This document shows, piece after piece, positions 1 to 64,000 of a DNA stretch of 64,000 nt. Source of the stretch: Actinacidiphila acididurans (lineage in GTDB: Bacteria; Actinomycetota; Actinomycetes; Streptomycetales; Streptomycetaceae); NCBI RefSeq assembly GCF_016918855.1, contig NZ_JADKYB010000004.1, forward strand, positions 248,001-312,000, in the 5' to 3' direction. Each line of letters opens with the position of its first letter. Within the stretch, counting starts at the first letter, position 1. The notes under the pieces were generated by a model, which did no database searches, had not been told where the DNA came from, and saw only the letters and a list, made by a program, of their open reading frames with translations. The position numbers and the translations under genes are program-made.

Positions 1-576
1 TTCTGCGCGCTGTGGACGGCCGCCGCGCTGTACGCCGGCTCGTCGAAGCAGCAGTTCCTGGAGCTGGCGCTGATGCCCAACTACGCGCCCTTCTTCGTCG
101 GCGGCATCGGCCTGTACCTGATCTACCGGTTCGGCCACGACGCCATCTCCTGGGGCGTGGTCGCCATCGGCTTCCTGCTCGGCCAGCGCTACGCCGTGCA
201 GGACCTGGTGGCCCCGGCCCACTCGCACGTCTTCTACCACCGCACGCAGTTCGGCGTCATCGCGGTGGTCACGTTCGGCTTCATCGCGGTGGCCGTGGTC
301 ACCCTGGTGCCGGCCGTCGCCAACGTCAACTGGCGCTGGCTGACCACCGCGGGCGCCCTGACGTACCCCTTCTACCTGGTGCACGAGCACCTGGGCTGGG
401 TCGCCATCGACAAGCTGCACCACAAGACCAGCCTGTCGGCCCCGGTGATCCTGTTCGGGACCGCGCTGTCGATGCTGGTGCTGGCCTACCTGCTGAACAA
501 GTTCGTGGAGAAGCCGCTGGCGCCACGGCTCAAGAAGCTGCTCCAGGCCCGGCCACGGCCCGCCGGAGCGCACTGA
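1..576 (+). CDS. Acyltransferase-3 family membrane protein, C-terminal part
   Basis: The reading frame is open from the first base, so the N-terminus lies outside the window; 191 residues remain. The piece is almost entirely hydrophobic helices and carries the late acyltransferase-3 (OafA/NodX-like) signature: a Pro-Phe-Tyr-Leu-Val-His-Glu-His stretch near residue 125, then a last helix ending NKFVEKPLAP. Family members O-acylate sugars or lipids at the membrane, or act as acyl carriers in secondary metabolism. The substrate cannot be told. A basic tail (RLKKLL) ends the protein. The next gene is convergent. Confidence 0.8.
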   Translation, partial: FCALWTAAALYAGSSKQQFLELALMPNYAPFFVGGIGLYLIYRFGHDAISWGVVAIGFLLGQRYAVQDLVAPAHSHVFYHRTQFGVIAVVTFGFIAVAVVTLVPAVANVNWRWLTTAGALTYPFYLVHEHLGWVAIDKLHHKTSLSAPVILFGTALSMLVLAYLLNKFVEKPLAPRLKKLLQARPRPAGAH

Positions 577-665
577 CCCGGCCGCCGACACGGCTGGTGT
601 ACGTACGAGGCCCGCGCCGGTCGGCGCGGGCCTCGGTCGTTACCGGCAGTCGTGGCCTGCTGTCG

Positions 666-1358
666 TCACCGGCGGCGGGCGTACCCCAGGACGGTGTCGC
701 TGAGCACGGACTCGACGGCGTCCAGCAGGGCCAGCGCGGAGGCCGCGATCTCCTCGGGGGGATCGCCGGCCCGGGACCGGGCGGCCAGGTGACGGAAGAG
801 CTGGTCCTGCGCCCAGCCGAGCTGCGCGGCGACCAGGTGCGGGAGCGGGTCGCCCGTCCGGGCACCGGTCTCGGCGGCCAGATTGGCGGCGAGGGCGTCC
901 ACCATGTCGCGGCCGACCCCGGCCAGCCGCATGGCCAGCACCGGTTCGGCCCGGACCATGGCCACGAAACGGCCGAACCCCTCGGTCAGGCCGACCATCC
1001 GGTCGTCCTCGCGGCGCAGTTCGGCCCGCAGCGCGGCCAGCACGGCGACCGCCGCGGACTGACCGCGCGCCCGGTCCCGGACCATCTGCACCATCCGCTC
1101 GGCGGACGCCTCCTCCGGGTAGAGGACCAGGTCCTCCTTGGAGGGGAAGTACGTGTAGACGGTGTTGACGGCGACCTCCGCGTTACGGGCCACCTCGGCG
1201 ATGGTCACCTTGGCGAAGCCGTGCCGCAGGAAAAGCCGGGTGGCGACCTCGGCGATGTGCCGCCGGGTCTGCCGACGCTTCTCGTCGCGCAGGCCGAGGG
1301 CAAGGATCTCCTCGGCGCGCGTGGGCTCGCGCAGGCCTCCGCGGGTGGTGTCGCTCAC
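666..1358 (-). CDS. TetR family transcriptional regulator
   Basis: 230 residues. The N-terminal TetR helix-turn-helix is at about residues 32-80 (ending VYTYFPSKEDLV, the typical TetR recognition-helix tail). The rest is the all-helical ligand-binding and dimerisation domain, which is not diagnostic. The gene follows the mutase gene (1498-3078) on the same strand with a 139-bp gap, so it probably has its own promoter. The gap holds a perfect short palindrome at 1424-1438, a natural candidate autoregulatory operator. Ligand and targets are unknown; control of the mutase is possible but only inferred from adjacency. Confidence 0.9.
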   Translation of the reverse strand: MSDTTRGGLREPTRAEEILALGLRDEKRRQTRRHIAEVATRLFLRHGFAKVTIAEVARNAEVAVNTVYTYFPSKEDLVLYPEEASAERMVQMVRDRARGQSAAVAVLAALRAELRREDDRMVGLTEGFGRFVAMVRAEPVLAMRLAGVGRDMVDALAANLAAETGARTGDPLPHLVAAQLGWAQDQLFRHLAARSRAGDPPEEIAASALALLDAVESVLSDTVLGYARRR

Positions 1359-1423
1359 GCGTCCATCGTAGGGCCTGACCGCTTTCCGTCCCGGGCGTTG
1401 GTCGTCACGTGGTGAATAGTCCT

Positions 1424-1438
1424 ACTTCATGTAGAAGT
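1424..1438. promoter_or_regulatory. Palindrome upstream of the TetR gene
   Basis: ACTTC-ATGTA-GAAGT, 5-bp arms with a 5-nt centre, lies 66 bp upstream of the TetR start codon and after the mutase stop codon. A second small palindrome, TCACGTGGTGA, lies at 1405-1415. TetR proteins usually bind such sites in their own promoter. The operator role is inferred. Confidence 0.35.
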
Positions 1439-1497
1439 TCACGGCGCGACCGGCACCCGGGACCGCGCACGCGTCCTCGGTCCCGGGAAACCGCAGG

Positions 1498-3078
1498 TCA
1501 GAAGGCGTCGGCGGGCACGTAGGTGCCCCACACCTCGCGCAGTGCGTTGCAGACCTCCCCGACCGTCGCCCGCAACCGCAGCGCCTCCTTCATCGGATAG
1601 AGGACGTTGTCGGTGCCCTGCGCGGCCTTCTGGAGCGTGGCGAGCGCGGCGTCGACGGCCTGCTGGTCGCGGTCGGCGCGCAGGGCCGCGAGGCGTTGGG
1701 CCTGCTGTGCCTCGATGGCCGGGTCCACCCGCAGCGGCTCGTACGGCTCCTCCTCGTCCAGCTTGAACCGGTTCACGCCCACCACCACCCGCTCCCCCGC
1801 GTCGGTCTCCAGAGCGATGCGATACGCGTTGCGCTCGATCTCCTGCTTCTGGAACCCCTTCTCAATCGCCGCCACCGCACCACCCAACTCCTCCACCCGC
1901 GCCATCAGATCCACGGTGGCCTTCTCCACGTCATCGGTGAGCTTCTCCACCACATACGACCCCGCGAACGGATCCACCGTCGCCGTCACATCCGTCTCGT
2001 ACGCCAGCACCTGCTGCGTACGCAACGCCAGACGCGCCGACTTGTCCGTCGGCAGGGCGATGGCCTCGTCGAAGGAATTGGTGTGCAACGACTGCGTACC
2101 GCCCATGACGGCTGCCAGGCCCTGCACCGCCACCCGCACCAGGTTGACCTCCGGCTGCTGCGCGGTCAACTGCACCCCCGCCGTCTGGGTATGGAACCGC
2201 AGCATCCACGACTTGGGATTCTTCGCCCCGAACTCCTCCCGCATCACCCGCGCCCAGATCCGCCGCGCCGCCCGGAACTTCGCCACCTCCTCCAAAAACG
2301 TCGTCCGCGCCACAAAGAAGAACGACAACCGCGGCGCGAAATCGTCCACATCCATCCCCGCCGCAATCGCCGTGCGCACGTACTCGATCCCGTCCGCCAA
2401 CGTGAACGCGATCTCCTGCGCCGGCGACGCACCCGCCTCCGCCATGTGATACCCCGAGATCGAGATCGTGTTCCACTTCGGGATCTCCGCCCGGCAGTAC
2501 GCGAAAATGTCCGCGATCAACCGCAGCGACGGTTTGGGCGGAAAAATGTACGTCCCCCGCGCGATGTACTCCTTCAGCACATCGTTCTGGATCGTCCCCG
2601 TCAACGCCCCCGCCGGGATCCCCTGCTCCTCCGCCACCAGCTGATACAGCAGCAGCAGTATCGCCGCCGGGGCGTTGATCGTCATCGAGGTGGACACCTG
2701 GTCCAGCGGGATCCCGCCGAACAGCACCCGCATGTCCTCCACCGAATCCACGGCCACCCCCACCTTGCCCACCTCACCATGAGCCAGCGGCGCATCGGAG
2801 TCATGACCCATCTGCGTGGGCAGATCGAACGCCACCGACAACCCCATCGTGCCGTTCGCGATCAACTGCCGATACCGCGCATTGGACTCAGCAGCCGTAC
2901 CGAACCCCGCATACTGCCGCATCGTCCACGGCCGCCCCGTATACATACTCCGGTACACACCCCGGGTGAACGGATACCCACCCGGCTCACCCAACGCCAC
3001 CACCGGATCCCACCCGGCCAGCACCTCAGGACCATAGACCGGCTCGATCGGCAGACCGGATTCCGAATCACGCGTCAT
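1498..3078 (-). CDS. Coenzyme B12-dependent acyl-CoA mutase large subunit (methylmalonyl-CoA mutase type)
   Basis: 526 residues covering only the substrate-binding TIM barrel; the cobalamin-binding domain is absent, as in isobutyryl- and 2-hydroxyisobutyryl-CoA mutases, where it is a separate small subunit. Landmarks are [17 protein letters not shown] (54-70), [11 protein letters not shown] (161-171), SGYHMAEAG (209-217; His211 matches the conserved active-site His) and a C-terminal WGTY motif. By alignment from memory, Tyr56 and Arg174 sit where methylmalonyl-CoA mutase has Tyr89 and Arg207 (isobutyryl-CoA mutase has Phe and Gln), so a carboxylated substrate is favoured. The enzyme would interconvert methylmalonyl-CoA and succinyl-CoA. 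The likely partner, a B12-binding subunit, is at 56804-57217. GGAGG lies just before the ATG. No mutase chaperone gene is adjacent. Confidence 0.88.
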
Positions 3079-3191
3079 AGGTCACGCCTCCCTGGACTGA
3101 GTGCAATGGCACGGTTACTACCGACGGGTTCAGCCACGGACTGTAGTGGGCGGCATGCGCCCGGTGGAGGGGGCGCGGCTGGGACCTTGCT

Positions 3192-3205
3192 CACAGTGTG
3201 AACGA
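3192..3205. promoter_or_regulatory. 14-bp motif CACAGTGTGAACGA shared with the small mutase subunit gene
   Basis: Identical 14-mers lie here, 114 bp upstream of the large mutase subunit start, and at 57284-57297, 67 bp upstream of the small subunit start, in the same orientation relative to the gene. Part of it is the palindrome TCACAGTGTGA. A shared operator is the simplest reading, but this is inference. Confidence 0.4.
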
Positions 3206-3299
3206 TCATTTCGGGGCTGTGCCGGGTCGCGGGGCCGGTGCCGGCGGCCGGGCGGCCCTCGGCCGGTGGCCGGCGGTCGTGACCGAGCGTACGCATGCC

Positions 3300-3352
3300 C
3301 GGGTGCCGGACGTACGTACGCCTGTCCCGTCCGTACGTACGTCCGGCACCCG
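3300..3352. repeat. Perfect 21-bp inverted repeat with 11-nt spacer
   Basis: Arms 3300-3320 and 3332-3352 are exact reverse complements, each containing CGTACGTACG and ending in CCGGCACCCG or its complement; the spacer is 3321-3331. It lies between divergent genes (222 bp from one start, 109 bp from the other), so it cannot be a terminator for either. It is either a cruciform/hairpin or two inverted protein-binding sites about 32 bp apart centre to centre. Confidence 0.85.
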
Positions 3353-3460
3353 TATCCGGCCGCTTGCCCGTCGGCGGGGCAGCGCAACCACCGCCGGCCG
3401 TGGGACTGTCTACGAAGTGACGAAGTCGACATACGACGACTTACCACACGGAGGGGGAAG

Positions 3461-4411
3461 GTGATTGCCGTGCGCAGGAGTTCACCGGCCGCGGTGGCGG
3501 CCGGCGTCGTGACGGCGGCGCTGGCCGCGACCGTGCTCACCGGGTGCGGGCCACTGGCCACCGGGGCCGCGCCCAAGGATTCGGGCGGCCCGCCGACCAC
3601 CGCTGTCACCAACGCGCGGGTCACGCCGGCGCCCGCCGCCACCCGGGCCCCGAGCACACCGGCCACCACCGCGCCGACCACCACGGCCCCGGCCGTGACC
3701 GCCGCCCCCACCACGCCACCGCCCACCGCCGTCGCCCCGGCGACCGCGGCGGCCACCACCAGGCCGCCGGTCGTTCCGGCCGCCTTCCTCGCGGCGGGCG
3801 ACAGCGGCACCCGAGTGCGGGAACTCCAGGCGCGGCTGGGCCAGCTCGGCCTGTTCAGCCGCCATCCGACCGGCTACTACGGCACGGTCACCGAGCACTC
3901 GGTCAGCGACTTCCAGGAACGGCACGGCCTGGCGCGGACCGGGAGCGTCAGCAAGACCCTGTGGAACCGGCTGACCGCGGTGACCCGCACGCCCACGCAC
4001 CAGGAGCTGTACCCGGCGGTGGCGGCCGAGCCGGCCGGCCGGCTCGACCCGCGCTGCCTGACCGGGCGCGCGATGTGCGTGAGCAAGACCACCCGGACCC
4101 TGTCCTGGGTGGTGAACGGCAAGGTGCTGGCCACGATGGACGTGCGGTTCGGATCGCAGTACACCCCGACCCGCGAGGGCCTGTTCCACGTGACGTTCAA
4201 GAGCCGTCACCACGTCTCGACGATCTATCACACGGCCATGCCGTACGCGATGTTCTTCAGCGGCGGCCAAGCGGTGCACTACTCGGCCGACTTCGCCGCC
4301 CGCGGCTACGCCGGGGCCTCGCACGGCAGCGTGAACGTCCGGGACAAGGCGGCCATCGCCAAGCTCTTCGACGAGGTGAAGGTCGGCGACAAGGTCGTCG
4401 TCTACTGGTGA
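3461..4411 (+). CDS. L,D-transpeptidase (YkuD)-like lipoprotein with Ser in place of the catalytic Cys
   Basis: 316 residues from GTG 3461, chosen because a GGAGGGGG ribosome binding site precedes it and the signal peptide then ends in a lipobox (LTGC, Cys29). Order: lipoprotein signal, Pro/Thr/Ala-rich wall-spanning linker (30-110), peptidoglycan-binding helical repeat (112-172), YkuD-like domain (about 200-316). YkuD enzymes form 3-3 crosslinks in peptidoglycan through a Cys in SHGC. Here the motif reads ASHGSVNV: His273 and His288 are kept but residue 290 is Ser (codon AGC at 4328-4330). The fold should be intact; classical thioester chemistry should not be possible unless Ser acts instead. 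It may bind wall or regulate rather than crosslink. Confidence 0.85.
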   Translation: MIAVRRSSPAAVAAGVVTAALAATVLTGCGPLATGAAPKDSGGPPTTAVTNARVTPAPAATRAPSTPATTAPTTTAPAVTAAPTTPPPTAVAPATAAATTRPPVVPAAFLAAGDSGTRVRELQARLGQLGLFSRHPTGYYGTVTEHSVSDFQERHGLARTGSVSKTLWNRLTAVTRTPTHQELYPAVAAEPAGRLDPRCLTGRAMCVSKTTRTLSWVVNGKVLATMDVRFGSQYTPTREGLFHVTFKSRHHVSTIYHTAMPYAMFFSGGQAVHYSADFAARGYAGASHGSVNVRDKAAIAKLFDEVKVGDKVVVYW

Positions 4412-4458
4412 CGGACCGAACGGACCGGAGCAGCCGGAGCGAATAAGAGCGAATAAAG

Positions 4459-4535
4459 GAGCGCGGCCGGGCAGGGGGAATGAGCCCGGCCGCGCTCTGC
4501 GGGCGGACCCCGATACGGGGAGAACCGGGGTCCGC
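4459..4535. terminator. Two tandem hairpins between convergent genes
   Basis: A perfect 14-bp stem pairs 4459-4472 with 4484-4497 (GAGCGCGGCCGGGC and its complement), followed by a second perfect 9-bp stem, 4503-4511 with 4527-4535 (GCGGACCCC). They lie between the transpeptidase-like gene and the convergent membrane-protein gene and probably end transcription both ways. No U-tract follows, as usual in streptomycetes. Confidence 0.7.
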
Positions 4536-4593
4536 GGGACCGGTGACCAGCCGATCCACTACCTACAGCGGATGCCTGCTCAAAAGTGTCACG

Positions 4594-5994
4594 TCACTGC
4601 CCGCCGTGCCTTCTCCCGCCGTGCCGCCCGCGCCCGGACCCGGCCTGTTTTCCCTGCTCGGCGCCGTTCCGCGAGCCGCCGGTCCGGGCCGCCTTCCCGG
4701 CCTTGGCACTCTGCCCGCCCTGGCCGCCGCCCTGGTTGCCCTGGCCGCCCTGACCGTTCTTCCCGCCCTGGCCGTCACCCTGGTTGCCGGAGTCGCCCGG
4801 CGTCATGGCCGTGTGCGTGACGCCCTGGCCGGTGTTGTCGCCGCCCTGGCCGCTGGAGTCGCCCTGACCGCTGCCGGAGTCCTTGTTGCCCGACTTGCCA
4901 GGCTTGTCGGTCTTATTCGAATTACCGGGATCGTCGGCCTTGTTGCTCTTCTGGTGGTCCGATCCGCCGTCCTGGCCACCATCCTGGCCGCCGCCCTGGT
5001 TGTCGCCCTGGTTGTCGCCCTGGTTGTCGCCGCCCTGACCGTTCCGGTCCTGACCGCCCTGGCCCGGCTCGCCGTTCGAACTGCCGTCCTGCCCGCCCTG
5101 GCCGCCGTTCTGCCCGTTCGTGCCCGGCTTCACCAGCCGCAGGCAGTACGCGGTCGTGGCCGCCGAAGGAGCCGTCACGTGCCGCTGGACGTCCAGCAGG
5201 TAGCCGCGGCACCAGGCGGCCGTGTGCGGCGGTTCCGCGGCGCCGGGCGCGCTGCCGGCGGACGGGCCCACCGGGGGCCGCGGTGTGGCGGAGGGGAGCT
5301 GCGAGGGGCCCGCGGTGCTGCCGTCCGGCGAGACCGCGGCGGGCGGCCGGCTGCTGACCGGTCCCGTACCCGAGCCGCCGCCGGGCACCGGCAGCCGGCC
5401 GGTGCCGGCCAGCGCCACCGCGGCGCCGCCCAGGGCCACCACCGACGCGAGCGCGGTCATGGCGACCTGACGGACCCGCACCCGGGGCCCGGTCCGCCGG
5501 CCCGCGACGGGCTGCCCGCCGGCCCGGCGCAGCAGCACCCGCGGCTCGTCGGGGCGGATCGCCGGGACCGCGGCCGGGGCATCGCGTGCGGCCCGGAACG
5601 CGGCGAGCGCCGCCTCCTCCCGCATCGGGTCGAGCACGTCCGGCCCGCGGCGCGCGGCGGCCAGTACCCCGGCCAGCCGCAGGGCGGCGCGACCGGCGGT
5701 GCCGTCGGGGTCGTCGGGCAGGTCCCCGGCGGTCCGCTCCGGCCCCGGCTGCCCGCTGCCCGGGAGCACCGGAGTGCCGTTCAGCAGCGCCTCGGCAAGA
5801 TATTCGGTGAGCCAGGTCTCCCGACCGCCGTGCGAGCCGACCGGACCGGCCGGGCCGCGGCGCGCCGGATCACGGTTGGACGCACCCGGAGCGGCGCCGC
5901 GCGGCAGGCCGCGGGCGGCACCGGATTCGCCGCGCTGAGGCGGCCGTCGCGGGTCGGGAGCGGGGGCGCCGTCCCGGCGCTGTGGGTTGCTCAT
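4594..5994 (-). CDS. Gly/Gln/Asn-rich single-pass membrane protein, partner of the ECF sigma factor
   Basis: 466 residues. Residues 1-175 are soluble with a helical stretch (WLTEYLAEALLNG, then about 120-160); one transmembrane segment is at about 177-199 (ending AAVALAGTGRLPVPG). A Pro/Ser spacer and a segment with three Cys precede a long tail rich in Gly, Gln, Asn, Asp and Lys (NQGD and GGQG repeats), ending very basic. It starts 9 bp after the sigma gene stop with GAGGAAG before the ATG, so the two are co-transcribed. Position and topology fit an anti-sigma factor or sigma-linked surface protein, but I see no zinc-binding anti-sigma motif, so function is unassigned. The tail should be disordered, outside the membrane if the N-terminus is cytoplasmic. 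Confidence 0.75.
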   Translation of the reverse strand: MSNPQRRDGAPAPDPRRPPQRGESGAARGLPRGAAPGASNRDPARRGPAGPVGSHGGRETWLTEYLAEALLNGTPVLPGSGQPGPERTAGDLPDDPDGTAGRAALRLAGVLAAARRGPDVLDPMREEAALAAFRAARDAPAAVPAIRPDEPRVLLRRAGGQPVAGRRTGPRVRVRQVAMTALASVVALGGAAVALAGTGRLPVPGGGSGTGPVSSRPPAAVSPDGSTAGPSQLPSATPRPPVGPSAGSAPGAAEPPHTAAWCRGYLLDVQRHVTAPSAATTAYCLRLVKPGTNGQNGGQGGQDGSSNGEPGQGGQDRNGQGGDNQGDNQGDNQGGGQDGGQDGGSDHQKSNKADDPGNSNKTDKPGKSGNKDSGSGQGDSSGQGGDNTGQGVTHTAMTPGDSGNQGDGQGGKNGQGGQGNQGGGQGGQSAKAGKAARTGGSRNGAEQGKQAGSGRGRHGGRRHGGQ

Positions 5995-6003
5995 GTCACT
6001 TCC

Positions 6004-6627
6004 TCACAGCGCCTTGGAGACCGAAAACGTCACATCGGGATGGCGGCCGTCCAGGTGGCCCTCCTGTTCCAGCAGTTCGGCCAGCCGGCGCAGGCCCCGG
6101 TGGGTGGCCATGCGGACCGATCCTGCCCGTTTGCCGAGGACGCGGGCGGCGCTGGTGGAGTCCAGGCCCATCACCACCCGCAGCAGCACCGCCTCGGCCT
6201 GTTCGCGGGGCAGCGCGGCGATCGCGGCCAGCGCCCGGTCGGTGGCGACCGCGTCCAGCGCCTCGCCCGCGGTGTCCGCGCGGTCGGGAAGCTGGAGGAG
6301 TTCGTCGACGCCCGCCCCCCATGCCGGGCGGCGGGCCCGCGCCCTGATGTGGTCCAGGGCCCGGTTGCGGGCGATCCGGGCCGCCCAGCCGCGTACGGAG
6401 GCGCCGTCGCCGCGGAAGCCCGGGAGGTCACGGGCGATCTGCAGCCAGGTCTCGGAGGCCACGTCCTCGGCGTCGGCGGGCCCGACCAGGCTGCGTACGT
6501 ACTGCAGCAGTTGTGGTTGCACGGCTCGGTAGACGACGCGGAACGCGGCCTCGTCGCCGTCCCGTGCCGCGCCCACCGCGGTGTCCAGATCCACGTCCGG
6601 CCCCACCCCCTCGAACACTGGAACCAT
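6004..6627 (-). CDS. ECF-type RNA polymerase sigma factor
   Basis: 207 residues with the two-domain ECF layout: region 2 at about 25-95 (core binding and -10 recognition, including DAEDVASETWLQIARD) and region 4 at about 135-190 (LPREQAEAVLLRVVMG followed by a helix-turn-helix). It would direct polymerase to a small regulon, perhaps its own promoter. The next gene downstream is the membrane protein at 4594-5994, a possible regulator. A GAGG site lies just before the ATG. A 12-mer, GTGACACTTTTG (6647-6658), lies upstream, and its reverse complement recurs at 4581-4592 past the end of the two-gene unit. Confidence 0.88.
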   Translation of the reverse strand: MVPVFEGVGPDVDLDTAVGAARDGDEAAFRVVYRAVQPQLLQYVRSLVGPADAEDVASETWLQIARDLPGFRGDGASVRGWAARIARNRALDHIRARARRPAWGAGVDELLQLPDRADTAGEALDAVATDRALAAIAALPREQAEAVLLRVVMGLDSTSAARVLGKRAGSVRMATHRGLRRLAELLEQEGHLDGRHPDVTFSVSKAL

Positions 6628-7067
6628 CCTGCCTCATCATCGGCCAGTGACACTTTTGGACCCCGATACGCCCTACTTCTTGGCGGCCGGGGACGCTCCT
6701 GTGGGGGGAGGCGGCCCCCGGCCGTCGTCTTGTCCGTTCTCCTCGCCGGCCCGCCCGATGACAAGCCGCTGTCGTGCCCGATGTGCCCGGCGGCCCGCCC
6801 GGTGACGGATCCGGTGGCGGGCCTGGTGACGGACCCGGCGGCCCGCGGGACCGAGCGTCAACACGTGGCCGTGGATTGTGCCGGAACGTGTGACACGCGG
6901 GCGCTCGCACCGGTACCGCGCGCCGTAGGCCCGTAGAGTAAAGGCCAGTCGATCCGGCCGCCCGGTGACCGCCGCCCGGTGCTCGCAGTGCCGTCCCGTA
7001 CCCCGCACCGTCCCGTGCGGCCAGCCGCCTTCGTCCCACCAGGAGCCCGCCGCTGTCCAGCGACCTC
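6628..7067. other. 440-bp divergent intergenic region (sigma factor / OHCU decarboxylase)
   Basis: No convincing gene. It contains an 18-bp imperfect direct repeat (GGTGACGGATCCGGTGGC at 6801-6818; two mismatches at 6825-6842; period 24) and a -10-like TAGAGT at 6934-6939 that could start the decarboxylase transcript. The sigma promoter should lie in the first 100 bp. Confidence 0.4.
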
Positions 7068-7556
7068 ATGCCCGATGGCCTGCGCCTGCTCAACCAGGCG
7101 CCGTCCGTGGCCGCCGAACTGGCCCTGCGCGACTGCTGCGGCAGTCACCGCTGGGCCCGGCGGGTGGCCGCGCACCGGCCCTACCCGACCCTCACGGTGC
7201 TGCTCGCCGCGGCCGACGAGGCGGCGTACGACCTGGCCCCCGGCGACCTCGCCGAGGCCCTGGCCGCCGAGACCGCCGAGCCGCTGCCCGCCGCGGCCTT
7301 CGGCGGCCCCAGCGTGCACACCGCGCTGCGCGCCGCCCACGCACACTACGAAGCGAAGTTCGGGCACGCGTTCCTGCTCGCCCTGGACGTGACCGACCCG
7401 GCCGAAGTGCTCGACCAGACCATGGCGGCGCTGCGCGAGCGGCTCGGCCACGACGCCGACGAGGAGGCCGTGGTCACCGCCGACCACCTGCGCCGCCTGT
7501 GCCGCGCCCGGCTGACCGCGCTGGCCACCGACCCCCGGGCGGTACCGGCCGCGTGA
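7068..7556 (+). CDS. 2-oxo-4-hydroxy-4-carboxy-5-ureidoimidazoline (OHCU) decarboxylase
   Basis: 162 residues matching the OHCU decarboxylase helical fold: an N-terminal LNQAPSVAAELALRDCCGS stretch, then HYEAKFGHAFLLALDV and MAALRERLGHDADEE, and the C-terminal LCRARLTAL helix. The enzyme makes S-allantoin from OHCU in uric acid breakdown; no other ureide gene is adjacent. The start is uncertain: AGGAG at 7041-7045 is too far from ATG 7068 but well placed for an in-frame CTG at 7053, which would add five residues. Assignment rests on family pattern, without the classical HPRIG motif, so a divergent member is possible. Confidence 0.72.
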   Translation: MPDGLRLLNQAPSVAAELALRDCCGSHRWARRVAAHRPYPTLTVLLAAADEAAYDLAPGDLAEALAAETAEPLPAAAFGGPSVHTALRAAHAHYEAKFGHAFLLALDVTDPAEVLDQTMAALRERLGHDADEEAVVTADHLRRLCRARLTALATDPRAVPAA

Positions 7557-7730
7557 CCCGGAAGCCCTGGTTCACCCGACCGTGCGGGATCGATCACACC
7601 TGACCGACCCCGCGATACGCGCCACAGGGGGCGTCGCTACCATGGCCGGGGCCGGTGGACCGTACCCGGCCGGGCGTGACCGACACCAACAAGCCGGCAC
7701 CCCTCGTCCCGCTCCCGGAGGGTTTTTTCC

Positions 7731-8111
7731 GTGCCGGCTGGAACGCTGTACCGCGGCCGGGAAGGCATGTGGTCCTGGGTGGCTCACCGAGTCACCGGTG
7801 TCCTCATCTTCTTCTTCCTGTTCGTGCACGTCCTCGACACCGCTTTGGTGCGCGTCTCGCCCGAGGACTACGACAAGGTCGTCTCTACTTACAAGACCCC
7901 CGTTGTCAGCCTGCTGGAATACGGCCTGGTGGCCGCGATCCTGTTCCACGCGCTGAACGGTCTGCGGATCATCGCGGTGGACTACTGGACCCAGGGCCCG
8001 CGCTACCAGAAGCAGATGTTCTGGTCGGTCATGGTGCTGTGGGTGATCCTGATGGCCGGGGCGGTCTACCCGGTCCTCGGCCACGCCGCACGAGTGCTGT
8101 TCGGGAGCTGA
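7731..8111 (+). CDS. sdhC: Succinate dehydrogenase cytochrome b556 subunit
   Basis: 126 residues, three membrane helices. Typical SdhC N-terminus: GTLYRGREGMWSWVAHRVTGV. The FHALNGLR segment near residue 70 holds a His of the heme/quinone region. It anchors complex II in the membrane and passes electrons from the iron-sulphur subunit to menaquinone. GTG start with GGAGGG 8 nt upstream. First gene of sdhCDAB; sdhD follows after 7 bp. No clear promoter is visible in the 174 bp upstream; TACCAT at 7637-7642 is a weak -10 candidate. Confidence 0.95.
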   Translation: MPAGTLYRGREGMWSWVAHRVTGVLIFFFLFVHVLDTALVRVSPEDYDKVVSTYKTPVVSLLEYGLVAAILFHALNGLRIIAVDYWTQGPRYQKQMFWSVMVLWVILMAGAVYPVLGHAARVLFGS

Positions 8112-8118
8112 GCGAGCC

Positions 8119-8601
8119 ATGGCCACTGAAGTCTCCACCGAGGACGCTGTCGAGCTGACCGGCTCCAGCTCCGCCTACGGCCCGGACAACCCGGCCCCGG
8201 TCATCGAGCCGCCCCGGGCCCGCACCCAGCGCTCCCCGCGCGCGACGCGCACCAACTTCGAGCTGTACGGCTGGCTGTTCATGCGGCTGTCCGGCGTCGT
8301 GCTGGTGGTCCTGGTCATCGGCCACCTGCTGATCCAGCTCGTGCTGGACGGCGGGGTCACCAAGGTCGGCTTCGCGTTCGTCGCGGGCCGCTGGGCCTCC
8401 CCGTTCTGGCAGGGCTGGGACCTGGTCATGCTGTGGCTGGCGATGCTGCACGGCGGCAACGGCCTGCGGACGGTCATCAATGACTACGCCGAGCAGCCGA
8501 ACACCCGCTTCTGGCTCAAGACGCTGCTGTTCACAGCGGTGGCCTTCACCATCGTGCTCGGCTCGCTGGTGATCTTCACCTTCGACCCGAACATCCGCTA
8601 A
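8119..8601 (+). CDS. sdhD: Succinate dehydrogenase hydrophobic membrane anchor subunit
   Basis: 160 residues. An N-terminal soluble extension of about 45 residues precedes three membrane helices. The segment MLHGGNGLRTVINDY mirrors SdhC and places the second His near the heme/quinone site. It is translated from the sdhC transcript (7-bp gap) and followed by sdhA after 60 bp. With SdhC it forms the membrane part of complex II. Confidence 0.95.
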   Translation: MATEVSTEDAVELTGSSSAYGPDNPAPVIEPPRARTQRSPRATRTNFELYGWLFMRLSGVVLVVLVIGHLLIQLVLDGGVTKVGFAFVAGRWASPFWQGWDLVMLWLAMLHGGNGLRTVINDYAEQPNTRFWLKTLLFTAVAFTIVLGSLVIFTFDPNIR

Positions 8602-8661
8602 TAGCCGCCACAGCCGCGTGAGCCTCGCGCCGCGCCAGGGCTGGACAGGGAAGCGACCCCC

Positions 8662-10416
8662 ATGCAGATCCACAAGTACGACACCGTCATCGTCGGCGCG
8701 GGCGGGGCGGGCATGCGCGCGGCCATCGAGGCCACCAAGCGCAGCCGCACCGCCGTGCTGACCAAGCTGTACCCCACCCGCTCCCACACCGGCGCCGCCC
8801 AGGGCGGCATGGCGGCGGCCCTCGCCAACGTCGAGGAGGACAACTGGGAGTGGCACACCTTCGACACGATCAAGGGCGGTGACTACCTGGTCGACCAGGA
8901 CGCCGCCGAGATCCTGGCGAAGGAGGCCATCGACGCGGTCCTGGACCTGGAGAAGATGGGCCTGCCGTTCAACCGGACGCCCGAGGGCCGGATCGACCAG
9001 CGGCGCTTCGGCGGCCACACCCGCAACCACGGCGAGGCCGCGGTCCGCCGGGCCTGCTACGCCGCCGACCGCACCGGCCACATGATCCTCCAGACGCTGT
9101 ACCAGAACTGCGTCAAGGAGGGCGTGGAGTTCTTCAACGAGTTCTACGTCCTGGACCAGCTCCTCGTCGAGGTCGACGGCGTCAAGCGGTCCGCGGGCGT
9201 GGTGGCGTACGAACTGGCCACCGGCGAGCTGCACGTCTTCCAGGCCAAGGCGGTCATCTACGCCTCCGGCGGCACCGGCAAGTTCTTCAAGGTGACCTCC
9301 AACGCGCACACCCTGACCGGCGACGGCCAGGCCGCGGTCTACCGGCGCGGGCTGCCGCTGGAGGACATGGAGTTCTTCCAGTTCCACCCGACGGGCATCT
9401 GGCGGATGGGCATCCTGCTCACCGAGGGCGCCCGCGGTGAGGGCGGCATCCTGCGCAACAAGGACGGCGAGCGCTTCATGGAGAAGTACGCGCCCGTCAT
9501 GAAGGACCTGGCCTCCCGCGACGTGGTCTCCCGCGCGATCTACACCGAGATCCGCGAGGGCCGCGGCTGCGGCCCGGACGGCGACCACGTCTACCTGGAC
9601 CTGACCCACCTGCCGCCGGAGCAGCTCGACGCGAAGCTGCCGGACATCACCGAGTTCGCCCGCACGTACCTGGGCATCGAGCCGTACACCGACCCGATCC
9701 CGATCCAGCCCACCGCGCACTACGCCATGGGCGGCATCCCCACCAACGTGCAGGGCGAGGTGCTGTCCGACAACATCACGGTCGTGCCGGGCCTGTACGC
9801 GGCCGGCGAGGTGGCCTGCGTGTCCGTGCACGGCGCCAACCGGCTGGGCACGAACTCGCTGCTGGACATCAACGTCTTCGGCCGCCGGGCCGGCATCGCC
9901 GCCGCCGAGTACGCGCACTCGCACGACTTCGTGGAGCTGCCGGAGGACCCGGCCGCCCTCGTCACCGATCTGGTGGCACGGCTGCGGGAGTCCGACGGCA
10001 CCGAGCGGGTCGCCGACATCCGCAGCGAGCTGCAGGAGACGATGGACGCCAACGTGATGGTGTTCCGTACCGAGCAGACCATCAAGACCGCGGTGGAGAA
10101 GATCGGCGAACTGCGCGAGCGCTACCGCAACGTCGCGATCCAGGACAAGGGCAAGCGGTTCAACACCGACCTGCTCGAGGCCGTCGAGCTGGGCAACCTG
10201 CTCGACCTGGCCGAGGTCATGGCGGTCTCCGCACTGGCCCGCAAGGAGTCCCGCGGCGGCCACTACCGCGAGGACTACCCGAACCGCGACGACGTGAACT
10301 TCATGCGGCACACGATGGCCTACCGCGAGACCGACTCGACGGGTGTGGAGTCGATCCGCCTGGACTACAAGCCGGTCGTGCAGACCCGCTACCAGCCGAT
10401 GGAGCGTAAGTACTGA
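8662..10416 (+). CDS. sdhA: Succinate dehydrogenase flavoprotein subunit
   Basis: 584 residues, full length. FAD-binding start [16 protein letters not shown] (residues 10-25), then the covalent-FAD His region [13 protein letters not shown], the substrate-site segments QFHPTGI and [16 protein letters not shown], and the C-terminal [14 protein letters not shown]. It oxidises succinate to fumarate in the TCA cycle and passes electrons through bound FAD to SdhB. Its stop overlaps the sdhB start by one base (TGATG), implying coupled translation. A long open frame on the other strand is a GC-bias shadow. Confidence 0.97.
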
Positions 10417-11189
10417 TGAGCACCCAGACGCTCGACAACCACTCCGCCGCGCTGGACGCGGCCGAGAGCGCCGCCTCCCACCTGATCACGATCGTGCTGC
10501 GGGTCCGCCGGTTCAACCCGGAGGTCGCGGCCGAGGCGCAGTGGGTGGACTACCAGATCCCGATCGACCCCAAGGAGCGGGTGCTCGACGCCCTCCACAA
10601 GGTCAAGTGGGAGATCGACGGTTCGCTGACCTTCCGCCGCTCGTGCGCGCACGGCGTGTGCGGGTCGGACGCGATGCGGATCAACGGGCGCAACCGGCTG
10701 GCCTGCAAGACGCTGATCAAGGACATCAACCCGGAGAAGCCGATCACGATCGAGCCCATCAAGGGCCTGACCGTGCTGAAGGACCTCGTGGTCGACATGG
10801 ACCCGTTCTTCCAGGCCTACCGCGACGTGATGCCCTTCCTGATCACCAAGGGCAACGAGCCCACCCGGGAGCGGCTGCAGTCCGCCGCCGACCGGGAGCG
10901 CTTCGACGACACCACCAAGTGCATCCTGTGCGCGGCCTGCACCTCCTCCTGCCCGGTGTTCTGGAACGACGGCCAGTACTTCGGCCCGGCCGCGATCGTC
11001 AACGCGCACCGCTTCATCTTCGACTCGCGCGACGAGGGCGGTGAGCAGCGCCTGGAGATCCTGAACGACAAGGACGGCGTCTGGCGCTGCCGCACCACCT
11101 TCAACTGCACGGACGCGTGCCCGCGCGGCATCGAGGTCACCAAGGCGATCCAGGAAGTGAAGCGCGCGCTGATCACCCGCCGTATTTGA
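10416..11189 (+). CDS. sdhB: Succinate dehydrogenase iron-sulphur subunit
   Basis: 257 residues. N-terminal 2Fe-2S domain with SCAHGVCGSDAM and a later Cys (RLAC); C-terminal domain with CILCAACTSSCP and CTDACPRGI, the ligands of the 4Fe-4S and 3Fe-4S clusters. It carries electrons from SdhA to the SdhC/SdhD quinone site. Last gene of the operon. Twenty-four bases after its stop begins a 66-bp element that recurs after mdh, followed by a terminator hairpin. Confidence 0.96.
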   Translation: MSTQTLDNHSAALDAAESAASHLITIVLRVRRFNPEVAAEAQWVDYQIPIDPKERVLDALHKVKWEIDGSLTFRRSCAHGVCGSDAMRINGRNRLACKTLIKDINPEKPITIEPIKGLTVLKDLVVDMDPFFQAYRDVMPFLITKGNEPTRERLQSAADRERFDDTTKCILCAACTSSCPVFWNDGQYFGPAAIVNAHRFIFDSRDEGGEQRLEILNDKDGVWRCRTTFNCTDACPRGIEVTKAIQEVKRALITRRI

Positions 11190-11213
11190 TCCTGTCCGCC
11201 TCTTTTCGCGGCC

Positions 11214-11279
11214 CTCGCACCGCTCGGCCCTGGCGGGCCTCCCGGGCTTCGGACCGCTGCGCCGGACTCCGTCCGGCGG
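11214..11279 (+). repeat. 66-bp 3'-end element, copy after sdhB
   Basis: Matches the complement of 34413-34478 at 59 of 66 positions by my alignment: the first 28 and last 21 bases are identical. It contains two potential hairpins, GGCCC-TGGC-GGGCC and GCCGGAC-TCC-GTCCGGC. Both copies are in the sense direction, 24 nt (sdhB) and 17 nt (mdh) after the stop codon. Confidence 0.85.
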
Positions 11280-11313
11280 AGAGGGTTGCGCAAGGCCGCA
11301 GTCCTCTCCCCGT

Positions 11314-11347
11314 GGGTCCCGTTCCGCTGTCACGGCGGACGGGACCC
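11314..11347 (+). terminator. Terminator hairpin after sdhCDAB
   Basis: GGGTCCCGT-T-CCG (11314-11326) pairs with CGG-ACGGGACCC (11336-11347), with one bulged T. GTTTTCCC follows within a few bases. It lies between sdhB and the convergent histidine kinase gene. Confidence 0.7.
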
Positions 11348-11393
11348 GCGGCGTTTTCCCGGGCGTCGGAGTCGTACCTTGAGGTCCGGACAC

Positions 11394-13082
11394 TCATCCA
11401 AGAAGAGGCTCAACGGGTGACCCCACCGCCGCCAGCGGCAGCCGAACCGTCACCGTAAGCCCCTCCCCCGGCGCCGTGTCCAGGCTCACCGTCCCCCGGT
11501 GGGCCTGGACGAGCGCCTGGACGATGGACATACCCAGGCCCGCCCCTCCCGTGTCGTGGGCGCGTTGCGGGTCGGCCCGGAAGAAGCGGTCGAAGACGCG
11601 CGCCGCGTCGTGGGGGTGAAGCCCGGGGCCCGAGTCCGCGATGCGCAGGAGCATGTGGTCGGGCCCGGCGGTGACGGAGACGGTGAGGGGGGATGCCTCG
11701 GGCGTGTGGACGCGGACGTTGCCGAGGAGGTTGCCCACGACTTGGCGCAGGCCGGCCTCGTCGCCGAGGACGCAGGGGGGCGTGGATCCGTCGGGCGCAG
11801 GAATCAGCAAAGTCATGGGGCGTTCCGGCTGCTGCGCGGCGAGATCCTGCGCGGCCTCGCGGACCAGGCAGCACAGGTCGACCGGCTGGAAGCCGAGCGC
11901 CGGGCGGTCCTCGAGGCGGGCGAGGGCGAGGAGTTCGTCGACGAGGCGGCTCATCCGCAGGGCCTCGGCGGAGACGCGGCCGAGGGCCCGTTCCTTCTCG
12001 TCGCGGTCGAGCATGCCCTTCTCGTAGAGCTGGAGGTAGCCGCGGACGGAGGCGAGCGGGGTGCGCAGTTCGTGGGAGGCGTCGGCGAGGAACTGCCGCA
12101 GTTGGGTGGTGGCGCGTTCGCTCTCGGTGAGGGCGGTCTCGATCTGCTGGAGCATCGCGTTGAGCGCCTCGCTGAGCTGGGCGACCTCCAGGGATCCGTC
12201 GCGGGTGGTGCGGATGCGGCGGGACAGGTCGCCCTGGGAGATCGCGGAGGCCGTCTCCACCATGTCCTCCAGCGGGCTCAGCCGGCGGCGGGCGGCGGTC
12301 AGCGATCCGGCGGCCAGCAGGGCGAGCAGCACCACGCCCGTGGCGCTCTCCCAGATCAGCAGCTTGCCGATGGCGTGCTTGACGCCGCTGAGCCGGATGC
12401 CCTTGACCAGGATCGTGCCGTCCGAGAGGCGGACCGCGGCCACCCGGTACTCCCGCGAGCCGCTGCTGACCGTGGCCGCCTTTCCGCTGCGGGCGAGGCC
12501 CGCCGGGTCCGGGAGGGCGGCGGCCACCCGCCGCTGCTCGGCGCTGACCTGCCGCGTACCGGCGACTGCCGGTGCCGAGCCGCTGCCCGGGCCGGCGGCC
12601 GTGCTCGTACCGCCGTGCGCCCCGGCTGACCGCGCGGCCGGGCCCGAGCCGATCGAGCCGCCCGGACCGACCGGCCCGTTCTGGCAGAAGGCCGCAGGTT
12701 TGCCCTCCTTGTCCAGGACGATGAACAGGTCCTGCTGGAAGGCCTCGGAGATCGCCGAGCTGCCGTGCCCGGATTCCAGCAGGTCGGCGAGCGTGCACAG
12801 CTGCCGCATGCTGCTGGTGGCGAGGGTGATCTGCCGCAGCGAGTCCTGGGAGCCCTTGAGCGAGTCGTCGATCTGGCCGATGAGCACCATGTACGTGGCC
12901 CAGATGCTCGCGGCGGCGGCCAGCAGCAGGCCGACGGCGAGGAAGGTCACGTTGGCGATGGTGAACCGGCCGCGCAGCGACTTCGGCTTGGGCCACCACC
13001 CGCACTTGTCGGTCCCGGGCGGGCTCGGCCGACCGTCACGGGAACGGATCGGCGGACGACTCGGGCTCAGGAGATATCTCAC
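11394..13082 (-). CDS. Two-component sensor histidine kinase
   Basis: 562 residues from GTG 13082, which overlaps the response-regulator stop (GTGA), so translation is coupled. Order: transmembrane helix 41-68, extracytoplasmic sensor domain about 70-240 with a Gly/Ser/Ala-rich insert, second helix 241-262, HAMP linker to about 320, dimerisation domain with phospho-acceptor His337 in SHELRTP, then the ATP-binding domain (NLLGN, DSGPGL, GGAGLGMSIV). OmpR-partner type. The signal is unknown. The neighbouring divergent MMPL transporter at 14054 is a plausible target, as is common for such pairs. Confidence 0.93.
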   Translation of the reverse strand: MRYLLSPSRPPIRSRDGRPSPPGTDKCGWWPKPKSLRGRFTIANVTFLAVGLLLAAAASIWATYMVLIGQIDDSLKGSQDSLRQITLATSSMRQLCTLADLLESGHGSSAISEAFQQDLFIVLDKEGKPAAFCQNGPVGPGGSIGSGPAARSAGAHGGTSTAAGPGSGSAPAVAGTRQVSAEQRRVAAALPDPAGLARSGKAATVSSGSREYRVAAVRLSDGTILVKGIRLSGVKHAIGKLLIWESATGVVLLALLAAGSLTAARRRLSPLEDMVETASAISQGDLSRRIRTTRDGSLEVAQLSEALNAMLQQIETALTESERATTQLRQFLADASHELRTPLASVRGYLQLYEKGMLDRDEKERALGRVSAEALRMSRLVDELLALARLEDRPALGFQPVDLCCLVREAAQDLAAQQPERPMTLLIPAPDGSTPPCVLGDEAGLRQVVGNLLGNVRVHTPEASPLTVSVTAGPDHMLLRIADSGPGLHPHDAARVFDRFFRADPQRAHDTGGAGLGMSIVQALVQAHRGTVSLDTAPGEGLTVTVRLPLAAVGSPVEPLLG

Positions 13083-13819
13083 GTGACGGCTCCGGGCCCG
13101 GGGTCCAGCGCGCGCAGGCCGTAGCCGACGCCGCGCCGGGTCTCTATGAGCGGCGGCCCGAGCCGGTCCAGCTTGCGCCGCAGGTAGGAGATGTACGTCT
13201 CGACGACCGTGGAGGACACCGCCGTGTCGTACCGCCACACGTGCTGGAGCAGCTGCTCCTTGGTGAGGATCCGCCCGGCGTGCCGCAGCAGGTGCCGGAG
13301 CAGGTTGTACTCGGTGGGGGTCAGCTCGACCGGCTGGCCGGCCCGGCGCACGCTGTACGTGGCCTCGTCCATCTCCAGGTCGCCGTGGCGCAGCACTCGT
13401 TCGCGGGGGCGGGCGCGGCGGCGGGTGCGGCGCAGCACCGCGTGCACCCGGGCCACCACCTCGTCCACGCCGAACGGCTTGGTGATGTAGTCGTCGCCGC
13501 CGAGCGCGAGGCCGGCCACCACGTCGCGGGGCGCGTCGCGCGCTGTGACGAAGATGACCGCCAGGTCGTCCTCCTCCTCGGCGTCGCCCCCGCCCTCCGC
13601 GGCGCGCTCCTCGCGCAGGGCACGGCACACCTCCCAGCCGGTGCCGTCGGGCAGCATCACGTCGAGCAGCACGAGGTCGGGCCGGTGCTCGCGGGCGGCG
13701 GCCAGGGCCTCCCGTGCCGTCGAGGCGCTGTGCACGGTGAAGCCGTTGTATTTCAGGGTGATCCGCAGGATGTCGGCGATCCCGGGTTCGTCCTCGACGA
13801 TGAGCACGGTCGCGTCCAT
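13079..13819 (-). CDS. OmpR-family response regulator
   Basis: 246 residues. Receiver domain 1-125 with acidic Asp10, phospho-acceptor Asp53 (LVLLDVMLP), the conserved Thr in FVTARD and Lys in DYITKPF; a short acidic insert (GGGDAEEEDD) lies in the receiver. The winged-helix DNA-binding domain is at about 140-240 (VELTPTEYNLLRHLL, ending TRRGVGYGL). The start (ATG 13819) is preceded by GGGGGGC; longer upstream reading is unlikely to be coding. It forms an operon with the kinase through a GTGA overlap and shares a 234-bp divergent promoter region with the MMPL transporter. Confidence 0.94.
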   Translation of the reverse strand: MDATVLIVEDEPGIADILRITLKYNGFTVHSASTAREALAAAREHRPDLVLLDVMLPDGTGWEVCRALREERAAEGGGDAEEEDDLAVIFVTARDAPRDVVAGLALGGDDYITKPFGVDEVVARVHAVLRRTRRRARPRERVLRHGDLEMDEATYSVRRAGQPVELTPTEYNLLRHLLRHAGRILTKEQLLQHVWRYDTAVSSTVVETYISYLRRKLDRLGPPLIETRRGVGYGLRALDPGPGAVT

Positions 13820-14053
13820 GCCCCCCAGTATCGGGGTCCGGCCAGTGTCCGGGTTCGGCCGGGCATCCGGGTCCGGCCGGGGTCCGGCGGGGGACCGGAT
13901 CCCGGAGCGGCCCCGGGGCGGAACTTTGGAGTTCCTTGAGAGATGCCGGATCCGTTTGGAGAGCGGTGCGGCGGCCACCGAGGCTGAAGGAGGAATCAGG
14001 TCGGGCGGCTTCGCGCGGACGCGAGCGACGAACAGACGATGGGGGATGTGATC

Positions 14054-16273
14054 GTGGCCTCACTGGCACGATGGTCTTTCCGGCACAAATGGCTGGTGAT
14101 CCTGGTATGGGTAGCGGTGCTCGTGGGCGTCGGCGGCGCGGGCAACCAGATCGGTGACGCGTACTCCAACGCGTTCTCGCTGAAGGGCACCGAGTCGACC
14201 ACGGTGCTCAACCTGATGGACAAGGCGATACCCGCCCGGTCCGGCGAGGCGGACACCGTGGTGTGGCACGTGGACTCCGGTTCCGTGCGGGACGCCTCGG
14301 TCCAGCAGCACATCACCCCGATGCTGGCGAAGATCGCGAAGCAGACCGACGTGGGCACGGTCGTCAGCCCGTACGACCCGGCGGGTGCCGCGCAGGTCAG
14401 CAAGGACGGGCGCACCGCCTACGCGACCGTGACGTACACCAAGCTCGGCAACGACCTGTCCAACAACCAGGCGCAGTTGCTGATCGACACCGCGCACAGC
14501 GCGCGGGCGCCCGGGCTGAAGGTGGAGGTCGGCGGCAACAAGCCGGCGCAGGCCGAGCAGCCGCTGCCGGCCGTGGCCGAGGTCGTGGGCATCGCCGCCG
14601 CGGGCGTGGTGCTGTTCCTGGCGCTGGGGTCGCTGTTCGGCATGCTGCTGCCGATCCTGACCGCGCTGTTCGGCGTGGGCATCGGCTCGTCCGCGATCAT
14701 CCTGCTCAGCCACGGGATGAATGTGGCGGACTTCTCACCGCAACTCGCCAGCCTGGTCGGTATCGGTGTCGGTATCGACTACGCGCTGTTCATCGTGACC
14801 CGGCACCGCAAGGGCATCCTGGCCGGGCGCAGTCCGGAGGATGCGGCGGTGGCCGCGCTCAACACCTCCGGGCGGGCGGTGCTGTTCGCCGGTGGCACGG
14901 TGTGCATCGCGCTGCTGGGCATGTTCACGCTGCGGCTGACCTTCCTCAACGGTGTCGCGGTGGCCGCGGCGCTCACCGTGATCGTCACGGTCGCCTCGGC
15001 CGTCACGCTGCTGCCGGCCATGCTGGGCGTGCTCGGGATGCGGGTGCTCAGCCGCCGCCAGCGCCGCAAGCTCGCCGCCGCGGGTGGGGCGCAGGAGACG
15101 AGCGGGAGCGGCCCCGCGGCCCGCTGGTCGTCCTTCGTGCAGCGGCACCCGCGCCCGCTGGCGGCGGTCGCGGTGGTGGTCATGGCGACGCTGGCCATTC
15201 CGGCGCTCTCGCTGCGGCTCGGTTCGTCCGACCAGGGCAACAACCCCACGACAACGACCACGCGCAAGGCGTACGACATGCTCGCCGACGGCTTCGGCCC
15301 CGGCTTCAACGGCCCGCTGACCATCCTGGCGCAGGCGCCGACCGCCGCCGACAAGGCGGCCGTGACCCGGCTGGTCGGCACGCTGCGGACCACGCCCGGG
15401 ATCGCGTTCGCGGCGCAGGTGCCGCTGAAGGACGCGGGCGACATCGCGTTCGTCAACGCGGTGCCGACCACCTCGCCGCAGGACAAGGCGACGTCGGACC
15501 TGATCGACCACCTGCGCCACGACGTGGTGCCGGCGGCCGAGAAGGGCACCACCATGCGGGCCTACGTCGGCGGCCAGACCGCGATCTTCAAGGACTTCGC
15601 CTCGGTGCTGTTCGGCAAACTGCCGCTGTTCATCGGGGTGATCATCGCGCTGGGCTTCGTGCTGCTGCTCTTCGCCTTCCGCAGCCTGGTGGTGCCCCTG
15701 ACGGCGGCGGTGATGAACCTGGTGGCCGCGGCGGCCTCGTTCGGCGTGCTGGTCGCGGTCTTCCAGTGGGGCTGGGGCGGTTCGCTGGCCGGGCGGGCCG
15801 GGCCGATCGACGCCTTCCTGCCGGTGATCATGCTGTCGCTGCTGTTCGGCCTGTCCATGGACTACCAGGTCTTCCTGGTCAGCCGGATGCACGAGGAGTG
15901 GGTGCACAGCAAGGACAACGCGCGGGCGGTACGGGTCGGCCTGGCCGAGACCAGCCGGGTGATCAACTCGGCGGCGGTCATCATGATCTGCGTGTTCTTC
16001 GCCTTCGTGCTCAGCGGGGAGCGGGTGCTGGCGATGTTCGGCATCGGCCTGGCGGGCGCGGTGGCGCTGGACGCCTTCATCCTGCGCACGGTGCTGGTGC
16101 CCTCGCTCATGCACCTGTTCGGCCCGGCCAACTGGTGGCTGCCGTCCTGGCTGGACAAGCGGCTGCCGCACCTGGCGGTCGAGCCGGCCGAGGAGGCGCT
16201 GCCCGCCGCCGCGGGTGCCAAGGGCACGGACGGCGACGGGGTGGGCCGCGAGCCCGCCTACACGCGGGACTGA
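14054..16273 (+). CDS. MMPL/RND family transporter
   Basis: About 739 residues with the MMPL duplicated layout: helix 1, a large extracytoplasmic loop, five or six helices; then a cytoplasmic linker (residues 325-375), helix, second loop and final helices. The Asp-containing segments GIGVGIDYALFIVTRHR and LFGLSMDYQVFLVSRMHE match the two proton-relay regions. Such pumps export lipids, siderophores or drugs using proton motive force. GTG 14054 is preferred because GGGGG at 14041-14045 sits 8 nt before it; ATG 14039 has no such site. It is divergent from the two-component system, which may control it. Confidence 0.92.
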   Translation: MASLARWSFRHKWLVILVWVAVLVGVGGAGNQIGDAYSNAFSLKGTESTTVLNLMDKAIPARSGEADTVVWHVDSGSVRDASVQQHITPMLAKIAKQTDVGTVVSPYDPAGAAQVSKDGRTAYATVTYTKLGNDLSNNQAQLLIDTAHSARAPGLKVEVGGNKPAQAEQPLPAVAEVVGIAAAGVVLFLALGSLFGMLLPILTALFGVGIGSSAIILLSHGMNVADFSPQLASLVGIGVGIDYALFIVTRHRKGILAGRSPEDAAVAALNTSGRAVLFAGGTVCIALLGMFTLRLTFLNGVAVAAALTVIVTVASAVTLLPAMLGVLGMRVLSRRQRRKLAAAGGAQETSGSGPAARWSSFVQRHPRPLAAVAVVVMATLAIPALSLRLGSSDQGNNPTTTTTRKAYDMLADGFGPGFNGPLTILAQAPTAADKAAVTRLVGTLRTTPGIAFAAQVPLKDAGDIAFVNAVPTTSPQDKATSDLIDHLRHDVVPAAEKGTTMRAYVGGQTAIFKDFASVLFGKLPLFIGVIIALGFVLLLFAFRSLVVPLTAAVMNLVAAAASFGVLVAVFQWGWGGSLAGRAGPIDAFLPVIMLSLLFGLSMDYQVFLVSRMHEEWVHSKDNARAVRVGLAETSRVINSAAVIMICVFFAFVLSGERVLAMFGIGLAGAVALDAFILRTVLVPSLMHLFGPANWWLPSWLDKRLPHLAVEPAEEALPAAAGAKGTDGDGVGREPAYTRD

Positions 16274-16297
16274 CGCTTCGTCGGTCCCACCGAGACC

Positions 16298-16330
16298 GGG
16301 CCCGGTTCCGACCCCCGCGGAACCGGGCCC
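16298..16330 (+). terminator. Terminator hairpin after the MMPL gene
   Basis: Perfect 12-bp stem: GGGCCCGGTTCC (16298-16309) pairs with 16319-16330, extended by one inner G-C pair. It lies 25 bp after the stop codon and just before the MITE. Confidence 0.75.
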
Positions 16331-16359
16331 TCCGCTGTTCTGGGGCGCACAGGAAAGCC

Positions 16360-16623
16360 CTAGGGTCGTGTCTGACAAATAGCGCCGTCCGCCCGCCAGG
16401 GCGGGGCCCGCGGCGTCCGGTGCTCCCCCAGGCTTCGCCCGGGGGTGCCCCCAGATCGCAAGGCGGAGGGTGGGGGCACCGCCCGGGCCGCCAGGCCCAG
16501 GGGGAGAGAGCGCAGCGGGCTGCGCCGACGACCGACAACGCAGCGAGCGTGCGTGCGGGGCGTCGCGGGATGGGGGCACCCCCAGCGGTAGCTGGGGGAG
16601 GGATTTGTCAGACACGGCCCTAG
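16360..16623. mobile_element. 264-bp MITE-like element with 21-bp terminal inverted repeats
   Basis: Left end 16360-16380 begins CTAGGGTCGTGTCTGACAAA; the right end 16603-16623 is its reverse complement with one mismatch. Both ends carry the palindrome CTAG, consistent with a 4-bp YTAR target duplication of the IS5 type. The inside holds no transposase, only GC-rich hairpins (for example CCCCCAG-CGGTAG-CTGGGGG near 16580-16600). It is therefore a non-autonomous element that would need a transposase supplied elsewhere. It fills most of the 391-bp gap between the MMPL and TetR genes and ends 41 bp before the TetR start, so it may influence that promoter. Confidence 0.85.
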
Positions 16624-16664
16624 GCTCGGCGCGTGGGGGATGTGACGGAGGAGAGGGGCACGGC

Positions 16665-17492
16665 GTGGCCGTACCGGAGCCGGAGCAGACCGGGCCGCAG
16701 GGCGACGGCGTACGGGAGGCCGTACCGGAGCCCGGGAGCCGGTCCGAGGACGGCGCCGGGGCCGGTGAGCTGCCCGGGGGGCGGGCGCGGCCCAAGACCG
16801 GCAAGAGCGAGCAGACGCGGGCGCTGATCCTGGACACGGCGATGCGGCTGTTCCAGGAGCGCGGGTACGACCGGACGACCATGCGGGCCATCGCGCAGGA
16901 GGCCGGGGTCTCGGTCGGGATCGCCTACTACTACTTCGAGTCCAAGGACGTGCTGATCCAGGGCTTCTACGACCGGATCACCCGGGAGCACGCCCGGGAC
17001 GCGGCCGAACGGATGGAGGGGGTACGGGACTTCGCCGCCCGGCTGGAGATCGCGCTGGCCTCGTGGCTGGACTGCGCCGGCCGGTACCACGCCTTCGGCA
17101 CGCAGTTCTTCCGTACGGCGGCCGACCCGGACAGCCCGGTCAGCCCGTTCTCCGAGCAGTCCCGGCCGGCCCGGGCCACCGCGGTCGCCCTGTTCGCGGA
17201 CGTCCTCGCCGGATCGGACCTGGCCCGCAAGCTCGACCCCGAACTGGCCGCCCAGCTCCCCGAACTCCTGTGGCTCCTCCTGATGGCGGTCGTCCTCCAC
17301 TGGGTCCTCGACCGCACCCCGGACACCACCCGCACCCGCGAACTGGTCCGCCGCTCCACCCCATTGGCCGCCCGCCTGATCTCCATGTCCCGCTACCGCC
17401 TCCTGCGCCCCCTGGTCCACGACGTGACCACCCTGTGCCGCGATTTCCTCCTCCCAGCCGCCGCCACCCGCACAGCCACTCGGGGGGCCTGA
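16665..17492 (+). CDS. TetR family transcriptional regulator
   Basis: 275 residues from GTG 16665, chosen because GGAGGAGAGG lies about 8 nt upstream; longer frames would run through the MITE. Residues 1-48 are an unusual Pro/Glu/Gly-rich extension; the DNA-binding domain is at 51-98 (RLFQERGYDRTTMRAIAQ, then VGIAYYYFESKDVL). A C-terminal ligand domain follows. Target unknown; the MMPL transporter lies upstream on the same strand, beyond the terminator and MITE. Confidence 0.88.
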   Translation: MAVPEPEQTGPQGDGVREAVPEPGSRSEDGAGAGELPGGRARPKTGKSEQTRALILDTAMRLFQERGYDRTTMRAIAQEAGVSVGIAYYYFESKDVLIQGFYDRITREHARDAAERMEGVRDFAARLEIALASWLDCAGRYHAFGTQFFRTAADPDSPVSPFSEQSRPARATAVALFADVLAGSDLARKLDPELAAQLPELLWLLLMAVVLHWVLDRTPDTTRTRELVRRSTPLAARLISMSRYRLLRPLVHDVTTLCRDFLLPAAATRTATRGA

Positions 17493-17634
17493 GCGGTACG
17501 CGCCCCTGGCGCCGAACCGGGCGGCGTACGGGGGTCGGCCACGGATCCGCCGGCGGTGCGCCGGGGGTATGGGAGGGGCGTGCGGGGGGCGGGTGGGCGT
17601 CTCGGGTGGCGCATTAATGCATGGGCGCGCCGGG

Positions 17635-17673
17635 CAACGTGCACCCATTGCTGCCAACGTTCACCCAAATGCC
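17635..17673. repeat. 20-bp tandem direct repeat
   Basis: CAACGTGCACCCATT (from 17635) and CAACGTTCACCCAAA (from 17655) start exactly 20 bp apart and match at 12 of the first 13 positions. Just upstream is the palindrome GCATTAATGC (17611-17620), AT-rich for this region. They lie 110-150 bp before the DUF2637-like gene in a 293-bp gap without a gene, and could be an operator. Confidence 0.5.
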
Positions 17674-17785
17674 GCGTCGCGGGGAATATGGGGTGTCGTT
17701 GGAGAGGGTGTGACCAATGGTGAACGCCGCACTCCTCGCTCCGGCCCCGCGGACGCCCGGCCGCGGCAGGTGAGGTGGTCGCGGC

Positions 17786-18682
17786 ATGTATGAACGCGAC
17801 GAACCGCACGGGCCGCCCACCGTGCAGTTTTCGGGGATCAGGGCGGAGGACGTACCGCTCGTCGGCGCGCCGCCGGACCCGCTGCACGCGACGACGCAAC
17901 TCGTCGGCGGGCAGTGGGACATCGACGCCGAGTTCGCGCAGCTCTTCCGGCAGCCGGACCCGCTGGACCTCCCGGGGGCCGGGCCGCTGCCCGGACCGCT
18001 GGCCGGCCTGATGACCGGGCCCCCGGGCGGGCCGTCACCGGGTCCGGCGCCGGGGGCTGCGGCCGATTACCTGGCAGCGGATCCCATGACCGGGGCGATG
18101 GCCGCCCCGGTGCCCGACGCGCTGGCGGACGCGCTGGCCGATCACTTGATGGCGGGGCACGCGGCGCCGCGGCCGGGTCCGGTACGGCCCGCGGTGCACC
18201 ACCGCAAACGGCGGCCCCGGCGGCTGCGCAAGCTGATCCGCGCCCTGCGGCTGCTGCGCATGCCGTGGAAGTCGCTGGTGAGCTTCCTCTTCGCGTCCGC
18301 CACCGCGGCCATCGCCTGTGTGGTGAGCCTGCTGGGCGCGATGGTCTCCTACGACCCGCTGCGGCTGCTCGCGTACCCGACCGCGCACAACCTGGCGTCC
18401 TCCTGGCCGATGCTGGTCTACGGGCCCTGGCTCGCCGGCTGTCTCTCGGTCCTGCGCGCGGCGGCCCACCAGCGCCACGTACGGACCGCCTGGGCCGTGG
18501 TGACCGCCTTCTCGGCCGTCGCGGTCCTGCTGTGCGTGGCCCAGGCCCCGCACACCCCCACCGCGATGGCCACCGCCGGCCTCCCCCCGGTCGCCGCCCT
18601 CGCCTGCTTCCACCTCCTCTACCGCCAGATCACCCTCGTCCACCCCCGCCACGCCAAACTCCCCCGCCAACGCAAACACTGA
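17786..18682 (+). CDS. DUF2637-like membrane protein
   Basis: 298 residues. The first 135 are acidic then Pro/Gly/Ala-rich and probably disordered; a strongly basic stretch (HHRKRRPRRLRKLIR, about 133-148) precedes four membrane helices (about 165-290). The membrane part resembles DUF2637/SpdB-like proteins common in streptomycetes, some encoded near conjugation or septum genes; no specific role is known here. GAGGTGG lies just upstream of the ATG. The downstream gene is convergent after 61 bp. Confidence 0.7.
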   Translation: MYERDEPHGPPTVQFSGIRAEDVPLVGAPPDPLHATTQLVGGQWDIDAEFAQLFRQPDPLDLPGAGPLPGPLAGLMTGPPGGPSPGPAPGAAADYLAADPMTGAMAAPVPDALADALADHLMAGHAAPRPGPVRPAVHHRKRRPRRLRKLIRALRLLRMPWKSLVSFLFASATAAIACVVSLLGAMVSYDPLRLLAYPTAHNLASSWPMLVYGPWLAGCLSVLRAAAHQRHVRTAWAVVTAFSAVAVLLCVAQAPHTPTAMATAGLPPVAALACFHLLYRQITLVHPRHAKLPRQRKH

Positions 18683-18743
18683 CCCCGCCGCGGGCTGAGG
18701 TCGTCGGGACAGCCCCGGCCCGGGCGCCGGGGCCGCACCGTAC

Positions 18744-19082
18744 TCAGCGCCGCAGGGCCGCGGGCGACTCGGGTTCGGCGGCGCCGGCCGCACCGCTGCT
18801 CTGCGCGGCCTCGGCGCCGGCGGCGGTACCGGCGGCGGCTTCCCGGCGAAGGGCAAGCAGGCCGCGAATGCCCAGGGCACCGATCACCGTGCCCAGGAGG
18901 AAGGAGACGATCGCCAGGGTCAGGTGGATCCAGAAGTAGGCAGTCGGGTGGGAGTGGGAGTGGTGGTGGAAGGCGAGCCCGCTGGTGTCCTTCCAGAGGT
19001 TCTTGACGAAAGTGGTCCAGACCATCCAGGACCAGACGCCGAAGGCGAGGAGGAACCAGGAGACACGGCGGCTGAGCTTCAT
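18744..19082 (-). CDS. SCO4848-family small membrane protein
   Basis: 112 residues: two membrane helices (about 6-28 and 47-72) separated by a His-rich loop (HHHSHSHP), then an Ala/Gly/Glu-rich tail. Length, layout and position next to a D-Ala-D-Ala carboxypeptidase fit the actinobacterial SCO4848-type family, whose function is unknown. The His cluster might bind metal; that is inference. ATG 19082 is the only start that leaves the hydrophobic N-terminus at the front. Confidence 0.75.
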   Translation of the reverse strand: MKLSRRVSWFLLAFGVWSWMVWTTFVKNLWKDTSGLAFHHHSHSHPTAYFWIHLTLAIVSFLLGTVIGALGIRGLLALRREAAAGTAAGAEAAQSSGAAGAAEPESPAALRR

Positions 19083-19244
19083 GTGCCCCAGTATGTGCCG
19101 GGTACCGAAGCGACCGGCACGCGGGTGGGCCGGAGCGGGGGCGGCGTACGGGCCGTGACCGGCGGGGCGGGAGGGGAAACGGGTGTGCCGATGGTCACCC
19201 GTTCGGGAAGAGCCCCGGGTGACCGGATTCATGGGTTCCCCCGA

Positions 19245-19256
19245 TAGGTTCTGCGG
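19245..19256 (+). promoter_or_regulatory. Leaderless -10 element before the carboxypeptidase gene
   Basis: TAGGTT (19245-19250) is followed after 6 nt by the GTG start codon, with no Shine-Dalgarno sequence between. This is the spacing of a leaderless streptomycete mRNA. No good -35 is seen. Confidence 0.4.
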
Positions 19257-20699
19257 GTGCCCACGACTGACCCGACGACCGAGCCCACGCCCGCGCCCAT
19301 GGCAGCCATGACGCCGGCGACGCCCGCGACGCCCAGGACCGGGCGCAGATTCACGCGGACGGCACGTACCGCGCGCACCGCACGTACCGCTTTGGCCGCC
19401 GCCATGGGCGCCGCACTCCTCGGCGGCACCGTGTGCGCCGGGACCGCCTCGGCGGCGCCCGGGCTGGGCGCGGGCCCCAAGACGCCCGTGCCGCCCGCGC
19501 AGATGTCGACGGTGGGCGGGGACCGGCTCGGCGCGCCGGGCACCCAGGTGGACTCCGCGCCGGGCGTGCCGCCGCTGCCGCCCAAGCTCACCGCGCGCTC
19601 CTGGATCGTGGCCGACGCCGAGACCGGGGCGATCCTGGCCGCGCACAACGCGCACTGGCAGCTCGCCCCGGCCAGCACCCTGAAGATGCTGTTCGCCGAC
19701 ACCGTGCTGCCGAAGTTCCCCAGGACCGAGGTGCACAAGGTCGCCCCCACCGACCTGCAGGGCATGGGCGCGGGCAGCAGCCTGGTCGGCATAAAGGAGA
19801 ACCTCAGCTACACCGTGCACGACCTGTGGCTGGGCGTGTTCCTGCGGTCGGGCAACGACGCGGTGCACGTGCTGTCCGCCATGAACGGCGGCGTCCCCGC
19901 GACGGTCACCGACATGAACGCCGAGGCCCACGAGCTCCAGGCCGACGACACCCACGTGGTCACCCCGGACGGCTACGACGAGCCCGGCCAGGTCAGCAGC
20001 GCCTACGACCTGACCCTCTTCGCCCGCGAGGGCCTGCAGAACGCGGACTTCCGGGAGTACTGCTCCACGGCGAGCGCCCAGTTCCCCGGCGACTACAAGA
20101 AGGACAAGTCCGGCAAGACCACCAAGGCGCGGGGCTCCTTCGCGATCCAGAACACCAACCGGCTGCTCAGCGGGGACTACGACCTGTCCCGTTACCCCGG
20201 CATAGCCGGGGTCAAGAACGGCAACACCACCAACGCCGGCGCCACCTTCACCGGCGTCGCCCAGCGCGGCGGCCGCACCCTGCTGGTGACCGTGATGAAC
20301 CCCAAGCCGGAGCACGACCTGGTCTACCGCGAGGCCGCCTCGCTGCTGGACTGGGGCTTCAAGGCGGCCCCGACCACCCAGTCGGTGGGCACCCTGGTGC
20401 CGCCGCTGAGCAAGCTGCCCAAGGCCACCCCCGCCCCGAGCGCGGGCACCTCGAGCGGCGCCAAGGGCCAGGGCGCGCAGGCCCCGGCCGCGGCCGCCAG
20501 CCCCGCCTCCCGGCGGCACGGCATGTGGATCGCGGTGGCCATCTCCGCCGTGACGGCGCTGCTGCTGGGCGCGGTGGTCATGATCGTACGGCGCCGCCGT
20601 CCGCTCCCGGGGGCCGTGCCGTCCGGGGGCGGTGCCAGCGGTGGGAGCCGCCGGCGTGGCGGGTCGGGCGGGCGCCGCCGGAAGCTGCCGCGGGTGTAG
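19257..20699 (+). CDS. D-alanyl-D-alanine carboxypeptidase (penicillin-binding protein, S11 type)
   Basis: 480 residues. Signal sequence at about 40-67 after a long Thr/Pro/Arg-rich leader; S11 peptidase domain about 108-370 with active-site Ser140 in STLK, SGN (198-200) and the KTG-equivalent KNG at 320-322; Pro/Ala linker, a C-terminal membrane helix (about 424-446) and a basic end. It trims the terminal D-Ala of peptidoglycan stem peptides outside the membrane, limiting DD-crosslinks, and is a beta-lactam target. KNG for KTG occurs in actinobacterial members. Its last 122 bases overlap the convergent YihY gene. Confidence 0.92.
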   Translation: MPTTDPTTEPTPAPMAAMTPATPATPRTGRRFTRTARTARTARTALAAAMGAALLGGTVCAGTASAAPGLGAGPKTPVPPAQMSTVGGDRLGAPGTQVDSAPGVPPLPPKLTARSWIVADAETGAILAAHNAHWQLAPASTLKMLFADTVLPKFPRTEVHKVAPTDLQGMGAGSSLVGIKENLSYTVHDLWLGVFLRSGNDAVHVLSAMNGGVPATVTDMNAEAHELQADDTHVVTPDGYDEPGQVSSAYDLTLFAREGLQNADFREYCSTASAQFPGDYKKDKSGKTTKARGSFAIQNTNRLLSGDYDLSRYPGIAGVKNGNTTNAGATFTGVAQRGGRTLLVTVMNPKPEHDLVYREAASLLDWGFKAAPTTQSVGTLVPPLSKLPKATPAPSAGTSSGAKGQGAQAPAAAASPASRRHGMWIAVAISAVTALLLGAVVMIVRRRRPLPGAVPSGGGASGGSRRRGGSGGRRRKLPRV

Positions 20700-21726
20700 C
20701 GCCGGTCTTCTTCCCGCGACCCGCGCCGGCCCCGGCCCGGTCGCCGCCGGGCTTCTTCCCGTCGCCGGACTTCCGGTCCTCGTCGTCGTCCCCGCCGAAC
20801 GGCAGATCCGGGCCCTTGCCGCCCACGACGGGCAGGTCGGGCACGGTCAGCGGGCCCTCCTCGGTGCCCTCCGGGGGCGCATGCCGGGGCGTGGCCGTCC
20901 AGGCGGCGCAGTACAGCAGCAGTTTGGCCATGAAGTTGAACCACAGCAGCAGTGCGACGGGGGTGCCGAAGGCCCCGTACATGCTCTTGCCGGCCACCTG
21001 CTGGAGGTAGCTGCTCATGAGGATCTTCAGCGCCTCGAAGCCGACCGCGCCGATGAGCGAGGCGAGCACCACCGAGTGCCGCGGCGGGTCCACGCCGGGC
21101 AGCAGGGTGAGCAGGTAGGTCAGGATCAGGAAGTCGGCGAGGACGGCGAGCAGGAAGCCGACCAGGGTGAGCAGCGCGCGGCCGGGACCGGCGTTGCTGA
21201 TGCCGGCCTTGTCGGCGGTCCAGTTCACCGCCGCGGTCGCGAAGCCGGAGGCGCCCAGCGAGATCAGGACGGCCGCGCCGAGGCCCAGCAGGATGCCGCC
21301 GTCCACGAGCTTGCCGACCACCGGGTTGCGCTCCTGGTCGTCCTTGTGCCACACCGCGCGCAGGCAGTCGCGCACCGAGCCCACCCAGCCGATGCCGGTG
21401 AACACCAGCAGCAGACCGGCGACCAGCCCGACCGTGCCGGCGTTGGAGACCAGCCCCTGGATGTCGATCCGGCCGGAGATGCCCGGGATCTGCTCGCTGA
21501 TCTTGTTCTCGAGCGTGTTGAGCTGGTGCGGTGAGAGCAGCGCCGCGCCGACCGCCGCGGACAGCGCCAGCAGCGGGAAGAGCGCCAGGAAGCTCGTGAA
21601 CGTCATCGCGGCGGCCAGCCGCGTCCAGTGCACCGTCTGGAGGTGGGCGAAGGCCCGCCAGGCGTGCGTACGCATCAGCCGCGCGATCAGCGGCCCGATC
21701 ACCGGCAGCCCCGTCAACCAGTCCAT
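20578..21726 (-). CDS. YihY/BrkB family inner-membrane protein
   Basis: 382 residues. About six membrane helices in residues 30-290 with YihY/virulence-BrkB motifs (AAAMTFTSFLALFPLL at 38-53; the late stretch ALLLWFNFMAKLLLYCAAW). The last 90 residues are hydrophilic and rich in Gly, Asp, Lys and Arg. Function is unsettled in the family (once called RNase BN, now regarded as a membrane transporter-like protein). The final 40 codons lie antisense to the end of the carboxypeptidase gene. The GtrA gene lies 9 bp upstream on the same strand. Confidence 0.88.
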   Translation of the reverse strand: MDWLTGLPVIGPLIARLMRTHAWRAFAHLQTVHWTRLAAAMTFTSFLALFPLLALSAAVGAALLSPHQLNTLENKISEQIPGISGRIDIQGLVSNAGTVGLVAGLLLVFTGIGWVGSVRDCLRAVWHKDDQERNPVVGKLVDGGILLGLGAAVLISLGASGFATAAVNWTADKAGISNAGPGRALLTLVGFLLAVLADFLILTYLLTLLPGVDPPRHSVVLASLIGAVGFEALKILMSSYLQQVAGKSMYGAFGTPVALLLWFNFMAKLLLYCAAWTATPRHAPPEGTEEGPLTVPDLPVVGGKGPDLPFGGDDDEDRKSGDGKKPGGDRAGAGAGRGKKTGATPAAASGGARPTRHAGGSHRWHRPRTARPPGADGGAVRS

Positions 21727-21735
21727 GTCGCTCGG

Positions 21736-22311
21736 TTACCCCCTCCGGGCCCGGACACGCCCGGACCCGGCCGCGTCGCCGCCGGTCGCGGCGCGGAAGA
21801 CCAGGGTCCGGGTGCCCCAGAACCGCAGCAGCGTGGCCAGCGCCATGCCCACCACGGCGCCGGAGACCACGTCGGCGCGGGCGGAGGCGTATCCGAGGAC
21901 GTAGTGCGAAAAGCCCAGGCAGAGGAGCTGGACGAGGGCGCCGGCGATGTTCACGGCGAAGAAGACGCCGTACTCGCGGGCGCGGCCGACCGCGGGGGTA
22001 CGGCCACGGTAGGTGCCCAGGGCGTTGCCGGCGTAGGCGACCGTGCAGCCGGCCAGGAAGGACAGCGCCTTCGCGGTGAGCGGGCCGAGGCCGCCCGGGC
22101 CCCGCAGCCAGATGAACAGGCCCAGGTCGGCGGCGTAGGCGGCGGTTCCGGCGAGGGCGAAGCCGAGCACTTCGGAGGCGAGCGGGCGGGCGGGGGCCGG
22201 GCGGGGTTTCCGGGTACGGGCAGGGCGGAGGGCGGGGCGCTGCCTCGTCGGCCGGACAGAGCCGGCAGGGCTGACCGGGCGGGGCTTCCCCCGGGCGCGG
22301 GCGGGGCGCAC
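21736..22311 (-). CDS. GtrA-family membrane protein
   Basis: 191 residues with a basic Pro/Arg-rich N-terminus (1-45) and four helices of the GtrA/DPMS family (EVLGFALAGTAAYAADL start, FWGTRTLVF end). GtrA proteins are proposed to help move or attach polyprenyl-linked sugars; the mycobacterial homologue Rv3789 is encoded next to dprE1/dprE2. GTG 22311 is the first in-frame start after the UbiA stop; a longer frame overlapping UbiA is less likely. No strong ribosome site is seen. Same operon as UbiA (7-bp gap) and PAP2. Confidence 0.82.
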   Translation of the reverse strand: MRPARARGKPRPVSPAGSVRPTRQRPALRPARTRKPRPAPARPLASEVLGFALAGTAAYAADLGLFIWLRGPGGLGPLTAKALSFLAGCTVAYAGNALGTYRGRTPAVGRAREYGVFFAVNIAGALVQLLCLGFSHYVLGYASARADVVSGAVVGMALATLLRFWGTRTLVFRAATGGDAAGSGRVRARRG

Positions 22312-22318
22312 GGCCGGC

Positions 22319-23266
22319 TCAGGTGTCGGCCACGGCGAGGACGTACAGCGCGCCCCACACCAGGCCGATCGCCACCAGCGCACTGTCGCGCAGCACCAGG
22401 TCCTCGGGCTCGCCCGCGGAGCCGGAGTCGGCGAAGACCGCGTACCGCAGCACCGCGAGGGTGAACGGCACCATCGACAGTTGCCGCCAGGGCAGCCAGC
22501 CGTGCGGCTCGGCGCCGGTCTCCATCGCCCACAGGCAGTACGCCAGGACCGCGACGCCGGCCGCGAGCTGCCAGACGAACCGCAGGTAGCCGGGGGTGTA
22601 GCTGCCCAGCAGCGCGCGGGAGGCGCCCAGCGGCGCGCCCGGACCGCGCGGGCGCCGGGTCATCAGCACCAGCTCGCTGTAGCGCTTGGCGGCCACCATG
22701 AACAGCGCGCCGAAGCCCGCGGTGACCAGGAACCAGCGGGAGACCGCGATGCCCAGGGCGATCCCGCCGGCCATCGACCGCAGCAGGAACCCGGCGGTCA
22801 CGATCACCAGGTCGATCACCAGCAGGTGCTTGAGCCACACGCAGTAGGCGAGCTGCATCAGCACGTATCCGGCCAGCAGTACGGCGGTGTCCGGGGTGCA
22901 GGTGACGGCGGCGGCCGCCGGGGCGAGCACGGCCAGCACCGCGCCCGCCGCGTACGCCGCCGCGACCGGTACGTGGCCCGCGGCCACCGGACGGTTGCGC
23001 TTGACCGGGTGGGCGCGGTCGGCCTCCGCGTCGCGGGCGTCGTTGATCAGGTACACCGCCGCCGAGCAGGCCGTGAAGAGGACGAAGACCACGCCGAGGC
23101 GAATCGTTTCTGCGGCGGTCAACAGCTTGGCGGCGGCGAAGGGCGCGGCGAGCACCAGGCCGTTCTTGATCCACTGCCGGGGGCGGGCGGTACGCAGCAG
23201 CCCGGCGGCCAGGCTCGCGGCCGGCGCCGCGGGCTCCTCGATGACGACAGTGCTCTGCTCAGCCAT
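22319..23266 (-). CDS. UbiA-family prenyltransferase (decaprenyl-phosphate phosphoribosyltransferase type)
   Basis: 315 residues, about nine helices. The first Asp-rich motif is NDARDAEADRAHPVKRNRPV (75-94), nearly identical in pattern to mycobacterial Rv3806c, which joins 5-phosphoribosyl diphosphate to decaprenyl phosphate. The second conserved region includes AKRYSELVLMTRRP. The product would be polyprenyl-phosphoryl-phosphoribose, dephosphorylated by the adjacent PAP2 enzyme and then epimerised by DprE1/DprE2. ATG 23266 follows GGAGGTGG and overlaps the PAP2 stop by 8 nt. A role in quinone synthesis is the alternative, but the gene context argues against it. Confidence 0.85.
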   Translation of the reverse strand: MAEQSTVVIEEPAAPAASLAAGLLRTARPRQWIKNGLVLAAPFAAAKLLTAAETIRLGVVFVLFTACSAAVYLINDARDAEADRAHPVKRNRPVAAGHVPVAAAYAAGAVLAVLAPAAAAVTCTPDTAVLLAGYVLMQLAYCVWLKHLLVIDLVIVTAGFLLRSMAGGIALGIAVSRWFLVTAGFGALFMVAAKRYSELVLMTRRPRGPGAPLGASRALLGSYTPGYLRFVWQLAAGVAVLAYCLWAMETGAEPHGWLPWRQLSMVPFTLAVLRYAVFADSGSAGEPEDLVLRDSALVAIGLVWGALYVLAVADT

Positions 23267-24104
23267 GGCCGCCACCTCCCCGGACACGGGTGCCGCCGGC
23301 CGGCGCTCCGGGCCCGCGGCCCAGCGCCCAGCCGCGGCCGAGCCGGGCCGCGCCCGCCCCGAGCAGGGCGCCCGCGGCCACGTCCGAGGGGTAGTGGACG
23401 CCCGCCACCAGCCGTGACAGGCACACCGCGGCGGCCAGCGGCGCCACCGGGACGCGGGGCGCGAGGGCGCCGAACGCCACGGCGGCGGCAGCGGAGGAGG
23501 CGGCGTGCGAGCTGGGGAAGCCGTGCCGGCCGGCGGTCCGGGCCCGCCCGCCGCTGTCGTCGTCGGCGCGGCCGTCGTCGAGTTCCGGGCGCGGGCGTCT
23601 GACGATACGTTTCAGCACCATGCTCGCGGCGTGCGCGCCGGCCACCAGCGCGGTCGACCGCAGCCACGCCGTACGCCGCTCCCCCTCCGCCAGGCCGGCC
23701 CCCGCCAGCCCCGCGGCCAGCCACATCGCGGCGTGCTCGCCGCCGAGCGACAGCCCGCGGGCGGCCCCCCGGACGTACGGCCGGGCGGCGCCCCAGCGGT
23801 GGACCGCGGCCACCATCCGGTGGTCGGGACGCGCCGCAGTGCCCGCGCCGGAGGGCCGGCGGGAATCCCTGGACAGCAGGGGCAGGGCCGGGACGGCGGA
23901 GGCGGGCGACGCGGCCGGACCGACGGCGAGCGGCACGGCGTACCGGGGCACGTCGTACTCTCCGTACGCGGCGGATCCGTACTGCTCGCCGTGGTCGGCG
24001 TCTGCGTACGGCTCGGCGTCACCGTCGTCCCGTGGCCCGTCCTGCCCCGGCGGCGCGGTGGCCGCGGAGCCGGAGCGGCGGGTGGGCAGGGTCCCCTCGG
24101 ACAT
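23259..24104 (-). CDS. PAP2-family phosphatase (decaprenyl-phosphoryl-5-phosphoribose phosphatase type)
   Basis: 281 residues. A hydrophilic N-terminal region (1-95) precedes the PAP2 core with all three motifs: KRIVRRPRP (165-173), PSSH (197-200) and SRLVAGVHYPSD (230-241), giving His200, His237 and Asp241 as catalytic residues. In mycobacteria the neighbour of the UbiA enzyme (Rv3807c) is such a phosphatase and removes the 5-phosphate from the lipid-linked ribose. It heads the three-gene UbiA/GtrA unit and is divergent from the DprE1 homologue, sharing a 290-bp promoter region. Confidence 0.87.
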   Translation of the reverse strand: MSEGTLPTRRSGSAATAPPGQDGPRDDGDAEPYADADHGEQYGSAAYGEYDVPRYAVPLAVGPAASPASAVPALPLLSRDSRRPSGAGTAARPDHRMVAAVHRWGAARPYVRGAARGLSLGGEHAAMWLAAGLAGAGLAEGERRTAWLRSTALVAGAHAASMVLKRIVRRPRPELDDGRADDDSGGRARTAGRHGFPSSHAASSAAAAVAFGALAPRVPVAPLAAAVCLSRLVAGVHYPSDVAAGALLGAGAARLGRGWALGRGPGAPAGGTRVRGGGGHG

Positions 24105-24381
24105 GTCGTACCGCCTCTTTCCGGACGGGCGTAGGGGCTACGGTCTGCGGGGCGTCCCACAGCCGCGGTCGCGCGGGCCGGGGCCGTGAGCGCTGGAGCT
24201 GTGAGCGTCGGGGCCGTGGGCGTCGGGGTCCGGCGAACGGGTGTCTCCGGGCCCGCGATCTCCACGAATCGGTGTTTTCCGGACGCGAAGTGCTTACCGT
24301 GCGCCCATGGTCATCACGCCCCCGGTGCGCCGTTCCGGTGAGAAAACCCGCATAAACCGCGATGCGTGACTCTTCGGGCGC

Positions 24382-24394
24382 TACGGTCACGGGT
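24382..24394 (+). promoter_or_regulatory. Leaderless -10 element before the dprE1-like gene
   Basis: TACGGT (24382-24387) lies exactly 7 nt before ATG 24395, with no ribosome binding site. This supports ATG 24395 over the in-frame ATG at 24362. No clear -35 is seen. Confidence 0.4.
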
Positions 24395-25783
24395 ATGTCC
24401 GCACCCGCCGCCACGGCCACGTATCTGACCGGCTGGGGCCGCACCGCCCCGACCGCCGCCCGGCTGCTGCGCCCCGGCTCGTACGAGCAGGCGGTCGAGG
24501 CCGTGCGGGCGGCGGGTGCCGACAGGGCGCGGGGCGGGCGCGGGGTGATCGCCCGGGGCCTGGGGCGGGCGTACGGCGACGCGGCGCAGAACGCGGGCGG
24601 CGCCGTGCTGGACATGACCGGCCTGGACCGCGTCCACGAGATCGACGCGGTGAACGGCGTGGTCACCTGCGACGCGGGCGTGTCGCTGCACCGGCTGATG
24701 GAGGTGCTGCTGCCGCTCGGCTGGTTCGTGCCGGTGACCCCCGGCACCCGGTACGTGACGGTCGGCGGCGCCATCGGCGCGGACATCCACGGCAAGAACC
24801 ACCACGTCGCCGGGTCCTTCGCCCGCCACGTACGGGCGCTCGAACTGCTGACCGGCGACGGCGAGACCCGGCTGGTGACCCCCGAGGCCGAGCCCGAACT
24901 GTTCCGGGCGACGGCCGGCGGCATGGGCCTGACCGGGGTGATCCTGGCCGCCACCGTGCAACTCCTGCCGGTGGAGACCTCGTTGATGAGCGTGGACACC
25001 GAGCGCGCGACCGACCTGGACGACCTGATGGCCCGGCTGTCTGCGACCGACCACCGCTACCGCTACTCGGTGGCCTGGATCGACCTGCTGGCACGCGGCG
25101 CGGCGACCGGCCGCGCGGTGCTCACCCGCGGCGACCACGCGCCCCTGGACGCCCTGCCCGCCCGGGCCCGCGCCACCCCGCTGACCTTCCGCCCGGCCCG
25201 GCTGCCGGCCGCCCCCCGCTTCCTGCCCGACGGGCTGCTGACCCCCACGACCGTCGGCCTGTTCAACGAGCTGTGGTACCGCAAGGCGCCCCGCGAGCAG
25301 CGCGGCCGGCTGCAGAAGCTGTCCGCCTTCTTCCACCCGCTGGACGCGGTCCCGGACTGGAACCGGATCTACGGGCGCGGCGGCTTCGTCCAGTACCAGT
25401 TCGTGGTCGGCCACGGGCAGGAGGAGACGCTGCGCGGGATCGTGACGACGCTGAGCCGGCGCGGCTGCCCGTCCTTCCTGGCGGTGCTCAAACAATTCGG
25501 CGAGGGCGACCCCGGCTGGCTGTCCTTCCCCCGGCCCGGCTGGACGCTCGCCCTCGACATCCCCGCCTCGATGCCGGGCCTGGGCCCGCTGCTGGACGAG
25601 CTGGACGAACGGGTCGCCGCGGCCGGCGGCCGGATCTACCTGGCCAAGGACGCGCGGCTGCGGCCCGAGACGCTGGCACCGATGTACCCGCGGCTGCCCG
25701 ACTTCCGGGCACTGCGCGAGCGGTACGACCCCGGCGGCGTGATCGCCTCCGACCTGGCCCGCCGGCTCGGCCTCCAGCGCTGA
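24395..25783 (+). CDS. Decaprenylphosphoryl-beta-D-ribose 2'-oxidase homologue (DprE1-like)
   Basis: 462 residues, the length of mycobacterial DprE1 (461), with the same start LTGWGRTAPT. FAD domain: RGVIARGLGRAYGD (49-62) and GADIHGKNHHVAGSF (128-142), including His132. C-terminal substrate domain: ELWYRK, FVQYQFVV, Lys418 in YLAKDAR, SDLARRL. It would oxidise the 2'-OH of lipid-linked ribose using FAD; DprE2 then reduces it to arabinose. The Cys of mycobacterial DprE1 that covalent benzothiazinones hit (Cys387, in NICVDF) is Ala386 here (TLALDI). DprE2 follows after 127 bp on the same strand. Confidence 0.88.
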   Translation: MSAPAATATYLTGWGRTAPTAARLLRPGSYEQAVEAVRAAGADRARGGRGVIARGLGRAYGDAAQNAGGAVLDMTGLDRVHEIDAVNGVVTCDAGVSLHRLMEVLLPLGWFVPVTPGTRYVTVGGAIGADIHGKNHHVAGSFARHVRALELLTGDGETRLVTPEAEPELFRATAGGMGLTGVILAATVQLLPVETSLMSVDTERATDLDDLMARLSATDHRYRYSVAWIDLLARGAATGRAVLTRGDHAPLDALPARARATPLTFRPARLPAAPRFLPDGLLTPTTVGLFNELWYRKAPREQRGRLQKLSAFFHPLDAVPDWNRIYGRGGFVQYQFVVGHGQEETLRGIVTTLSRRGCPSFLAVLKQFGEGDPGWLSFPRPGWTLALDIPASMPGLGPLLDELDERVAAAGGRIYLAKDARLRPETLAPMYPRLPDFRALRERYDPGGVIASDLARRLGLQR

Positions 25784-25910
25784 GGCCTGTCACTGTCCCC
25801 GGCTCTGCGCCGCGTGCGGCGAACCGGACGTGAAGGCCCGAAAGGCATGGACGAGAAGACCCGGAAGATCCGTATGAGAAGCCCCGGAAGCCCCGGATGA
25901 GGAGACCCGG

Positions 25911-26666
25911 ATGAAGGACGCCTTCGGAGCGCCGCAGTCGCTGCTGATCCTCGGCGGCGGCTCGGAGATCGCGCTGGCCACCGCCCGGCGGCTGGTCGCC
26001 CGCCGCACCCGTACCGTCGTGCTGGCCGGCCGGCCCTCCCCCGGCCTGGACGCCGCCGCCGAGCAGTTGCGCGGGCTGGGCGCGGCCGTCACGACGATCG
26101 GCTTCGACGCGCTGGACCCCGCCTCCCACGAGGACGTGCTCGGCAAGGTCTTCGCCGAGGGCGACATCGACACGGTGCTGCTCGCCTTCGGCGTCCTCGG
26201 CGACCAGGCGCGCGACGAGCGGGAGCCGGGTGCGGCCGTCACCGTGGCCGCCACCAACTACACCGGAGCCGTGTCCGCGGCCCTGGTCTGCGGGGCCGCG
26301 CTGCGCCGCCAGGGCCACGGCTCGCTGGTCGTGCTGTCCTCGGTCGCGGGCGAACGGGCCCGGCGCTCCAACTTCGTCTACGGCAGCAGCAAGGCGGGCC
26401 TGGACGCCTTCGCCCTCGGCCTCGGCGACGCCCTGCGCCCCGACGGGGTCCACGTCCTGGTCGTCCGCCCCGGCTTCGTCCGTACCCGCATGACCGCCGG
26501 CCTGGCCGAACCGCCCTTCACCACCACCCCCGACGCCGTCGCCCGCGCCATCGAGACCGGCCTGCGCCGCCGCGCCCGCCTGCTCTGGGTCCCCGCCCCC
26601 CTCCGCTACGTCATGTCCGCCCTCCGCCACCTCCCGCATCCCCTTTTCCGCCGCCTGCCCGTCTGA
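25911..26666 (+). CDS. Decaprenylphosphoryl-2-keto-D-ribose reductase homologue (DprE2-like SDR)
   Basis: 251 residues, a short-chain dehydrogenase: GGGSEIALATA (15-25) as the nucleotide-binding Gly motif, Ser143/Ser144, Tyr157 and Lys161 (YGSSK) as the catalytic set, then RPGFVRTRMTAG. Length and the SEIA start resemble mycobacterial DprE2 (Rv3791). With DprE1 it would epimerise lipid-linked ribose to arabinose. The 127-bp leader holds short GA-rich repeats (CCCGGAAGxxCCGGATGAGG type) and a GGAGACCCGG before the ATG. Confidence 0.85.
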   Translation: MKDAFGAPQSLLILGGGSEIALATARRLVARRTRTVVLAGRPSPGLDAAAEQLRGLGAAVTTIGFDALDPASHEDVLGKVFAEGDIDTVLLAFGVLGDQARDEREPGAAVTVAATNYTGAVSAALVCGAALRRQGHGSLVVLSSVAGERARRSNFVYGSSKAGLDAFALGLGDALRPDGVHVLVVRPGFVRTRMTAGLAEPPFTTTPDAVARAIETGLRRRARLLWVPAPLRYVMSALRHLPHPLFRRLPV

Positions 26667-26696
26667 CGCCCTGTCCGCCTGACCGGGGGTCAGTGG

Positions 26697-27275
26697 TCAG
26701 AGGCGGGAGGCCGCGCGCAGGGACTGCTGGTGGGGGAGGGTGGGGGCGGCCGGGGGTTCGTCGTCGAAGAAGTAGTCGCGGGTGCGGCGCCAGACGCCGT
26801 CGGGGCCCTGTTCGTAGAGGGCGAAGCCGTGGGCGGTCCAGTCGGCGGCGAAGGCGGCCAGTTCGCGCTGGGCGTGGTCCATGGCGGCCTCGGGGATGCC
26901 GTGGGCGACGGTGACATGGGGGTGGTACGGGAACTGGAGCTCGCGGGCGACCGGGCCGGAGCGGACGCGTTCCTGGAGCTGGAAGCAGGCCGGGCCGCCC
27001 TCGGTCACCCGGACGTAGACCACCGGGGTGAGCGGGCGAAAGGTGTCGGTGCCGTGCAGCCGCATCGGGAAGGACCGGCCGGCCGCGGCGACCCGGGCCA
27101 AGTGGCGGCGGAAGTCCGGGAGTTCGTCGCGGGCCACCTCGGTGGGCGGCAGCAGCGTGACGTGGGTGGGGATGGCGTACGCGGCGGGATCACCGAAGGA
27201 CGCGCGGGCCTCCTGGAGGAGCCGGCCGTACGGCTCCGGGACCGCGAGGGACACGCCGATCGTCGTGACCTCCAC
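26697..27275 (-). CDS. 2'-5' RNA ligase-like phosphoesterase (2H superfamily)
   Basis: 192 residues with the two HxT motifs of the 2H phosphoesterase family: THVTLLPP near residue 38 and HPHVTVAHG near residue 125. Such proteins hydrolyse cyclic phosphates or ligate RNA 2'-5' ends; the natural substrate here is unknown. GTG 27275 is chosen because GGAAAGGGG sits 6-8 nt upstream; GTG 27284 has no room for a site. Convergent with the DprE2-like gene (30-bp gap). Confidence 0.82.
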   Translation of the reverse strand: MEVTTIGVSLAVPEPYGRLLQEARASFGDPAAYAIPTHVTLLPPTEVARDELPDFRRHLARVAAAGRSFPMRLHGTDTFRPLTPVVYVRVTEGGPACFQLQERVRSGPVARELQFPYHPHVTVAHGIPEAAMDHAQRELAAFAADWTAHGFALYEQGPDGVWRRTRDYFFDDEPPAAPTLPHQQSLRAASRL

Positions 27276-27490
27276 CGCGTACACCCCTTTCCCCGGTCGC
27301 GAATGCGGCCCCGCGAGCGGGGCCCCTGTCAGTGTCGCGCGTAACGGGGCGTACCGGACAGCGGCGTCCGTCACAGTGGACGTGCCCCTCGATCCTCTCC
27401 CCCGTTCGCCCGCGTGGAGCCGCAGTGCTCGGTGCTGCTCAGTACTGCATGGTGCCGCCCAGTACTGCTCAGTGCTGTTTCGGTATTGCC

Positions 27491-28560
<1,070 letters not shown>

Positions 28561-28629
28561 TCAGGTCGCCGCTCTCCGCCCACACCCCTGTCCACAGGCT
28601 GTGGGTACACGGTTGCGCGCTCTACGGGA

Positions 28630-28680
28630 CCCTCCGGCGTCCCTCCGCGTCCCTCCCTGTCCCTCCCAGTCCCTCCCCGC
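28630..28680 (-). repeat. 10-bp tandem repeat with G-quadruplex potential upstream of trpS
   Basis: Five units of CCCTCCNNGT type (one 11 bp, the others 10 bp) on the + strand. Read on the minus strand, the sense direction of trpS, it gives GGGGAGGG-ACT-GGGAGGG-ACA-GGGAGGG, six G-tracts of three or more with loops of 1 and 3 nt, the pattern of a stable G-quadruplex. It lies in the 280-bp divergent region between trpS and the ornithine aminotransferase gene. Confidence 0.8.
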
Positions 28681-28828
28681 TCCCCGGCCGGGCTTCTGGC
28701 CGCGGCGGCGTACTCCGGACGGGTTCCGCTCCGCTGCGGTGGGGTGTCGGGCCGCGGCGGCCGCGCGACGATGGAAGAGGGCGCCACCGTGCCCCGGGCC
28801 CGGCCTCCCGACGCACGACGAACGGAGT

Positions 28829-30124
28829 ATGCACGTGACGACGATTCCCGGCTCCGCCCCCCAGCCCGCCCCCTCGGTCGGCGCCCCGACCGCCGGCCTC
28901 GCCCCCGGCGACCGCACCGCCACCGACCGCGAGATCGCCCGCGCCGAGGCGCACAGCGCGCACAACTACCACCCGCTGCCGGTGGTGATCTCCTCCGCGG
29001 AGGGCGCGTGGGTGACCGACGTCGAGGGCCGCCGTTACCTCGACATGCTCGCCGGCTACTCGGCGCTCAACTTCGGCCACGCCAACCCGCGCCTGATCGC
29101 CGCCGCGAAGGCCCAGCTCGACCGGGTCACGCTCACCTCCCGCGCCTTCCACCACGACAAGTTCGCCGCCTTCTGCGCCGAGCTGGCCGAGCTGTGCGGG
29201 ATGGAGATGGTGCTGCCCATGAACACCGGGGCGGAGGCGGTGGAGACCGCCGTCAAGACCGCCCGCAAGTGGGGCTACCGCGTCAAGGGCGTGCCCGACG
29301 GCAAGGCGAACATCGTGGTGGCGGCCGACAACTTCCACGGGCGGACCACCACCATTGTGTCGTTCTCCACCGACCCGGAGGCGCGCGCGGACTTCGGCCC
29401 GTACACGCCCGGCTTCACCGTGGTGCCCTACGGCGACCTGGCCGCCCTGGAAGCGGCGGTGGACGACGACACCGTGGCCGTACTGATCGAGCCGATCCAG
29501 GGCGAGGCGGGCGTACTCGTGCCGCCGCCCGGCTACCTGTCCGGCGTCCGCGCGCTCACCACCGCCCGCAATGTGCTGTTCATCGCCGACGAGATCCAGT
29601 CCGGCCTCGGCCGCACCGGCCGCACCTTCGCCTGCGACCACGAAGCAGTGGTGCCGGACATGTACGTGCTCGGCAAGGCGCTCGGCGGCGGCGTGGTGCC
29701 GGTCTCGGCGGTGGTCTCCTCCCGGGAGGTGCTCGGCGTCTTCCGGCCCGGCGAGCACGGCTCCACCTTCGGCGGCAACCCGCTGGCCTGCGCGGTCGGC
29801 CTGGAGGTGCTGGCGATGCTGCGGACCGGCGAGTACCAGCGGCGGGCGGCCGAACTCGGCGAGCACCTGCACCGCGAGCTCAATCTGCTGACCGCCACCG
29901 GCACGGTCACCGCGGTCCGCGGCCGCGGCCTGTGGGCCGGCGTGGACATCGCCCCGGGCCTTGGCACCGGCCGCGCGGTCTCCGAGCGCCTGATGACCCA
30001 AGGCGTCCTGGTCAAGGACACCCACGGCGCCACCATCCGCCTCGCCCCGCCCCTGGTGATCTCGCAGGAGGACCTGGACTGGGCCCTCGACCGCCTCCGC
30101 GAGGTGCTGGGAGCGGCGGCCTGA
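28829..30124 (+). CDS. rocD: Ornithine aminotransferase
   Basis: 431 residues, class-III PLP aminotransferase. The N-terminal pattern AHNYHPLPVVISSAEGAWV is typical of ornithine-oxo-acid transaminases. The PLP Lys is in VLGKALGGG; other landmarks are DEIQSGLGRTGR and GEHGSTFGGNPLA. It converts ornithine plus 2-oxoglutarate to glutamate semialdehyde and glutamate, linking arginine breakdown to proline and glutamate. ATG 28829 has a GGAG site just upstream. A general 4-aminobutyrate-type transaminase is the less likely alternative. The region upstream is shared with trpS. Confidence 0.9.
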   Translation: MHVTTIPGSAPQPAPSVGAPTAGLAPGDRTATDREIARAEAHSAHNYHPLPVVISSAEGAWVTDVEGRRYLDMLAGYSALNFGHANPRLIAAAKAQLDRVTLTSRAFHHDKFAAFCAELAELCGMEMVLPMNTGAEAVETAVKTARKWGYRVKGVPDGKANIVVAADNFHGRTTTIVSFSTDPEARADFGPYTPGFTVVPYGDLAALEAAVDDDTVAVLIEPIQGEAGVLVPPPGYLSGVRALTTARNVLFIADEIQSGLGRTGRTFACDHEAVVPDMYVLGKALGGGVVPVSAVVSSREVLGVFRPGEHGSTFGGNPLACAVGLEVLAMLRTGEYQRRAAELGEHLHRELNLLTATGTVTAVRGRGLWAGVDIAPGLGTGRAVSERLMTQGVLVKDTHGATIRLAPPLVISQEDLDWALDRLREVLGAAA

Positions 30125-30192
30125 CGGCGGACCTCGTCCGCACCGTCCGTACGCCTCGTCCGTCCCCGGCGCCAACGCCGAGGCAGACGGCC

Positions 30193-30205
30193 TAGAGTCG
30201 GGATC
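30193..30205 (+). promoter_or_regulatory. Leaderless -10 element before the DMT-type transporter gene
   Basis: TAGAGT (30193-30198) followed by 7 nt and the GTG start at 30206; no Shine-Dalgarno sequence. The spacing matches leaderless streptomycete promoters. Confidence 0.45.
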
Positions 30206-31099
30206 GTGCTCACAGGAATGCTCGCCGCGCTCGGCGCGGCCGTCTGTTTCGGCGTGGCCTCGGTGCTCCAGGCCATGGCCGCGCGGGCGGCCGTGCCCGG
30301 CAGCGGCTCCGGCGTCGACACCCGGCTACTGCTGCGCGCGGTACGCCAGTGGCGGTACGTGGTCGGGCTCGCGCTGGACGGCGCCGGCTTCGTGCTGGAA
30401 CTGATCGCCCTGCGCTCGCTGCCGATCTACGCGGTGGGCGCCGCCCTGGCCGCGAGCCTGGCGGTGACGGCGGTGACGGCAAGCCGCCTGCTGGGCGCCC
30501 GGCTGTCCGGGCGGGAGTGGGCCGCGGTCGGCACGGTGTGCGGCGGCCTCGCCCTGCTGGGCCTGGCCTCGGGCAGCGAGGGCTCCGGCCACGGCGGTAC
30601 GGCCCTGCGCTGGGGGTCGCTGGCCGCCGCGGCGGCGGTGTTCGCGGTGGGCGCGGCGGCCGGCCGGCTGCCGGAACGCGCCCGGGCGGCGGCCCTCGGC
30701 CTCGGCGCGGGCTTCGGCTTCGGCGTCGTCGAGGTCGCGGTCCGCCTGATCGACGGCCTGACCCCGTCCGTCCTGCTCACCAACCCCGCCCTCTACGCTC
30801 TGCTGCTCGGCGGCGGCGCGGCCTTCCTGCTGCTCACCTCCGCGCTCCAGCGCGGCTCGGTGACCGTCGCAACCGCCGGCATGGTCCTCGGCGAAACCGT
30901 CGGCCCGGCCCTGGTCGGCCTGCTCGCCCTTCACGACCGCACCCGCTCCGGCTGGGCCCCGGCCGCCGTCCTCGGCTTCCTCCTCGCCCTCGCCGGCGCC
31001 CTCGTCCTCGCCCGCTTCGGCGAACCCGAGGCCCCGGAGGAACCGGGGCCGCCGGCGGAGGCCACCCGGGAGGCGGAGCTACCCCTGCGCCGCCACTGA
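30206..31099 (+). CDS. DMT-superfamily (EamA-like) membrane protein
   Basis: 297 residues with about ten hydrophobic helices in two halves, the layout of drug/metabolite transporters. The N-terminus MLTGMLAALGAAVCFGVASVLQ and the late stretch MVLGETVGPALVGLL fit DMT-like proteins such as magnesium-transporter NIPA-like or EamA families; substrate unknown. The last 25 residues are acidic and hydrophilic. Eighty-one bp after the aminotransferase gene, but apparently with its own leaderless promoter. Confidence 0.78.
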   Translation: MLTGMLAALGAAVCFGVASVLQAMAARAAVPGSGSGVDTRLLLRAVRQWRYVVGLALDGAGFVLELIALRSLPIYAVGAALAASLAVTAVTASRLLGARLSGREWAAVGTVCGGLALLGLASGSEGSGHGGTALRWGSLAAAAAVFAVGAAAGRLPERARAAALGLGAGFGFGVVEVAVRLIDGLTPSVLLTNPALYALLLGGGAAFLLLTSALQRGSVTVATAGMVLGETVGPALVGLLALHDRTRSGWAPAAVLGFLLALAGALVLARFGEPEAPEEPGPPAEATREAELPLRRH

Positions 31100-31127
31100 C
31101 CGCTCTGTACGCGGCCCCGCCGCCGGG

Positions 31128-31243
31128 TGTCGGACCCAGGCACTCCGCCGAAGCCGAGCGCACCCGGCCCGCCTCCGAACCGCCGCCCGTCGCGTGGACC
31201 GCCCCCACCGCCCGATGTCGGACCCACGTGATCCACTGAAGCC
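31128..31243 (+). repeat. 28-bp imperfect direct repeat before the MocR gene
   Basis: Copies 31128-31155 and 31216-31243 begin TGTCGGACCCA and end GAAGCC, matching 22 of 28 by eye, 88 bp apart. The second copy ends exactly at the ATG. MocR regulators commonly bind direct repeats in their own promoter, so these are candidate autoregulatory sites. Confidence 0.6.
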
Positions 31244-32746
31244 ATGCACACCCGCGCCACCACCGAACCGCCGCCGGCCGCCGGCGCGGGCGACCGCGAC
31301 CTGTTGCTGGACCTGGCCAGGGAACGCACCCGGGCCGGGCTGGAGCGGGCGCTGCGGGAGGCGGTGCGCGGCGGACGGCTCGCGCCCGGGATCCGGCTGC
31401 CGTCGAGCCGCGTGCTGGCCCGGGATCTCGGGCTGGCCCGCAACACGGTCGCCGATGCCTACGCCCAGCTCGTCGCCGAGGGCTGGCTGACCGCCCGCCA
31501 GGGTTCGGGCACCCGCGTCGCCCCGCTCCCGGCGGACCGGCCCGCGACACGTTCGTACACCCCCACCCCGGCACCGGAACCGGAACCGACACCGACACCG
31601 ACACCGACGGAGCCTCGGGAAGCCCTGGACCTGGCGGACCTCCCCCTGGGCCCGGCGGGCGCGCTGCCGTACCACCTGTCCCCCGGCTCGCCGGACGTGT
31701 CGGCCTTTCCCCGGACCGCCTGGGCGGCGGCCGCGCGCCGGGCGATCACCGCGGCGCCGAGCAGCGCCTTCGGGTACGGGGACCCGCGGGGGCGGCCGGA
31801 GCTGCGGGGGGCGCTGGCCGGCTATCTGGGGCGGGTGCGCGGGGTGCTGGCCGACCCCGAGACGTTGGTGATCTGCACCGGCTATGTGCAGGCGGTGGGG
31901 CTGCTGGCGCGGGCGCTGCACGAGCGCGGTGGGCGGCGGGTCGCGCTGGAGGCGCTGGGTTTTCCCACCACCCGGGGTGTTCTGAGCGCCGCCGGCCTGG
32001 ACCCGGTCGACCTGCCGGTGGACGGCGCCGGGGCGGACGTGACCGCGCTGGACGACCGTACGGCGGCGGTCGTGCTCACCCCGGCGCACCAGTTCCCCCT
32101 GGGCGTACCCCTGTCGCCCGAGCGGCGCACCTGGGTCACCGCGTGGGCGCGCAAGCACGACGCGGTAGTGGTCGAGGACGACTACGACGGCGAATTCCGC
32201 TACGACCGCCAGCCGGTGGGCGCGTTGCAGGGGCTCGCCCCCGACCACGTGGTGTACGCGGGCACGGCGAGCAAGAGCCTGGCCCCGGGCCTGCGGCTGG
32301 CCTGGCTCGCGGTCCCGCCGCACCTGCTGGACGACGTGCTGCGGCAAAAACGCCTGGCCGACCACCTCTCACCGGTGCTGGACCAGCTGACGCTCGCGGA
32401 CTTCATCGCCTCTGGCGCGTACGACCGCCACGTCCGCCGCATGCGGCTGCGCTACCGGGCCCGCCGGGACCACCTGGTGGCCGCCCTCGCCCGCCACGCC
32501 CCCGGCGTCCGGGTCTCCGGCATCGCGGCCGGCCTCCACGCCGTCCTCGAACTCCCCCCGACCGCCGCCCCCTTGCCGGACCTCGTGACCCGCGCCCGGC
32601 GCAAGGGCCTCGCCCTCAGCGCCCTCCCCCTCTTCGGCGCCCCGCCCACCACCCCACCGGCCCTGGTCGTCGGCTACGGCTCCCCGCCCGACCACGCCTT
32701 CCCCACGGCGGTGCGCCTCCTGTGCGAGGTCCTGAATCAGCCCTGA
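31244..32746 (+). CDS. MocR/PdxR-type transcriptional regulator (GntR wHTH fused to aminotransferase-like domain)
   Basis: 500 residues. A GntR winged helix at 17-93 (LPSSRVLARDLGLARNTV), a linker with Pro-Glu/Pro-Thr repeats (108-122), then a fold-type I aminotransferase-like domain (135-498) with the PLP-binding Lys344 in TASKSLAPG and the Asp-Tyr-Asp of VEDDYDGEFRYD. MocR proteins sense PLP or a PLP-amino acid adduct and control vitamin B6, GABA or other amine genes. No pdxST or gab gene is adjacent, so the regulon is unknown. No ribosome site precedes the ATG; it may be leaderless. Confidence 0.9.
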   Translation: MHTRATTEPPPAAGAGDRDLLLDLARERTRAGLERALREAVRGGRLAPGIRLPSSRVLARDLGLARNTVADAYAQLVAEGWLTARQGSGTRVAPLPADRPATRSYTPTPAPEPEPTPTPTPTEPREALDLADLPLGPAGALPYHLSPGSPDVSAFPRTAWAAAARRAITAAPSSAFGYGDPRGRPELRGALAGYLGRVRGVLADPETLVICTGYVQAVGLLARALHERGGRRVALEALGFPTTRGVLSAAGLDPVDLPVDGAGADVTALDDRTAAVVLTPAHQFPLGVPLSPERRTWVTAWARKHDAVVVEDDYDGEFRYDRQPVGALQGLAPDHVVYAGTASKSLAPGLRLAWLAVPPHLLDDVLRQKRLADHLSPVLDQLTLADFIASGAYDRHVRRMRLRYRARRDHLVAALARHAPGVRVSGIAAGLHAVLELPPTAAPLPDLVTRARRKGLALSALPLFGAPPTTPPALVVGYGSPPDHAFPTAVRLLCEVLNQP

Positions 32747-33189
32747 GGCACCCGGTCCGCGTAGACGCCGTGGAGCATGCCGGTGGCCTGGCCGATTTCG
32801 ATGAGGTAGCCGTCGGGGTCGCGGATGTAGCAGCGGATTTCGGCCTTGCGGTCGATCGGGTCGGTGACGAAGTGGGCGCCCGCGGCGACGGCGGTGCGGT
32901 GGAAGGCGGCGATGTCGGCGACGCGGACGTTGAGGAAGGCGGACACCGGGTCGCCGGGCTCGGGCGCGGTGAGGGTGATGCCGGGCTTGTCGGGGGTCGG
33001 GCCGCCGCCGGGGTTCATGATGATCCAGCTGTTGGCGATCTGGACGATGGCCGGGTTCTCGGCGAGGACCACGGTGCCGCCGAAGACATCGGCGTAGAAG
33101 GTGCGGGAGACCGCCACGTCGCGCACGGTCAGGAACATGGTCAGGACCAGCCCCTCGGCCGGGGCCGGCAGGTCCTTGCGGTCGTCCAT
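32737..33189 (-). CDS. VOC-family protein (glyoxalase/dioxygenase-like)
   Basis: 150 residues, one vicinal-oxygen-chelate domain made of two beta-alpha-beta modules: VLTMFLTVRDVAVSRTFYAD at the start, and the ending IRDPDGYLIEIGQATG with the usual C-terminal Glu metal ligand. Members include glyoxalases, dioxygenases and antibiotic-binding proteins; function here is open. AGGAGA lies 8 nt before the ATG. The 3' end overlaps the convergent MocR gene by 10 bp. The DUF5996 gene lies 37 bp upstream on the same strand, likely one transcript. Confidence 0.85.
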   Translation of the reverse strand: MDDRKDLPAPAEGLVLTMFLTVRDVAVSRTFYADVFGGTVVLAENPAIVQIANSWIIMNPGGGPTPDKPGITLTAPEPGDPVSAFLNVRVADIAAFHRTAVAAGAHFVTDPIDRKAEIRCYIRDPDGYLIEIGQATGMLHGVYADRVPQG

Positions 33190-33226
33190 GGCGGGCTCTC
33201 CTGCGGTCGTTGCGGTCGAGGGGGGC

Positions 33227-34165
33227 TTACGGGCGGGCGTGCTGCCGGGTGGGCAGCTCCAGGGACGCGCGGTCCCATTGGCCGTGCTCGGCGGCGGCTT
33301 CGTAGGTGGTCCGGAGGAAGTCCATGAGGGTGCGGTCGGGGTCGGCGGCGGTGCGCACGGCCTCGTACGGCAGGAGGAACTGCCCGTGCTCCTTGCTGTA
33401 GAAGGCGTCGGCCGGGGCGACCCGGTGGCCGGCGAAGCCCTGGGGCTCGGGATAGGCGTAGGCGTAGAAGGCGCCCTCCTCGCCGCCGCCCGGCCAGAAC
33501 CCGCAGCTCGACAGCTCCCGGGAGTACGCCTCGACCATCACCCAGTCCCCGCAGTGCGGCGCGCCGCCGGGGTGCTCCGGCGCGTGGCGGCCGGAGAAGC
33601 GGGTGCAGGCCAGGTCCATCGCGCCCCAGAAGAAGTGGACCGGGCTGACCTTGCCGGCGAAGCGCGAGCGGAATTCCTGCATGACGCGGTTGGCCTGGAG
33701 GAGCTGGCGCCAGAACAGGTGCGCGGCATCGGCGTCGTAGGAGGCGTGCTCGTAGTCCTCGGCGAAGGGGATCGCCGGCTCCACCTCGTTGGGGCCGGGC
33801 GAGATCGGCGCCTCGATCCCCAGCTCGGCCAGTGCCGCCGTCGTACGGCCGTGGAACTCGGCCACCGGCATCGGCCGCAGCTCGACGCTTCTGGTGCCGC
33901 CGGAGCTGTTGCGGATCCGCAGCCGGTGGTCGATGAAGTCGAACTCCGCGTCGAAGGCACCCGAGCCGTACGGCACCGCGGACGTGGTCAGCCCCCTCGG
34001 CGTGACGTACAGCGTCACCTGCCACCAGTGGTTGACCATCGGCGCGTGTGCAAGGCGGACCTTGCCCACGATCTGCGTCCACATGTGCAGGGTGTCCCGG
34101 GTCTCGCCCCAGTCCGCCACCCGCAGCGCCGGCCAGGCCGTCGTCGTCATCTCCTGCGGCGCCAT
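33227..34165 (-). CDS. DUF5996 family protein
   Basis: 312 residues, soluble, rich in aromatic residues and His (WPALRVADWGETRDTLHMW at 11-29; HFFWGAMDLACTRFSG in the centre). The pattern fits the DUF5996 family, widespread in actinobacteria and proteobacteria with no known function. GGAAGGGAGA precedes the ATG. Followed by the VOC gene after 37 bp on the same strand; the pair may act together. Confidence 0.75.
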   Translation of the reverse strand: MAPQEMTTTAWPALRVADWGETRDTLHMWTQIVGKVRLAHAPMVNHWWQVTLYVTPRGLTTSAVPYGSGAFDAEFDFIDHRLRIRNSSGGTRSVELRPMPVAEFHGRTTAALAELGIEAPISPGPNEVEPAIPFAEDYEHASYDADAAHLFWRQLLQANRVMQEFRSRFAGKVSPVHFFWGAMDLACTRFSGRHAPEHPGGAPHCGDWVMVEAYSRELSSCGFWPGGGEEGAFYAYAYPEPQGFAGHRVAPADAFYSKEHGQFLLPYEAVRTAADPDRTLMDFLRTTYEAAAEHGQWDRASLELPTRQHARP

Positions 34166-34290
34166 CGGTCTCCCTTCCGCTCACCGCGCCGGGCCCATCC
34201 GTCCGTAGTCTCCCGGCCGGACCGCCCCATGAGCCGCCGACAGCACAGCGGCGCCCCCGAGCGTCATCCCGACGGCGTAGGCGGGCCGTT

Positions 34291-34335
34291 TCCCGGCGCA
34301 ATGGTTCTCGGCGCAATGGTTCCCGGCGCAATGGT
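34291..34335. repeat. Three 15-bp tandem repeats
   Basis: TCCCGGCGCAATGGT, TCTCGGCGCAATGGT, TCCCGGCGCAATGGT follow without gaps; only the third base alternates C/T/C. They lie in the 330-bp gap 34166-34495 between DUF5996 and mdh, which otherwise holds a hairpin and the 66-bp element, but no gene. Confidence 0.9.
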
Positions 34336-34350
34336 TCTCGGGGGGCATGC

Positions 34351-34385
34351 GTAAGGGGCCCCACCTATTGGGTGGAGCCCCTTAC
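34351..34385. terminator. Terminator hairpin after mdh
   Basis: GTAAGGGGC (34351-34359) and CCACC (34361-34365) pair with GGTGG (34371-34375) and GCCCCTTAC (34377-34385), a nearly perfect 14-15 bp stem with a short loop. It lies about 110 bp beyond the mdh stop on the minus strand, after the 66-bp element. Confidence 0.75.
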
Positions 34386-34412
34386 AGGCGCTGTATGTCG
34401 CGGCCTTCGAAA

Positions 34413-34478
34413 CCGCCGGACGGAGTCCGGCGCGGCCCCTCGACGCCCGTGAGGCCCGCCAGGGCCGAGCGGTGCGAG
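34413..34478 (-). repeat. 66-bp 3'-end element, copy after mdh
   Basis: Reverse complement of this segment matches 11214-11279 at 59 of 66 positions. In the mdh reading direction it begins 17 nt after the stop codon and contains the same two hairpins. Confidence 0.85.
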
Positions 34479-34495
34479 AGGGGTCTTCGGAAAGA

Positions 34496-35566
<1,071 letters not shown>

Positions 35567-35720
35567 TCAAGAAACCCACCCGCCAGGCTATCGCCTCCCG
35601 GCTCCGGCGGATCACGGGCGGTCGTGTGGGCCCGGTCACCCGGCGCACACGTTCACCCGTTCCCGTCACCGGCCGCCACGGCGGGGCCGTTCGCCCGGGC
35701 GCCCGGCACCGTACTCGTCG

Positions 35721-36593
35721 TCAGCCCAGGCACACGCCCAGGACCAGGACGTGCAGGCACACCGGGCTGCGGGTCGGAGCGGGAGTGCCGGGAGCGGTGG
35801 TCGGCGGCGGGGTGGTGGGGTCGCCGGGGGCGGTGGTCGGGGAGCCGCCGGAGCCGGACCCGTGGCCGGCGCCCGGTTCGGGTCCCGCCGACGGGGAATC
35901 GGTGCCGGCCGCGGCCGAGGGGCGGCCGGTGGCGGCGGACGGGGACCCGGCCGGGGCGCCGGCGGTCGGCGCGCGGCCGGCGGGATCACGTACCGGCCCG
36001 GAGGCGACGGGACCGGACGGCGGGCCGGAAGGCTGCGCGGCGGGCGGGCCCGGCGACGGCGAGCCCCCGGGCAGGGGCGTCACGGGGGCGGAGGCACCGG
36101 GCAGGGCGGGCGTCGGGCCGGCGTCCGGCCGGGAGGGCACCCCGCCCGCACCGGTCCCGGCGGTCAGCAGCACCCCCGCGAGCGCGGCAGCGGCCAGCAG
36201 GGCGGCCACCGCGAGCAGTAGGAAGCGCCTGTTGCGGCCGGGCAGCCCGTCCTGCGGGCTCAGCGGGTCGAGCGGGTCGGGGTAGGGCACCGGTTTGCCC
36301 CGACCGCGTTCACCGGTGCCGGAGTTGGCCTTGCGGGCCAACTCCCACAGCGCGCCGATCCGGTCGTAGTCCGCGCCCGACGCCTGGGCGAGCACTTCCA
36401 CGGCGTCCAGCGGCGGCAGCTTCCGCCCGGCCAGGACCAGCGACCACGCCTCGGCCGACAGCCCGGTCCGGGCGGCCAGCGCCGGTACGGTCAGCCCGCT
36501 GCGGTCCTTCATCCGGCGCAACTGCGTCGCCAGCCGCCGCACATCCACCGGTATCCGGTCGGCCAGCGGCTCCCACTGCCCCATCAGCCCCAT
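35721..36593 (-). CDS. XRE-type HTH protein with single membrane helix and Pro/Ser-rich tail
   Basis: 290 residues from ATG 36593 (GGGGG just upstream; ATG 36584 is also possible). Helix-turn-helix at about 19-75 (LTVPALAARTGLSAEAWSLV), basic linker, one membrane helix 123-144, then about 130 residues rich in Pro, Gly, Ser and Ala, ending in PVCLHVLVLGVCLG with two Cys. This resembles RodZ-like or anti-sigma-like domain order, but no RodZ C-terminal domain is visible. The DNA-binding part would be cytoplasmic and the tail outside. Function unassigned. Confidence 0.78.
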   Translation of the reverse strand: MGLMGQWEPLADRIPVDVRRLATQLRRMKDRSGLTVPALAARTGLSAEAWSLVLAGRKLPPLDAVEVLAQASGADYDRIGALWELARKANSGTGERGRGKPVPYPDPLDPLSPQDGLPGRNRRFLLLAVAALLAAAALAGVLLTAGTGAGGVPSRPDAGPTPALPGASAPVTPLPGGSPSPGPPAAQPSGPPSGPVASGPVRDPAGRAPTAGAPAGSPSAATGRPSAAAGTDSPSAGPEPGAGHGSGSGGSPTTAPGDPTTPPPTTAPGTPAPTRSPVCLHVLVLGVCLG

Positions 36594-36822
36594 CACGCCC
36601 CCAAAGCCCAGGCGCAACAGATGACTTGCCGCGCCGGGGTCACCGTAGAACGCCGGCGACCCATTCGGGGGATTTTCCCGGCAGCGCGTCTGAAAGGCGG
36701 CAGGTAGTGATATGGGCGATCACGCGCCCCGAGTACGCCTTCGCGCCCCTGAGCACGCCTGCCGCGCCCCCGCACTCGTAGCCGACCTCGGACCCCGGTA
36801 CGAGGGCACGTACGTCAACCCG

Positions 36823-37449
36823 TCACCGCACCCCGAAGTGGATCACGTCGTCCAGGTACGGAATGTGCAGCAGTGGATCCGGCTGCGCCATCAGCGCCAG
36901 CAGCACGATGACCAGGCCGAGGATCCCGTACGTGATCACGTCGGTGAACCGGCTGCGGACCGCGAGCATGCCGACCGCGGTGACCGTCCACCGCAGCACC
37001 GCGCCGATCAGCAGGGAGACGCCCACGATGATCGTGCCGGCCCGGAAGGCACCGGTCGCCGTCGTGATCAGGCCGATCACCGTACCGACGATGACCAGCA
37101 GAATCGGCCACTGGCGGGCCGGGGCGGGCGCGGCACCGCTCGCCGCCCGCCCGCCGCCCTCGGGCCGCGGGGTCGACGTGGTGACCACCGGCCGCCCACC
37201 CGGCCCGCGCTCGACGTCCGTGCGTCCGCCGGAGTCGCGTCCGCCGGGCTCGCGTCCGCCTGGCTCGCGACCGCCCGCGCCCGGGGCACCCGCTTGCCGC
37301 TCCCCCGGAGCACCGGGCCGTACGGCCGTCCGCGCATCGGCCGGAGCGGCCGCCGGCCGCTCCCCGGCAGCGCTCGCGGTCCGTTCACCGGCCGCCGGCG
37401 CGGCCGGTCGCCCTTCGCCCGGCCCCCGGCCCGGGACCTCAGTGGACAT
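36823..37449 (-). CDS. DUF3017 family membrane protein
   Basis: 208 residues: a long Pro/Gly/Ala/Arg-rich N-terminus with a [10 protein letters not shown] tandem repeat (about 58-75), then three membrane helices (about 113-200) ending [11 protein letters not shown]3017 proteins are encoded next to folD in many actinobacteria; role unknown. Its ATG lies inside the end of folD (11-bp overlap), so it is translationally coupled to it. Confidence 0.82.
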
Positions 37450-38317
37450 GGCCCGCGGCCCGGTCCGCGGCGGACCGCTCGGCGGCCTCCACGACGTTCT
37501 GCAGCAGCATCGCGCGGGTCATCGGGCCGACACCGCCCGGGTTCGGGGACAGCCAGCCCGCGACCTCTGCGACGCCCGGGTGCACATCACCGACGATCTT
37601 GTTGTTCTCGTCCCGGCTGACGCCGACGTCGAGCACGGCCGCGCCCGGCTTGACGTCCTCGGGCTTGACCAGGTGCGGCACGCCCGCGGCCGCCACCACG
37701 ATGTCGGCCCGCCGCAGATGGGCGGCCAGGTCACGGGTGCCGGTGTGGCACAGCGTCACGGTGGCGTTCTCCGACTTGCGGGTCAGCAGCAGCCCGATGG
37801 ACCGGCCGACCGTGATGCCGCGGCCGACGACGACCACGTCGGCGCCGTTGATCTCCACGTCGTGGCGGCGCAGCAGTTCCACGATGCCGTTGGGGGTGCA
37901 GGGCAGCGGCCCCTGCTCGCCCAGCACCAGGCGGCCCAGGCTCATCGGGTGCAGCCCGTCCGCGTCCTTGGCCGGGTCCATCAGCTCCAGCACCTTGTTG
38001 GTGTCGATGCCCGCCGGCAGCGGGAGCTGCACGATGTAGCCGGTGCACTCGGGATCGGCGTTCAGCTCGCGGACGACGTCCTCGATCTCGTGCTGCGTGG
38101 CGGTCGCCGGCAGCTCGCGCTGGATGGAGCCCAGGCCGACCTCGGCGCAGTCCCGGTGCTTGCCTGCCACGTAGATGCGGCTGCCCGGGTCGTCCCCGAC
38201 CAGCACGGTGCCCAGGCCGGGGTTGATTCCGCGCGCCTTGAGCGCCTGGACTCGGGTGGTCAGTTCGGACTTGATGGCGGCGGCGGTGGCCTTGCCGTCG
38301 AGAATCTGCGCGGTCAT
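37439..38317 (-). CDS. folD: Methylenetetrahydrofolate dehydrogenase / methenyltetrahydrofolate cyclohydrolase
   Basis: 292 residues. Catalytic Tyr49 and Lys53 in YVAGK; the FolD signatures [13 protein letters not shown] and [12 protein letters not shown]-binding [11 protein letters not shown]. It interconverts methylene-, methenyl- and 10-formyl-tetrahydrofolate; the last is the formyl donor for PurN and PurH, encoded 2.6 kb away. The DUF3017 gene overlaps its end. Upstream, between folD and the divergent RDD gene, are three 11-bp repeats. I looked for a ZTP riboswitch and did not find its conserved blocks. Confidence 0.95.
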
Positions 38318-38450
38318 GCCCCCATATTCGCGGATGGCGCCGGTGCCCGGCCAATCCCCCCCGTCCCTCGGGTCCCGCCCGGCGACGGTGCCGGAGGAGT
38401 CGGGGGACGGCCCCGGTACGGCCGGGGGACGAAATGCCGTACGCCCCTGG

Positions 38451-38483
38451 CCACAGTGCTGCCACGATGCCGCCACAATGCCC
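38451..38483. repeat. Three 11-bp direct repeats in the folD / RDD divergent region
   Basis: CCACAGTGCTG, CCACGATGCCG and CCACAATGCCC follow without gaps. The unit is about one helical turn, so a protein could bind all three on one face. The array is 134 bp from the folD start and 79 bp from the RDD gene start. Confidence 0.75.
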
Positions 38484-38561
38484 CTTTGTCCCTTGCGCCC
38501 GGAGCGTGCTCGGCCCCACGATGTGCCGCGTCCCCGATTACGTCCGCTCGAAGGAACTCGC

Positions 38562-39260
38562 GTGAGCCAGCCTCCCGGCCCCAACCCCTACGACGGCTCC
38601 CCGCAGCAGCCGCCGTACGGCCAGCCGCAGCAGCCGTACGGTTACCCGCAGCAGAACCCGTACCAGCAGGGCGGCTACGGCCAGCCGGGATACGGCCAGG
38701 CGCCCGGTTACGGATACCCCGGCTACGCGCAGCAGGCGCCGCCGCCGGGATACGGCTACCCGTCCGGGCCGCTGCCCGGGATGCCGCCGCTGGCCGGGTG
38801 GTGGGCCCGGGTCGGCGCCGTCATCCTGGACTCGCTGATGTTCTCGCTGGTCCCTGTGGGCCTGATCATCGCGGGCAACGTACAGATCGCTGTGAAGGCC
38901 AACGACCAGACGGACAAGTGCGACCGGCTCGGCATCTCGCCGTGCCCCAGCGCCGACGTCCCCGGCGGCGCGGTGGCGCTCATCCTCATCGGCTTCCTGC
39001 TGGCCGTGGTCGCCGGCTTCTACCTCATCTACCGCGAGGGCAAGACCGGCCAGACCCCGGGCAAGCGGATCGCGGGCATACGGGTGCTGCGCGAGTACGA
39101 CGGCTCCAACCTCGGCTTCGGCCGCGCCTTCGGCCGCAAGCTGCTGCACTTCCTCGACGGCATCTGCTACATCGGCTACCTGTGGCCCATCTGGGACGGC
39201 AAGAAGCAGACGTTCGCCGACAAGCTCGTGCATTCGGTGGTCATCAAGGATCAAGGCTGA
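38562..39260 (+). CDS. RDD-family membrane protein with Gly/Tyr/Gln/Pro-rich N-terminus
   Basis: 232 residues from GTG 38562 (AAGGA upstream). Residues 1-70 are a low-complexity PYGQP/GYGQ-type region, probably disordered and cytoplasmic. The RDD domain (about 78-230) starts [15 protein letters not shown] with the Arg-Asp pair, has two or three helices and ends [16 protein letters not shown] proteins are linked to sodium/proton or other transport, unproven here. A strong terminator hairpin follows. Confidence 0.88.
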
Positions 39261-39288
39261 TCCGAGCGCTGCGCGAGCGTGGCAGCAC

Positions 39289-39326
39289 GAAGGGGCCGCA
39301 CCCGATCACCCGGGTGCGGCCCCTTC
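39289..39326. terminator. Bidirectional terminator between RDD gene and purH
   Basis: Perfect stem: GAAGGGGCCGCACCC (39289-39303) pairs with 39312-39326, plus one inner G-C pair; loop of six. It lies between convergent genes and can serve both. Confidence 0.85.
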
Positions 39327-39342
39327 GCTCGACCACAGCGCC

Positions 39343-40947
39343 TCAGTGGAAGAAGTGCCGCGTCCCGGTGAAGTACATCGTCACGCCGGCCTTCCGCGCG
39401 GCCTCGACCACCGCTTCGTCGCGGATGGAACCGCCGGGCTGGGCAACGGCCTTCACACCCGCGGCGGCCAGCACCTCGAAGCCGTCGGGGAAGGGGAAGA
39501 AGGCGTCGGACGCCGCGTAGGAGCCGGCCGCGCGCTCGGCGCCGGCCCGTTCGACCGCGAGCCGCGCGGAGTCGACCCGGTTGACCTGGCCCATGCCGAC
39601 GCCGACCGTGGCGCCGTCCTTGGCCAGCAGGATCGCGTTCGACTTCACCGCGCGGCAGGCCCGCCAGGCGAACGCCAGCTCGGCCAGCTCGTCCGCGTCC
39701 AGGGCGTCGCCGGTGGCCAGCGTCCAGGTGGCGGGGTCGTCGCCCTCCGCCTGGAGGCGGTCCCGGGTCTGCAGCAGGGCGCCGCCCTCGATCGGCCGGT
39801 ACTCGGTCACCGCCGCCGGGGCGTCGGCGCAGCGCAGCACCCGGATGTTCTTCTTGCGGGCCAGCACCTCCACGGCGCCGTCCTCGAAGTCCGGGGCCAC
39901 GATCACCTCGGTGAAGATCTCGGCGACCTGCTCGGCCATCGCCACCGACACCGGGCGGTTGACCGCGATCACCCCGCCGTACGCCGACACCGGGTCGCAG
40001 GCGTGCGCCTTGCGGTGCGCCTCGGCCACGTCCGAACCGACCGCGATCCCGCAGGGGTTGGCGTGCTTGATGATGGCCACGCAGGTCTCGTCGTGGTCGT
40101 ACGCGGCCCGGCGCGCGGCCTCGGTGTCCACGTAGTTGTTGTACGACATCTCCTTGCCGTGCAGCTGCTCCGCGCCGGCCAGGCCCGCGCCCGTGCCGTC
40201 GGAGTACAGCGCGGCGCCCTGGTGCGGGTTCTCGCCGTAGCGCAGGGTGTTGACGCGGCTGAGGGTGACGCCCGCGAAGTCGGGGAAGCCGGCGGAGGCG
40301 CCGTCGCCGTCGGGTGCGTAGGAGCTCGCGAACCAGGAGGCGACGGCCACGTCGTACGCGGCGGTGTGCTGGAACGCCTCGGCGGCCAGGCGCTTGCGGG
40401 CGGCCAGGTCGAAGCCGCCGGAGCGGACGGCGGCGAGCACGTCGGCGTACCGCTCGGGGCTGGTGACGACCGCCACGGAGGGGTGGTTCTTGGCGGCGGC
40501 GCGCACCATGGAGGGGCCGCCGATGTCGATCTGCTCCACGCACTCGTCGGGGCTCGCGCCCGAGGCGACGGTCTCGCGGAAGGGGTAGAGGTTCACCACG
40601 ACGAGTTCGAACGGCTCGACGCCCAGCTCCTCGAGCTGCCGCGCGTGGTCGGGCAGCCGCAGGTCGGCGAGGATGCCGGCGTGGACGCGCGGGTGCAGGG
40701 TCTTGACCCGGCCGTCCAGGCACTCCGGGAAGCCGGTCAGGTCCTCGACCTTGGTGACGGGCAGACCGGCGGCGGCGATCCGGCCGGCGGTGGAGCCGGT
40801 GGAGACCAGGGCGACGCCCGCCTCGTGCAGGCCGCCGGCCAGCTCCTCCAGGCCGGTCTTGTCGTAGACGCTGATCAGGGCGCGGCGGACGGCCTTGCGG
40901 CCGGTCGCCGCGTCGGTGCCGTCGGCGTGCATAACGTCGGCGCTCAT
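39343..40947 (-). CDS. purH: Bifunctional AICAR transformylase / IMP cyclohydrolase
   Basis: 534 residues. The N-terminal MGS-like cyclohydrolase domain (about 20-165: [35 protein letters not shown]) and the C-terminal transformylase domain (170-534: [25 protein letters not shown] with the catalytic Lys-His) complete the last two steps of IMP synthesis. Its ATG overlaps the purN stop (ATGA), so the two are coupled. It uses 10-formyl-THF made by FolD. Confidence 0.97.
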
Positions 40948-41567
40948 GCGGGAATCAGAACCTTTCGTCCCTCGATGCGGTAGCCGTCGCGTGACAGCCG
41001 CCCTACTACGTCGACGAGCAGTCGTCGCTCGACTTCCTTGATGCGCTCGTGGAGCGCTTCCTCCGTGTCGTCCGGGCGGACCTCGACCACGCCCTGGGCG
41101 ATGACCGGGCCCGTGTCGACGCCGTCGTCGACGAAGTGGACGGTGCAGCCGGTGACCTTGGCGCCGTACGCGAGTGCGTCGCGCACGCCGTGGGTGCCGG
41201 GGAAGCTCGGCAGGAGCGCCGGGTGGGTGTTGACGGTCCGGCCGGCGTACCTGGCCAGGAACTCCGTGCCGAGGATCTTCATGAAGCCAGCCGATATGAC
41301 CAGGTCGGGCGCGTGGGCGGCGACCGCCTCGGCCAGCGCGAGGTCCCACGCGGCGCGGCTGTCGTAGTCCTTGACCTTCACCACGAAGGTGGGCAGGCCG
41401 GCGCGCTCGGCCCGGTCCAGGCCGGCGATGCCGTCGCGGTCGGCGCCCACCGCGACGATCGTGGCGCCGTAGTCGGGATCGGCGGCAATGGCGTCGAGCA
41501 GCGCCTGCAGGTTCGTGCCGGAACCGGAGACGAGGACGACGAGGCGGGCGGGGGTGCGGGGGGCCAC
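40944..41567 (-). CDS. purN: Phosphoribosylglycinamide formyltransferase
   Basis: 207 residues from GTG 41567 (GAGGAAG upstream). GART signatures: [18 protein letters not shown] (9-26), [12 protein letters not shown] with the catalytic Asn and His, and [13 protein letters not shown] with the catalytic Asp. It transfers a formyl group from 10-formyl-THF to GAR in the third step of purine synthesis. First gene of purNH. The 459-bp region upstream holds a possible -10 (TACGAT on the minus strand near 41676-41681). Confidence 0.96.
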
Positions 41568-42026
41568 GGGTGAACGCTTCCTCGGGTGCGGCTCTTCTTG
41601 ACTGGTGGTGATGTTCCGTCGATCGCACGAGCCGGCCGCTTGACGATCCGGCTGTCGATCCGACTTTTGGACGATCGTACGAGTCGGGGGCGGGGAGAAT
41701 TCTTGGGGAACCCTACGAGACCGCCGACCGTCAGCAACGATACCGGCACTCCGCACGGCCCCCACGGGACGGGGGAACGGCCGGGGGGTAGCGTCTGCCC
41801 CTGGAGAGGTGTTCCGTCGGCGCTCCGTCGGCGCCGGAGGCCGGCCCGGACGGTCCCGAGCGGCCCCGGGCGGTACGGTCCGACGACACGGGACGGACGC
41901 GGGACGCTCGCGTCGGCGACACGTCGCGTTCACGCGCATCGTTGAGAGCAGGTGGACAGCGGTGACGGCGCGGCGACCGCAATACGTTCGGATACGTTCA
42001 CCACGAGGAGAGTCGAGCCCAAGGGG
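41568..42026. other. 459-bp divergent intergenic region (purN / membrane protein)
   Basis: No convincing gene. It has a purN leader, a palindromic TCGTACGA-like core near 41674-41681, a direct repeat CCGTCGGCGC TCCGTCGGCGCC near 41815-41837, and a direct repeat ATACGTTC at 41982-41989 and 41992-41999 (10-bp period) just before the divergent gene. I see no ZTP or purine riboswitch. Confidence 0.4.
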
Positions 42027-42824
42027 ATGGCGCTACACATCATGAGCAGCGGCCGTATTCGCATTGCGCTGCGCGCGCCCGAGGGCGATCAGCGGGACAA
42101 CCCGTTCGCGCCGCCGCCGGTGGGGGCGCCGGACCGGCCCTGGCAGCCGCGGCAGCCCACCGCGGGGAAGGGCGAGGGCTCCGGTGAGGATCAGGGTGAA
42201 GGCCAGGGGGAGGGGCAGGGTCAGGGCGACGAGGGCCGGCCGGGTCCGCCGCCGCCTCCGGTGTGGGGCAGTCAGTGGAGCAGCCGGCAGCCGCAGTCCG
42301 GGCGGCCCGAGCCCTTCGCCCGGCGGCCCGACGCCCCGCCGAGCGGTCCGCAGGGGCAGGGGCCGCGGTTCGACCCGACCGACCCGGCGCAGCGCAGGTC
42401 GCGCTACGCGCTGGTGTGCGGCGGCTGGGGCCTGATCTTCGTCCTCATCGGCTGGACCGCCGTCGGCTTCCTCCTGGGCGCGCTGGCCCTCTACTGGGGC
42501 ATCTCCGCTCTGCGCATGTCCCCCGAGGACCGTGCCCGCGCCCGCGCCTCGGCCGCCTCCGCCCTGGCCGACGCCACCCGCACCCCCCGCCCGGCCCCGC
42601 CCCCGCCCGGCCCCGATGCCCAGCGCTCCTTCATGACCGCGGCCTGGACCGGCATCGTCACCGCGGCGGTCACCCTCGCACTGGTCGCCGCCACCTACGC
42701 CTTCCAGTTCGCGTACCGCGATTACTACTCCTGCAAGACCGACGCGTTGACGATGCCCGCGTCCCAGGCCTGCGAGAAGTTGCTGCCCACGCCTTTCCGT
42801 CACCTCCCCGCTTTCCACAACTGA
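42027..42824 (+). CDS. Integral membrane protein, hypothetical
   Basis: 265 residues if ATG 42027 is used; ATG 42042 and GTG 41952 are in frame and no start has a well-placed ribosome site. The first 130 residues are hydrophilic with a GEGQGEGQGQG-type repeat and Pro-rich stretches; then two adjacent helices (about 120-155) and a third (about 205-230), ending in a short Cys-containing segment (YYSCKTDALTM ... ACEKLL). The two Cys may form a disulphide outside the membrane. Not recognised beyond that. It is followed by a terminator. Confidence 0.7.
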   Translation: MALHIMSSGRIRIALRAPEGDQRDNPFAPPPVGAPDRPWQPRQPTAGKGEGSGEDQGEGQGEGQGQGDEGRPGPPPPPVWGSQWSSRQPQSGRPEPFARRPDAPPSGPQGQGPRFDPTDPAQRRSRYALVCGGWGLIFVLIGWTAVGFLLGALALYWGISALRMSPEDRARARASAASALADATRTPRPAPPPPGPDAQRSFMTAAWTGIVTAAVTLALVAATYAFQFAYRDYYSCKTDALTMPASQACEKLLPTPFRHLPAFHN

Positions 42825-42852
42825 CCCTCCGCCCCGGCTTGGACCGCCCCTC

Positions 42853-42879
42853 GAGCCCCGCCCACTTCGGGCGGGGCTC
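42853..42879 (+). terminator. Terminator hairpin
   Basis: GAGCCCCGCCC (42853-42863) - ACTTC - GGGCGGGGCTC (42869-42879), a perfect 11-bp stem 28 bp after the stop codon, followed by CCGCCTTTCCC. The rest of the gap to the next gene (280 bp in all) holds nothing recognisable. Confidence 0.8.
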
Positions 42880-43104
42880 CCGCCTTTCCCGGGGCCGGCC
42901 TTCACCGACCGAGCGTGGCCTTGCGCCTGTGCGGCGCCCGCCCTGCGGTGAGTCGGGCACCGCCGATCCACGCCGTCGTGGCCGCGCGCCACTGCGGCGG
43001 ATGTGGGGGCGGCCCCGCTCCCGGCCCCCACACCCCCGGCCCGGGGTCACCCATACCGGGCGCAAACCTGCCTATCGCTCACCCATGCCGCCCGAATCCC
43101 CCGG

Positions 43105-44418
43105 CTACGCGCCGCCAGGCGCACCGTCACCCTCCGACGCGGCACCTTCGGCGGCCAAAAGGCGCTTTCCGCGGCGGAGGGTGGGGCGGAAGTGGAGGGC
43201 AAGGGTGAGGGGAAGGGCCAGGGCGAGGGACCAGGTGAGGGTGAAGGAGGCGGCGAGGTACCAGGTGGGGCCCAGGTGGGAGAGGTGGTGGGTGCCGAGG
43301 GGGCCGGAGGCGAGGAGGGCGAGGAGGGCGAGGGCGACGGCCTGGAGGAGGGCGGCGGTGAAGGCGGCGAGGAGGGCGCGTCGGAGGGGGAAGGGGCGGC
43401 GGGTGACGCAGTGGGCGAGGGCGGCCGCCGCGAGGACGGGGAGGGCGAGGGCGGCCCAGCCGATGCCGGTGGGGCCGGGCGGGGGGACGGCGGCGAAGAG
43501 GGGGAAGTCGGGCAGGCGGGGGCGCGCGGAGGTGCCGGAGAAGGGACCGACGAAGGTGCCGGCGCCCACGGAGAAGCCGGCGCCGACCGCGTAGGAGGCG
43601 CCCCAGACCGCGAGGTTGGGGACCAGGGCAGCCGCACACAGGAAGAGCGAGATACGGCCCGCGAGGGGCACGCTGAGCTGGCTGTACGTCGCCCCGGACG
43701 CGCCCGCGTGCCAGGCCAGGGACGCCCCGCCCAGAAGCGCGCCGCCCCCGACGAGGACGGCGGTGGCGACGGCCGCGGCCCGTAGCGCGGCGCGGGCCTG
43801 GGCGGCGTAACCCCGGAGCTCGCCGAGGGGCCGCCCGCTGCCCGACCAGGCCCCGCACCCGGTGGCGGCAGCGGCGAACAGGGGCACGCAGAGCGCGCTG
43901 AGCGGCGCCACGTGCATCGGGCCGCCGACGGTGTACGTGACGGCGACCACGGCCACCGAGAGGTAACCGGCCAGCACCCACCAGCAGACCACCGCCACCT
44001 CGCGCAGGCCGCGCGCCTCCTCGGCGACGACCGCGGACGCCGCGCCCCGGTAGAGCAGCCACGCCGGCAGCGCGCTCAGCAGCAGCGGCGTCAACGCAAC
44101 GGGCGCCGGGTCCCCCGAAAGAGTCTCCGTACGAACGAGTTCCGCGCCCTGCGCGAGCAGCCACACGCCGGCGCCGGTGTGCAGCGCCCCGCCGAGCCCG
44201 TTGTCGGGGAACGGCGAACTGACCCAGAGCAGCAGCACCAGCGCCACGGGCACGCCGAGCCCGAGCCCGGCGGCCACCAGCCCGGCCGCCAGCGCCGACA
44301 CGCGCATCGAGGACCACCGCTCGGGGGCGGGGACGGGAGCGGGGGCGGACCCGGCCCGCGAGCTGTGCGCCCCCTGCGGGGCGAGCGAGGCGACGGTGCC
44401 GTCGGAGGTATCGGTCAC
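43105..44418 (-). CDS. DUF6350 family multi-pass membrane protein
   Basis: 437 residues from GTG 44418. About ten or eleven membrane helices follow a hydrophilic N-terminus of about 38 residues; the segment [19 protein letters not shown] lies near the first loop. It resembles the DUF6350 family found beside purNH and sucCD in streptomycetes; function unknown. The last helices are separated by very short loops. The divergent sigma-like gene starts 135 bp away. The start is not firm: a GGAA 6 nt upstream is the only support. Confidence 0.75.
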
Positions 44419-44552
44419 GGCGTTCCATGATGACGGCAACACCCGTTTCGCCCGTGCAAGAGGATATTGGTCGCCGTGTCGCACATCATGAGGCTTATGC
44501 GTTCTTTGTTCGGATCATCCACCGAGCGGCTCGGCGTGGACGGGAGGGCCGG

Positions 44553-45827
44553 GTGAGCTCGCGCAGGAAGACGGCGACCTTCGCTGCCCGGCGCGGGAAG
44601 GCGGCCGGTGACCGGGGGCGTACGGCGTCGTCCACGGCTCCTGCGACCTCCGCTCCCCCTGCGGCTGCCCAGGCGCAGGAAACGGCAGGGGAAGCTCCTC
44701 AGGAGACGGTTCAGGGCCCGGCCCGGGGCACCTCGCACCCCCGGCGGGGGTCCAGGGCCGAGCGCCGGGCCAGGAACCGTCCGCCGTCCGGGACCTCCGA
44801 ACCCGAAGCCACTCCCGCCGGCGGACCCGCGCCCGCCGCCGGACGCGTCCTCGTCTCAGAACCCCCGCCGCCGGAACCGGAAGCAGAACCGGAACCGGAA
44901 CCGGAACCCGTGGTCCCGCGGACCGGCGAGGGCGCGCGAGCCGCCTTCGACGCGCTCTACACGGCGACCGCCGGCACCCTGCTGCGGCAGACCCGCCTCC
45001 TGGGCGGGGACGATGCGCTGGCGCTGCGCGCGGTGGGGCACGCCTTCCGGCTGGCCTGGCAGCGCTGGCCCGAACTCGCCCGGGACAGCGATCCGGTGGG
45101 ATGGGTGCGCCTGGCGGCGTACGACTTCACGCTCGCGCCCTGGCAGCGGTGGCTGCGCGGTCGCTGGCAGGTCGTGCCGGCCCCGCAGAGCCCGCTGGAG
45201 GCCGCGCTGCTGGACCTCTCCCCCGCCCGGCGCCGCGCGGTGCTGCTCCACGACGGGCTCGGGCTGAACCTGGGCGACGTGGCCGTGGAGGTTCAGGCGA
45301 CCACCATGGCGGCCGCCTCCCGGGTGGTCGGCGCCCGCGAGGAACTGGCCGCGGCCATGGCGACGGAAAACGGCGCGGAGGCCGTGTCGGACGCGCCGGG
45401 CGCCGGCACCGTGTCCGCGGCCATGGCGACGGAAAAGGCCGCCGAAAGCCGGGCCGGAAGCACAGCGGAAGGCGAAGCGGAAGATCCACGCGGGCCCGGC
45501 GCCCAGCCCGCTCCGCTGGCGCCACTGCTCAGGAACCCGCCGGAGCCGCCGCAGGCACCCGCGGTCGTACGGGAGGAGAGCGAGCGGGAGGCCCAGCAGC
45601 GGGCCACCGCGTGCCTGCTGCTGGCCGGGCTGGTCGGGCTCGTCGTGCTGATCGTGATGCTGCTCGGGTCGGGCTCCCGGCACGCGCACGGCCTGGCCCG
45701 TGACAGCGCGCCCGCGGCAGCGCGGGGCGGCGTCACCCGGACGGCACCGCTGCGGCCGCACGCCCCGAACGGCCACGGCGTGGGCGCGGCCCCCTTCCGG
45801 AGGCCGGCCCACGCCATGGTGAGGTGA
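44553..45827 (+). CDS. Sigma-70-like protein with C-terminal membrane helix
   Basis: 424 residues from GTG 44553 (GGGAGGG upstream). A basic, Ala/Pro-rich N-terminus and an EPEPEP repeat (about 108-118) lead to a domain at 125-270 that looks like a degenerate ECF sigma pair: a region-2-like part (AFDALYTATAGTLLRQTRLL, then HAFRLAWQRWPELARD) and a region-4-like part (LDLSPARRRAVLLHDGLG, then a helix-turn-helix-like stretch). A linker with a duplicated MATE segment and one membrane helix (about 355-378) follow. Membrane-tethered sigma-like proteins are unusual; it may be a sigma remnant turned regulator. The sucD gene is convergent, 9 bp away. Confidence 0.6.
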   Translation: MSSRRKTATFAARRGKAAGDRGRTASSTAPATSAPPAAAQAQETAGEAPQETVQGPARGTSHPRRGSRAERRARNRPPSGTSEPEATPAGGPAPAAGRVLVSEPPPPEPEAEPEPEPEPVVPRTGEGARAAFDALYTATAGTLLRQTRLLGGDDALALRAVGHAFRLAWQRWPELARDSDPVGWVRLAAYDFTLAPWQRWLRGRWQVVPAPQSPLEAALLDLSPARRRAVLLHDGLGLNLGDVAVEVQATTMAAASRVVGAREELAAAMATENGAEAVSDAPGAGTVSAAMATEKAAESRAGSTAEGEAEDPRGPGAQPAPLAPLLRNPPEPPQAPAVVREESEREAQQRATACLLLAGLVGLVVLIVMLLGSGSRHAHGLARDSAPAAARGGVTRTAPLRPHAPNGHGVGAAPFRRPAHAMVR

Positions 45828-45836
45828 CGGGCTGCG

Positions 45837-46724
45837 TCAGTTCGCCGCGAGGATGGCCCGGGCGAGGCGGGCGGTCTCGGACGGCGTCTTGCCGACCTTG
45901 ACGCCCGCGGCCTCCAGGGCCTCCTTCTTGGCCTGGGCGGTGCCGGAGGAGCCGGAGACGATGGCGCCGGCGTGGCCCATGGTCTTGCCCTCGGGCGCGG
46001 TGAAGCCCGCCACGTAGCCGACGACCGGCTTGGTGACGTTCTCCGCGATGAAGGCCGCGGCCCGCTCCTCGGCGTCGCCGCCGATCTCGCCGATCATCAC
46101 GATCAGGTCGGTGTCGGGGTCCGCCTCGAACGCGGCCAGCGCGTCGATGTGCGTGGTCCCGATCACCGGGTCACCGCCGATGCCGACCGCCGAGGAGAAG
46201 CCGATGTCGGAGAGCTCGTACATCATCTGGTAGGTCAGCGTGCCGGACTTCGAGACCAGGCCGATGCGGCCGGCCGAGGTGATGTCGGCGGGGATGATGC
46301 CCGCGTTCGACTGTCCGGGGCTGATCAGGCCGGGGCAGTTCGGGCCGATGATCCGGGTCTTGTTGCCCTTGGCCTGCGCGTGCGCCCAGAACGCGGCGGT
46401 GTCGTGCACCGCGATGCCCTCGGTGATCACGACGGCCAGCGGGATCTCCGCGTCGATCGCCTCGATGACCGCGCCCTTGGCGAAGGCCGGCGGCACGAAG
46501 ATGACGCTGACGTCGGCGCCGGTGGCCTCCATGGCCTCCTTGACGGTGCCGAACACCGGCACGGAGACGCCGTCGAAGTCCACGGTCTGGCCCGCCTTGC
46601 GCGGGTTGGTGCCGCCGACGATGTTGGTGCCGGCGGCCAGCATGCGCCGGGTGTGCTTCATGCCCTCGGAGCCGGTCATGCCCTGGACGATGACCTTGCT
46701 GTCCTTGGTGAGGAAGATAGCCAT
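45837..46724 (-). CDS. sucD: Succinyl-CoA synthetase alpha subunit
   Basis: 295 residues. CoA-binding Rossmann domain ([19 protein letters not shown] at 12-30), [14 protein letters not shown], and the phospho-His in GHAGAIVSG near the C-terminus. With SucC it makes ATP or GTP from succinyl-CoA in the TCA cycle. It lies 25 bp after sucC in one operon. Confidence 0.97.
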
Positions 46725-46749
46725 GGTTGTGTCTGTCCTCGTCCCTTGC

Positions 46750-47922
46750 TTACTTCGCGGCCAGCTCGGCGGCGCGCTCGGCGGCGCCGTCCATGGTGTC
46801 CACCTGCTCGACCAGCGGGTGGTTCGCCTGGTTGAGGATGCGGCGCCCCTCCTCGGCGTTGTTGCCGTCCAGGCGGACGACCAGCGGCTTGGTGACCTCC
46901 TCGCCCTTGGACTTCAGCAGCTCCAGGGCCTGCACGATGCCGTTGGCCACCGCGTCGCAGGCGGTGATGCCGCCGAAGACGTTGACGAAGACGGACCGGA
47001 CGTCCGGGTCGCCCAGGATGATCTCCAGGCCGTTGGCCATGACCTCGGCGGAGGCACCGCCGCCGATGTCCAGGAAGTTCGCGGGCTTGACGCCGCCGTG
47101 GCCCTCACCGGCGTACGCGACCACGTCGAGGGTGCTCATGACCAGGCCCGCGCCGTTGCCGATGATGCCGACCTGGCCGTCGAGCTTGACGTAGTTCAGG
47201 CCCTTGGCCTTGGCGGCGGCCTCCAGCGGGTTGGCGGCGGCCTTGTCCTCCAGCGCCTCGTGCTCGGGCTGGCGGAAGTCGGCGTTGGCGTCCAGCGAGA
47301 CCTTGCCGTCCAGCGCGATGATCTTGCCGTCGGCGGTCTTGACCAGCGGGTTCACCTCGACCAGCAGGGCGTCTTCCTTGATGAAGACGGTCCAGAGCTG
47401 CTGGAGGACGTCCGCGACCTGGTCGGCGACCTCGGCCGGGAACTTGGCGGCGGCCACGATCTCGGCGGCCTTCTCCGGGGTCACGCCGTCCAGGGCGTCC
47501 ACCGGGATGCGCGCCAGGGCGTCCGGGTTCTCCTCGGCGACGATCTCGATCTCCACGCCGCCCTGGACGGAGGCCATGGCCAGGAAGGTGCGGTTGGCCC
47601 GGTCGAGGAGGAAGGAGACGTAGTACTCCTCCTTGATGTCCGCGGTCTGGGCCAGCATCACCTTGTGGACCGTGTGGCCCTTGATGTCCATCCCGAGGAT
47701 GGCCTCGGCCTTGGCGACCGCGTCGTCCGGGTCCGCGGCGAGCTTCACGCCGCCGGCCTTGCCCCGGCCTCCCGTCTTGACCTGCGCCTTGACGACCGCC
47801 CGGCCGCCGAGTCGCTCCGCCACCGCGCGCGCCGCCTCGGGCGTGTCGATGACTTCACCGGCAAGCACCGGTACCCCGTGCTTGGCGAAGATGTCCCTCG
47901 CCTGGTACTCGAACAGGTCCAC
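46750..47922 (-). CDS. sucC: Succinyl-CoA synthetase beta subunit (ADP-forming type)
   Basis: 390 residues from GTG 47922. ATP-grasp domain at the front ([38 protein letters not shown]) and the C-terminal flavodoxin-like domain ([25 protein letters not shown]). First gene of sucCD. The ribosome binding site GGGAG (about 47931-47935) is the last of four G-tracts in a repeat that could form an RNA G-quadruplex. Confidence 0.97.
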
Positions 47923-47940
47923 GGGCGTCCGTCTCCCTTT

Positions 47941-47970
47941 TTCCCTGGTGTTCCCTGGATTTCCCTGGTG
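47941..47970 (-). repeat. Three 10-bp repeats with G-quadruplex potential upstream of sucC
   Basis: TTCCCTGGTG, TTCCCTGGAT, TTCCCTGGTG without gaps. On the sense strand of sucC this reads GGG-N7-GGG-N7-GGG-AAAAA-GGG, the last tract being the ribosome binding site, which fits the standard G3+N1-7 quadruplex pattern. The rest of the 317-bp gap 47923-48239 holds no gene; an inverted GTGCAGT/ACTGCAC pair lies at 48001-48055. Confidence 0.75.
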
Positions 47971-48239
47971 GAGGACGTCTCGGGCGGCTGCCGCCGGAAG
48001 TGTGCAGTGCCGCCAGATCCGCCTGGGCGTGCCGCTACGGGCAGGGCGACTGCACTGTCACAAGGGAAGCGCACACGGTGACCGAGTACGCGGCATGTCC
48101 GTCTTGCAGGTTATCGCCGTCGGTCGTGGGCTCCTAAATCGCGGATCACTTGTGGGCGGTGAGAACGGTCACAAACGTGTCCCTGACATCGGTCCGGGCT
48201 CGGCTGCCTGTCATGGGCATGTGCCGCAGTCACTTGTCG

Positions 48240-49400
48240 TCACTTGTCCGGGACCGGCAGCGGGCGCTTCTCGATGGCCGCGGCCATGACGTCGGGGAAC
48301 AGGTCGGGTGTGCAGGCGAAGGCGGGGGCGCCCAGTGCGGCGAGCGCTGCCGCGTGCTCCCGGTCGTACGCCGGCGCGCCCTCGTCCGACAGCGCGAGCA
48401 GCGCCACGAACTGCACCCCGGACGCCTTCATCGCCGCCACCCGCTTGAGCATCTCGTCACGTATGCCGCCCTCGTACAGGTCGCTGATCAGCACGACGAC
48501 GGTCTCGGCGGGCCGGGTGATCAACGACTGGCAGTACGCCAGGGCGCGGTTGATGTCGGTGCCGCCGCCGAGCTGGGTGCCGAACAGCACGTCCACCGGG
48601 TCGTCCAGCTGCTCGGTCAGGTCCACCACCGCGGTGTCGAAGACCACCAGCTTGGTGTCGATCGACCGCATCGAGGCGAGCACGGCGCCGAAGACCGAGG
48701 CGTAGACCACGGAGGCGGCCATCGAGCCCGACTGGTCGATGCACAGCACGACGTCCTTCTTCACCGCCCGGTCCGCGCGGCCGTAGCCGATCAGGCGTTC
48801 GGGGACGACCGTGCCGTGCTCGGGCAGGTAGTGCTTGAGGTTGGCCCGTATCGTGCGGTCCCAGTCGATGTCGCGGTGGCGGGGGCGGTTCACCTTGGCA
48901 CTGCGGTCCAGAGCGCCGGTGAGGGTGGCCCGGGTGCGGGTGGCCAGCTTCTTCTCCAGGTCGTCGACCACCTTGCGGACCACTGCCCGCGCGGTCTCCT
49001 TGGTGGTCTCGGGCATCGCCTTGTTCAGCGACAGCAGGGTGCCGACCAGGTGGACGTCCGCCTCCACGGCCTCCAGCATCTCCGGCTCCAGCAGCAGCGC
49101 GGACAGCCCGAGCCGGTCGATGGCGTCGCGCTGCATGACCTGCACCACGGAGCTGGGGAAATACGTCCTGATGTCCCCGAGCCACCGCGCGACCTGCGGC
49201 GCCGAGCCGCCCAGCCCCGCCGACCGCTCGGCACCGCGGGGGCCGCCCGCCTCGCCCGATCCGTACAGCGCGGTGAGCGTACGGTCCATCGCCGCGTCCC
49301 GCCCGCTCAGCTCCCAGCCCGTGCCCGCTCCGGCGCCGCCGTCCCCGGCCGCGCCGAGCACCAGCCGCCAGCGGCGCAGCCGCTCATCGGGGTCCGTCAT
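48240..49400 (-). CDS. VWA-domain protein (CoxE-like), MoxR partner
   Basis: 386 residues. Residues 1-205 are helical; the VWA domain at 215-385 has an intact MIDAS metal site: DQSGS (222-226), Thr281-Asp282 in GGGTDINRA, and Ser306-Asp307. VWA proteins of this class act with MoxR AAA+ ATPases as metal-dependent adaptors. Its start overlaps the DUF5682 stop by 17 bp, so it is the third gene of MoxR-DUF5682-VWA. Confidence 0.88.
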   Translation of the reverse strand: MTDPDERLRRWRLVLGAAGDGGAGAGTGWELSGRDAAMDRTLTALYGSGEAGGPRGAERSAGLGGSAPQVARWLGDIRTYFPSSVVQVMQRDAIDRLGLSALLLEPEMLEAVEADVHLVGTLLSLNKAMPETTKETARAVVRKVVDDLEKKLATRTRATLTGALDRSAKVNRPRHRDIDWDRTIRANLKHYLPEHGTVVPERLIGYGRADRAVKKDVVLCIDQSGSMAASVVYASVFGAVLASMRSIDTKLVVFDTAVVDLTEQLDDPVDVLFGTQLGGGTDINRALAYCQSLITRPAETVVVLISDLYEGGIRDEMLKRVAAMKASGVQFVALLALSDEGAPAYDREHAAALAALGAPAFACTPDLFPDVMAAAIEKRPLPVPDK

Positions 49401-51948
49401 CGTCCGTGCCTCCAGGGGTGCCGGGGGCGACGTCCGTCGTCCCGGGTTCGGTCGGGGTCGCGCCGGGTGTGCCGTCGGCGGGGGTGCGGTCGGTGGCCGT
49501 GGCCAGGTCGGTGGTCGTGGTGGTGCCGAGCAGGAGGCGTACGGTGTGGGCCGCCGCCTGCGCGCGGGCCGCGTCCAGGCCGGGGCCGAAGCCGGGCAGG
49601 CCCGCCTCCGCCGTGCCCGCGGGCCGGGTGCCGCGGGCCGGGCCGCGGCGCACCAGCTCGCCCACGGTCCGCCGCACTCCCGGCTCGAAGTCGGCGAACG
49701 TCCGCCGCAGCAGCGGCAGCACATCCGTGAACGCCTCCCCGCTCACCCCCGTCAGCCACCCGTCGACCAGGGCGAGCAGCCGCTCGTCGTGGACCAGCAG
49801 CATGCCGCCGCCGGCGAGGAAGCCCTCGATCCACGCTGCGGCCTCGCCGGGCGCGGTCCCGGGCGACAGCGCGAGGCCCATCAGCCGCGCCGCCTCCCCT
49901 GCCCCGAGCCGCCCCTCGTCCAGCAGCAGCCGCGCGGCGGCGCCCCGGAGCAGCCCGGGCACGGAGCCGTCCCGCTCGGCCAAGTTCCGCAGCACCCCGG
50001 CCCACCGCTCCCGCAGTTCCGTCACGGACGCGGCCGACTCGGGCGAACCCGGGCCCCGGGTCCCGGCCGGCTCGGGGCGGGCGGCGGGGAGGAGGGCGAT
50101 CGCGCGGTGGACCTCGTCGAGGTGCTTGCGCATGGCCGCCGCCGCGTCCGCGTCCAGGCCGACGCAGGCCGGGGGAAAGCCGACGCATATGCGCTGGGCC
50201 AGGCCCTCCGCGACCCGGGCCAGGGCGGCGGAGTCGGTGCCGCGCACGTCGCCGTAGCGGACCGCGCGGACCAGGGCGGGCAGGGCCGCGGCGAGGTGGG
50301 CGACGTCCGCGTCCAGGGCGGCGCGGTCGGCCAGCACCCGCATCACCGTGGGCAGCGCGCCGGACAGCCCGGCCAGCAGGCACTGCTCGGCCACCGCGGT
50401 CACCTCGGCGAGGACGGCGGAGTCCACGGCCGCGTCCTCGGCGCGGGCGGTCGCCGCCGCCTCCACGGTGGTGCCCCAGATGCCGGCCTCGGCGACGCGT
50501 ATCGCCGCCTCGGGCTCCCACCGCAGCCGCCAGGTCTCGCGGAAGGTGCCCTTGCCGCCGCGTCCGGCGACCGGCTGGCCCCAGTCGATCCGCAGCAGCC
50601 GCAGCCGGTGCAGCAGGCGGCTGCGGTCCGCGTCGGTGTCCTTGCGCAGGTCGAGTTCCAGCTCGCGTTCCAGCGCCTCGGGCTTCAGGCGCAGCCGCCG
50701 CTGCTCGCGGGCCAGGTCGCGGGCGAGCGGCACCGCGGGCGCGTCCGGCGGGACCTCGCCGAGCACGTCCCCGACGACCAGCCGGTCCTGTATCAGGGTC
50801 AGCGGCACGTCCGAGCCGTCGCACATCACCGCCCTTATCGCGTCCGTGGTCTCGCCGAGCCCGGCCAGCGGGCGGCCGCGCATCACCGCGAGCGCGTCGG
50901 CGAGCCGTACCGCCTCGATGACGTGCGCCGACGACACCGGCAGGTCCTCGTCCCGGAGCAGGCCGGCCACCTTGGTCATCCAGCGCGCGACCGGCCGGTC
51001 GGGCGCGGTGAACAGGTGCCGGTACCAGCCCGGCGAGGTGATCCCCGCGCCGTATCCGCCGGCCCGGGCCAGCCGGCGGTGGGTCCAGGGCACCCAGGTG
51101 GTCTCCACCTTCGCCTTGGGCAGGCCCTTGAGGAGCCGGCGGTCCGCCGCGGCGGCCGTGCGGGTCGCCAGCGCCGGGACGTGCCAGGCGCCGCAGACCA
51201 CCGCCGTGCGCTCGTACGCCTTGCGGGCCTCGCGGATGCGCAGCCGCATGTGCGCCTCGCGCGGCAGGTCCTGCGGGTACCCGCCGTCGCCGTAGGTCTC
51301 CCGGATCGCGGCCATCGCCTCGGCGACCGCCTGGAACGGGGCGAGCGCGTCCCCGTCGCCCTCCGCCCGGTGCTCCACGGCGTCCTCCCACCAGCGCTCC
51401 GGGTCGTCGTACCCGGCGGTCCTGGCGAGCACGGCCAGCGGGTCGATCCGTACGGATACCGCCTCGGCCGCGGGGTCCGGTCCCTCGCCCGGCGCCGCTC
51501 CCGGCCCGGCGTCCCCGGAGTCCGGCGCGCGGTCGGGGTCCGGGCCGCCGTCCCGCACCGGGCCCTCCCCCGGGGCCGGTGCGGCGTCCGGGGCGCCGTC
51601 ACCGGCCGGGGGCCCGGCGTCCTCACGGGCCAGGGAGTGGGCGGCCGGCAGGTCGATGAAGCGCACCTCGGCGCCCGCCTTGGCGGCCCACCGCATCGCC
51701 ACCCACTCCGGGGAGAACTCGGCGAACGGCCAGAAGGCGGCCCGGGCCGGGTCGTCCACCACGTGCGCGAGCAGCGCGACCGGCGGGCGCATCGCCGGGT
51801 CGGCGGCCAGCGCGGTAAGGGCGTCGGCCTCCGGCGGGCCCTCGATGAGCACGGCTTGCGGCCGGTAGGCGTCCAGCGCGGCCCGCACCGCCCGGGCCGA
51901 ACCGGGGCCGTGGTGGCGCACGCCGAGCAGGAGCAGGTCGTCCGTCAT
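49384..51948 (-). CDS. DUF5682 family protein
   Basis: 854 residues from ATG 51948; the ATG overlaps the MoxR stop (ATGA), giving coupled translation. It begins LLLLGVRHHGPGSARAV, a His-His-Gly start reminiscent of ChaN/TraB-like hydrolase folds, with IEGPPEAD and VDDPARAAFWPFAEFSP next; an acidic Pro/Gly insert lies at about 110-165. A long helical remainder (about 300-854) has no recognisable repeats. No biochemical role is established for the family. It always seems to travel with MoxR/VWA genes, as here, and may be the effector or substrate of the machine. Confidence 0.78.
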   Translation of the reverse strand: MTDDLLLLGVRHHGPGSARAVRAALDAYRPQAVLIEGPPEADALTALAADPAMRPPVALLAHVVDDPARAAFWPFAEFSPEWVAMRWAAKAGAEVRFIDLPAAHSLAREDAGPPAGDGAPDAAPAPGEGPVRDGGPDPDRAPDSGDAGPGAAPGEGPDPAAEAVSVRIDPLAVLARTAGYDDPERWWEDAVEHRAEGDGDALAPFQAVAEAMAAIRETYGDGGYPQDLPREAHMRLRIREARKAYERTAVVCGAWHVPALATRTAAAADRRLLKGLPKAKVETTWVPWTHRRLARAGGYGAGITSPGWYRHLFTAPDRPVARWMTKVAGLLRDEDLPVSSAHVIEAVRLADALAVMRGRPLAGLGETTDAIRAVMCDGSDVPLTLIQDRLVVGDVLGEVPPDAPAVPLARDLAREQRRLRLKPEALERELELDLRKDTDADRSRLLHRLRLLRIDWGQPVAGRGGKGTFRETWRLRWEPEAAIRVAEAGIWGTTVEAAATARAEDAAVDSAVLAEVTAVAEQCLLAGLSGALPTVMRVLADRAALDADVAHLAAALPALVRAVRYGDVRGTDSAALARVAEGLAQRICVGFPPACVGLDADAAAAMRKHLDEVHRAIALLPAARPEPAGTRGPGSPESAASVTELRERWAGVLRNLAERDGSVPGLLRGAAARLLLDEGRLGAGEAARLMGLALSPGTAPGEAAAWIEGFLAGGGMLLVHDERLLALVDGWLTGVSGEAFTDVLPLLRRTFADFEPGVRRTVGELVRRGPARGTRPAGTAEAGLPGFGPGLDAARAQAAAHTVRLLLGTTTTTDLATATDRTPADGTPGATPTEPGTTDVAPGTPGGTDDDGPR

Positions 51949-53117
51949 GCCGACACCTCGCGGCAGGCGCGGTAGAAGTCCTTCCATCCCTCGCGCTCGC
52001 GCACGACGGTCTCCAGATACTCCTGCCAGATGACCCGGTCGGCGGCCGGGTCGCGGACCACCGCGCCGAGGATGCCGGCGGCCACGTCCCCGGCGCGCAG
52101 CACCCCGTCGCCGAAGTGGGCGGCCAGCGCCAGGCCGTTGGTGATCACCGAGATCGCCTCGGCCGTGGACAGCGTGCCCGAGGGGGACTTGAGCTTGGTG
52201 CGGCCGTCCTCGGTGACGCCGGCCCGCAACTCGCGGAAGACGGTGACGACCCGGCGGATCTCGTCGGCGCCGCGCGGCGCGGCGGGCAGCTCCAGGCCGC
52301 GGCCGATCTGGTCGACCCGCCGGGAGACGATGTCCACCTCGTCGTCCGCGCTGGCGGGCAGCGGCAGCACCACCGTGTTGAAGCGGCGGCGCAGCGCGCT
52401 GGACAGGTCGTTGACCCCGCGGTCGCGGTCGTTGGCGGTCGCGATCAGGTTGAAGCCGCGCACGGCCTGGGTCTCGGTGCCCAGTTCCGGTATCGGCAGC
52501 GTCTTCTCGGACAGGATGGTGATCAAGGTGTCCTGCACGTCGGCCGGAATCCGGGTCAGCTCCTCGACCCGGGCGATCCGGCCCTCGGCCATCGCGCGCA
52601 TGACGGGGCTGTGCACCAGCGCGGCCGGGGTCGGGCCGTGGGTGAGGAGCTGCGCGTAGTTCCACCCGTAGCGGATCGCCTCCTCCGGGGTGCCCGCGGT
52701 GCCCTGCACGAGCAGCGTCGAGTCGCCGCTGATCGCGGCGGCCAGGTGCTCGGAGACCCAGGTCTTCGCGGTGCCCGGCACGCCGAGCAGCAGCAGCGCG
52801 CGGTCGGTGGCGAGGGTGGTGACGGCCACCTCGACGATCCGCCGCGGGCCCACGTACTTGGGGGTGATCACGGTGCCGTCCGGCAGGGTGCCGCCCATCA
52901 GATACGTGGCGACGGCCCACGGCGAGAGCTTCCACCGGGCCGGGCGGACGCGGTCGTCCGCGGCGGCCAGCGCGGCGAGTTCACCGGCGAAGGCGTCCTC
53001 GGCGTGCGGGCGCAGCGCCTGGTCCCGACCGGGCTCCCGGCCCTGCTCGTGCCCCTGCTCCCGGTCCTGGCCCGGGTCGGTCGTCGTGCCGAGGCCGGCA
53101 CCGGTCGTTTCGGACAT
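51945..53117 (-). CDS. MoxR-type AAA+ ATPase
   Basis: 390 residues. After a Gly/Gln/Glu/Arg-rich leader (1-35): Walker A GVPGTAKT (112-119), a Walker-B-position segment reading ARVEELTR (182-189) where most MoxR proteins have DE, sensor-1 TANDRDRG (227-234) and the arginine-finger region LRRRFN. Glu185-Glu186 would replace Asp-Glu; Mg binding may still work. MoxR ATPases remodel or activate partner proteins, usually with a VWA protein. First gene of the operon. The divergent promoter region holds a perfect 15-bp inverted repeat. Confidence 0.9.
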   Translation of the reverse strand: MSETTGAGLGTTTDPGQDREQGHEQGREPGRDQALRPHAEDAFAGELAALAAADDRVRPARWKLSPWAVATYLMGGTLPDGTVITPKYVGPRRIVEVAVTTLATDRALLLLGVPGTAKTWVSEHLAAAISGDSTLLVQGTAGTPEEAIRYGWNYAQLLTHGPTPAALVHSPVMRAMAEGRIARVEELTRIPADVQDTLITILSEKTLPIPELGTETQAVRGFNLIATANDRDRGVNDLSSALRRRFNTVVLPLPASADDEVDIVSRRVDQIGRGLELPAAPRGADEIRRVVTVFRELRAGVTEDGRTKLKSPSGTLSTAEAISVITNGLALAAHFGDGVLRAGDVAAGILGAVVRDPAADRVIWQEYLETVVREREGWKDFYRACREVSA

Positions 53118-53234
53118 GGTTCTCCCCCATCGCGTGAGTGCGTAGACAAGTGACGACGAATGAAAAGGCCTGCCAAGGCATGGGAACGGCCTGTGCACGG
53201 GCCCCTCGGTCCGTGCTGAATCCACCATGCACCA

Positions 53235-53294
53235 CCCCTCTGACAATCGGTCACCGAGCGCGATCTGTGCAGGTCAGGGCGATTGTCAGAGGGG
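53235..53294. promoter_or_regulatory. Perfect 15-bp inverted repeat between the two halves of the MoxR/SWIM cassette
   Basis: CCCCTCTGACAATCG (53235-53249) and its exact reverse complement (53280-53294) are separated by 30 bp, centres 45 bp apart. The minus-strand reading of the left arm contains TTGTCA, 16-17 nt before TGGATT, a possible promoter for the MoxR operon. The right arm lies just before the SWIM gene -10. One regulator binding both arms could control both operons. Confidence 0.75.
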
Positions 53295-53299
53295 GGTCC

Positions 53300-53312
53300 T
53301 ACCTTCGTGGGC
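53300..53312 (+). promoter_or_regulatory. Leaderless -10 element before the SWIM gene
   Basis: TACCTT (53300-53305) lies 7 nt before ATG 53313; no ribosome binding site. The right arm of the inverted repeat ends 5 bp upstream of the hexamer, where a bound protein would block polymerase. Confidence 0.45.
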
Positions 53313-54656
53313 ATGGAGACGGAAGCACGGTGGACGGCTGATCAGGTGCTCGCGCTCGCGCCTGACGCCGCATCGAGAAAAGCGGGCGCGCGCCTCGCGA
53401 CGCCCGCGCCGTGGACCGGCACGGGGGTGGCCGGACGCACGGTGTGGGGGTCGTGCAAGGGCAGCGGGAGCCGGCCGTACCAGACCGCGGTCGACCTGGC
53501 CGGGCCGGCGTTCCGCTGCACCTGCCCGAGCCGCAAGTTCCCGTGCAAGCACGCGCTGGGCCTGCTGCTGCTGTGGGCCGAGGGGGAGTCGGGTCCGATC
53601 ACGGCGGACACCGAGCCGGACTGGGTGGAGCAGTGGACCGCTGCACGGCGGAAGAAGGCCGAGGAAGCGGCCGCGAAGGAACCGAAGGCAGCGGCGGGCC
53701 CGGCGGACCCGGACGCGGCGCGCAAGCGGGCCGAGCGGCGGGCGGTGCGGGTCGAGGGCGGCGCCGCCGAACTGGAGCAGCGGCTGACCGACCTGCTGCG
53801 CGGCGGCCTGGCCGGCGCGGACCGGGCCGGCTACCAGCAGTGGGACGAGGTCGCGGCCCGCATGGTCGACGCGCAGGCGCCCGGGCTCGCCTCGCGCGTA
53901 CGGGAGTTGGGGGCGCTGCCGGCCACCGGCGGGGACTGGCCGTCGCGGATGCTGGAGGAGACCGCGCTGCTGCACCTGCTGGCCCGCGGCTTCCTCGGCC
54001 GCGAACGGCTGCCGGGCCCGCTCGCGGAGACCGTGCGTACCCGGATCGGCTTCACCGTCGACACCGCGGAGGTGCTGGCGGGGCCCACCGTGCGCGGCCA
54101 GTGGCTGGTGCTGGCGCAGTACGACACGGCGGACGACCGGCTGACCACCCGCCGGATCTGGCTGCACGACGAGGGCGCCGGACGGTTCGCCCTGCTGCTG
54201 TCCTTCGGCGCGGCGGGCCGGGCACCCGAACTCGCCCTCGCGGTGGGCACCGTGATGGACGCGGAACTGGCCTACCACCCGGCCGCGCTCCCGCTGCGGG
54301 CCGCCCTGGGCCCGCGCCACGACATCGGCCGGCCCGTGCGAATCCCGGCCGGCACCGCGACCGGCCAGGCGCTGGCCGCATACGGCTCCGCCCTGGCCGA
54401 CGACCCCTGGCTGGACGCCTTCCCAGTCCTGCTCGGCCCGGTCGTCCCCCTCCCCGGCCCGGACCGCTGGCAGCTCGCCGACGCCCACTCGGACGACGCG
54501 ATCCCGGTCGCCGGCATGGGCCCCTCCGCCGCCCTGTGGCGCCTCGCCGCGGTCTCCGGCGGCCACCCGCTCACGGTCTTCGGCGAACTCGGCCCCACCG
54601 GCATACGCCCGCTCACGGCATGGACCGACGGCTCACCGGAGCCGATAGCCCTCTGA
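53313..54656 (+). CDS. SWIM zinc-finger protein
   Basis: 447 residues. The SWIM motif CxCx6CxH is complete: Cys69, Cys71, Cys78 and His80 (FRCTCPSRKFPCKHALG). A Lys/Glu/Ala-rich helical segment (about 115-150) and a large C-terminal region without recognised domain follow. SWIM fingers bind DNA or protein. In this cassette it is divergent from MoxR and followed by DUF5691 (92 bp), so it may recruit the machine to nucleic acid; this is inference. Confidence 0.85.
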   Translation: METEARWTADQVLALAPDAASRKAGARLATPAPWTGTGVAGRTVWGSCKGSGSRPYQTAVDLAGPAFRCTCPSRKFPCKHALGLLLLWAEGESGPITADTEPDWVEQWTAARRKKAEEAAAKEPKAAAGPADPDAARKRAERRAVRVEGGAAELEQRLTDLLRGGLAGADRAGYQQWDEVAARMVDAQAPGLASRVRELGALPATGGDWPSRMLEETALLHLLARGFLGRERLPGPLAETVRTRIGFTVDTAEVLAGPTVRGQWLVLAQYDTADDRLTTRRIWLHDEGAGRFALLLSFGAAGRAPELALAVGTVMDAELAYHPAALPLRAALGPRHDIGRPVRIPAGTATGQALAAYGSALADDPWLDAFPVLLGPVVPLPGPDRWQLADAHSDDAIPVAGMGPSAALWRLAAVSGGHPLTVFGELGPTGIRPLTAWTDGSPEPIAL

Positions 54657-54748
54657 CGGGGGTTCAGACGGCGGCAGACGCTCTCCCGGCAGGGGCCCGG
54701 GCGGCCACGGCAAGGCGACAGCGACGGACGGCAGGCGTGGGGGAAACG

Positions 54749-56335
54749 ATGGACGTGACGTGGGACGACCTGGTGGGCAGCGCCCTGCTGGGGACGGAGC
54801 GGCGACGGCCGCCCGGAGTGGTCGGGGACGCCGAGGAAGCGGCGGCGGGGCTGCTGGACGCGGCGGCCGCCGGGGTGGTGCGGCGGCGGGCGGGGCTGCG
54901 CCCGGGGATCGCCGGGCAGCGGCCGAAGCCGGCTCCGGCGGACCGGCGCCCGCCGTTGCCGGAGGCCGCGCGGCGGCGGCTGGCGATGCTGCTGGCGGAC
55001 CGTACGGGGGACGGTGCGCGTGGCGGGCGCAGGGGGGCGGCGCCGAATCTGACGGAGTTGCTGCCGCAGTGGCTGGGCGCGGCCCGGGCGGAGGGCTACG
55101 CGGCGCCGCCGGAGTTGCTGCCGGCGCTGCTGGACGCTGCCCGCGCCCGGACCGACCTGCGGCCCGACGCCCTTGCGCTGGCCGGCCCGCGCGGGCTGTG
55201 GCTGGCCGGGCTGAACCCGGACTGGAAGTTCGCGCTGCGCGCCGGCCCGGCAGGGGCGGCGCCGGGCACGGCCGGCGGCGAGGACCCGGAGACGGCACGG
55301 CGGCTGTGGGAGGAGGGGCTGTTCGCCGAGCGGGTGGCCCTGCTCACGCGGATGCGGCTGGCCGAGCCGGCCGCGGCCCTGGAACTGCTGGACTCGACCT
55401 GGCGCGGTGAGCGGGCCGAGGACCGGCTGATGTTCCTGGACTCCCTGCGCACCGGGCTCGGCCCGGCGGACGAGCCGTTCCTGGAGGAGGCGCTGTCGGA
55501 CCGCAGCCGCAACGTACGGGCCACGGCCGCGGAGTTGCTGTCCGCCCTGCCCGGCTCCGCGCTGGCCGGACGCATGGCGGCGCGGGCCCGGGCCTGCGTA
55601 CGGCTCGGCCCGGACGGGATCACCGTCGAGGCGCCGCACGCCTGCGACGCGGAGATGGAACGCGACGGGGTGGCCCGCAAGCCGCCCAGCGGGCGGGGTG
55701 AACGGGCCTGGTGGCTGGGCCAATTGGTGGACGCGGCACCGCTTTCCGCCTGGCCGGAGCACTTCGGGGGGCGCAGCCCGGAGCAGATCATCGCACTGCC
55801 CGTGCCGGACGACTGGCAGGCGGACCTGCACGCGGCCTGGTGCAGGGCTGCCGTGCGGCAGCGCGATCCGCAGTGGGCGCGGGCCCTGCTCGGGCCGCCG
55901 CCGGCCGCCTCCGCACCCGTCGCGGCGGTCGGCGACCCGGCAAAATTGCTGGCGATATTGCCGGTGGACGAGCGCGCGGAATGGGTCGCCGAGTTCATCG
56001 GGACGCACGGGTTGTCGGAGGCCTTCCAAATGCTCGGCGTCTGCGCGGTGCCTTGGGCCGGCCGCCTCGGCCGGGCGGTCATCGATGCCCTTGATATGGC
56101 CCGGGACGTGGGCAGCTATCCCTGGAGCTTCAGCGGCGTCATGGGCCTGGCCGAGCGCTGCCTCGACCCTGCGGTGGCCGAGCAGGTCGCCCTGCTCAGC
56201 GCCACGGCCGAGGATGCGCCCGACGGCGCGCCCGGCGCCACCGCGTACTGGTCCGAGGCCTTCCAGCGCCTCACCAGCACCCTCCGGCTCCGCCGGTTGA
56301 TGCTCGCCGAACTCCGCCCCGGTTCGCCGGGTTGA
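54749..56335 (+). CDS. DUF5691 family protein
   Basis: 528 residues from ATG 54749, with GGGGGAA 4 nt upstream. It begins TWDDLVGSALLGTERR, a signature of DUF5691. The rest is helical with HEAT-like stretches (DPETARRLWEEGLFAERVAL; LEEALSDRSRNVRATAAELL). Function unknown; it co-occurs with SWIM, MoxR and VWA genes. A scaffold or adaptor role is inferred from its fold. Ends the cassette; a repeat-rich gap follows. Confidence 0.8.
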   Translation: MDVTWDDLVGSALLGTERRRPPGVVGDAEEAAAGLLDAAAAGVVRRRAGLRPGIAGQRPKPAPADRRPPLPEAARRRLAMLLADRTGDGARGGRRGAAPNLTELLPQWLGAARAEGYAAPPELLPALLDAARARTDLRPDALALAGPRGLWLAGLNPDWKFALRAGPAGAAPGTAGGEDPETARRLWEEGLFAERVALLTRMRLAEPAAALELLDSTWRGERAEDRLMFLDSLRTGLGPADEPFLEEALSDRSRNVRATAAELLSALPGSALAGRMAARARACVRLGPDGITVEAPHACDAEMERDGVARKPPSGRGERAWWLGQLVDAAPLSAWPEHFGGRSPEQIIALPVPDDWQADLHAAWCRAAVRQRDPQWARALLGPPPAASAPVAAVGDPAKLLAILPVDERAEWVAEFIGTHGLSEAFQMLGVCAVPWAGRLGRAVIDALDMARDVGSYPWSFSGVMGLAERCLDPAVAEQVALLSATAEDAPDGAPGATAYWSEAFQRLTSTLRLRRLMLAELRPGSPG

Positions 56336-56423
56336 CCCGACCCCCGCCTGGCGGCGGGCGGTACGCCGGGAGTGCCCCGGGCTGCGGCTGCGCCGCGGGG
56401 CTCCCCGGGGGTACCCCGCGCAC

Positions 56424-56491
56424 AGGGGCTGTTGCGGTTGTGCCCGGGCCACCGGCCGCATGTAGTTGCTCGCGCAGTTCCCCGCGCCCCT
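56424..56491. repeat. 68-bp direct repeat, copy 1
   Basis: Identical over 68 bp to 56657-56724. It starts AGGGGCTGTTGCGGTTGTGC and ends in CCCGCGCCCCT. Between the copies is another GC-rich hairpin-forming stretch (GGGGCGCGGGGCTGCATCTG near 56570). The whole 468-bp gap 56336-56803 between DUF5691 and the small mutase subunit gene holds only such repeats and no gene; sequences of this kind (GGGGCGCGGGGAACTGCGCGAG in reverse) are, from memory, dispersed in many streptomycete genomes. Confidence 0.9.
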
Positions 56492-56656
56492 ACGGGGCGC
56501 TCCCGGCGTGCCCCCGGCCGCGGGCGTGCCCCCGTCCCGGGGGCGTCGAGCGGTTCGCCGCGAAAACCAAGGGGCGCGGGGCTGCATCTGATATGCGGCT
56601 GGCGCCGCGCGGGCGCGACAAGCCCATCACCGGGCCGCAGGTCGCCACCGGCTCAA

Positions 56657-56724
56657 AGGGGCTGTTGCGGTTGTGCCCGGGCCACCGGCCGCATGTAGTT
56701 GCTCGCGCAGTTCCCCGCGCCCCT
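56657..56724. repeat. 68-bp direct repeat, copy 2
   Basis: Exact copy of 56424-56491, 233 bp downstream in the same orientation. Recombination between the copies would delete 233 bp without touching a gene. Confidence 0.9.
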
Positions 56725-56803
56725 GAGTGTGCCGCCGATGGCAGGCGGTGCCCCCGCCCCGGGGGGCGTATCCCGGGCGAACCGGCCCGCCGTCAGGGCG
56801 GGG

Positions 56804-57217
56804 CTAGACGTCGGCGGTGGGGCGGAGGTGGGCGTTGACCCAAGTGACAACGTCACCCGTGGGGGTGCCGGGAGTGAAGATCGCGGCGACACCGAGGTCC
56901 TTGAGGGGCTGGATGTCGGCCTCGGGGATGATGCCGCCACCGAAGACTTTGATGTCGGCGGCGTCGCGTTCCCGGAGGAGTTCGATGACCTTGGCGAAGA
57001 GGGTCATGTGGGCACCGGAGAGGATGGACAGGCCGATCGCGTCGGCGTCCTCCTGAATGGCGGTGTCGACCACCTGTTCGGGGGTTTGGTGCAGCCCGGT
57101 GTAGATGACCTCCACACCGGCGTCGCGCAGCGCACGGGCGATGACCTTGGCCCCGCGATCGTGGCCGTCGAGACCCGGCTTGGCGATGACCACACGGATC
57201 GGTCCGGACACTCCCAT
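56804..57217 (-). CDS. icmB: Cobalamin-binding small subunit of an acyl-CoA mutase
   Basis: 137 residues from ATG 57217 (GGAGG 7 nt upstream; ATG 57229 lacks a site), almost exactly the length of IcmB. B12-binding motif [10 protein letters not shown], with His as the lower axial cobalt ligand, SILSGAH and the GGGIIPEAD loop. It supplies the cobalamin domain to a separate large subunit. The large subunit at 1498-3078 is 54 kb away and has a methylmalonyl-CoA-type active site; other large subunits (icmA) may exist outside the window. Both genes share a 14-bp upstream motif. Confidence 0.92.
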
Positions 57218-57283
57218 CACTGCCTCCATGGATACGGCCCGGGGGCCGGGGATTCGGGCCCGCCGCACTGGCGGGCGTCACTC

Positions 57284-57297
57284 CACAGTGTGAACGA
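57284..57297. promoter_or_regulatory. 14-bp motif CACAGTGTGAACGA, copy upstream of the small mutase subunit gene
   Basis: Identical to 3192-3205. It is 67 bp upstream of the ATG, in the 365-bp divergent gap 57218-57582, which otherwise holds no gene. Confidence 0.4.
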
Positions 57298-57582
57298 ACG
57301 TTATCGCCCGCGCCCGTACGGCGTCAGTTTTACCGGTCGCACCGAGGGGGAAATCACACAGTGGGACACATTCACCAGAGGTCGGGCCCGCCGGACCGTC
57401 CCGGCGAGGGACACGCCGGGGCGGCGGCCGGGCCCGGACACGTTCCGCAGGAGCCGCTGCCAGGACGCCGCATCTCCGCGCTCGCAGCCGCAGGGCGCGG
57501 CGATGCGGCCTCCGCTCCGGCTCCCGCCGAGGGTGCCGCCCGGTCGGAGCCGACCCCGTGGCGCCGTGACGGGAGGTGGGTC

Positions 57583-58608
57583 ATGGCCACCCAGTCATCG
57601 CACGACCGGTCCTCGCACGGCCGGCCGGCGCACGACCAGTCCCCGCATGATCATTCCCAGCCCCGCCGTTCCCCGCACGACCAGCCGTCCGCCGCCGACC
57701 AGGGGGACCGCCCCGGCGAAAGTCCCCGGGGCTACCTGGCCTGGGGCAAGCACGGCGCCGACCTGGTCAGGGTGACCGCCATCGACCTGGCCGTCCTCGC
57801 CGGCCACATGCTGCTCTACCCGACCGGGATACTCCCCGAGCGCGTGCCGTCACCCTCCGCACCCGCCGACGACCCCACCGACAGTCCTGCCGAAAACCGC
57901 ACCGGACACCCCGCCGAAAACCCCGGCAGCGACCAGGAACAGCGACCCGCCGCCCCGGCCACGGGCCCGCCCGACGGCCGGCCGCACCCGCCGGTCCTGC
58001 TGCTGCACGGCTTCGTGGACAACCGTTCGGCGTTCACCCTGCTGCGCCGTTCCCTGCAGCGGCACGGCTGGCCCCGGGTGCAGGCGCTCAACTACTCGCC
58101 GCTGACGAACGACATCCGCACCGCCGCCCGCCTGCTGGGCCCGCACATCGAACGGATCTGCGAGCAGTCCGGCCACCGCAGGGTGGACATCGTGGCGCAC
58201 AGCCTGGGCGGCCTGATCGCCCGCTACTACGTGCAGTGCCTCGGCGGTGACAGCCGGGTACGCACCCTGATCACCCTGGGCACCCCGCACGCGGGCACCC
58301 GGGCCGTGCCCGCCCTGGCCCCGCATCCGCTGGCCCGGCAGATGCGCCCGGGATCGGAGGTGCTGGAGGAGCTGGCCGGGCCCGCGAAGGGCTGCCGGAC
58401 CCGGTTCGTGGCGTTCTGGAGCGACCTGGACCAGTTCATGATCCCCGCCGGCGCCGCCTGCCTGACCCACCCCGACCTGATGTCCCAGAACATCGCGGTC
58501 CGCGGCATCGGCCACCTGTCCCTGCCGGTGCACGGCACGGTGGCCGCCGAGATACGCCGGACCCTCGCCTACGGCGGCCCGATGCGGGGCGCGGCGGACG
58601 CCGCATAA
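57583..58608 (+). CDS. Alpha/beta-hydrolase lipase/esterase
   Basis: 341 residues from ATG 57583 (GGGAGGTGGG upstream); a GTG at 57361 is in frame but would add a disordered leader. A His/Ser/Asp/Pro-rich N-terminus (1-50), a hydrophobic stretch (65-83), a Pro/Asp-rich linker, then the lipase core: oxyanion LLLHGFVDN, nucleophile Ser207 in AHSLGG, Asp281 or Asp283 and His311 in GIGHLSLP. It resembles secreted or membrane-associated triacylglycerol lipases; no clear signal peptide, so localisation is unsure. Confidence 0.85.
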   Translation: MATQSSHDRSSHGRPAHDQSPHDHSQPRRSPHDQPSAADQGDRPGESPRGYLAWGKHGADLVRVTAIDLAVLAGHMLLYPTGILPERVPSPSAPADDPTDSPAENRTGHPAENPGSDQEQRPAAPATGPPDGRPHPPVLLLHGFVDNRSAFTLLRRSLQRHGWPRVQALNYSPLTNDIRTAARLLGPHIERICEQSGHRRVDIVAHSLGGLIARYYVQCLGGDSRVRTLITLGTPHAGTRAVPALAPHPLARQMRPGSEVLEELAGPAKGCRTRFVAFWSDLDQFMIPAGAACLTHPDLMSQNIAVRGIGHLSLPVHGTVAAEIRRTLAYGGPMRGAADAA

Positions 58609-58674
58609 CGGGCACATAACGGTCGAATATCAACCGAACACCGACCCCAGCGCACGCAAGGTCACCGCCAAAGA

Positions 58675-58704
58675 TTGTCGGCGCCCCACAGGGGCAGCTA
58701 CAGT
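58675..58704 (+). promoter_or_regulatory. Promoter before the M23 peptidase gene
   Basis: TTGTCG (58675-58680), an 18-bp spacer, TACAGT (58699-58704): close to the vegetative sigma consensus. Transcription would start about 58711 and give a leader of some 35 nt. I saw no c-di-AMP riboswitch. Confidence 0.5.
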
Positions 58705-58747
58705 CGCCGCTAATTCTCCTGCTGCCTAGGCGAAAGAGAAGCTGGCG

Positions 58748-60313
58748 GTGAACGAACGGCACGCGTCGGGATACGCCCCCGATTACGACGCCTACGGGTA
58801 CGACGCCTATTCCTCGGGCTCCTACCCGACCGTCGGCACCGGCATCGCGTACGAGCAGTACGGCGACCCGTACGCCCAGAGCGGCGGCTACGACCCGTAC
58901 GAGCAGACGACCGCCGGCGGCGGCCAGGACTACGCGTACGGCTACGGATACGCCACCGGCTACGGCACCGGGCAGGACCAGACGGGCACGTACGCGCTGT
59001 ACGACCCGTACGCGTACGGCGGCGGGACCGGCGCCGGCGCGGCCACCGGGCAGTCCGCCGGCGTGCAGCAGCAGGCGGCCGGGACGCCGTACTACGAGAC
59101 CGGCACCTACGACGCGAGCGCCTGGACCGGCGTCGTCCCGCAGCAGCAGACCGGGACGCACACCGGCCACGAGCCGCAGCAGGACTGGGACTCCGGCGGC
59201 TACCCGGTGTACGGCCAGGGGTACGGCTACGGCTACGGGTACGACGCAAGCGGCGACACGGGCATGTTCGAGCAGGTGGCGTACGCCGCCGGGCCCGGGA
59301 CCGGGTACGAGCAGGACCTCACCGCCGAGTTCGGCACCCATTCCGGCGGCCACACGGGCTACGAGCCGCAGAGCGCCCAGGACCCGTCGACGGCCCTGAT
59401 GGACCCGGTGACGGACACCGGCCTCGCGGCGGAGGCGGACCCCGCGACGGACTTCACCGCCTTCACCGCCTTCCCCGACGACCTCGCCCACGACGGTGCC
59501 CCCGAGGACATCGAGGCGCGGCACGACTACGCGGCCGACGGCCCGGCGGGCGACGACGGCATGGCGGCCCGCAGCCGGCGCCGTAAACCGGCCAAGCGCT
59601 CGGCGCTGCTCACCATCGCGGTGCCGTCGGTGGCCGTGATGGGCGTCGCCGCGGTGGGCGCGGCGGCCGTCGGCGGGGTCGGCGTGGCGCAGGGCTCGAA
59701 CAAAGCGCAGGCGGACGGCCCGGACGCGGCGGCCACCACCGCCACCGGCAACGCGCCCACCACGCAGCTCGACCGCCAGCTCAGCGGGGTCAGCCGCCAG
59801 GCCGACGACTTCGCCACCCGGGCCAGCCGCACCCAGGAACGTATCGACCTCAAGGACCGGCAGGCCGCGGCGGCCAAGGCCCGGGCCGAGGCGGCGGCCC
59901 GCGCGGAGGCCCTGCGGCCCAAGTTCGTGCTGCCGGTCACCCAGAAGGGCCTGAGCGCCTACTTCGGGCAGGCCGGCGAGCACTGGATGATGCTGCACAC
60001 CGGCATCGACTTCCCCGTGCAGGTCGGCACCCCGGTGATGGCCGCGACCGACGGCACGGTGCGCACGCAGTGGAACCCGTCGTACGGGAACATGGCCATA
60101 GTCACGGCGCCCGATGGCACCGAGACCTGGTACTGCCACCTGAGCAGCACCAAGATCCGCAGCGGCAAGGTGCAGGCCGGCACGGTCATCGCGTACTCCG
60201 GGAACACCGGCAACACCACCGGCCCGCACCTGCACTTCGAGGTACGGCCCGGCGGGGGATCGCCCATCGACCCGCTGCCCTGGCTGCTGGCCCACGGCCT
60301 GGACCCGCGCTAG
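58748..60313 (+). CDS. M23 family metallopeptidase (LytM-type)
   Basis: 521 residues from GTG 58748. The first 180 residues are Tyr/Gly-rich (repeats of the YGYGYDAY kind), then an acidic stretch, a basic segment RRRKPAKR, a membrane helix (285-315), a coiled-coil-like segment (340-390) and the M23 domain (395-515). Zinc ligands: His417 and Asp421 in HTGID, and His496 in HLHFEV; His494 completes the site. It would cleave peptidoglycan cross-bridges outside the membrane. The Tyr-rich tail would be cytoplasmic, an unusual feature. Confidence 0.88.
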   Translation: MNERHASGYAPDYDAYGYDAYSSGSYPTVGTGIAYEQYGDPYAQSGGYDPYEQTTAGGGQDYAYGYGYATGYGTGQDQTGTYALYDPYAYGGGTGAGAATGQSAGVQQQAAGTPYYETGTYDASAWTGVVPQQQTGTHTGHEPQQDWDSGGYPVYGQGYGYGYGYDASGDTGMFEQVAYAAGPGTGYEQDLTAEFGTHSGGHTGYEPQSAQDPSTALMDPVTDTGLAAEADPATDFTAFTAFPDDLAHDGAPEDIEARHDYAADGPAGDDGMAARSRRRKPAKRSALLTIAVPSVAVMGVAAVGAAAVGGVGVAQGSNKAQADGPDAAATTATGNAPTTQLDRQLSGVSRQADDFATRASRTQERIDLKDRQAAAAKARAEAAARAEALRPKFVLPVTQKGLSAYFGQAGEHWMMLHTGIDFPVQVGTPVMAATDGTVRTQWNPSYGNMAIVTAPDGTETWYCHLSSTKIRSGKVQAGTVIAYSGNTGNTTGPHLHFEVRPGGGSPIDPLPWLLAHGLDPR

Positions 60314-60500
60314 CCGGACGCACAGCAGTCGGACCCGCGACAGCCCGGATCCGAAGCGCCCGGGCCCGAAGCCGGCGGGACCCGAGCCGCCGGGCCGCAC
60401 CGATCGCGCGCCGTTCAAGCGCCAATAATGCGCCGAGCGGCCCGAGCCCCAAGGCCCGAGCCGCCCCTCCAACGGCCCCCGCGCTGCCCGGCGGACCCGC

Positions 60501-62969
60501 TCAGAGCTTCTCCACCGGCGCGTACCGCAGCAGAAGCTGCTTGGGCCGGTCGTCCCCGAAGTCGATGGTCGCCTTCTCGTCGCCCGGCCGGCCGCTGACC
60601 GCGATGACCGTGCCCAGCCCGAACTGGTCGTGGGTGACGCGGTCGCCGACCGCCAGCGAGATGACTGGGCGGTCACCGGCGCGACGGGTGGCGAAGGCGG
60701 AGGGACCGGATCGGCCGCGCGCGGCGATCGAGGAGGACAGCGAGGCCGCCGCCCTGGAGCCCGCGCTGGAGCCGGACGTCCCGGCGGCCACGGACGTCGG
60801 GGACGAGCCGGTGCGCCGCCACTGCACGAGCGGCTCCGGGATCTCCTCCAGGAACCGGGACGGCGGGTTGTAGGCGGGCTGTCCCCAGGCGCTGCGCATG
60901 ACCGAGCGGGTCAGGTAGAGGCGTTCGCGGGCCCGGGTGATGCCGACGTAGGCCAGCCGGCGCTCCTCCTCCAGTTCGGTGACCTGGCCGAGCGCCCGCA
61001 TGTGCGGGAAGACCCCGTCCTCCAGGCCGGTGAGGAACACCACCGGGAACTCCAGGCCCTTGGCGGTGTGCAGGGTCATCAAGGTGATCACCCCGCCGTT
61101 GTCCTCCTCGTCGTCCGGGATCTCGTCGGAGTCGGCGACCAGCGCGACCCGCTCCAGGAAGTCGGCCAGTGTGCCCGGCTCCCCCTCGGCGCGCTCCTGC
61201 TCGAACTCCAGGGCCACCGCGGCGAGTTCCTGGAGGTTCTCCACCCGGGTCTCGTCCTGCGGGTCGGTGGACGCCTGCAACTCGGCCAAGTAGCCGGTGC
61301 GTTCGAGCACCGCTTCCAGGACCACGGCGGGTCCCGCGCCGGACTCCACGACCGTACGCAGCTCCTCCAGCAGCGTGTTGAACCGCTTGACCGCGTTCGC
61401 CGAGCGGGCCGCCATGCCGTACGCCTCGTCCACCCGCCGCAGCGCCTGCGCGAAGGAGATCCGCTCGCGGGCGGACAGCGCGTCGATCATCGCCTCCGCG
61501 CGCTCGCCGATGCCGCGCTTGGGCACGTTCAGGATCCGGCGCAGCGGCACCGCGTCCTCGGGGTTGGCCAGCACCCGCAGGTACGCCAGCACGTCGCGGA
61601 CCTCGCGCCGCTCGTAGAAGCGGACGCCGCCGACGACCTTGTACGGCAGCCCGACCCGGATGAAGACCTCTTCGAAGACCCGGGACTGGGCGTTGGTGCG
61701 GTAGAAGACGGCCACGTCGCCGGGGCGGGCCTGGCCGGCGTCGGTGAGCCGGTCGATCTCGTCCGCGACGTACTGCGCCTCGTCGTGCTCCTGGTCGGCG
61801 ACGTAGCCGACGATCTCCGGGCCTGCGCCGGACTCGGTCCACAGGTTCTTGGCGCGGCGGCTGGCGTTGCGCTCGATGACGGCGTTGGCGGCCGACAGGA
61901 TGGTCTGGGTGGAGCGGTAGTTCTGCTCCAGCAGGATGGTGCGGGCCTGCGGGTAGTCCTCCTCGAACTGGAGGATGTTGCGGATGGTGGCGCCGCGGAA
62001 GGCGTAGATCGACTGGTCCGCGTCACCGACCACGCACAGCTCCGCCGCGTCGTCGCCGGTGCCGACCAGCTCGCGGACCAGGGTGTACTGGGCGTGGTTG
62101 GTGTCCTGGTACTCGTCGACCAGGACGTGCCGGAACCGCCGCCGGTAGTGCTCGGCGACGTCGGGGAACGCCTGGAGCAGGTTGACGGTGGTCATGATGA
62201 TGTCGTCGAAGTCCAGGGCGTTGGCCTCGCGCAGCCGCGACTGGTAGAGCGCGTACGCCTCGGCGAGCTTCTTCTCGAACGGGTTCTCCGCCTGGCCGGC
62301 GAAGGTCTCCTCGTCGATCAGCTCGTTCTTCAGGTTGGAGACCTTGGCGCTGAAGGACTTGGGCGGGAACTGCTTGGGGTCCAGCTCCAGGTCCCGGCAC
62401 ACCAGCGCCATCAGCCGCTTGGAGTCGGCGGCGTCGTAGATCGAGAACGACGACGTGAAGCCGAGGTGCTTGGACTCGCGACGCAGGATGCGGACGCAGG
62501 CGCTGTGGAAGGTGGACACCCACATGGCGTTCGCGCGCGGGCCGACGAGTTGCTCGACCCGCTCCTTCATCTCGCCGGCCGCCTTGTTGGTGAAGGTGAT
62601 GGCCAGGATCGAGCCGGGGTGCACGTGCCGGGCGGCCAGCAGGTGGGCAATCCGGTGGGTGAGCACGCGGGTCTTGCCGGAGCCGGCCCCGGCCACGATG
62701 AGCAGCGGCCCCCCGGCGTGGACCACTGCGGCGGCCTGCTGCTCGTTCAGCCCGTCCAGGAGCTGTTGCGGGTCGAGGGCGGGGCGCGGGGCGCCGTCGC
62801 GGTAGTACGCGTCCCGTGGCGGACCGTCGAAGCGGTCGCCGAACAGGCCCTCCGGTACATCGTCGGGCCGGTCCTCCTCCTCGGGCGGCGGCGGGGGTTC
62901 CGCAGCGTCGCGGGCCCCCCGGGACGTGTCCAGCCCGGCCAGGAAGTGTTCGTCAAAGAGGCTGCTCAT
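60501..62969 (-). CDS. pcrA: ATP-dependent DNA helicase PcrA/UvrD type
   Basis: 822 residues, SF1A helicase. Walker A AGAGSGKT (93-100), motif II DEYQDTN (about 290), QSIYAFRGA, the motif IV-VI region (QNYRSTQTIL; TLHTAKGLEFPVVFL; YVGITRARERLYL), and a C-terminal Tudor-like domain (GDRVTHDQFGLGTV). It unwinds DNA in repair and plasmid replication. GGGAGG lies 4 nt before the ATG. A long open frame on the other strand is a shadow. Confidence 0.95.
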   Translation of the reverse strand: MSSLFDEHFLAGLDTSRGARDAAEPPPPPEEEDRPDDVPEGLFGDRFDGPPRDAYYRDGAPRPALDPQQLLDGLNEQQAAAVVHAGGPLLIVAGAGSGKTRVLTHRIAHLLAARHVHPGSILAITFTNKAAGEMKERVEQLVGPRANAMWVSTFHSACVRILRRESKHLGFTSSFSIYDAADSKRLMALVCRDLELDPKQFPPKSFSAKVSNLKNELIDEETFAGQAENPFEKKLAEAYALYQSRLREANALDFDDIIMTTVNLLQAFPDVAEHYRRRFRHVLVDEYQDTNHAQYTLVRELVGTGDDAAELCVVGDADQSIYAFRGATIRNILQFEEDYPQARTILLEQNYRSTQTILSAANAVIERNASRRAKNLWTESGAGPEIVGYVADQEHDEAQYVADEIDRLTDAGQARPGDVAVFYRTNAQSRVFEEVFIRVGLPYKVVGGVRFYERREVRDVLAYLRVLANPEDAVPLRRILNVPKRGIGERAEAMIDALSARERISFAQALRRVDEAYGMAARSANAVKRFNTLLEELRTVVESGAGPAVVLEAVLERTGYLAELQASTDPQDETRVENLQELAAVALEFEQERAEGEPGTLADFLERVALVADSDEIPDDEEDNGGVITLMTLHTAKGLEFPVVFLTGLEDGVFPHMRALGQVTELEEERRLAYVGITRARERLYLTRSVMRSAWGQPAYNPPSRFLEEIPEPLVQWRRTGSSPTSVAAGTSGSSAGSRAAASLSSSIAARGRSGPSAFATRRAGDRPVISLAVGDRVTHDQFGLGTVIAVSGRPGDEKATIDFGDDRPKQLLLRYAPVEKL

Positions 62970-63239
62970 CGCCTCCCGAGTCTAGGCCGCCGCACCGACA
63001 TCGAACCCGCGGTTCGCCCGGACCGCCCCGACCGGGCGGCCGGGGCCGCGGGCCGGACCCTGCGTGTGCCGCCGCGGTCACCACGGGTGACCGGAACACC
63101 GTCTTTGTATGGCAACCGCAAAAGATTACGAAAAGGTATCGGTGCTTATCGGACACCGGCCTTCCCCCGGCCGAGAGCGTCCGGCTAGCGTGCGGCGGCA
63201 CAAGCGTCCGAAAGGGCGTCCGAAAGGAGCCACTCCCCC

Positions 63240-64000
63240 ATGGCGACGCACCGTAAGGCCCGTACCGCGCTGCTCAGCACCACCGGACCCCGCGCGGCGG
63301 TCGGCCTGACCACTGCCGCTCTAGCCACAGTGACCTTGTTCGGCGAGAGCGCCAGTGCCTCTCCTGCCCCGACCCGGCCCGCCCAGCCCTCGATCACCGA
63401 GGTGAAGGCGAAGGTCGACACCCTGATGCACCAGGCCGAGGTGGCCACCGAGCAGTACAACGGCGTCAAGCAGCAGACGAACCAGCAGTCCGTGAAGGTC
63501 AACAAGCTGCTGGACGCCGCCGCCCGCAAGACGCAGGCGCTCATCGACGCCCGGCAGACGCTCGGCCTGTACGCGGCGGCGCAGTACCGGGGCGGCGGTG
63601 ACGACAGCACCGGCCGTTACCTGCTCTCCGCGAACCCGCAGGACCTCGCCGACCAGACGCACTTGACGAACGTGCTGGCCGACCGGCAGAAGCAGGCCGT
63701 CGAGTCGTACCGGGTGGCGCAGGCCGCGGCCACCCAGCAGCGCATCGAGGCGGCCAAGAGCCTCAACCAGCTCACCGCCCAGCAGGCCCGGCTCAAGACG
63801 GCCAAGGCGACCGTGCAGAGCAAGCTCTCCGAGGCGCAGCACCTGCTCAACAGCCTGACCGCGCAGGAGAAGGCGCGCCTGGCCGCGCTGCGGGCCCAGC
63901 AGGAGGCGGCGGCGAAGGCGGCCGCGCAGAAGCTGGCCGCGGAGATCGCCGCCAAGCAGAAGGCCGCCCAGGAAGCCGCGGCCAAGGCGGCCGCCGCCGG
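63240..64000 (+). CDS. Secreted coiled-coil protein, N-terminal part (probably NlpC/P60 hydrolase)
   Basis: 253 residues before the window ends. GAAAGGAG lies 7 nt before ATG 63240. A signal peptide (about 1-41, ending ASAS) leads to a long helical coiled-coil (50-250) rich in Gln, Lys and Ala, with the motif YAAAQYRGGG in a loop. This is the layout of RipA/NlpC-type peptidoglycan hydrolases of actinobacteria, whose catalytic domain would come next, outside the window. The 270-bp gap upstream holds an unusually A-rich stretch (GCAAAAGATTACGAAAAGG, about 63117-63136) and TCGGACAC. Confidence 0.75.
   Translation, partial: MATHRKARTALLSTTGPRAAVGLTTAALATVTLFGESASASPAPTRPAQPSITEVKAKVDTLMHQAEVATEQYNGVKQQTNQQSVKVNKLLDAAARKTQALIDARQTLGLYAAAQYRGGGDDSTGRYLLSANPQDLADQTHLTNVLADRQKQAVESYRVAQAAATQQRIEAAKSLNQLTAQQARLKTAKATVQSKLSEAQHLLNSLTAQEKARLAALRAQQEAAAKAAAQKLAAEIAAKQKAAQEAAAKAAAA

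Follow-up and report, generated by a model that had tools for sequence, protein, structure and literature searches.

Does a gene of the soil actinomycete Actinacidiphila acididurans whose product has the domains of an L,D-transpeptidase, with Ser at the position of the catalytic Cys, encode a working enzyme, a protein with another role, or an ordinary enzyme with one misread base? The gene lies in a stretch of 64 kb of genomic DNA, referred to here as the window. It had been described before from its letters only, and this preliminary description had left three explanations for the Ser codon side by side: a recent change, a selected one or a sequencing error.

Gene and domain composition

Translation of 3461-4411 (+) gives a protein of 316 amino acids, consisting of a lipobox, a Pro/Thr/Ala-rich linker, a PG_binding_1 domain and a YkuD domain, in that order (Table 1). 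Pfam scores were 51.9 bits for PG_binding_1 (cut-off 23) and 56 bits for YkuD (PF03734, curated cut-off 23.4). Together with the lipobox LTGC, these scores agree with the earlier naming of the product as an L,D-transpeptidase-like lipoprotein. The 3′ end was retained as first given. The start was moved, comparison with the nearest relative (genome G032) suggesting GTG 3470, three codons after 3461, as the start codon, whereby Ser290 would become residue 287 of 313.

Both His residues of the YkuD active site are kept: His273, which we take by homology to be the active-site His, and His288 of the SHG motif. The nucleophilic Cys of [S/T]HGC, expected in an active L,D-transpeptidase, is absent; the motif reads SHG-S-VN (SHGSVN), with Ser290 encoded by AGC. 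On this point, as on the codon being one base away from Cys, the preliminary description was correct.

A structure was predicted from a 42-row alignment, resulting in five models with a mean pLDDT of 69.0 to 86.2 (best model: 86.2, with pTM 0.62). Following a Foldseek search with the predicted model, the top match was an L,D-transpeptidase (E 3.6e-14), in keeping with a YkuD fold, with TM-scores below 0.5 for this two-domain query. The entries 4lpq (Xylanimonas) and 5bmq (Stackebrandtia) came first and were the best matches in both sequence and fold, at 22-27% identity and with SHGC as the aligned motif in both. Entries for LdtMt2, among them the C354S mutant 8pxy, ranked lower, and LdtMt2 chains could be aligned to the model across about 129 columns, at about 3 Å.

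Table 1. Features of the gene and its upstream region (window positions; residues counted from a start at 3461)
Feature	Position	Strand	Basis or remark
Sigma-E-like promoter, AACC-N17-TGTCTA	3383..3412	+	Motif likeness; common to most genus relatives examined
L,D-transpeptidase-type lipoprotein gene	3470..4411	+	Start first placed at 3461; GTG 3470 fits G032 better
Lipobox LTGC, lipidated Cys at residue 29	3536..3547	+	Interpretive reading
PG_binding_1 domain, residues 115-171	3803..3973	+	Pfam
YkuD catalytic domain, residues 204-314	4070..4402	+	Pfam, structure model, Foldseek
First active-site His, residue 273	4277..4279	+	Translation
His of SHG, residue 288	4322..4324	+	Translation
AGC codon, Ser290 in place of nucleophilic Cys	4328..4330	+	Translation, orthologue comparison

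Ser and Cys among relatives

Genome contigs were scanned with search peptides from which the SHG motif had been excluded, resulting in at least 42 loci. The 42nd locus (L053) matched residues 54-171 only and was dropped; among the matches listed, all 41 orthologues carry Cys (TGC or TGT) at the position of Ser290. Later pattern searches used ASHG-x-VNV[R/S] with the residue at the Cys position left free. This pattern matched 27 of 60 relatives besides A. acididurans and 25 of the 34 other genomes of the genus (nine without a match), in every case with Cys. Across the family it matched 192 of 394 genomes, 202 being without a match, and inspection by eye of the matches listed gave Cys in 149/149 rows other than that of A. 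acididurans. A pattern covering the AGY codons of Ser, not TCN, matched one of the 394 genomes of the family, A. acididurans itself, and none of the 393 others. The counts overlap, since several of the at least 41 orthologues come from species that recur in the later searches, with identical rows; Actinacidiphila rows identical to named loci were those of A. bryophytorum, A. cocklensis, A. paucisporea, A. rubida and A. glaucinigra. The nearest orthologue (G032; 87% identical over 212 columns, SH-aLRT 98) also has Cys.

The Ser codon appears, from these comparisons, to be private to the A. acididurans genome. Because Cys is invariant in the listed orthologues and the AGY-Ser match is the only one among the 394 family genomes, the site is not a loosely variable one. 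A conserved Ser-type YkuD subfamily was considered and rejected (0/41 listed orthologues, 0/149 other listed rows, 0/393 genomes for AGY-Ser). The comparison of orthologues had been proposed in the preliminary description, which counted Cys in all close orthologues against its proposal; wherever the position was read, Cys is what was found, including 25/25 genus matches. A shared Ser-type lineage thus falls, while a recent change and a sequencing error both stand. In titles and abstract openings of the literature, a scope that mostly excludes subscription papers, no natural YkuD protein with a Cys-to-Ser change was found.

Other YkuD genes in the genome

The A. acididurans genome gave 11 YkuD matches: seven with [S/T]HGC, one with SHGG, one with SHGS (the gene studied here), one with TAGC (L009) and one weak match (L011). 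A second, Cys-bearing copy of the gene was not found in this genome, the other match being weak and confined to residues 95-173.

The SHGG protein, L008 (C22:271549-271938), adjoins its paralogue L006 (C22:269470-269781), to which it is 54% identical, and is without both active-site residues, with His changed to Tyr and SHGC to SHGG. When five genomes of the genus were searched by pattern, two matches were obtained in A. acididurans only, one in each of three genomes and none in one; the four other matched copies beside L008 keep the His.

Locus and promoter region

The A. acididurans gene is the syntenic orthologue of a conserved Actinacidiphila L,D-transpeptidase lipoprotein. Within the fetched flanks, a methylmalonyl-CoA mutase gene is present in 32 of the 41 listed loci and a sigma-factor homologue in 36, with sdhC and sdhD also present in six. 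The Streptomycetaceae YkuD lipoproteins at these loci (L012-L052, at least 41) have the PG-binding and YkuD domains and the stretch HYS-x-DFAARGY-x-GASHG-x-VNVR in common with the Ser290 protein, as well as, at 32 of the loci, the mutase neighbour and, in relatives of the genus, the sigma-E-like promoter; among the matches listed, Ser for Cys distinguishes A. acididurans alone. They may be of the type represented in Streptomyces coelicolor by SCO3194 or SCO4934. In the mutase of A. acididurans (1498-3078), residue 502 is Leu, where all 33 compared orthologues have Ala. A protein with sigma-70 regions 2 and 4 is encoded at 6004-6627 (-), ahead of a Gly/Asn/Gln-rich protein (4594-5994, -) that gave no Pfam match.

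The upstream motif, CGCAACC...TGTCTA, resembles the sigma-E targets listed for S. coelicolor, which in the available part of that study include two L,D-transpeptidase lipoproteins, sco3194 and sco4934 (PMC6767563). Among 32 usable upstream regions the motif occurred in 19, against 2.9 expected from single-base shuffles. These 32 were counted out of 55 sequences given and include three pairs with identical protein; the regions were set by a rough start-codon rule (3494 for the A. acididurans gene). Of the counted Actinacidiphila rows L019 alone is without the motif, which in the others ends in TGTCTA. With this motif retained, the gene is probably still expressed. Sigma-70-like promoters and intrinsic terminators were not found in 3079-4600, nor were known RNA elements above Rfam thresholds in 1-12000.

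The intergenic region between the divergent mutase and transpeptidase genes also holds a perfect 21-bp inverted repeat with an 11-nt spacer (3300-3352). Its core, CGTACGTACG, occurs nowhere else in the window, and the segment that holds the repeat has no aligned counterpart in G032.

Condition of the remaining protein

Alignment of the 41 listed orthologues gives 47 invariant columns over the final 125 residues, and A. acididurans breaks the Cys column only. Private departures, one to three per sequence in columns that otherwise never vary, also occur in nine of the 41, so such a departure is not rare as such; what is rare is its position. When G032 is included and residues 105-316 are considered, A. 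acididurans breaks 1 of 55 invariant columns, again that of Cys, and 12 of the 42 other sequences break at least one. With a mean difference of 0.099 from six sister species, set against 0.115 between sister clades, the YkuD part has a divergence ratio of 0.86; the corresponding values are 1.24 for the PG-binding/linker part and 1.01-1.78 for five neighbour genes. A long-dead gene with a decaying catalytic domain was rejected on the YkuD ratio and the single broken column of 55.

The substitution, if real, is most likely recent, as judged from these alignments, although with no relative closer than 87% identity it is not closely datable. Some tension with a recent loss of function comes from dN/dS over 212 residues, which against the six sister species is 0.24-0.40 and among those species 0.16-0.32, placing A. 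acididurans somewhat above the sister range, with overlapping ranges; the divergence ratios place this excess in the PG-binding/linker part.

A wrong base introduced in sequencing or assembly would give the same picture. The true codon would then be TGC and the gene that of an ordinary L,D-transpeptidase, an explanation that we regard as rather unlikely while giving it real weight: the change is confined to a single genome and lies one base from Cys, and the Cys column is the only place where the protein departs from columns invariant among the listed orthologues. The surrounding sequence argues the other way. Six genes at the locus together showed three departures in 702 invariant columns, no more than the average of the relatives; sdhA, for which no comparison was obtained, was left out. 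The three departures are residue 502 of the mutase, the transpeptidase Cys and one in an OHCU-decarboxylase-like gene, with none in the sigma factor, sdhC or sdhD. Each of the six genes aligns as a single piece covering 90% or more, with no frameshift apparent, and the reported completeness and contamination of the assembly are 100% and 1.4%. The sequence is thus not generally poor, and a single wrong base is still compatible with these results. The idea of a generally error-rich sequence was dropped, no sign of it being present in the six genes.

Interpretation

In the usual reaction, according to the available part of a review, the catalytic Cys binds the donor tetrapeptide through its diaminopimelate, with release of D-Ala (PMC12729407). 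For the normal form of the present protein, the lipidated N-terminus would hold it to the membrane, the Pro/Thr/Ala-rich linker and PG-binding domain reaching into the peptidoglycan. The Cys of SHGC, aided by His, would attack the L-centre of diaminopimelate in the donor tetrapeptide, and after release of D-Ala the acyl group would pass to an acceptor stem, resulting in a 3-3 cross-link.

Two engineered proteins are close counterparts of the Ser290 form. LdtMt2 C354S (PDB 8pxy) shares the fold and has Cys replaced by Ser at the equivalent point of the motif; it differs in being laboratory-made and in that no PG_binding_1 match was seen there, the YkuD part alone being aligned. In the available text, it converted none of four peptidoglycan monomers into product, still bound substrate in the crystal and, per earlier reports cited there, did not become covalently linked to several penems and carbapenems (PMC11410929). 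LdtJ C390S of A. baumannii combines PG-binding and YkuD domains with a Cys-to-Ser change, as the Ser290 protein does, but is engineered and from a Gram-negative organism. In the parts of the report available, cross-linking, D-amino-acid incorporation and carboxypeptidase activity were all lost in this mutant, and growth and shape were normal, also when the YkuD domain was deleted (PMC12548408).

By analogy with these two mutants, loss of activity is the likeliest consequence of Ser290. Our preferred reading, which we hold to be probable though well short of certain, is that a conserved Actinacidiphila L,D-transpeptidase has recently lost its nucleophile in this one strain through a single substitution in the nucleophile codon. 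The acyl-enzyme should then no longer form, leaving a folded, substrate-binding wall lipoprotein that is catalytically dead, and other L,D-transpeptidases, presumably the seven [S/T]HGC paralogues, would cover the loss.

The intact columns around Ser290 would also fit a binding role that has been retained, as the preliminary description had also suggested. The Ser protein would then be kept by selection as a lipoprotein binding peptidoglycan or a partner. The conserved YkuD columns and the intact promoter motif are consistent with such a role, as are substrate binding by LdtMt2 C354S and normal growth with LdtJ C390S. Intact columns are, however, expected anyway for a recent mutation, and Ser was present in no relative read, so that nothing points to its having been maintained by selection across a speciation event. 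Moreover, growth and shape with LdtJ survive deletion of YkuD, so that in the text available no binding role is shown for YkuD itself. We consider this role improbable, and equally so the fuller proposal that in a natural strain one base has turned an envelope-stress L,D-transpeptidase into an expressed and useful lipoprotein that binds substrate without cross-linking; if true, this would be a natural counterpart of the laboratory Cys-to-Ser 'dead' enzyme.

That Ser290 serves as an oxygen nucleophile, for weak transpeptidase, carboxypeptidase or beta-lactam chemistry, seems highly improbable. The His residues are kept, and Ser-dependent turnover of beta-lactams is described, in the available part of one paper, for a YafK protein of the YkuD superfamily (PMC13400389). 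The residue responsible there, Ser132, is a different one and the Cys is still present, so that it provides no precedent for Ser at the nucleophile position. LdtMt2 C354S and LdtJ C390S are both inactive, the former also towards the beta-lactams named above, and the changed enzyme put forward in the preliminary description accordingly found no support in the available text.

If the base is real, one L,D-transpeptidase of A. acididurans has been knocked out naturally at its active site while at least seven others are kept in the genome, a situation that would be useful for asking what the lipoprotein does without its chemistry. If it is a base-call error, the gene is ordinary. Either way, caution is warranted against calling such a protein an active transpeptidase from domain matches alone.
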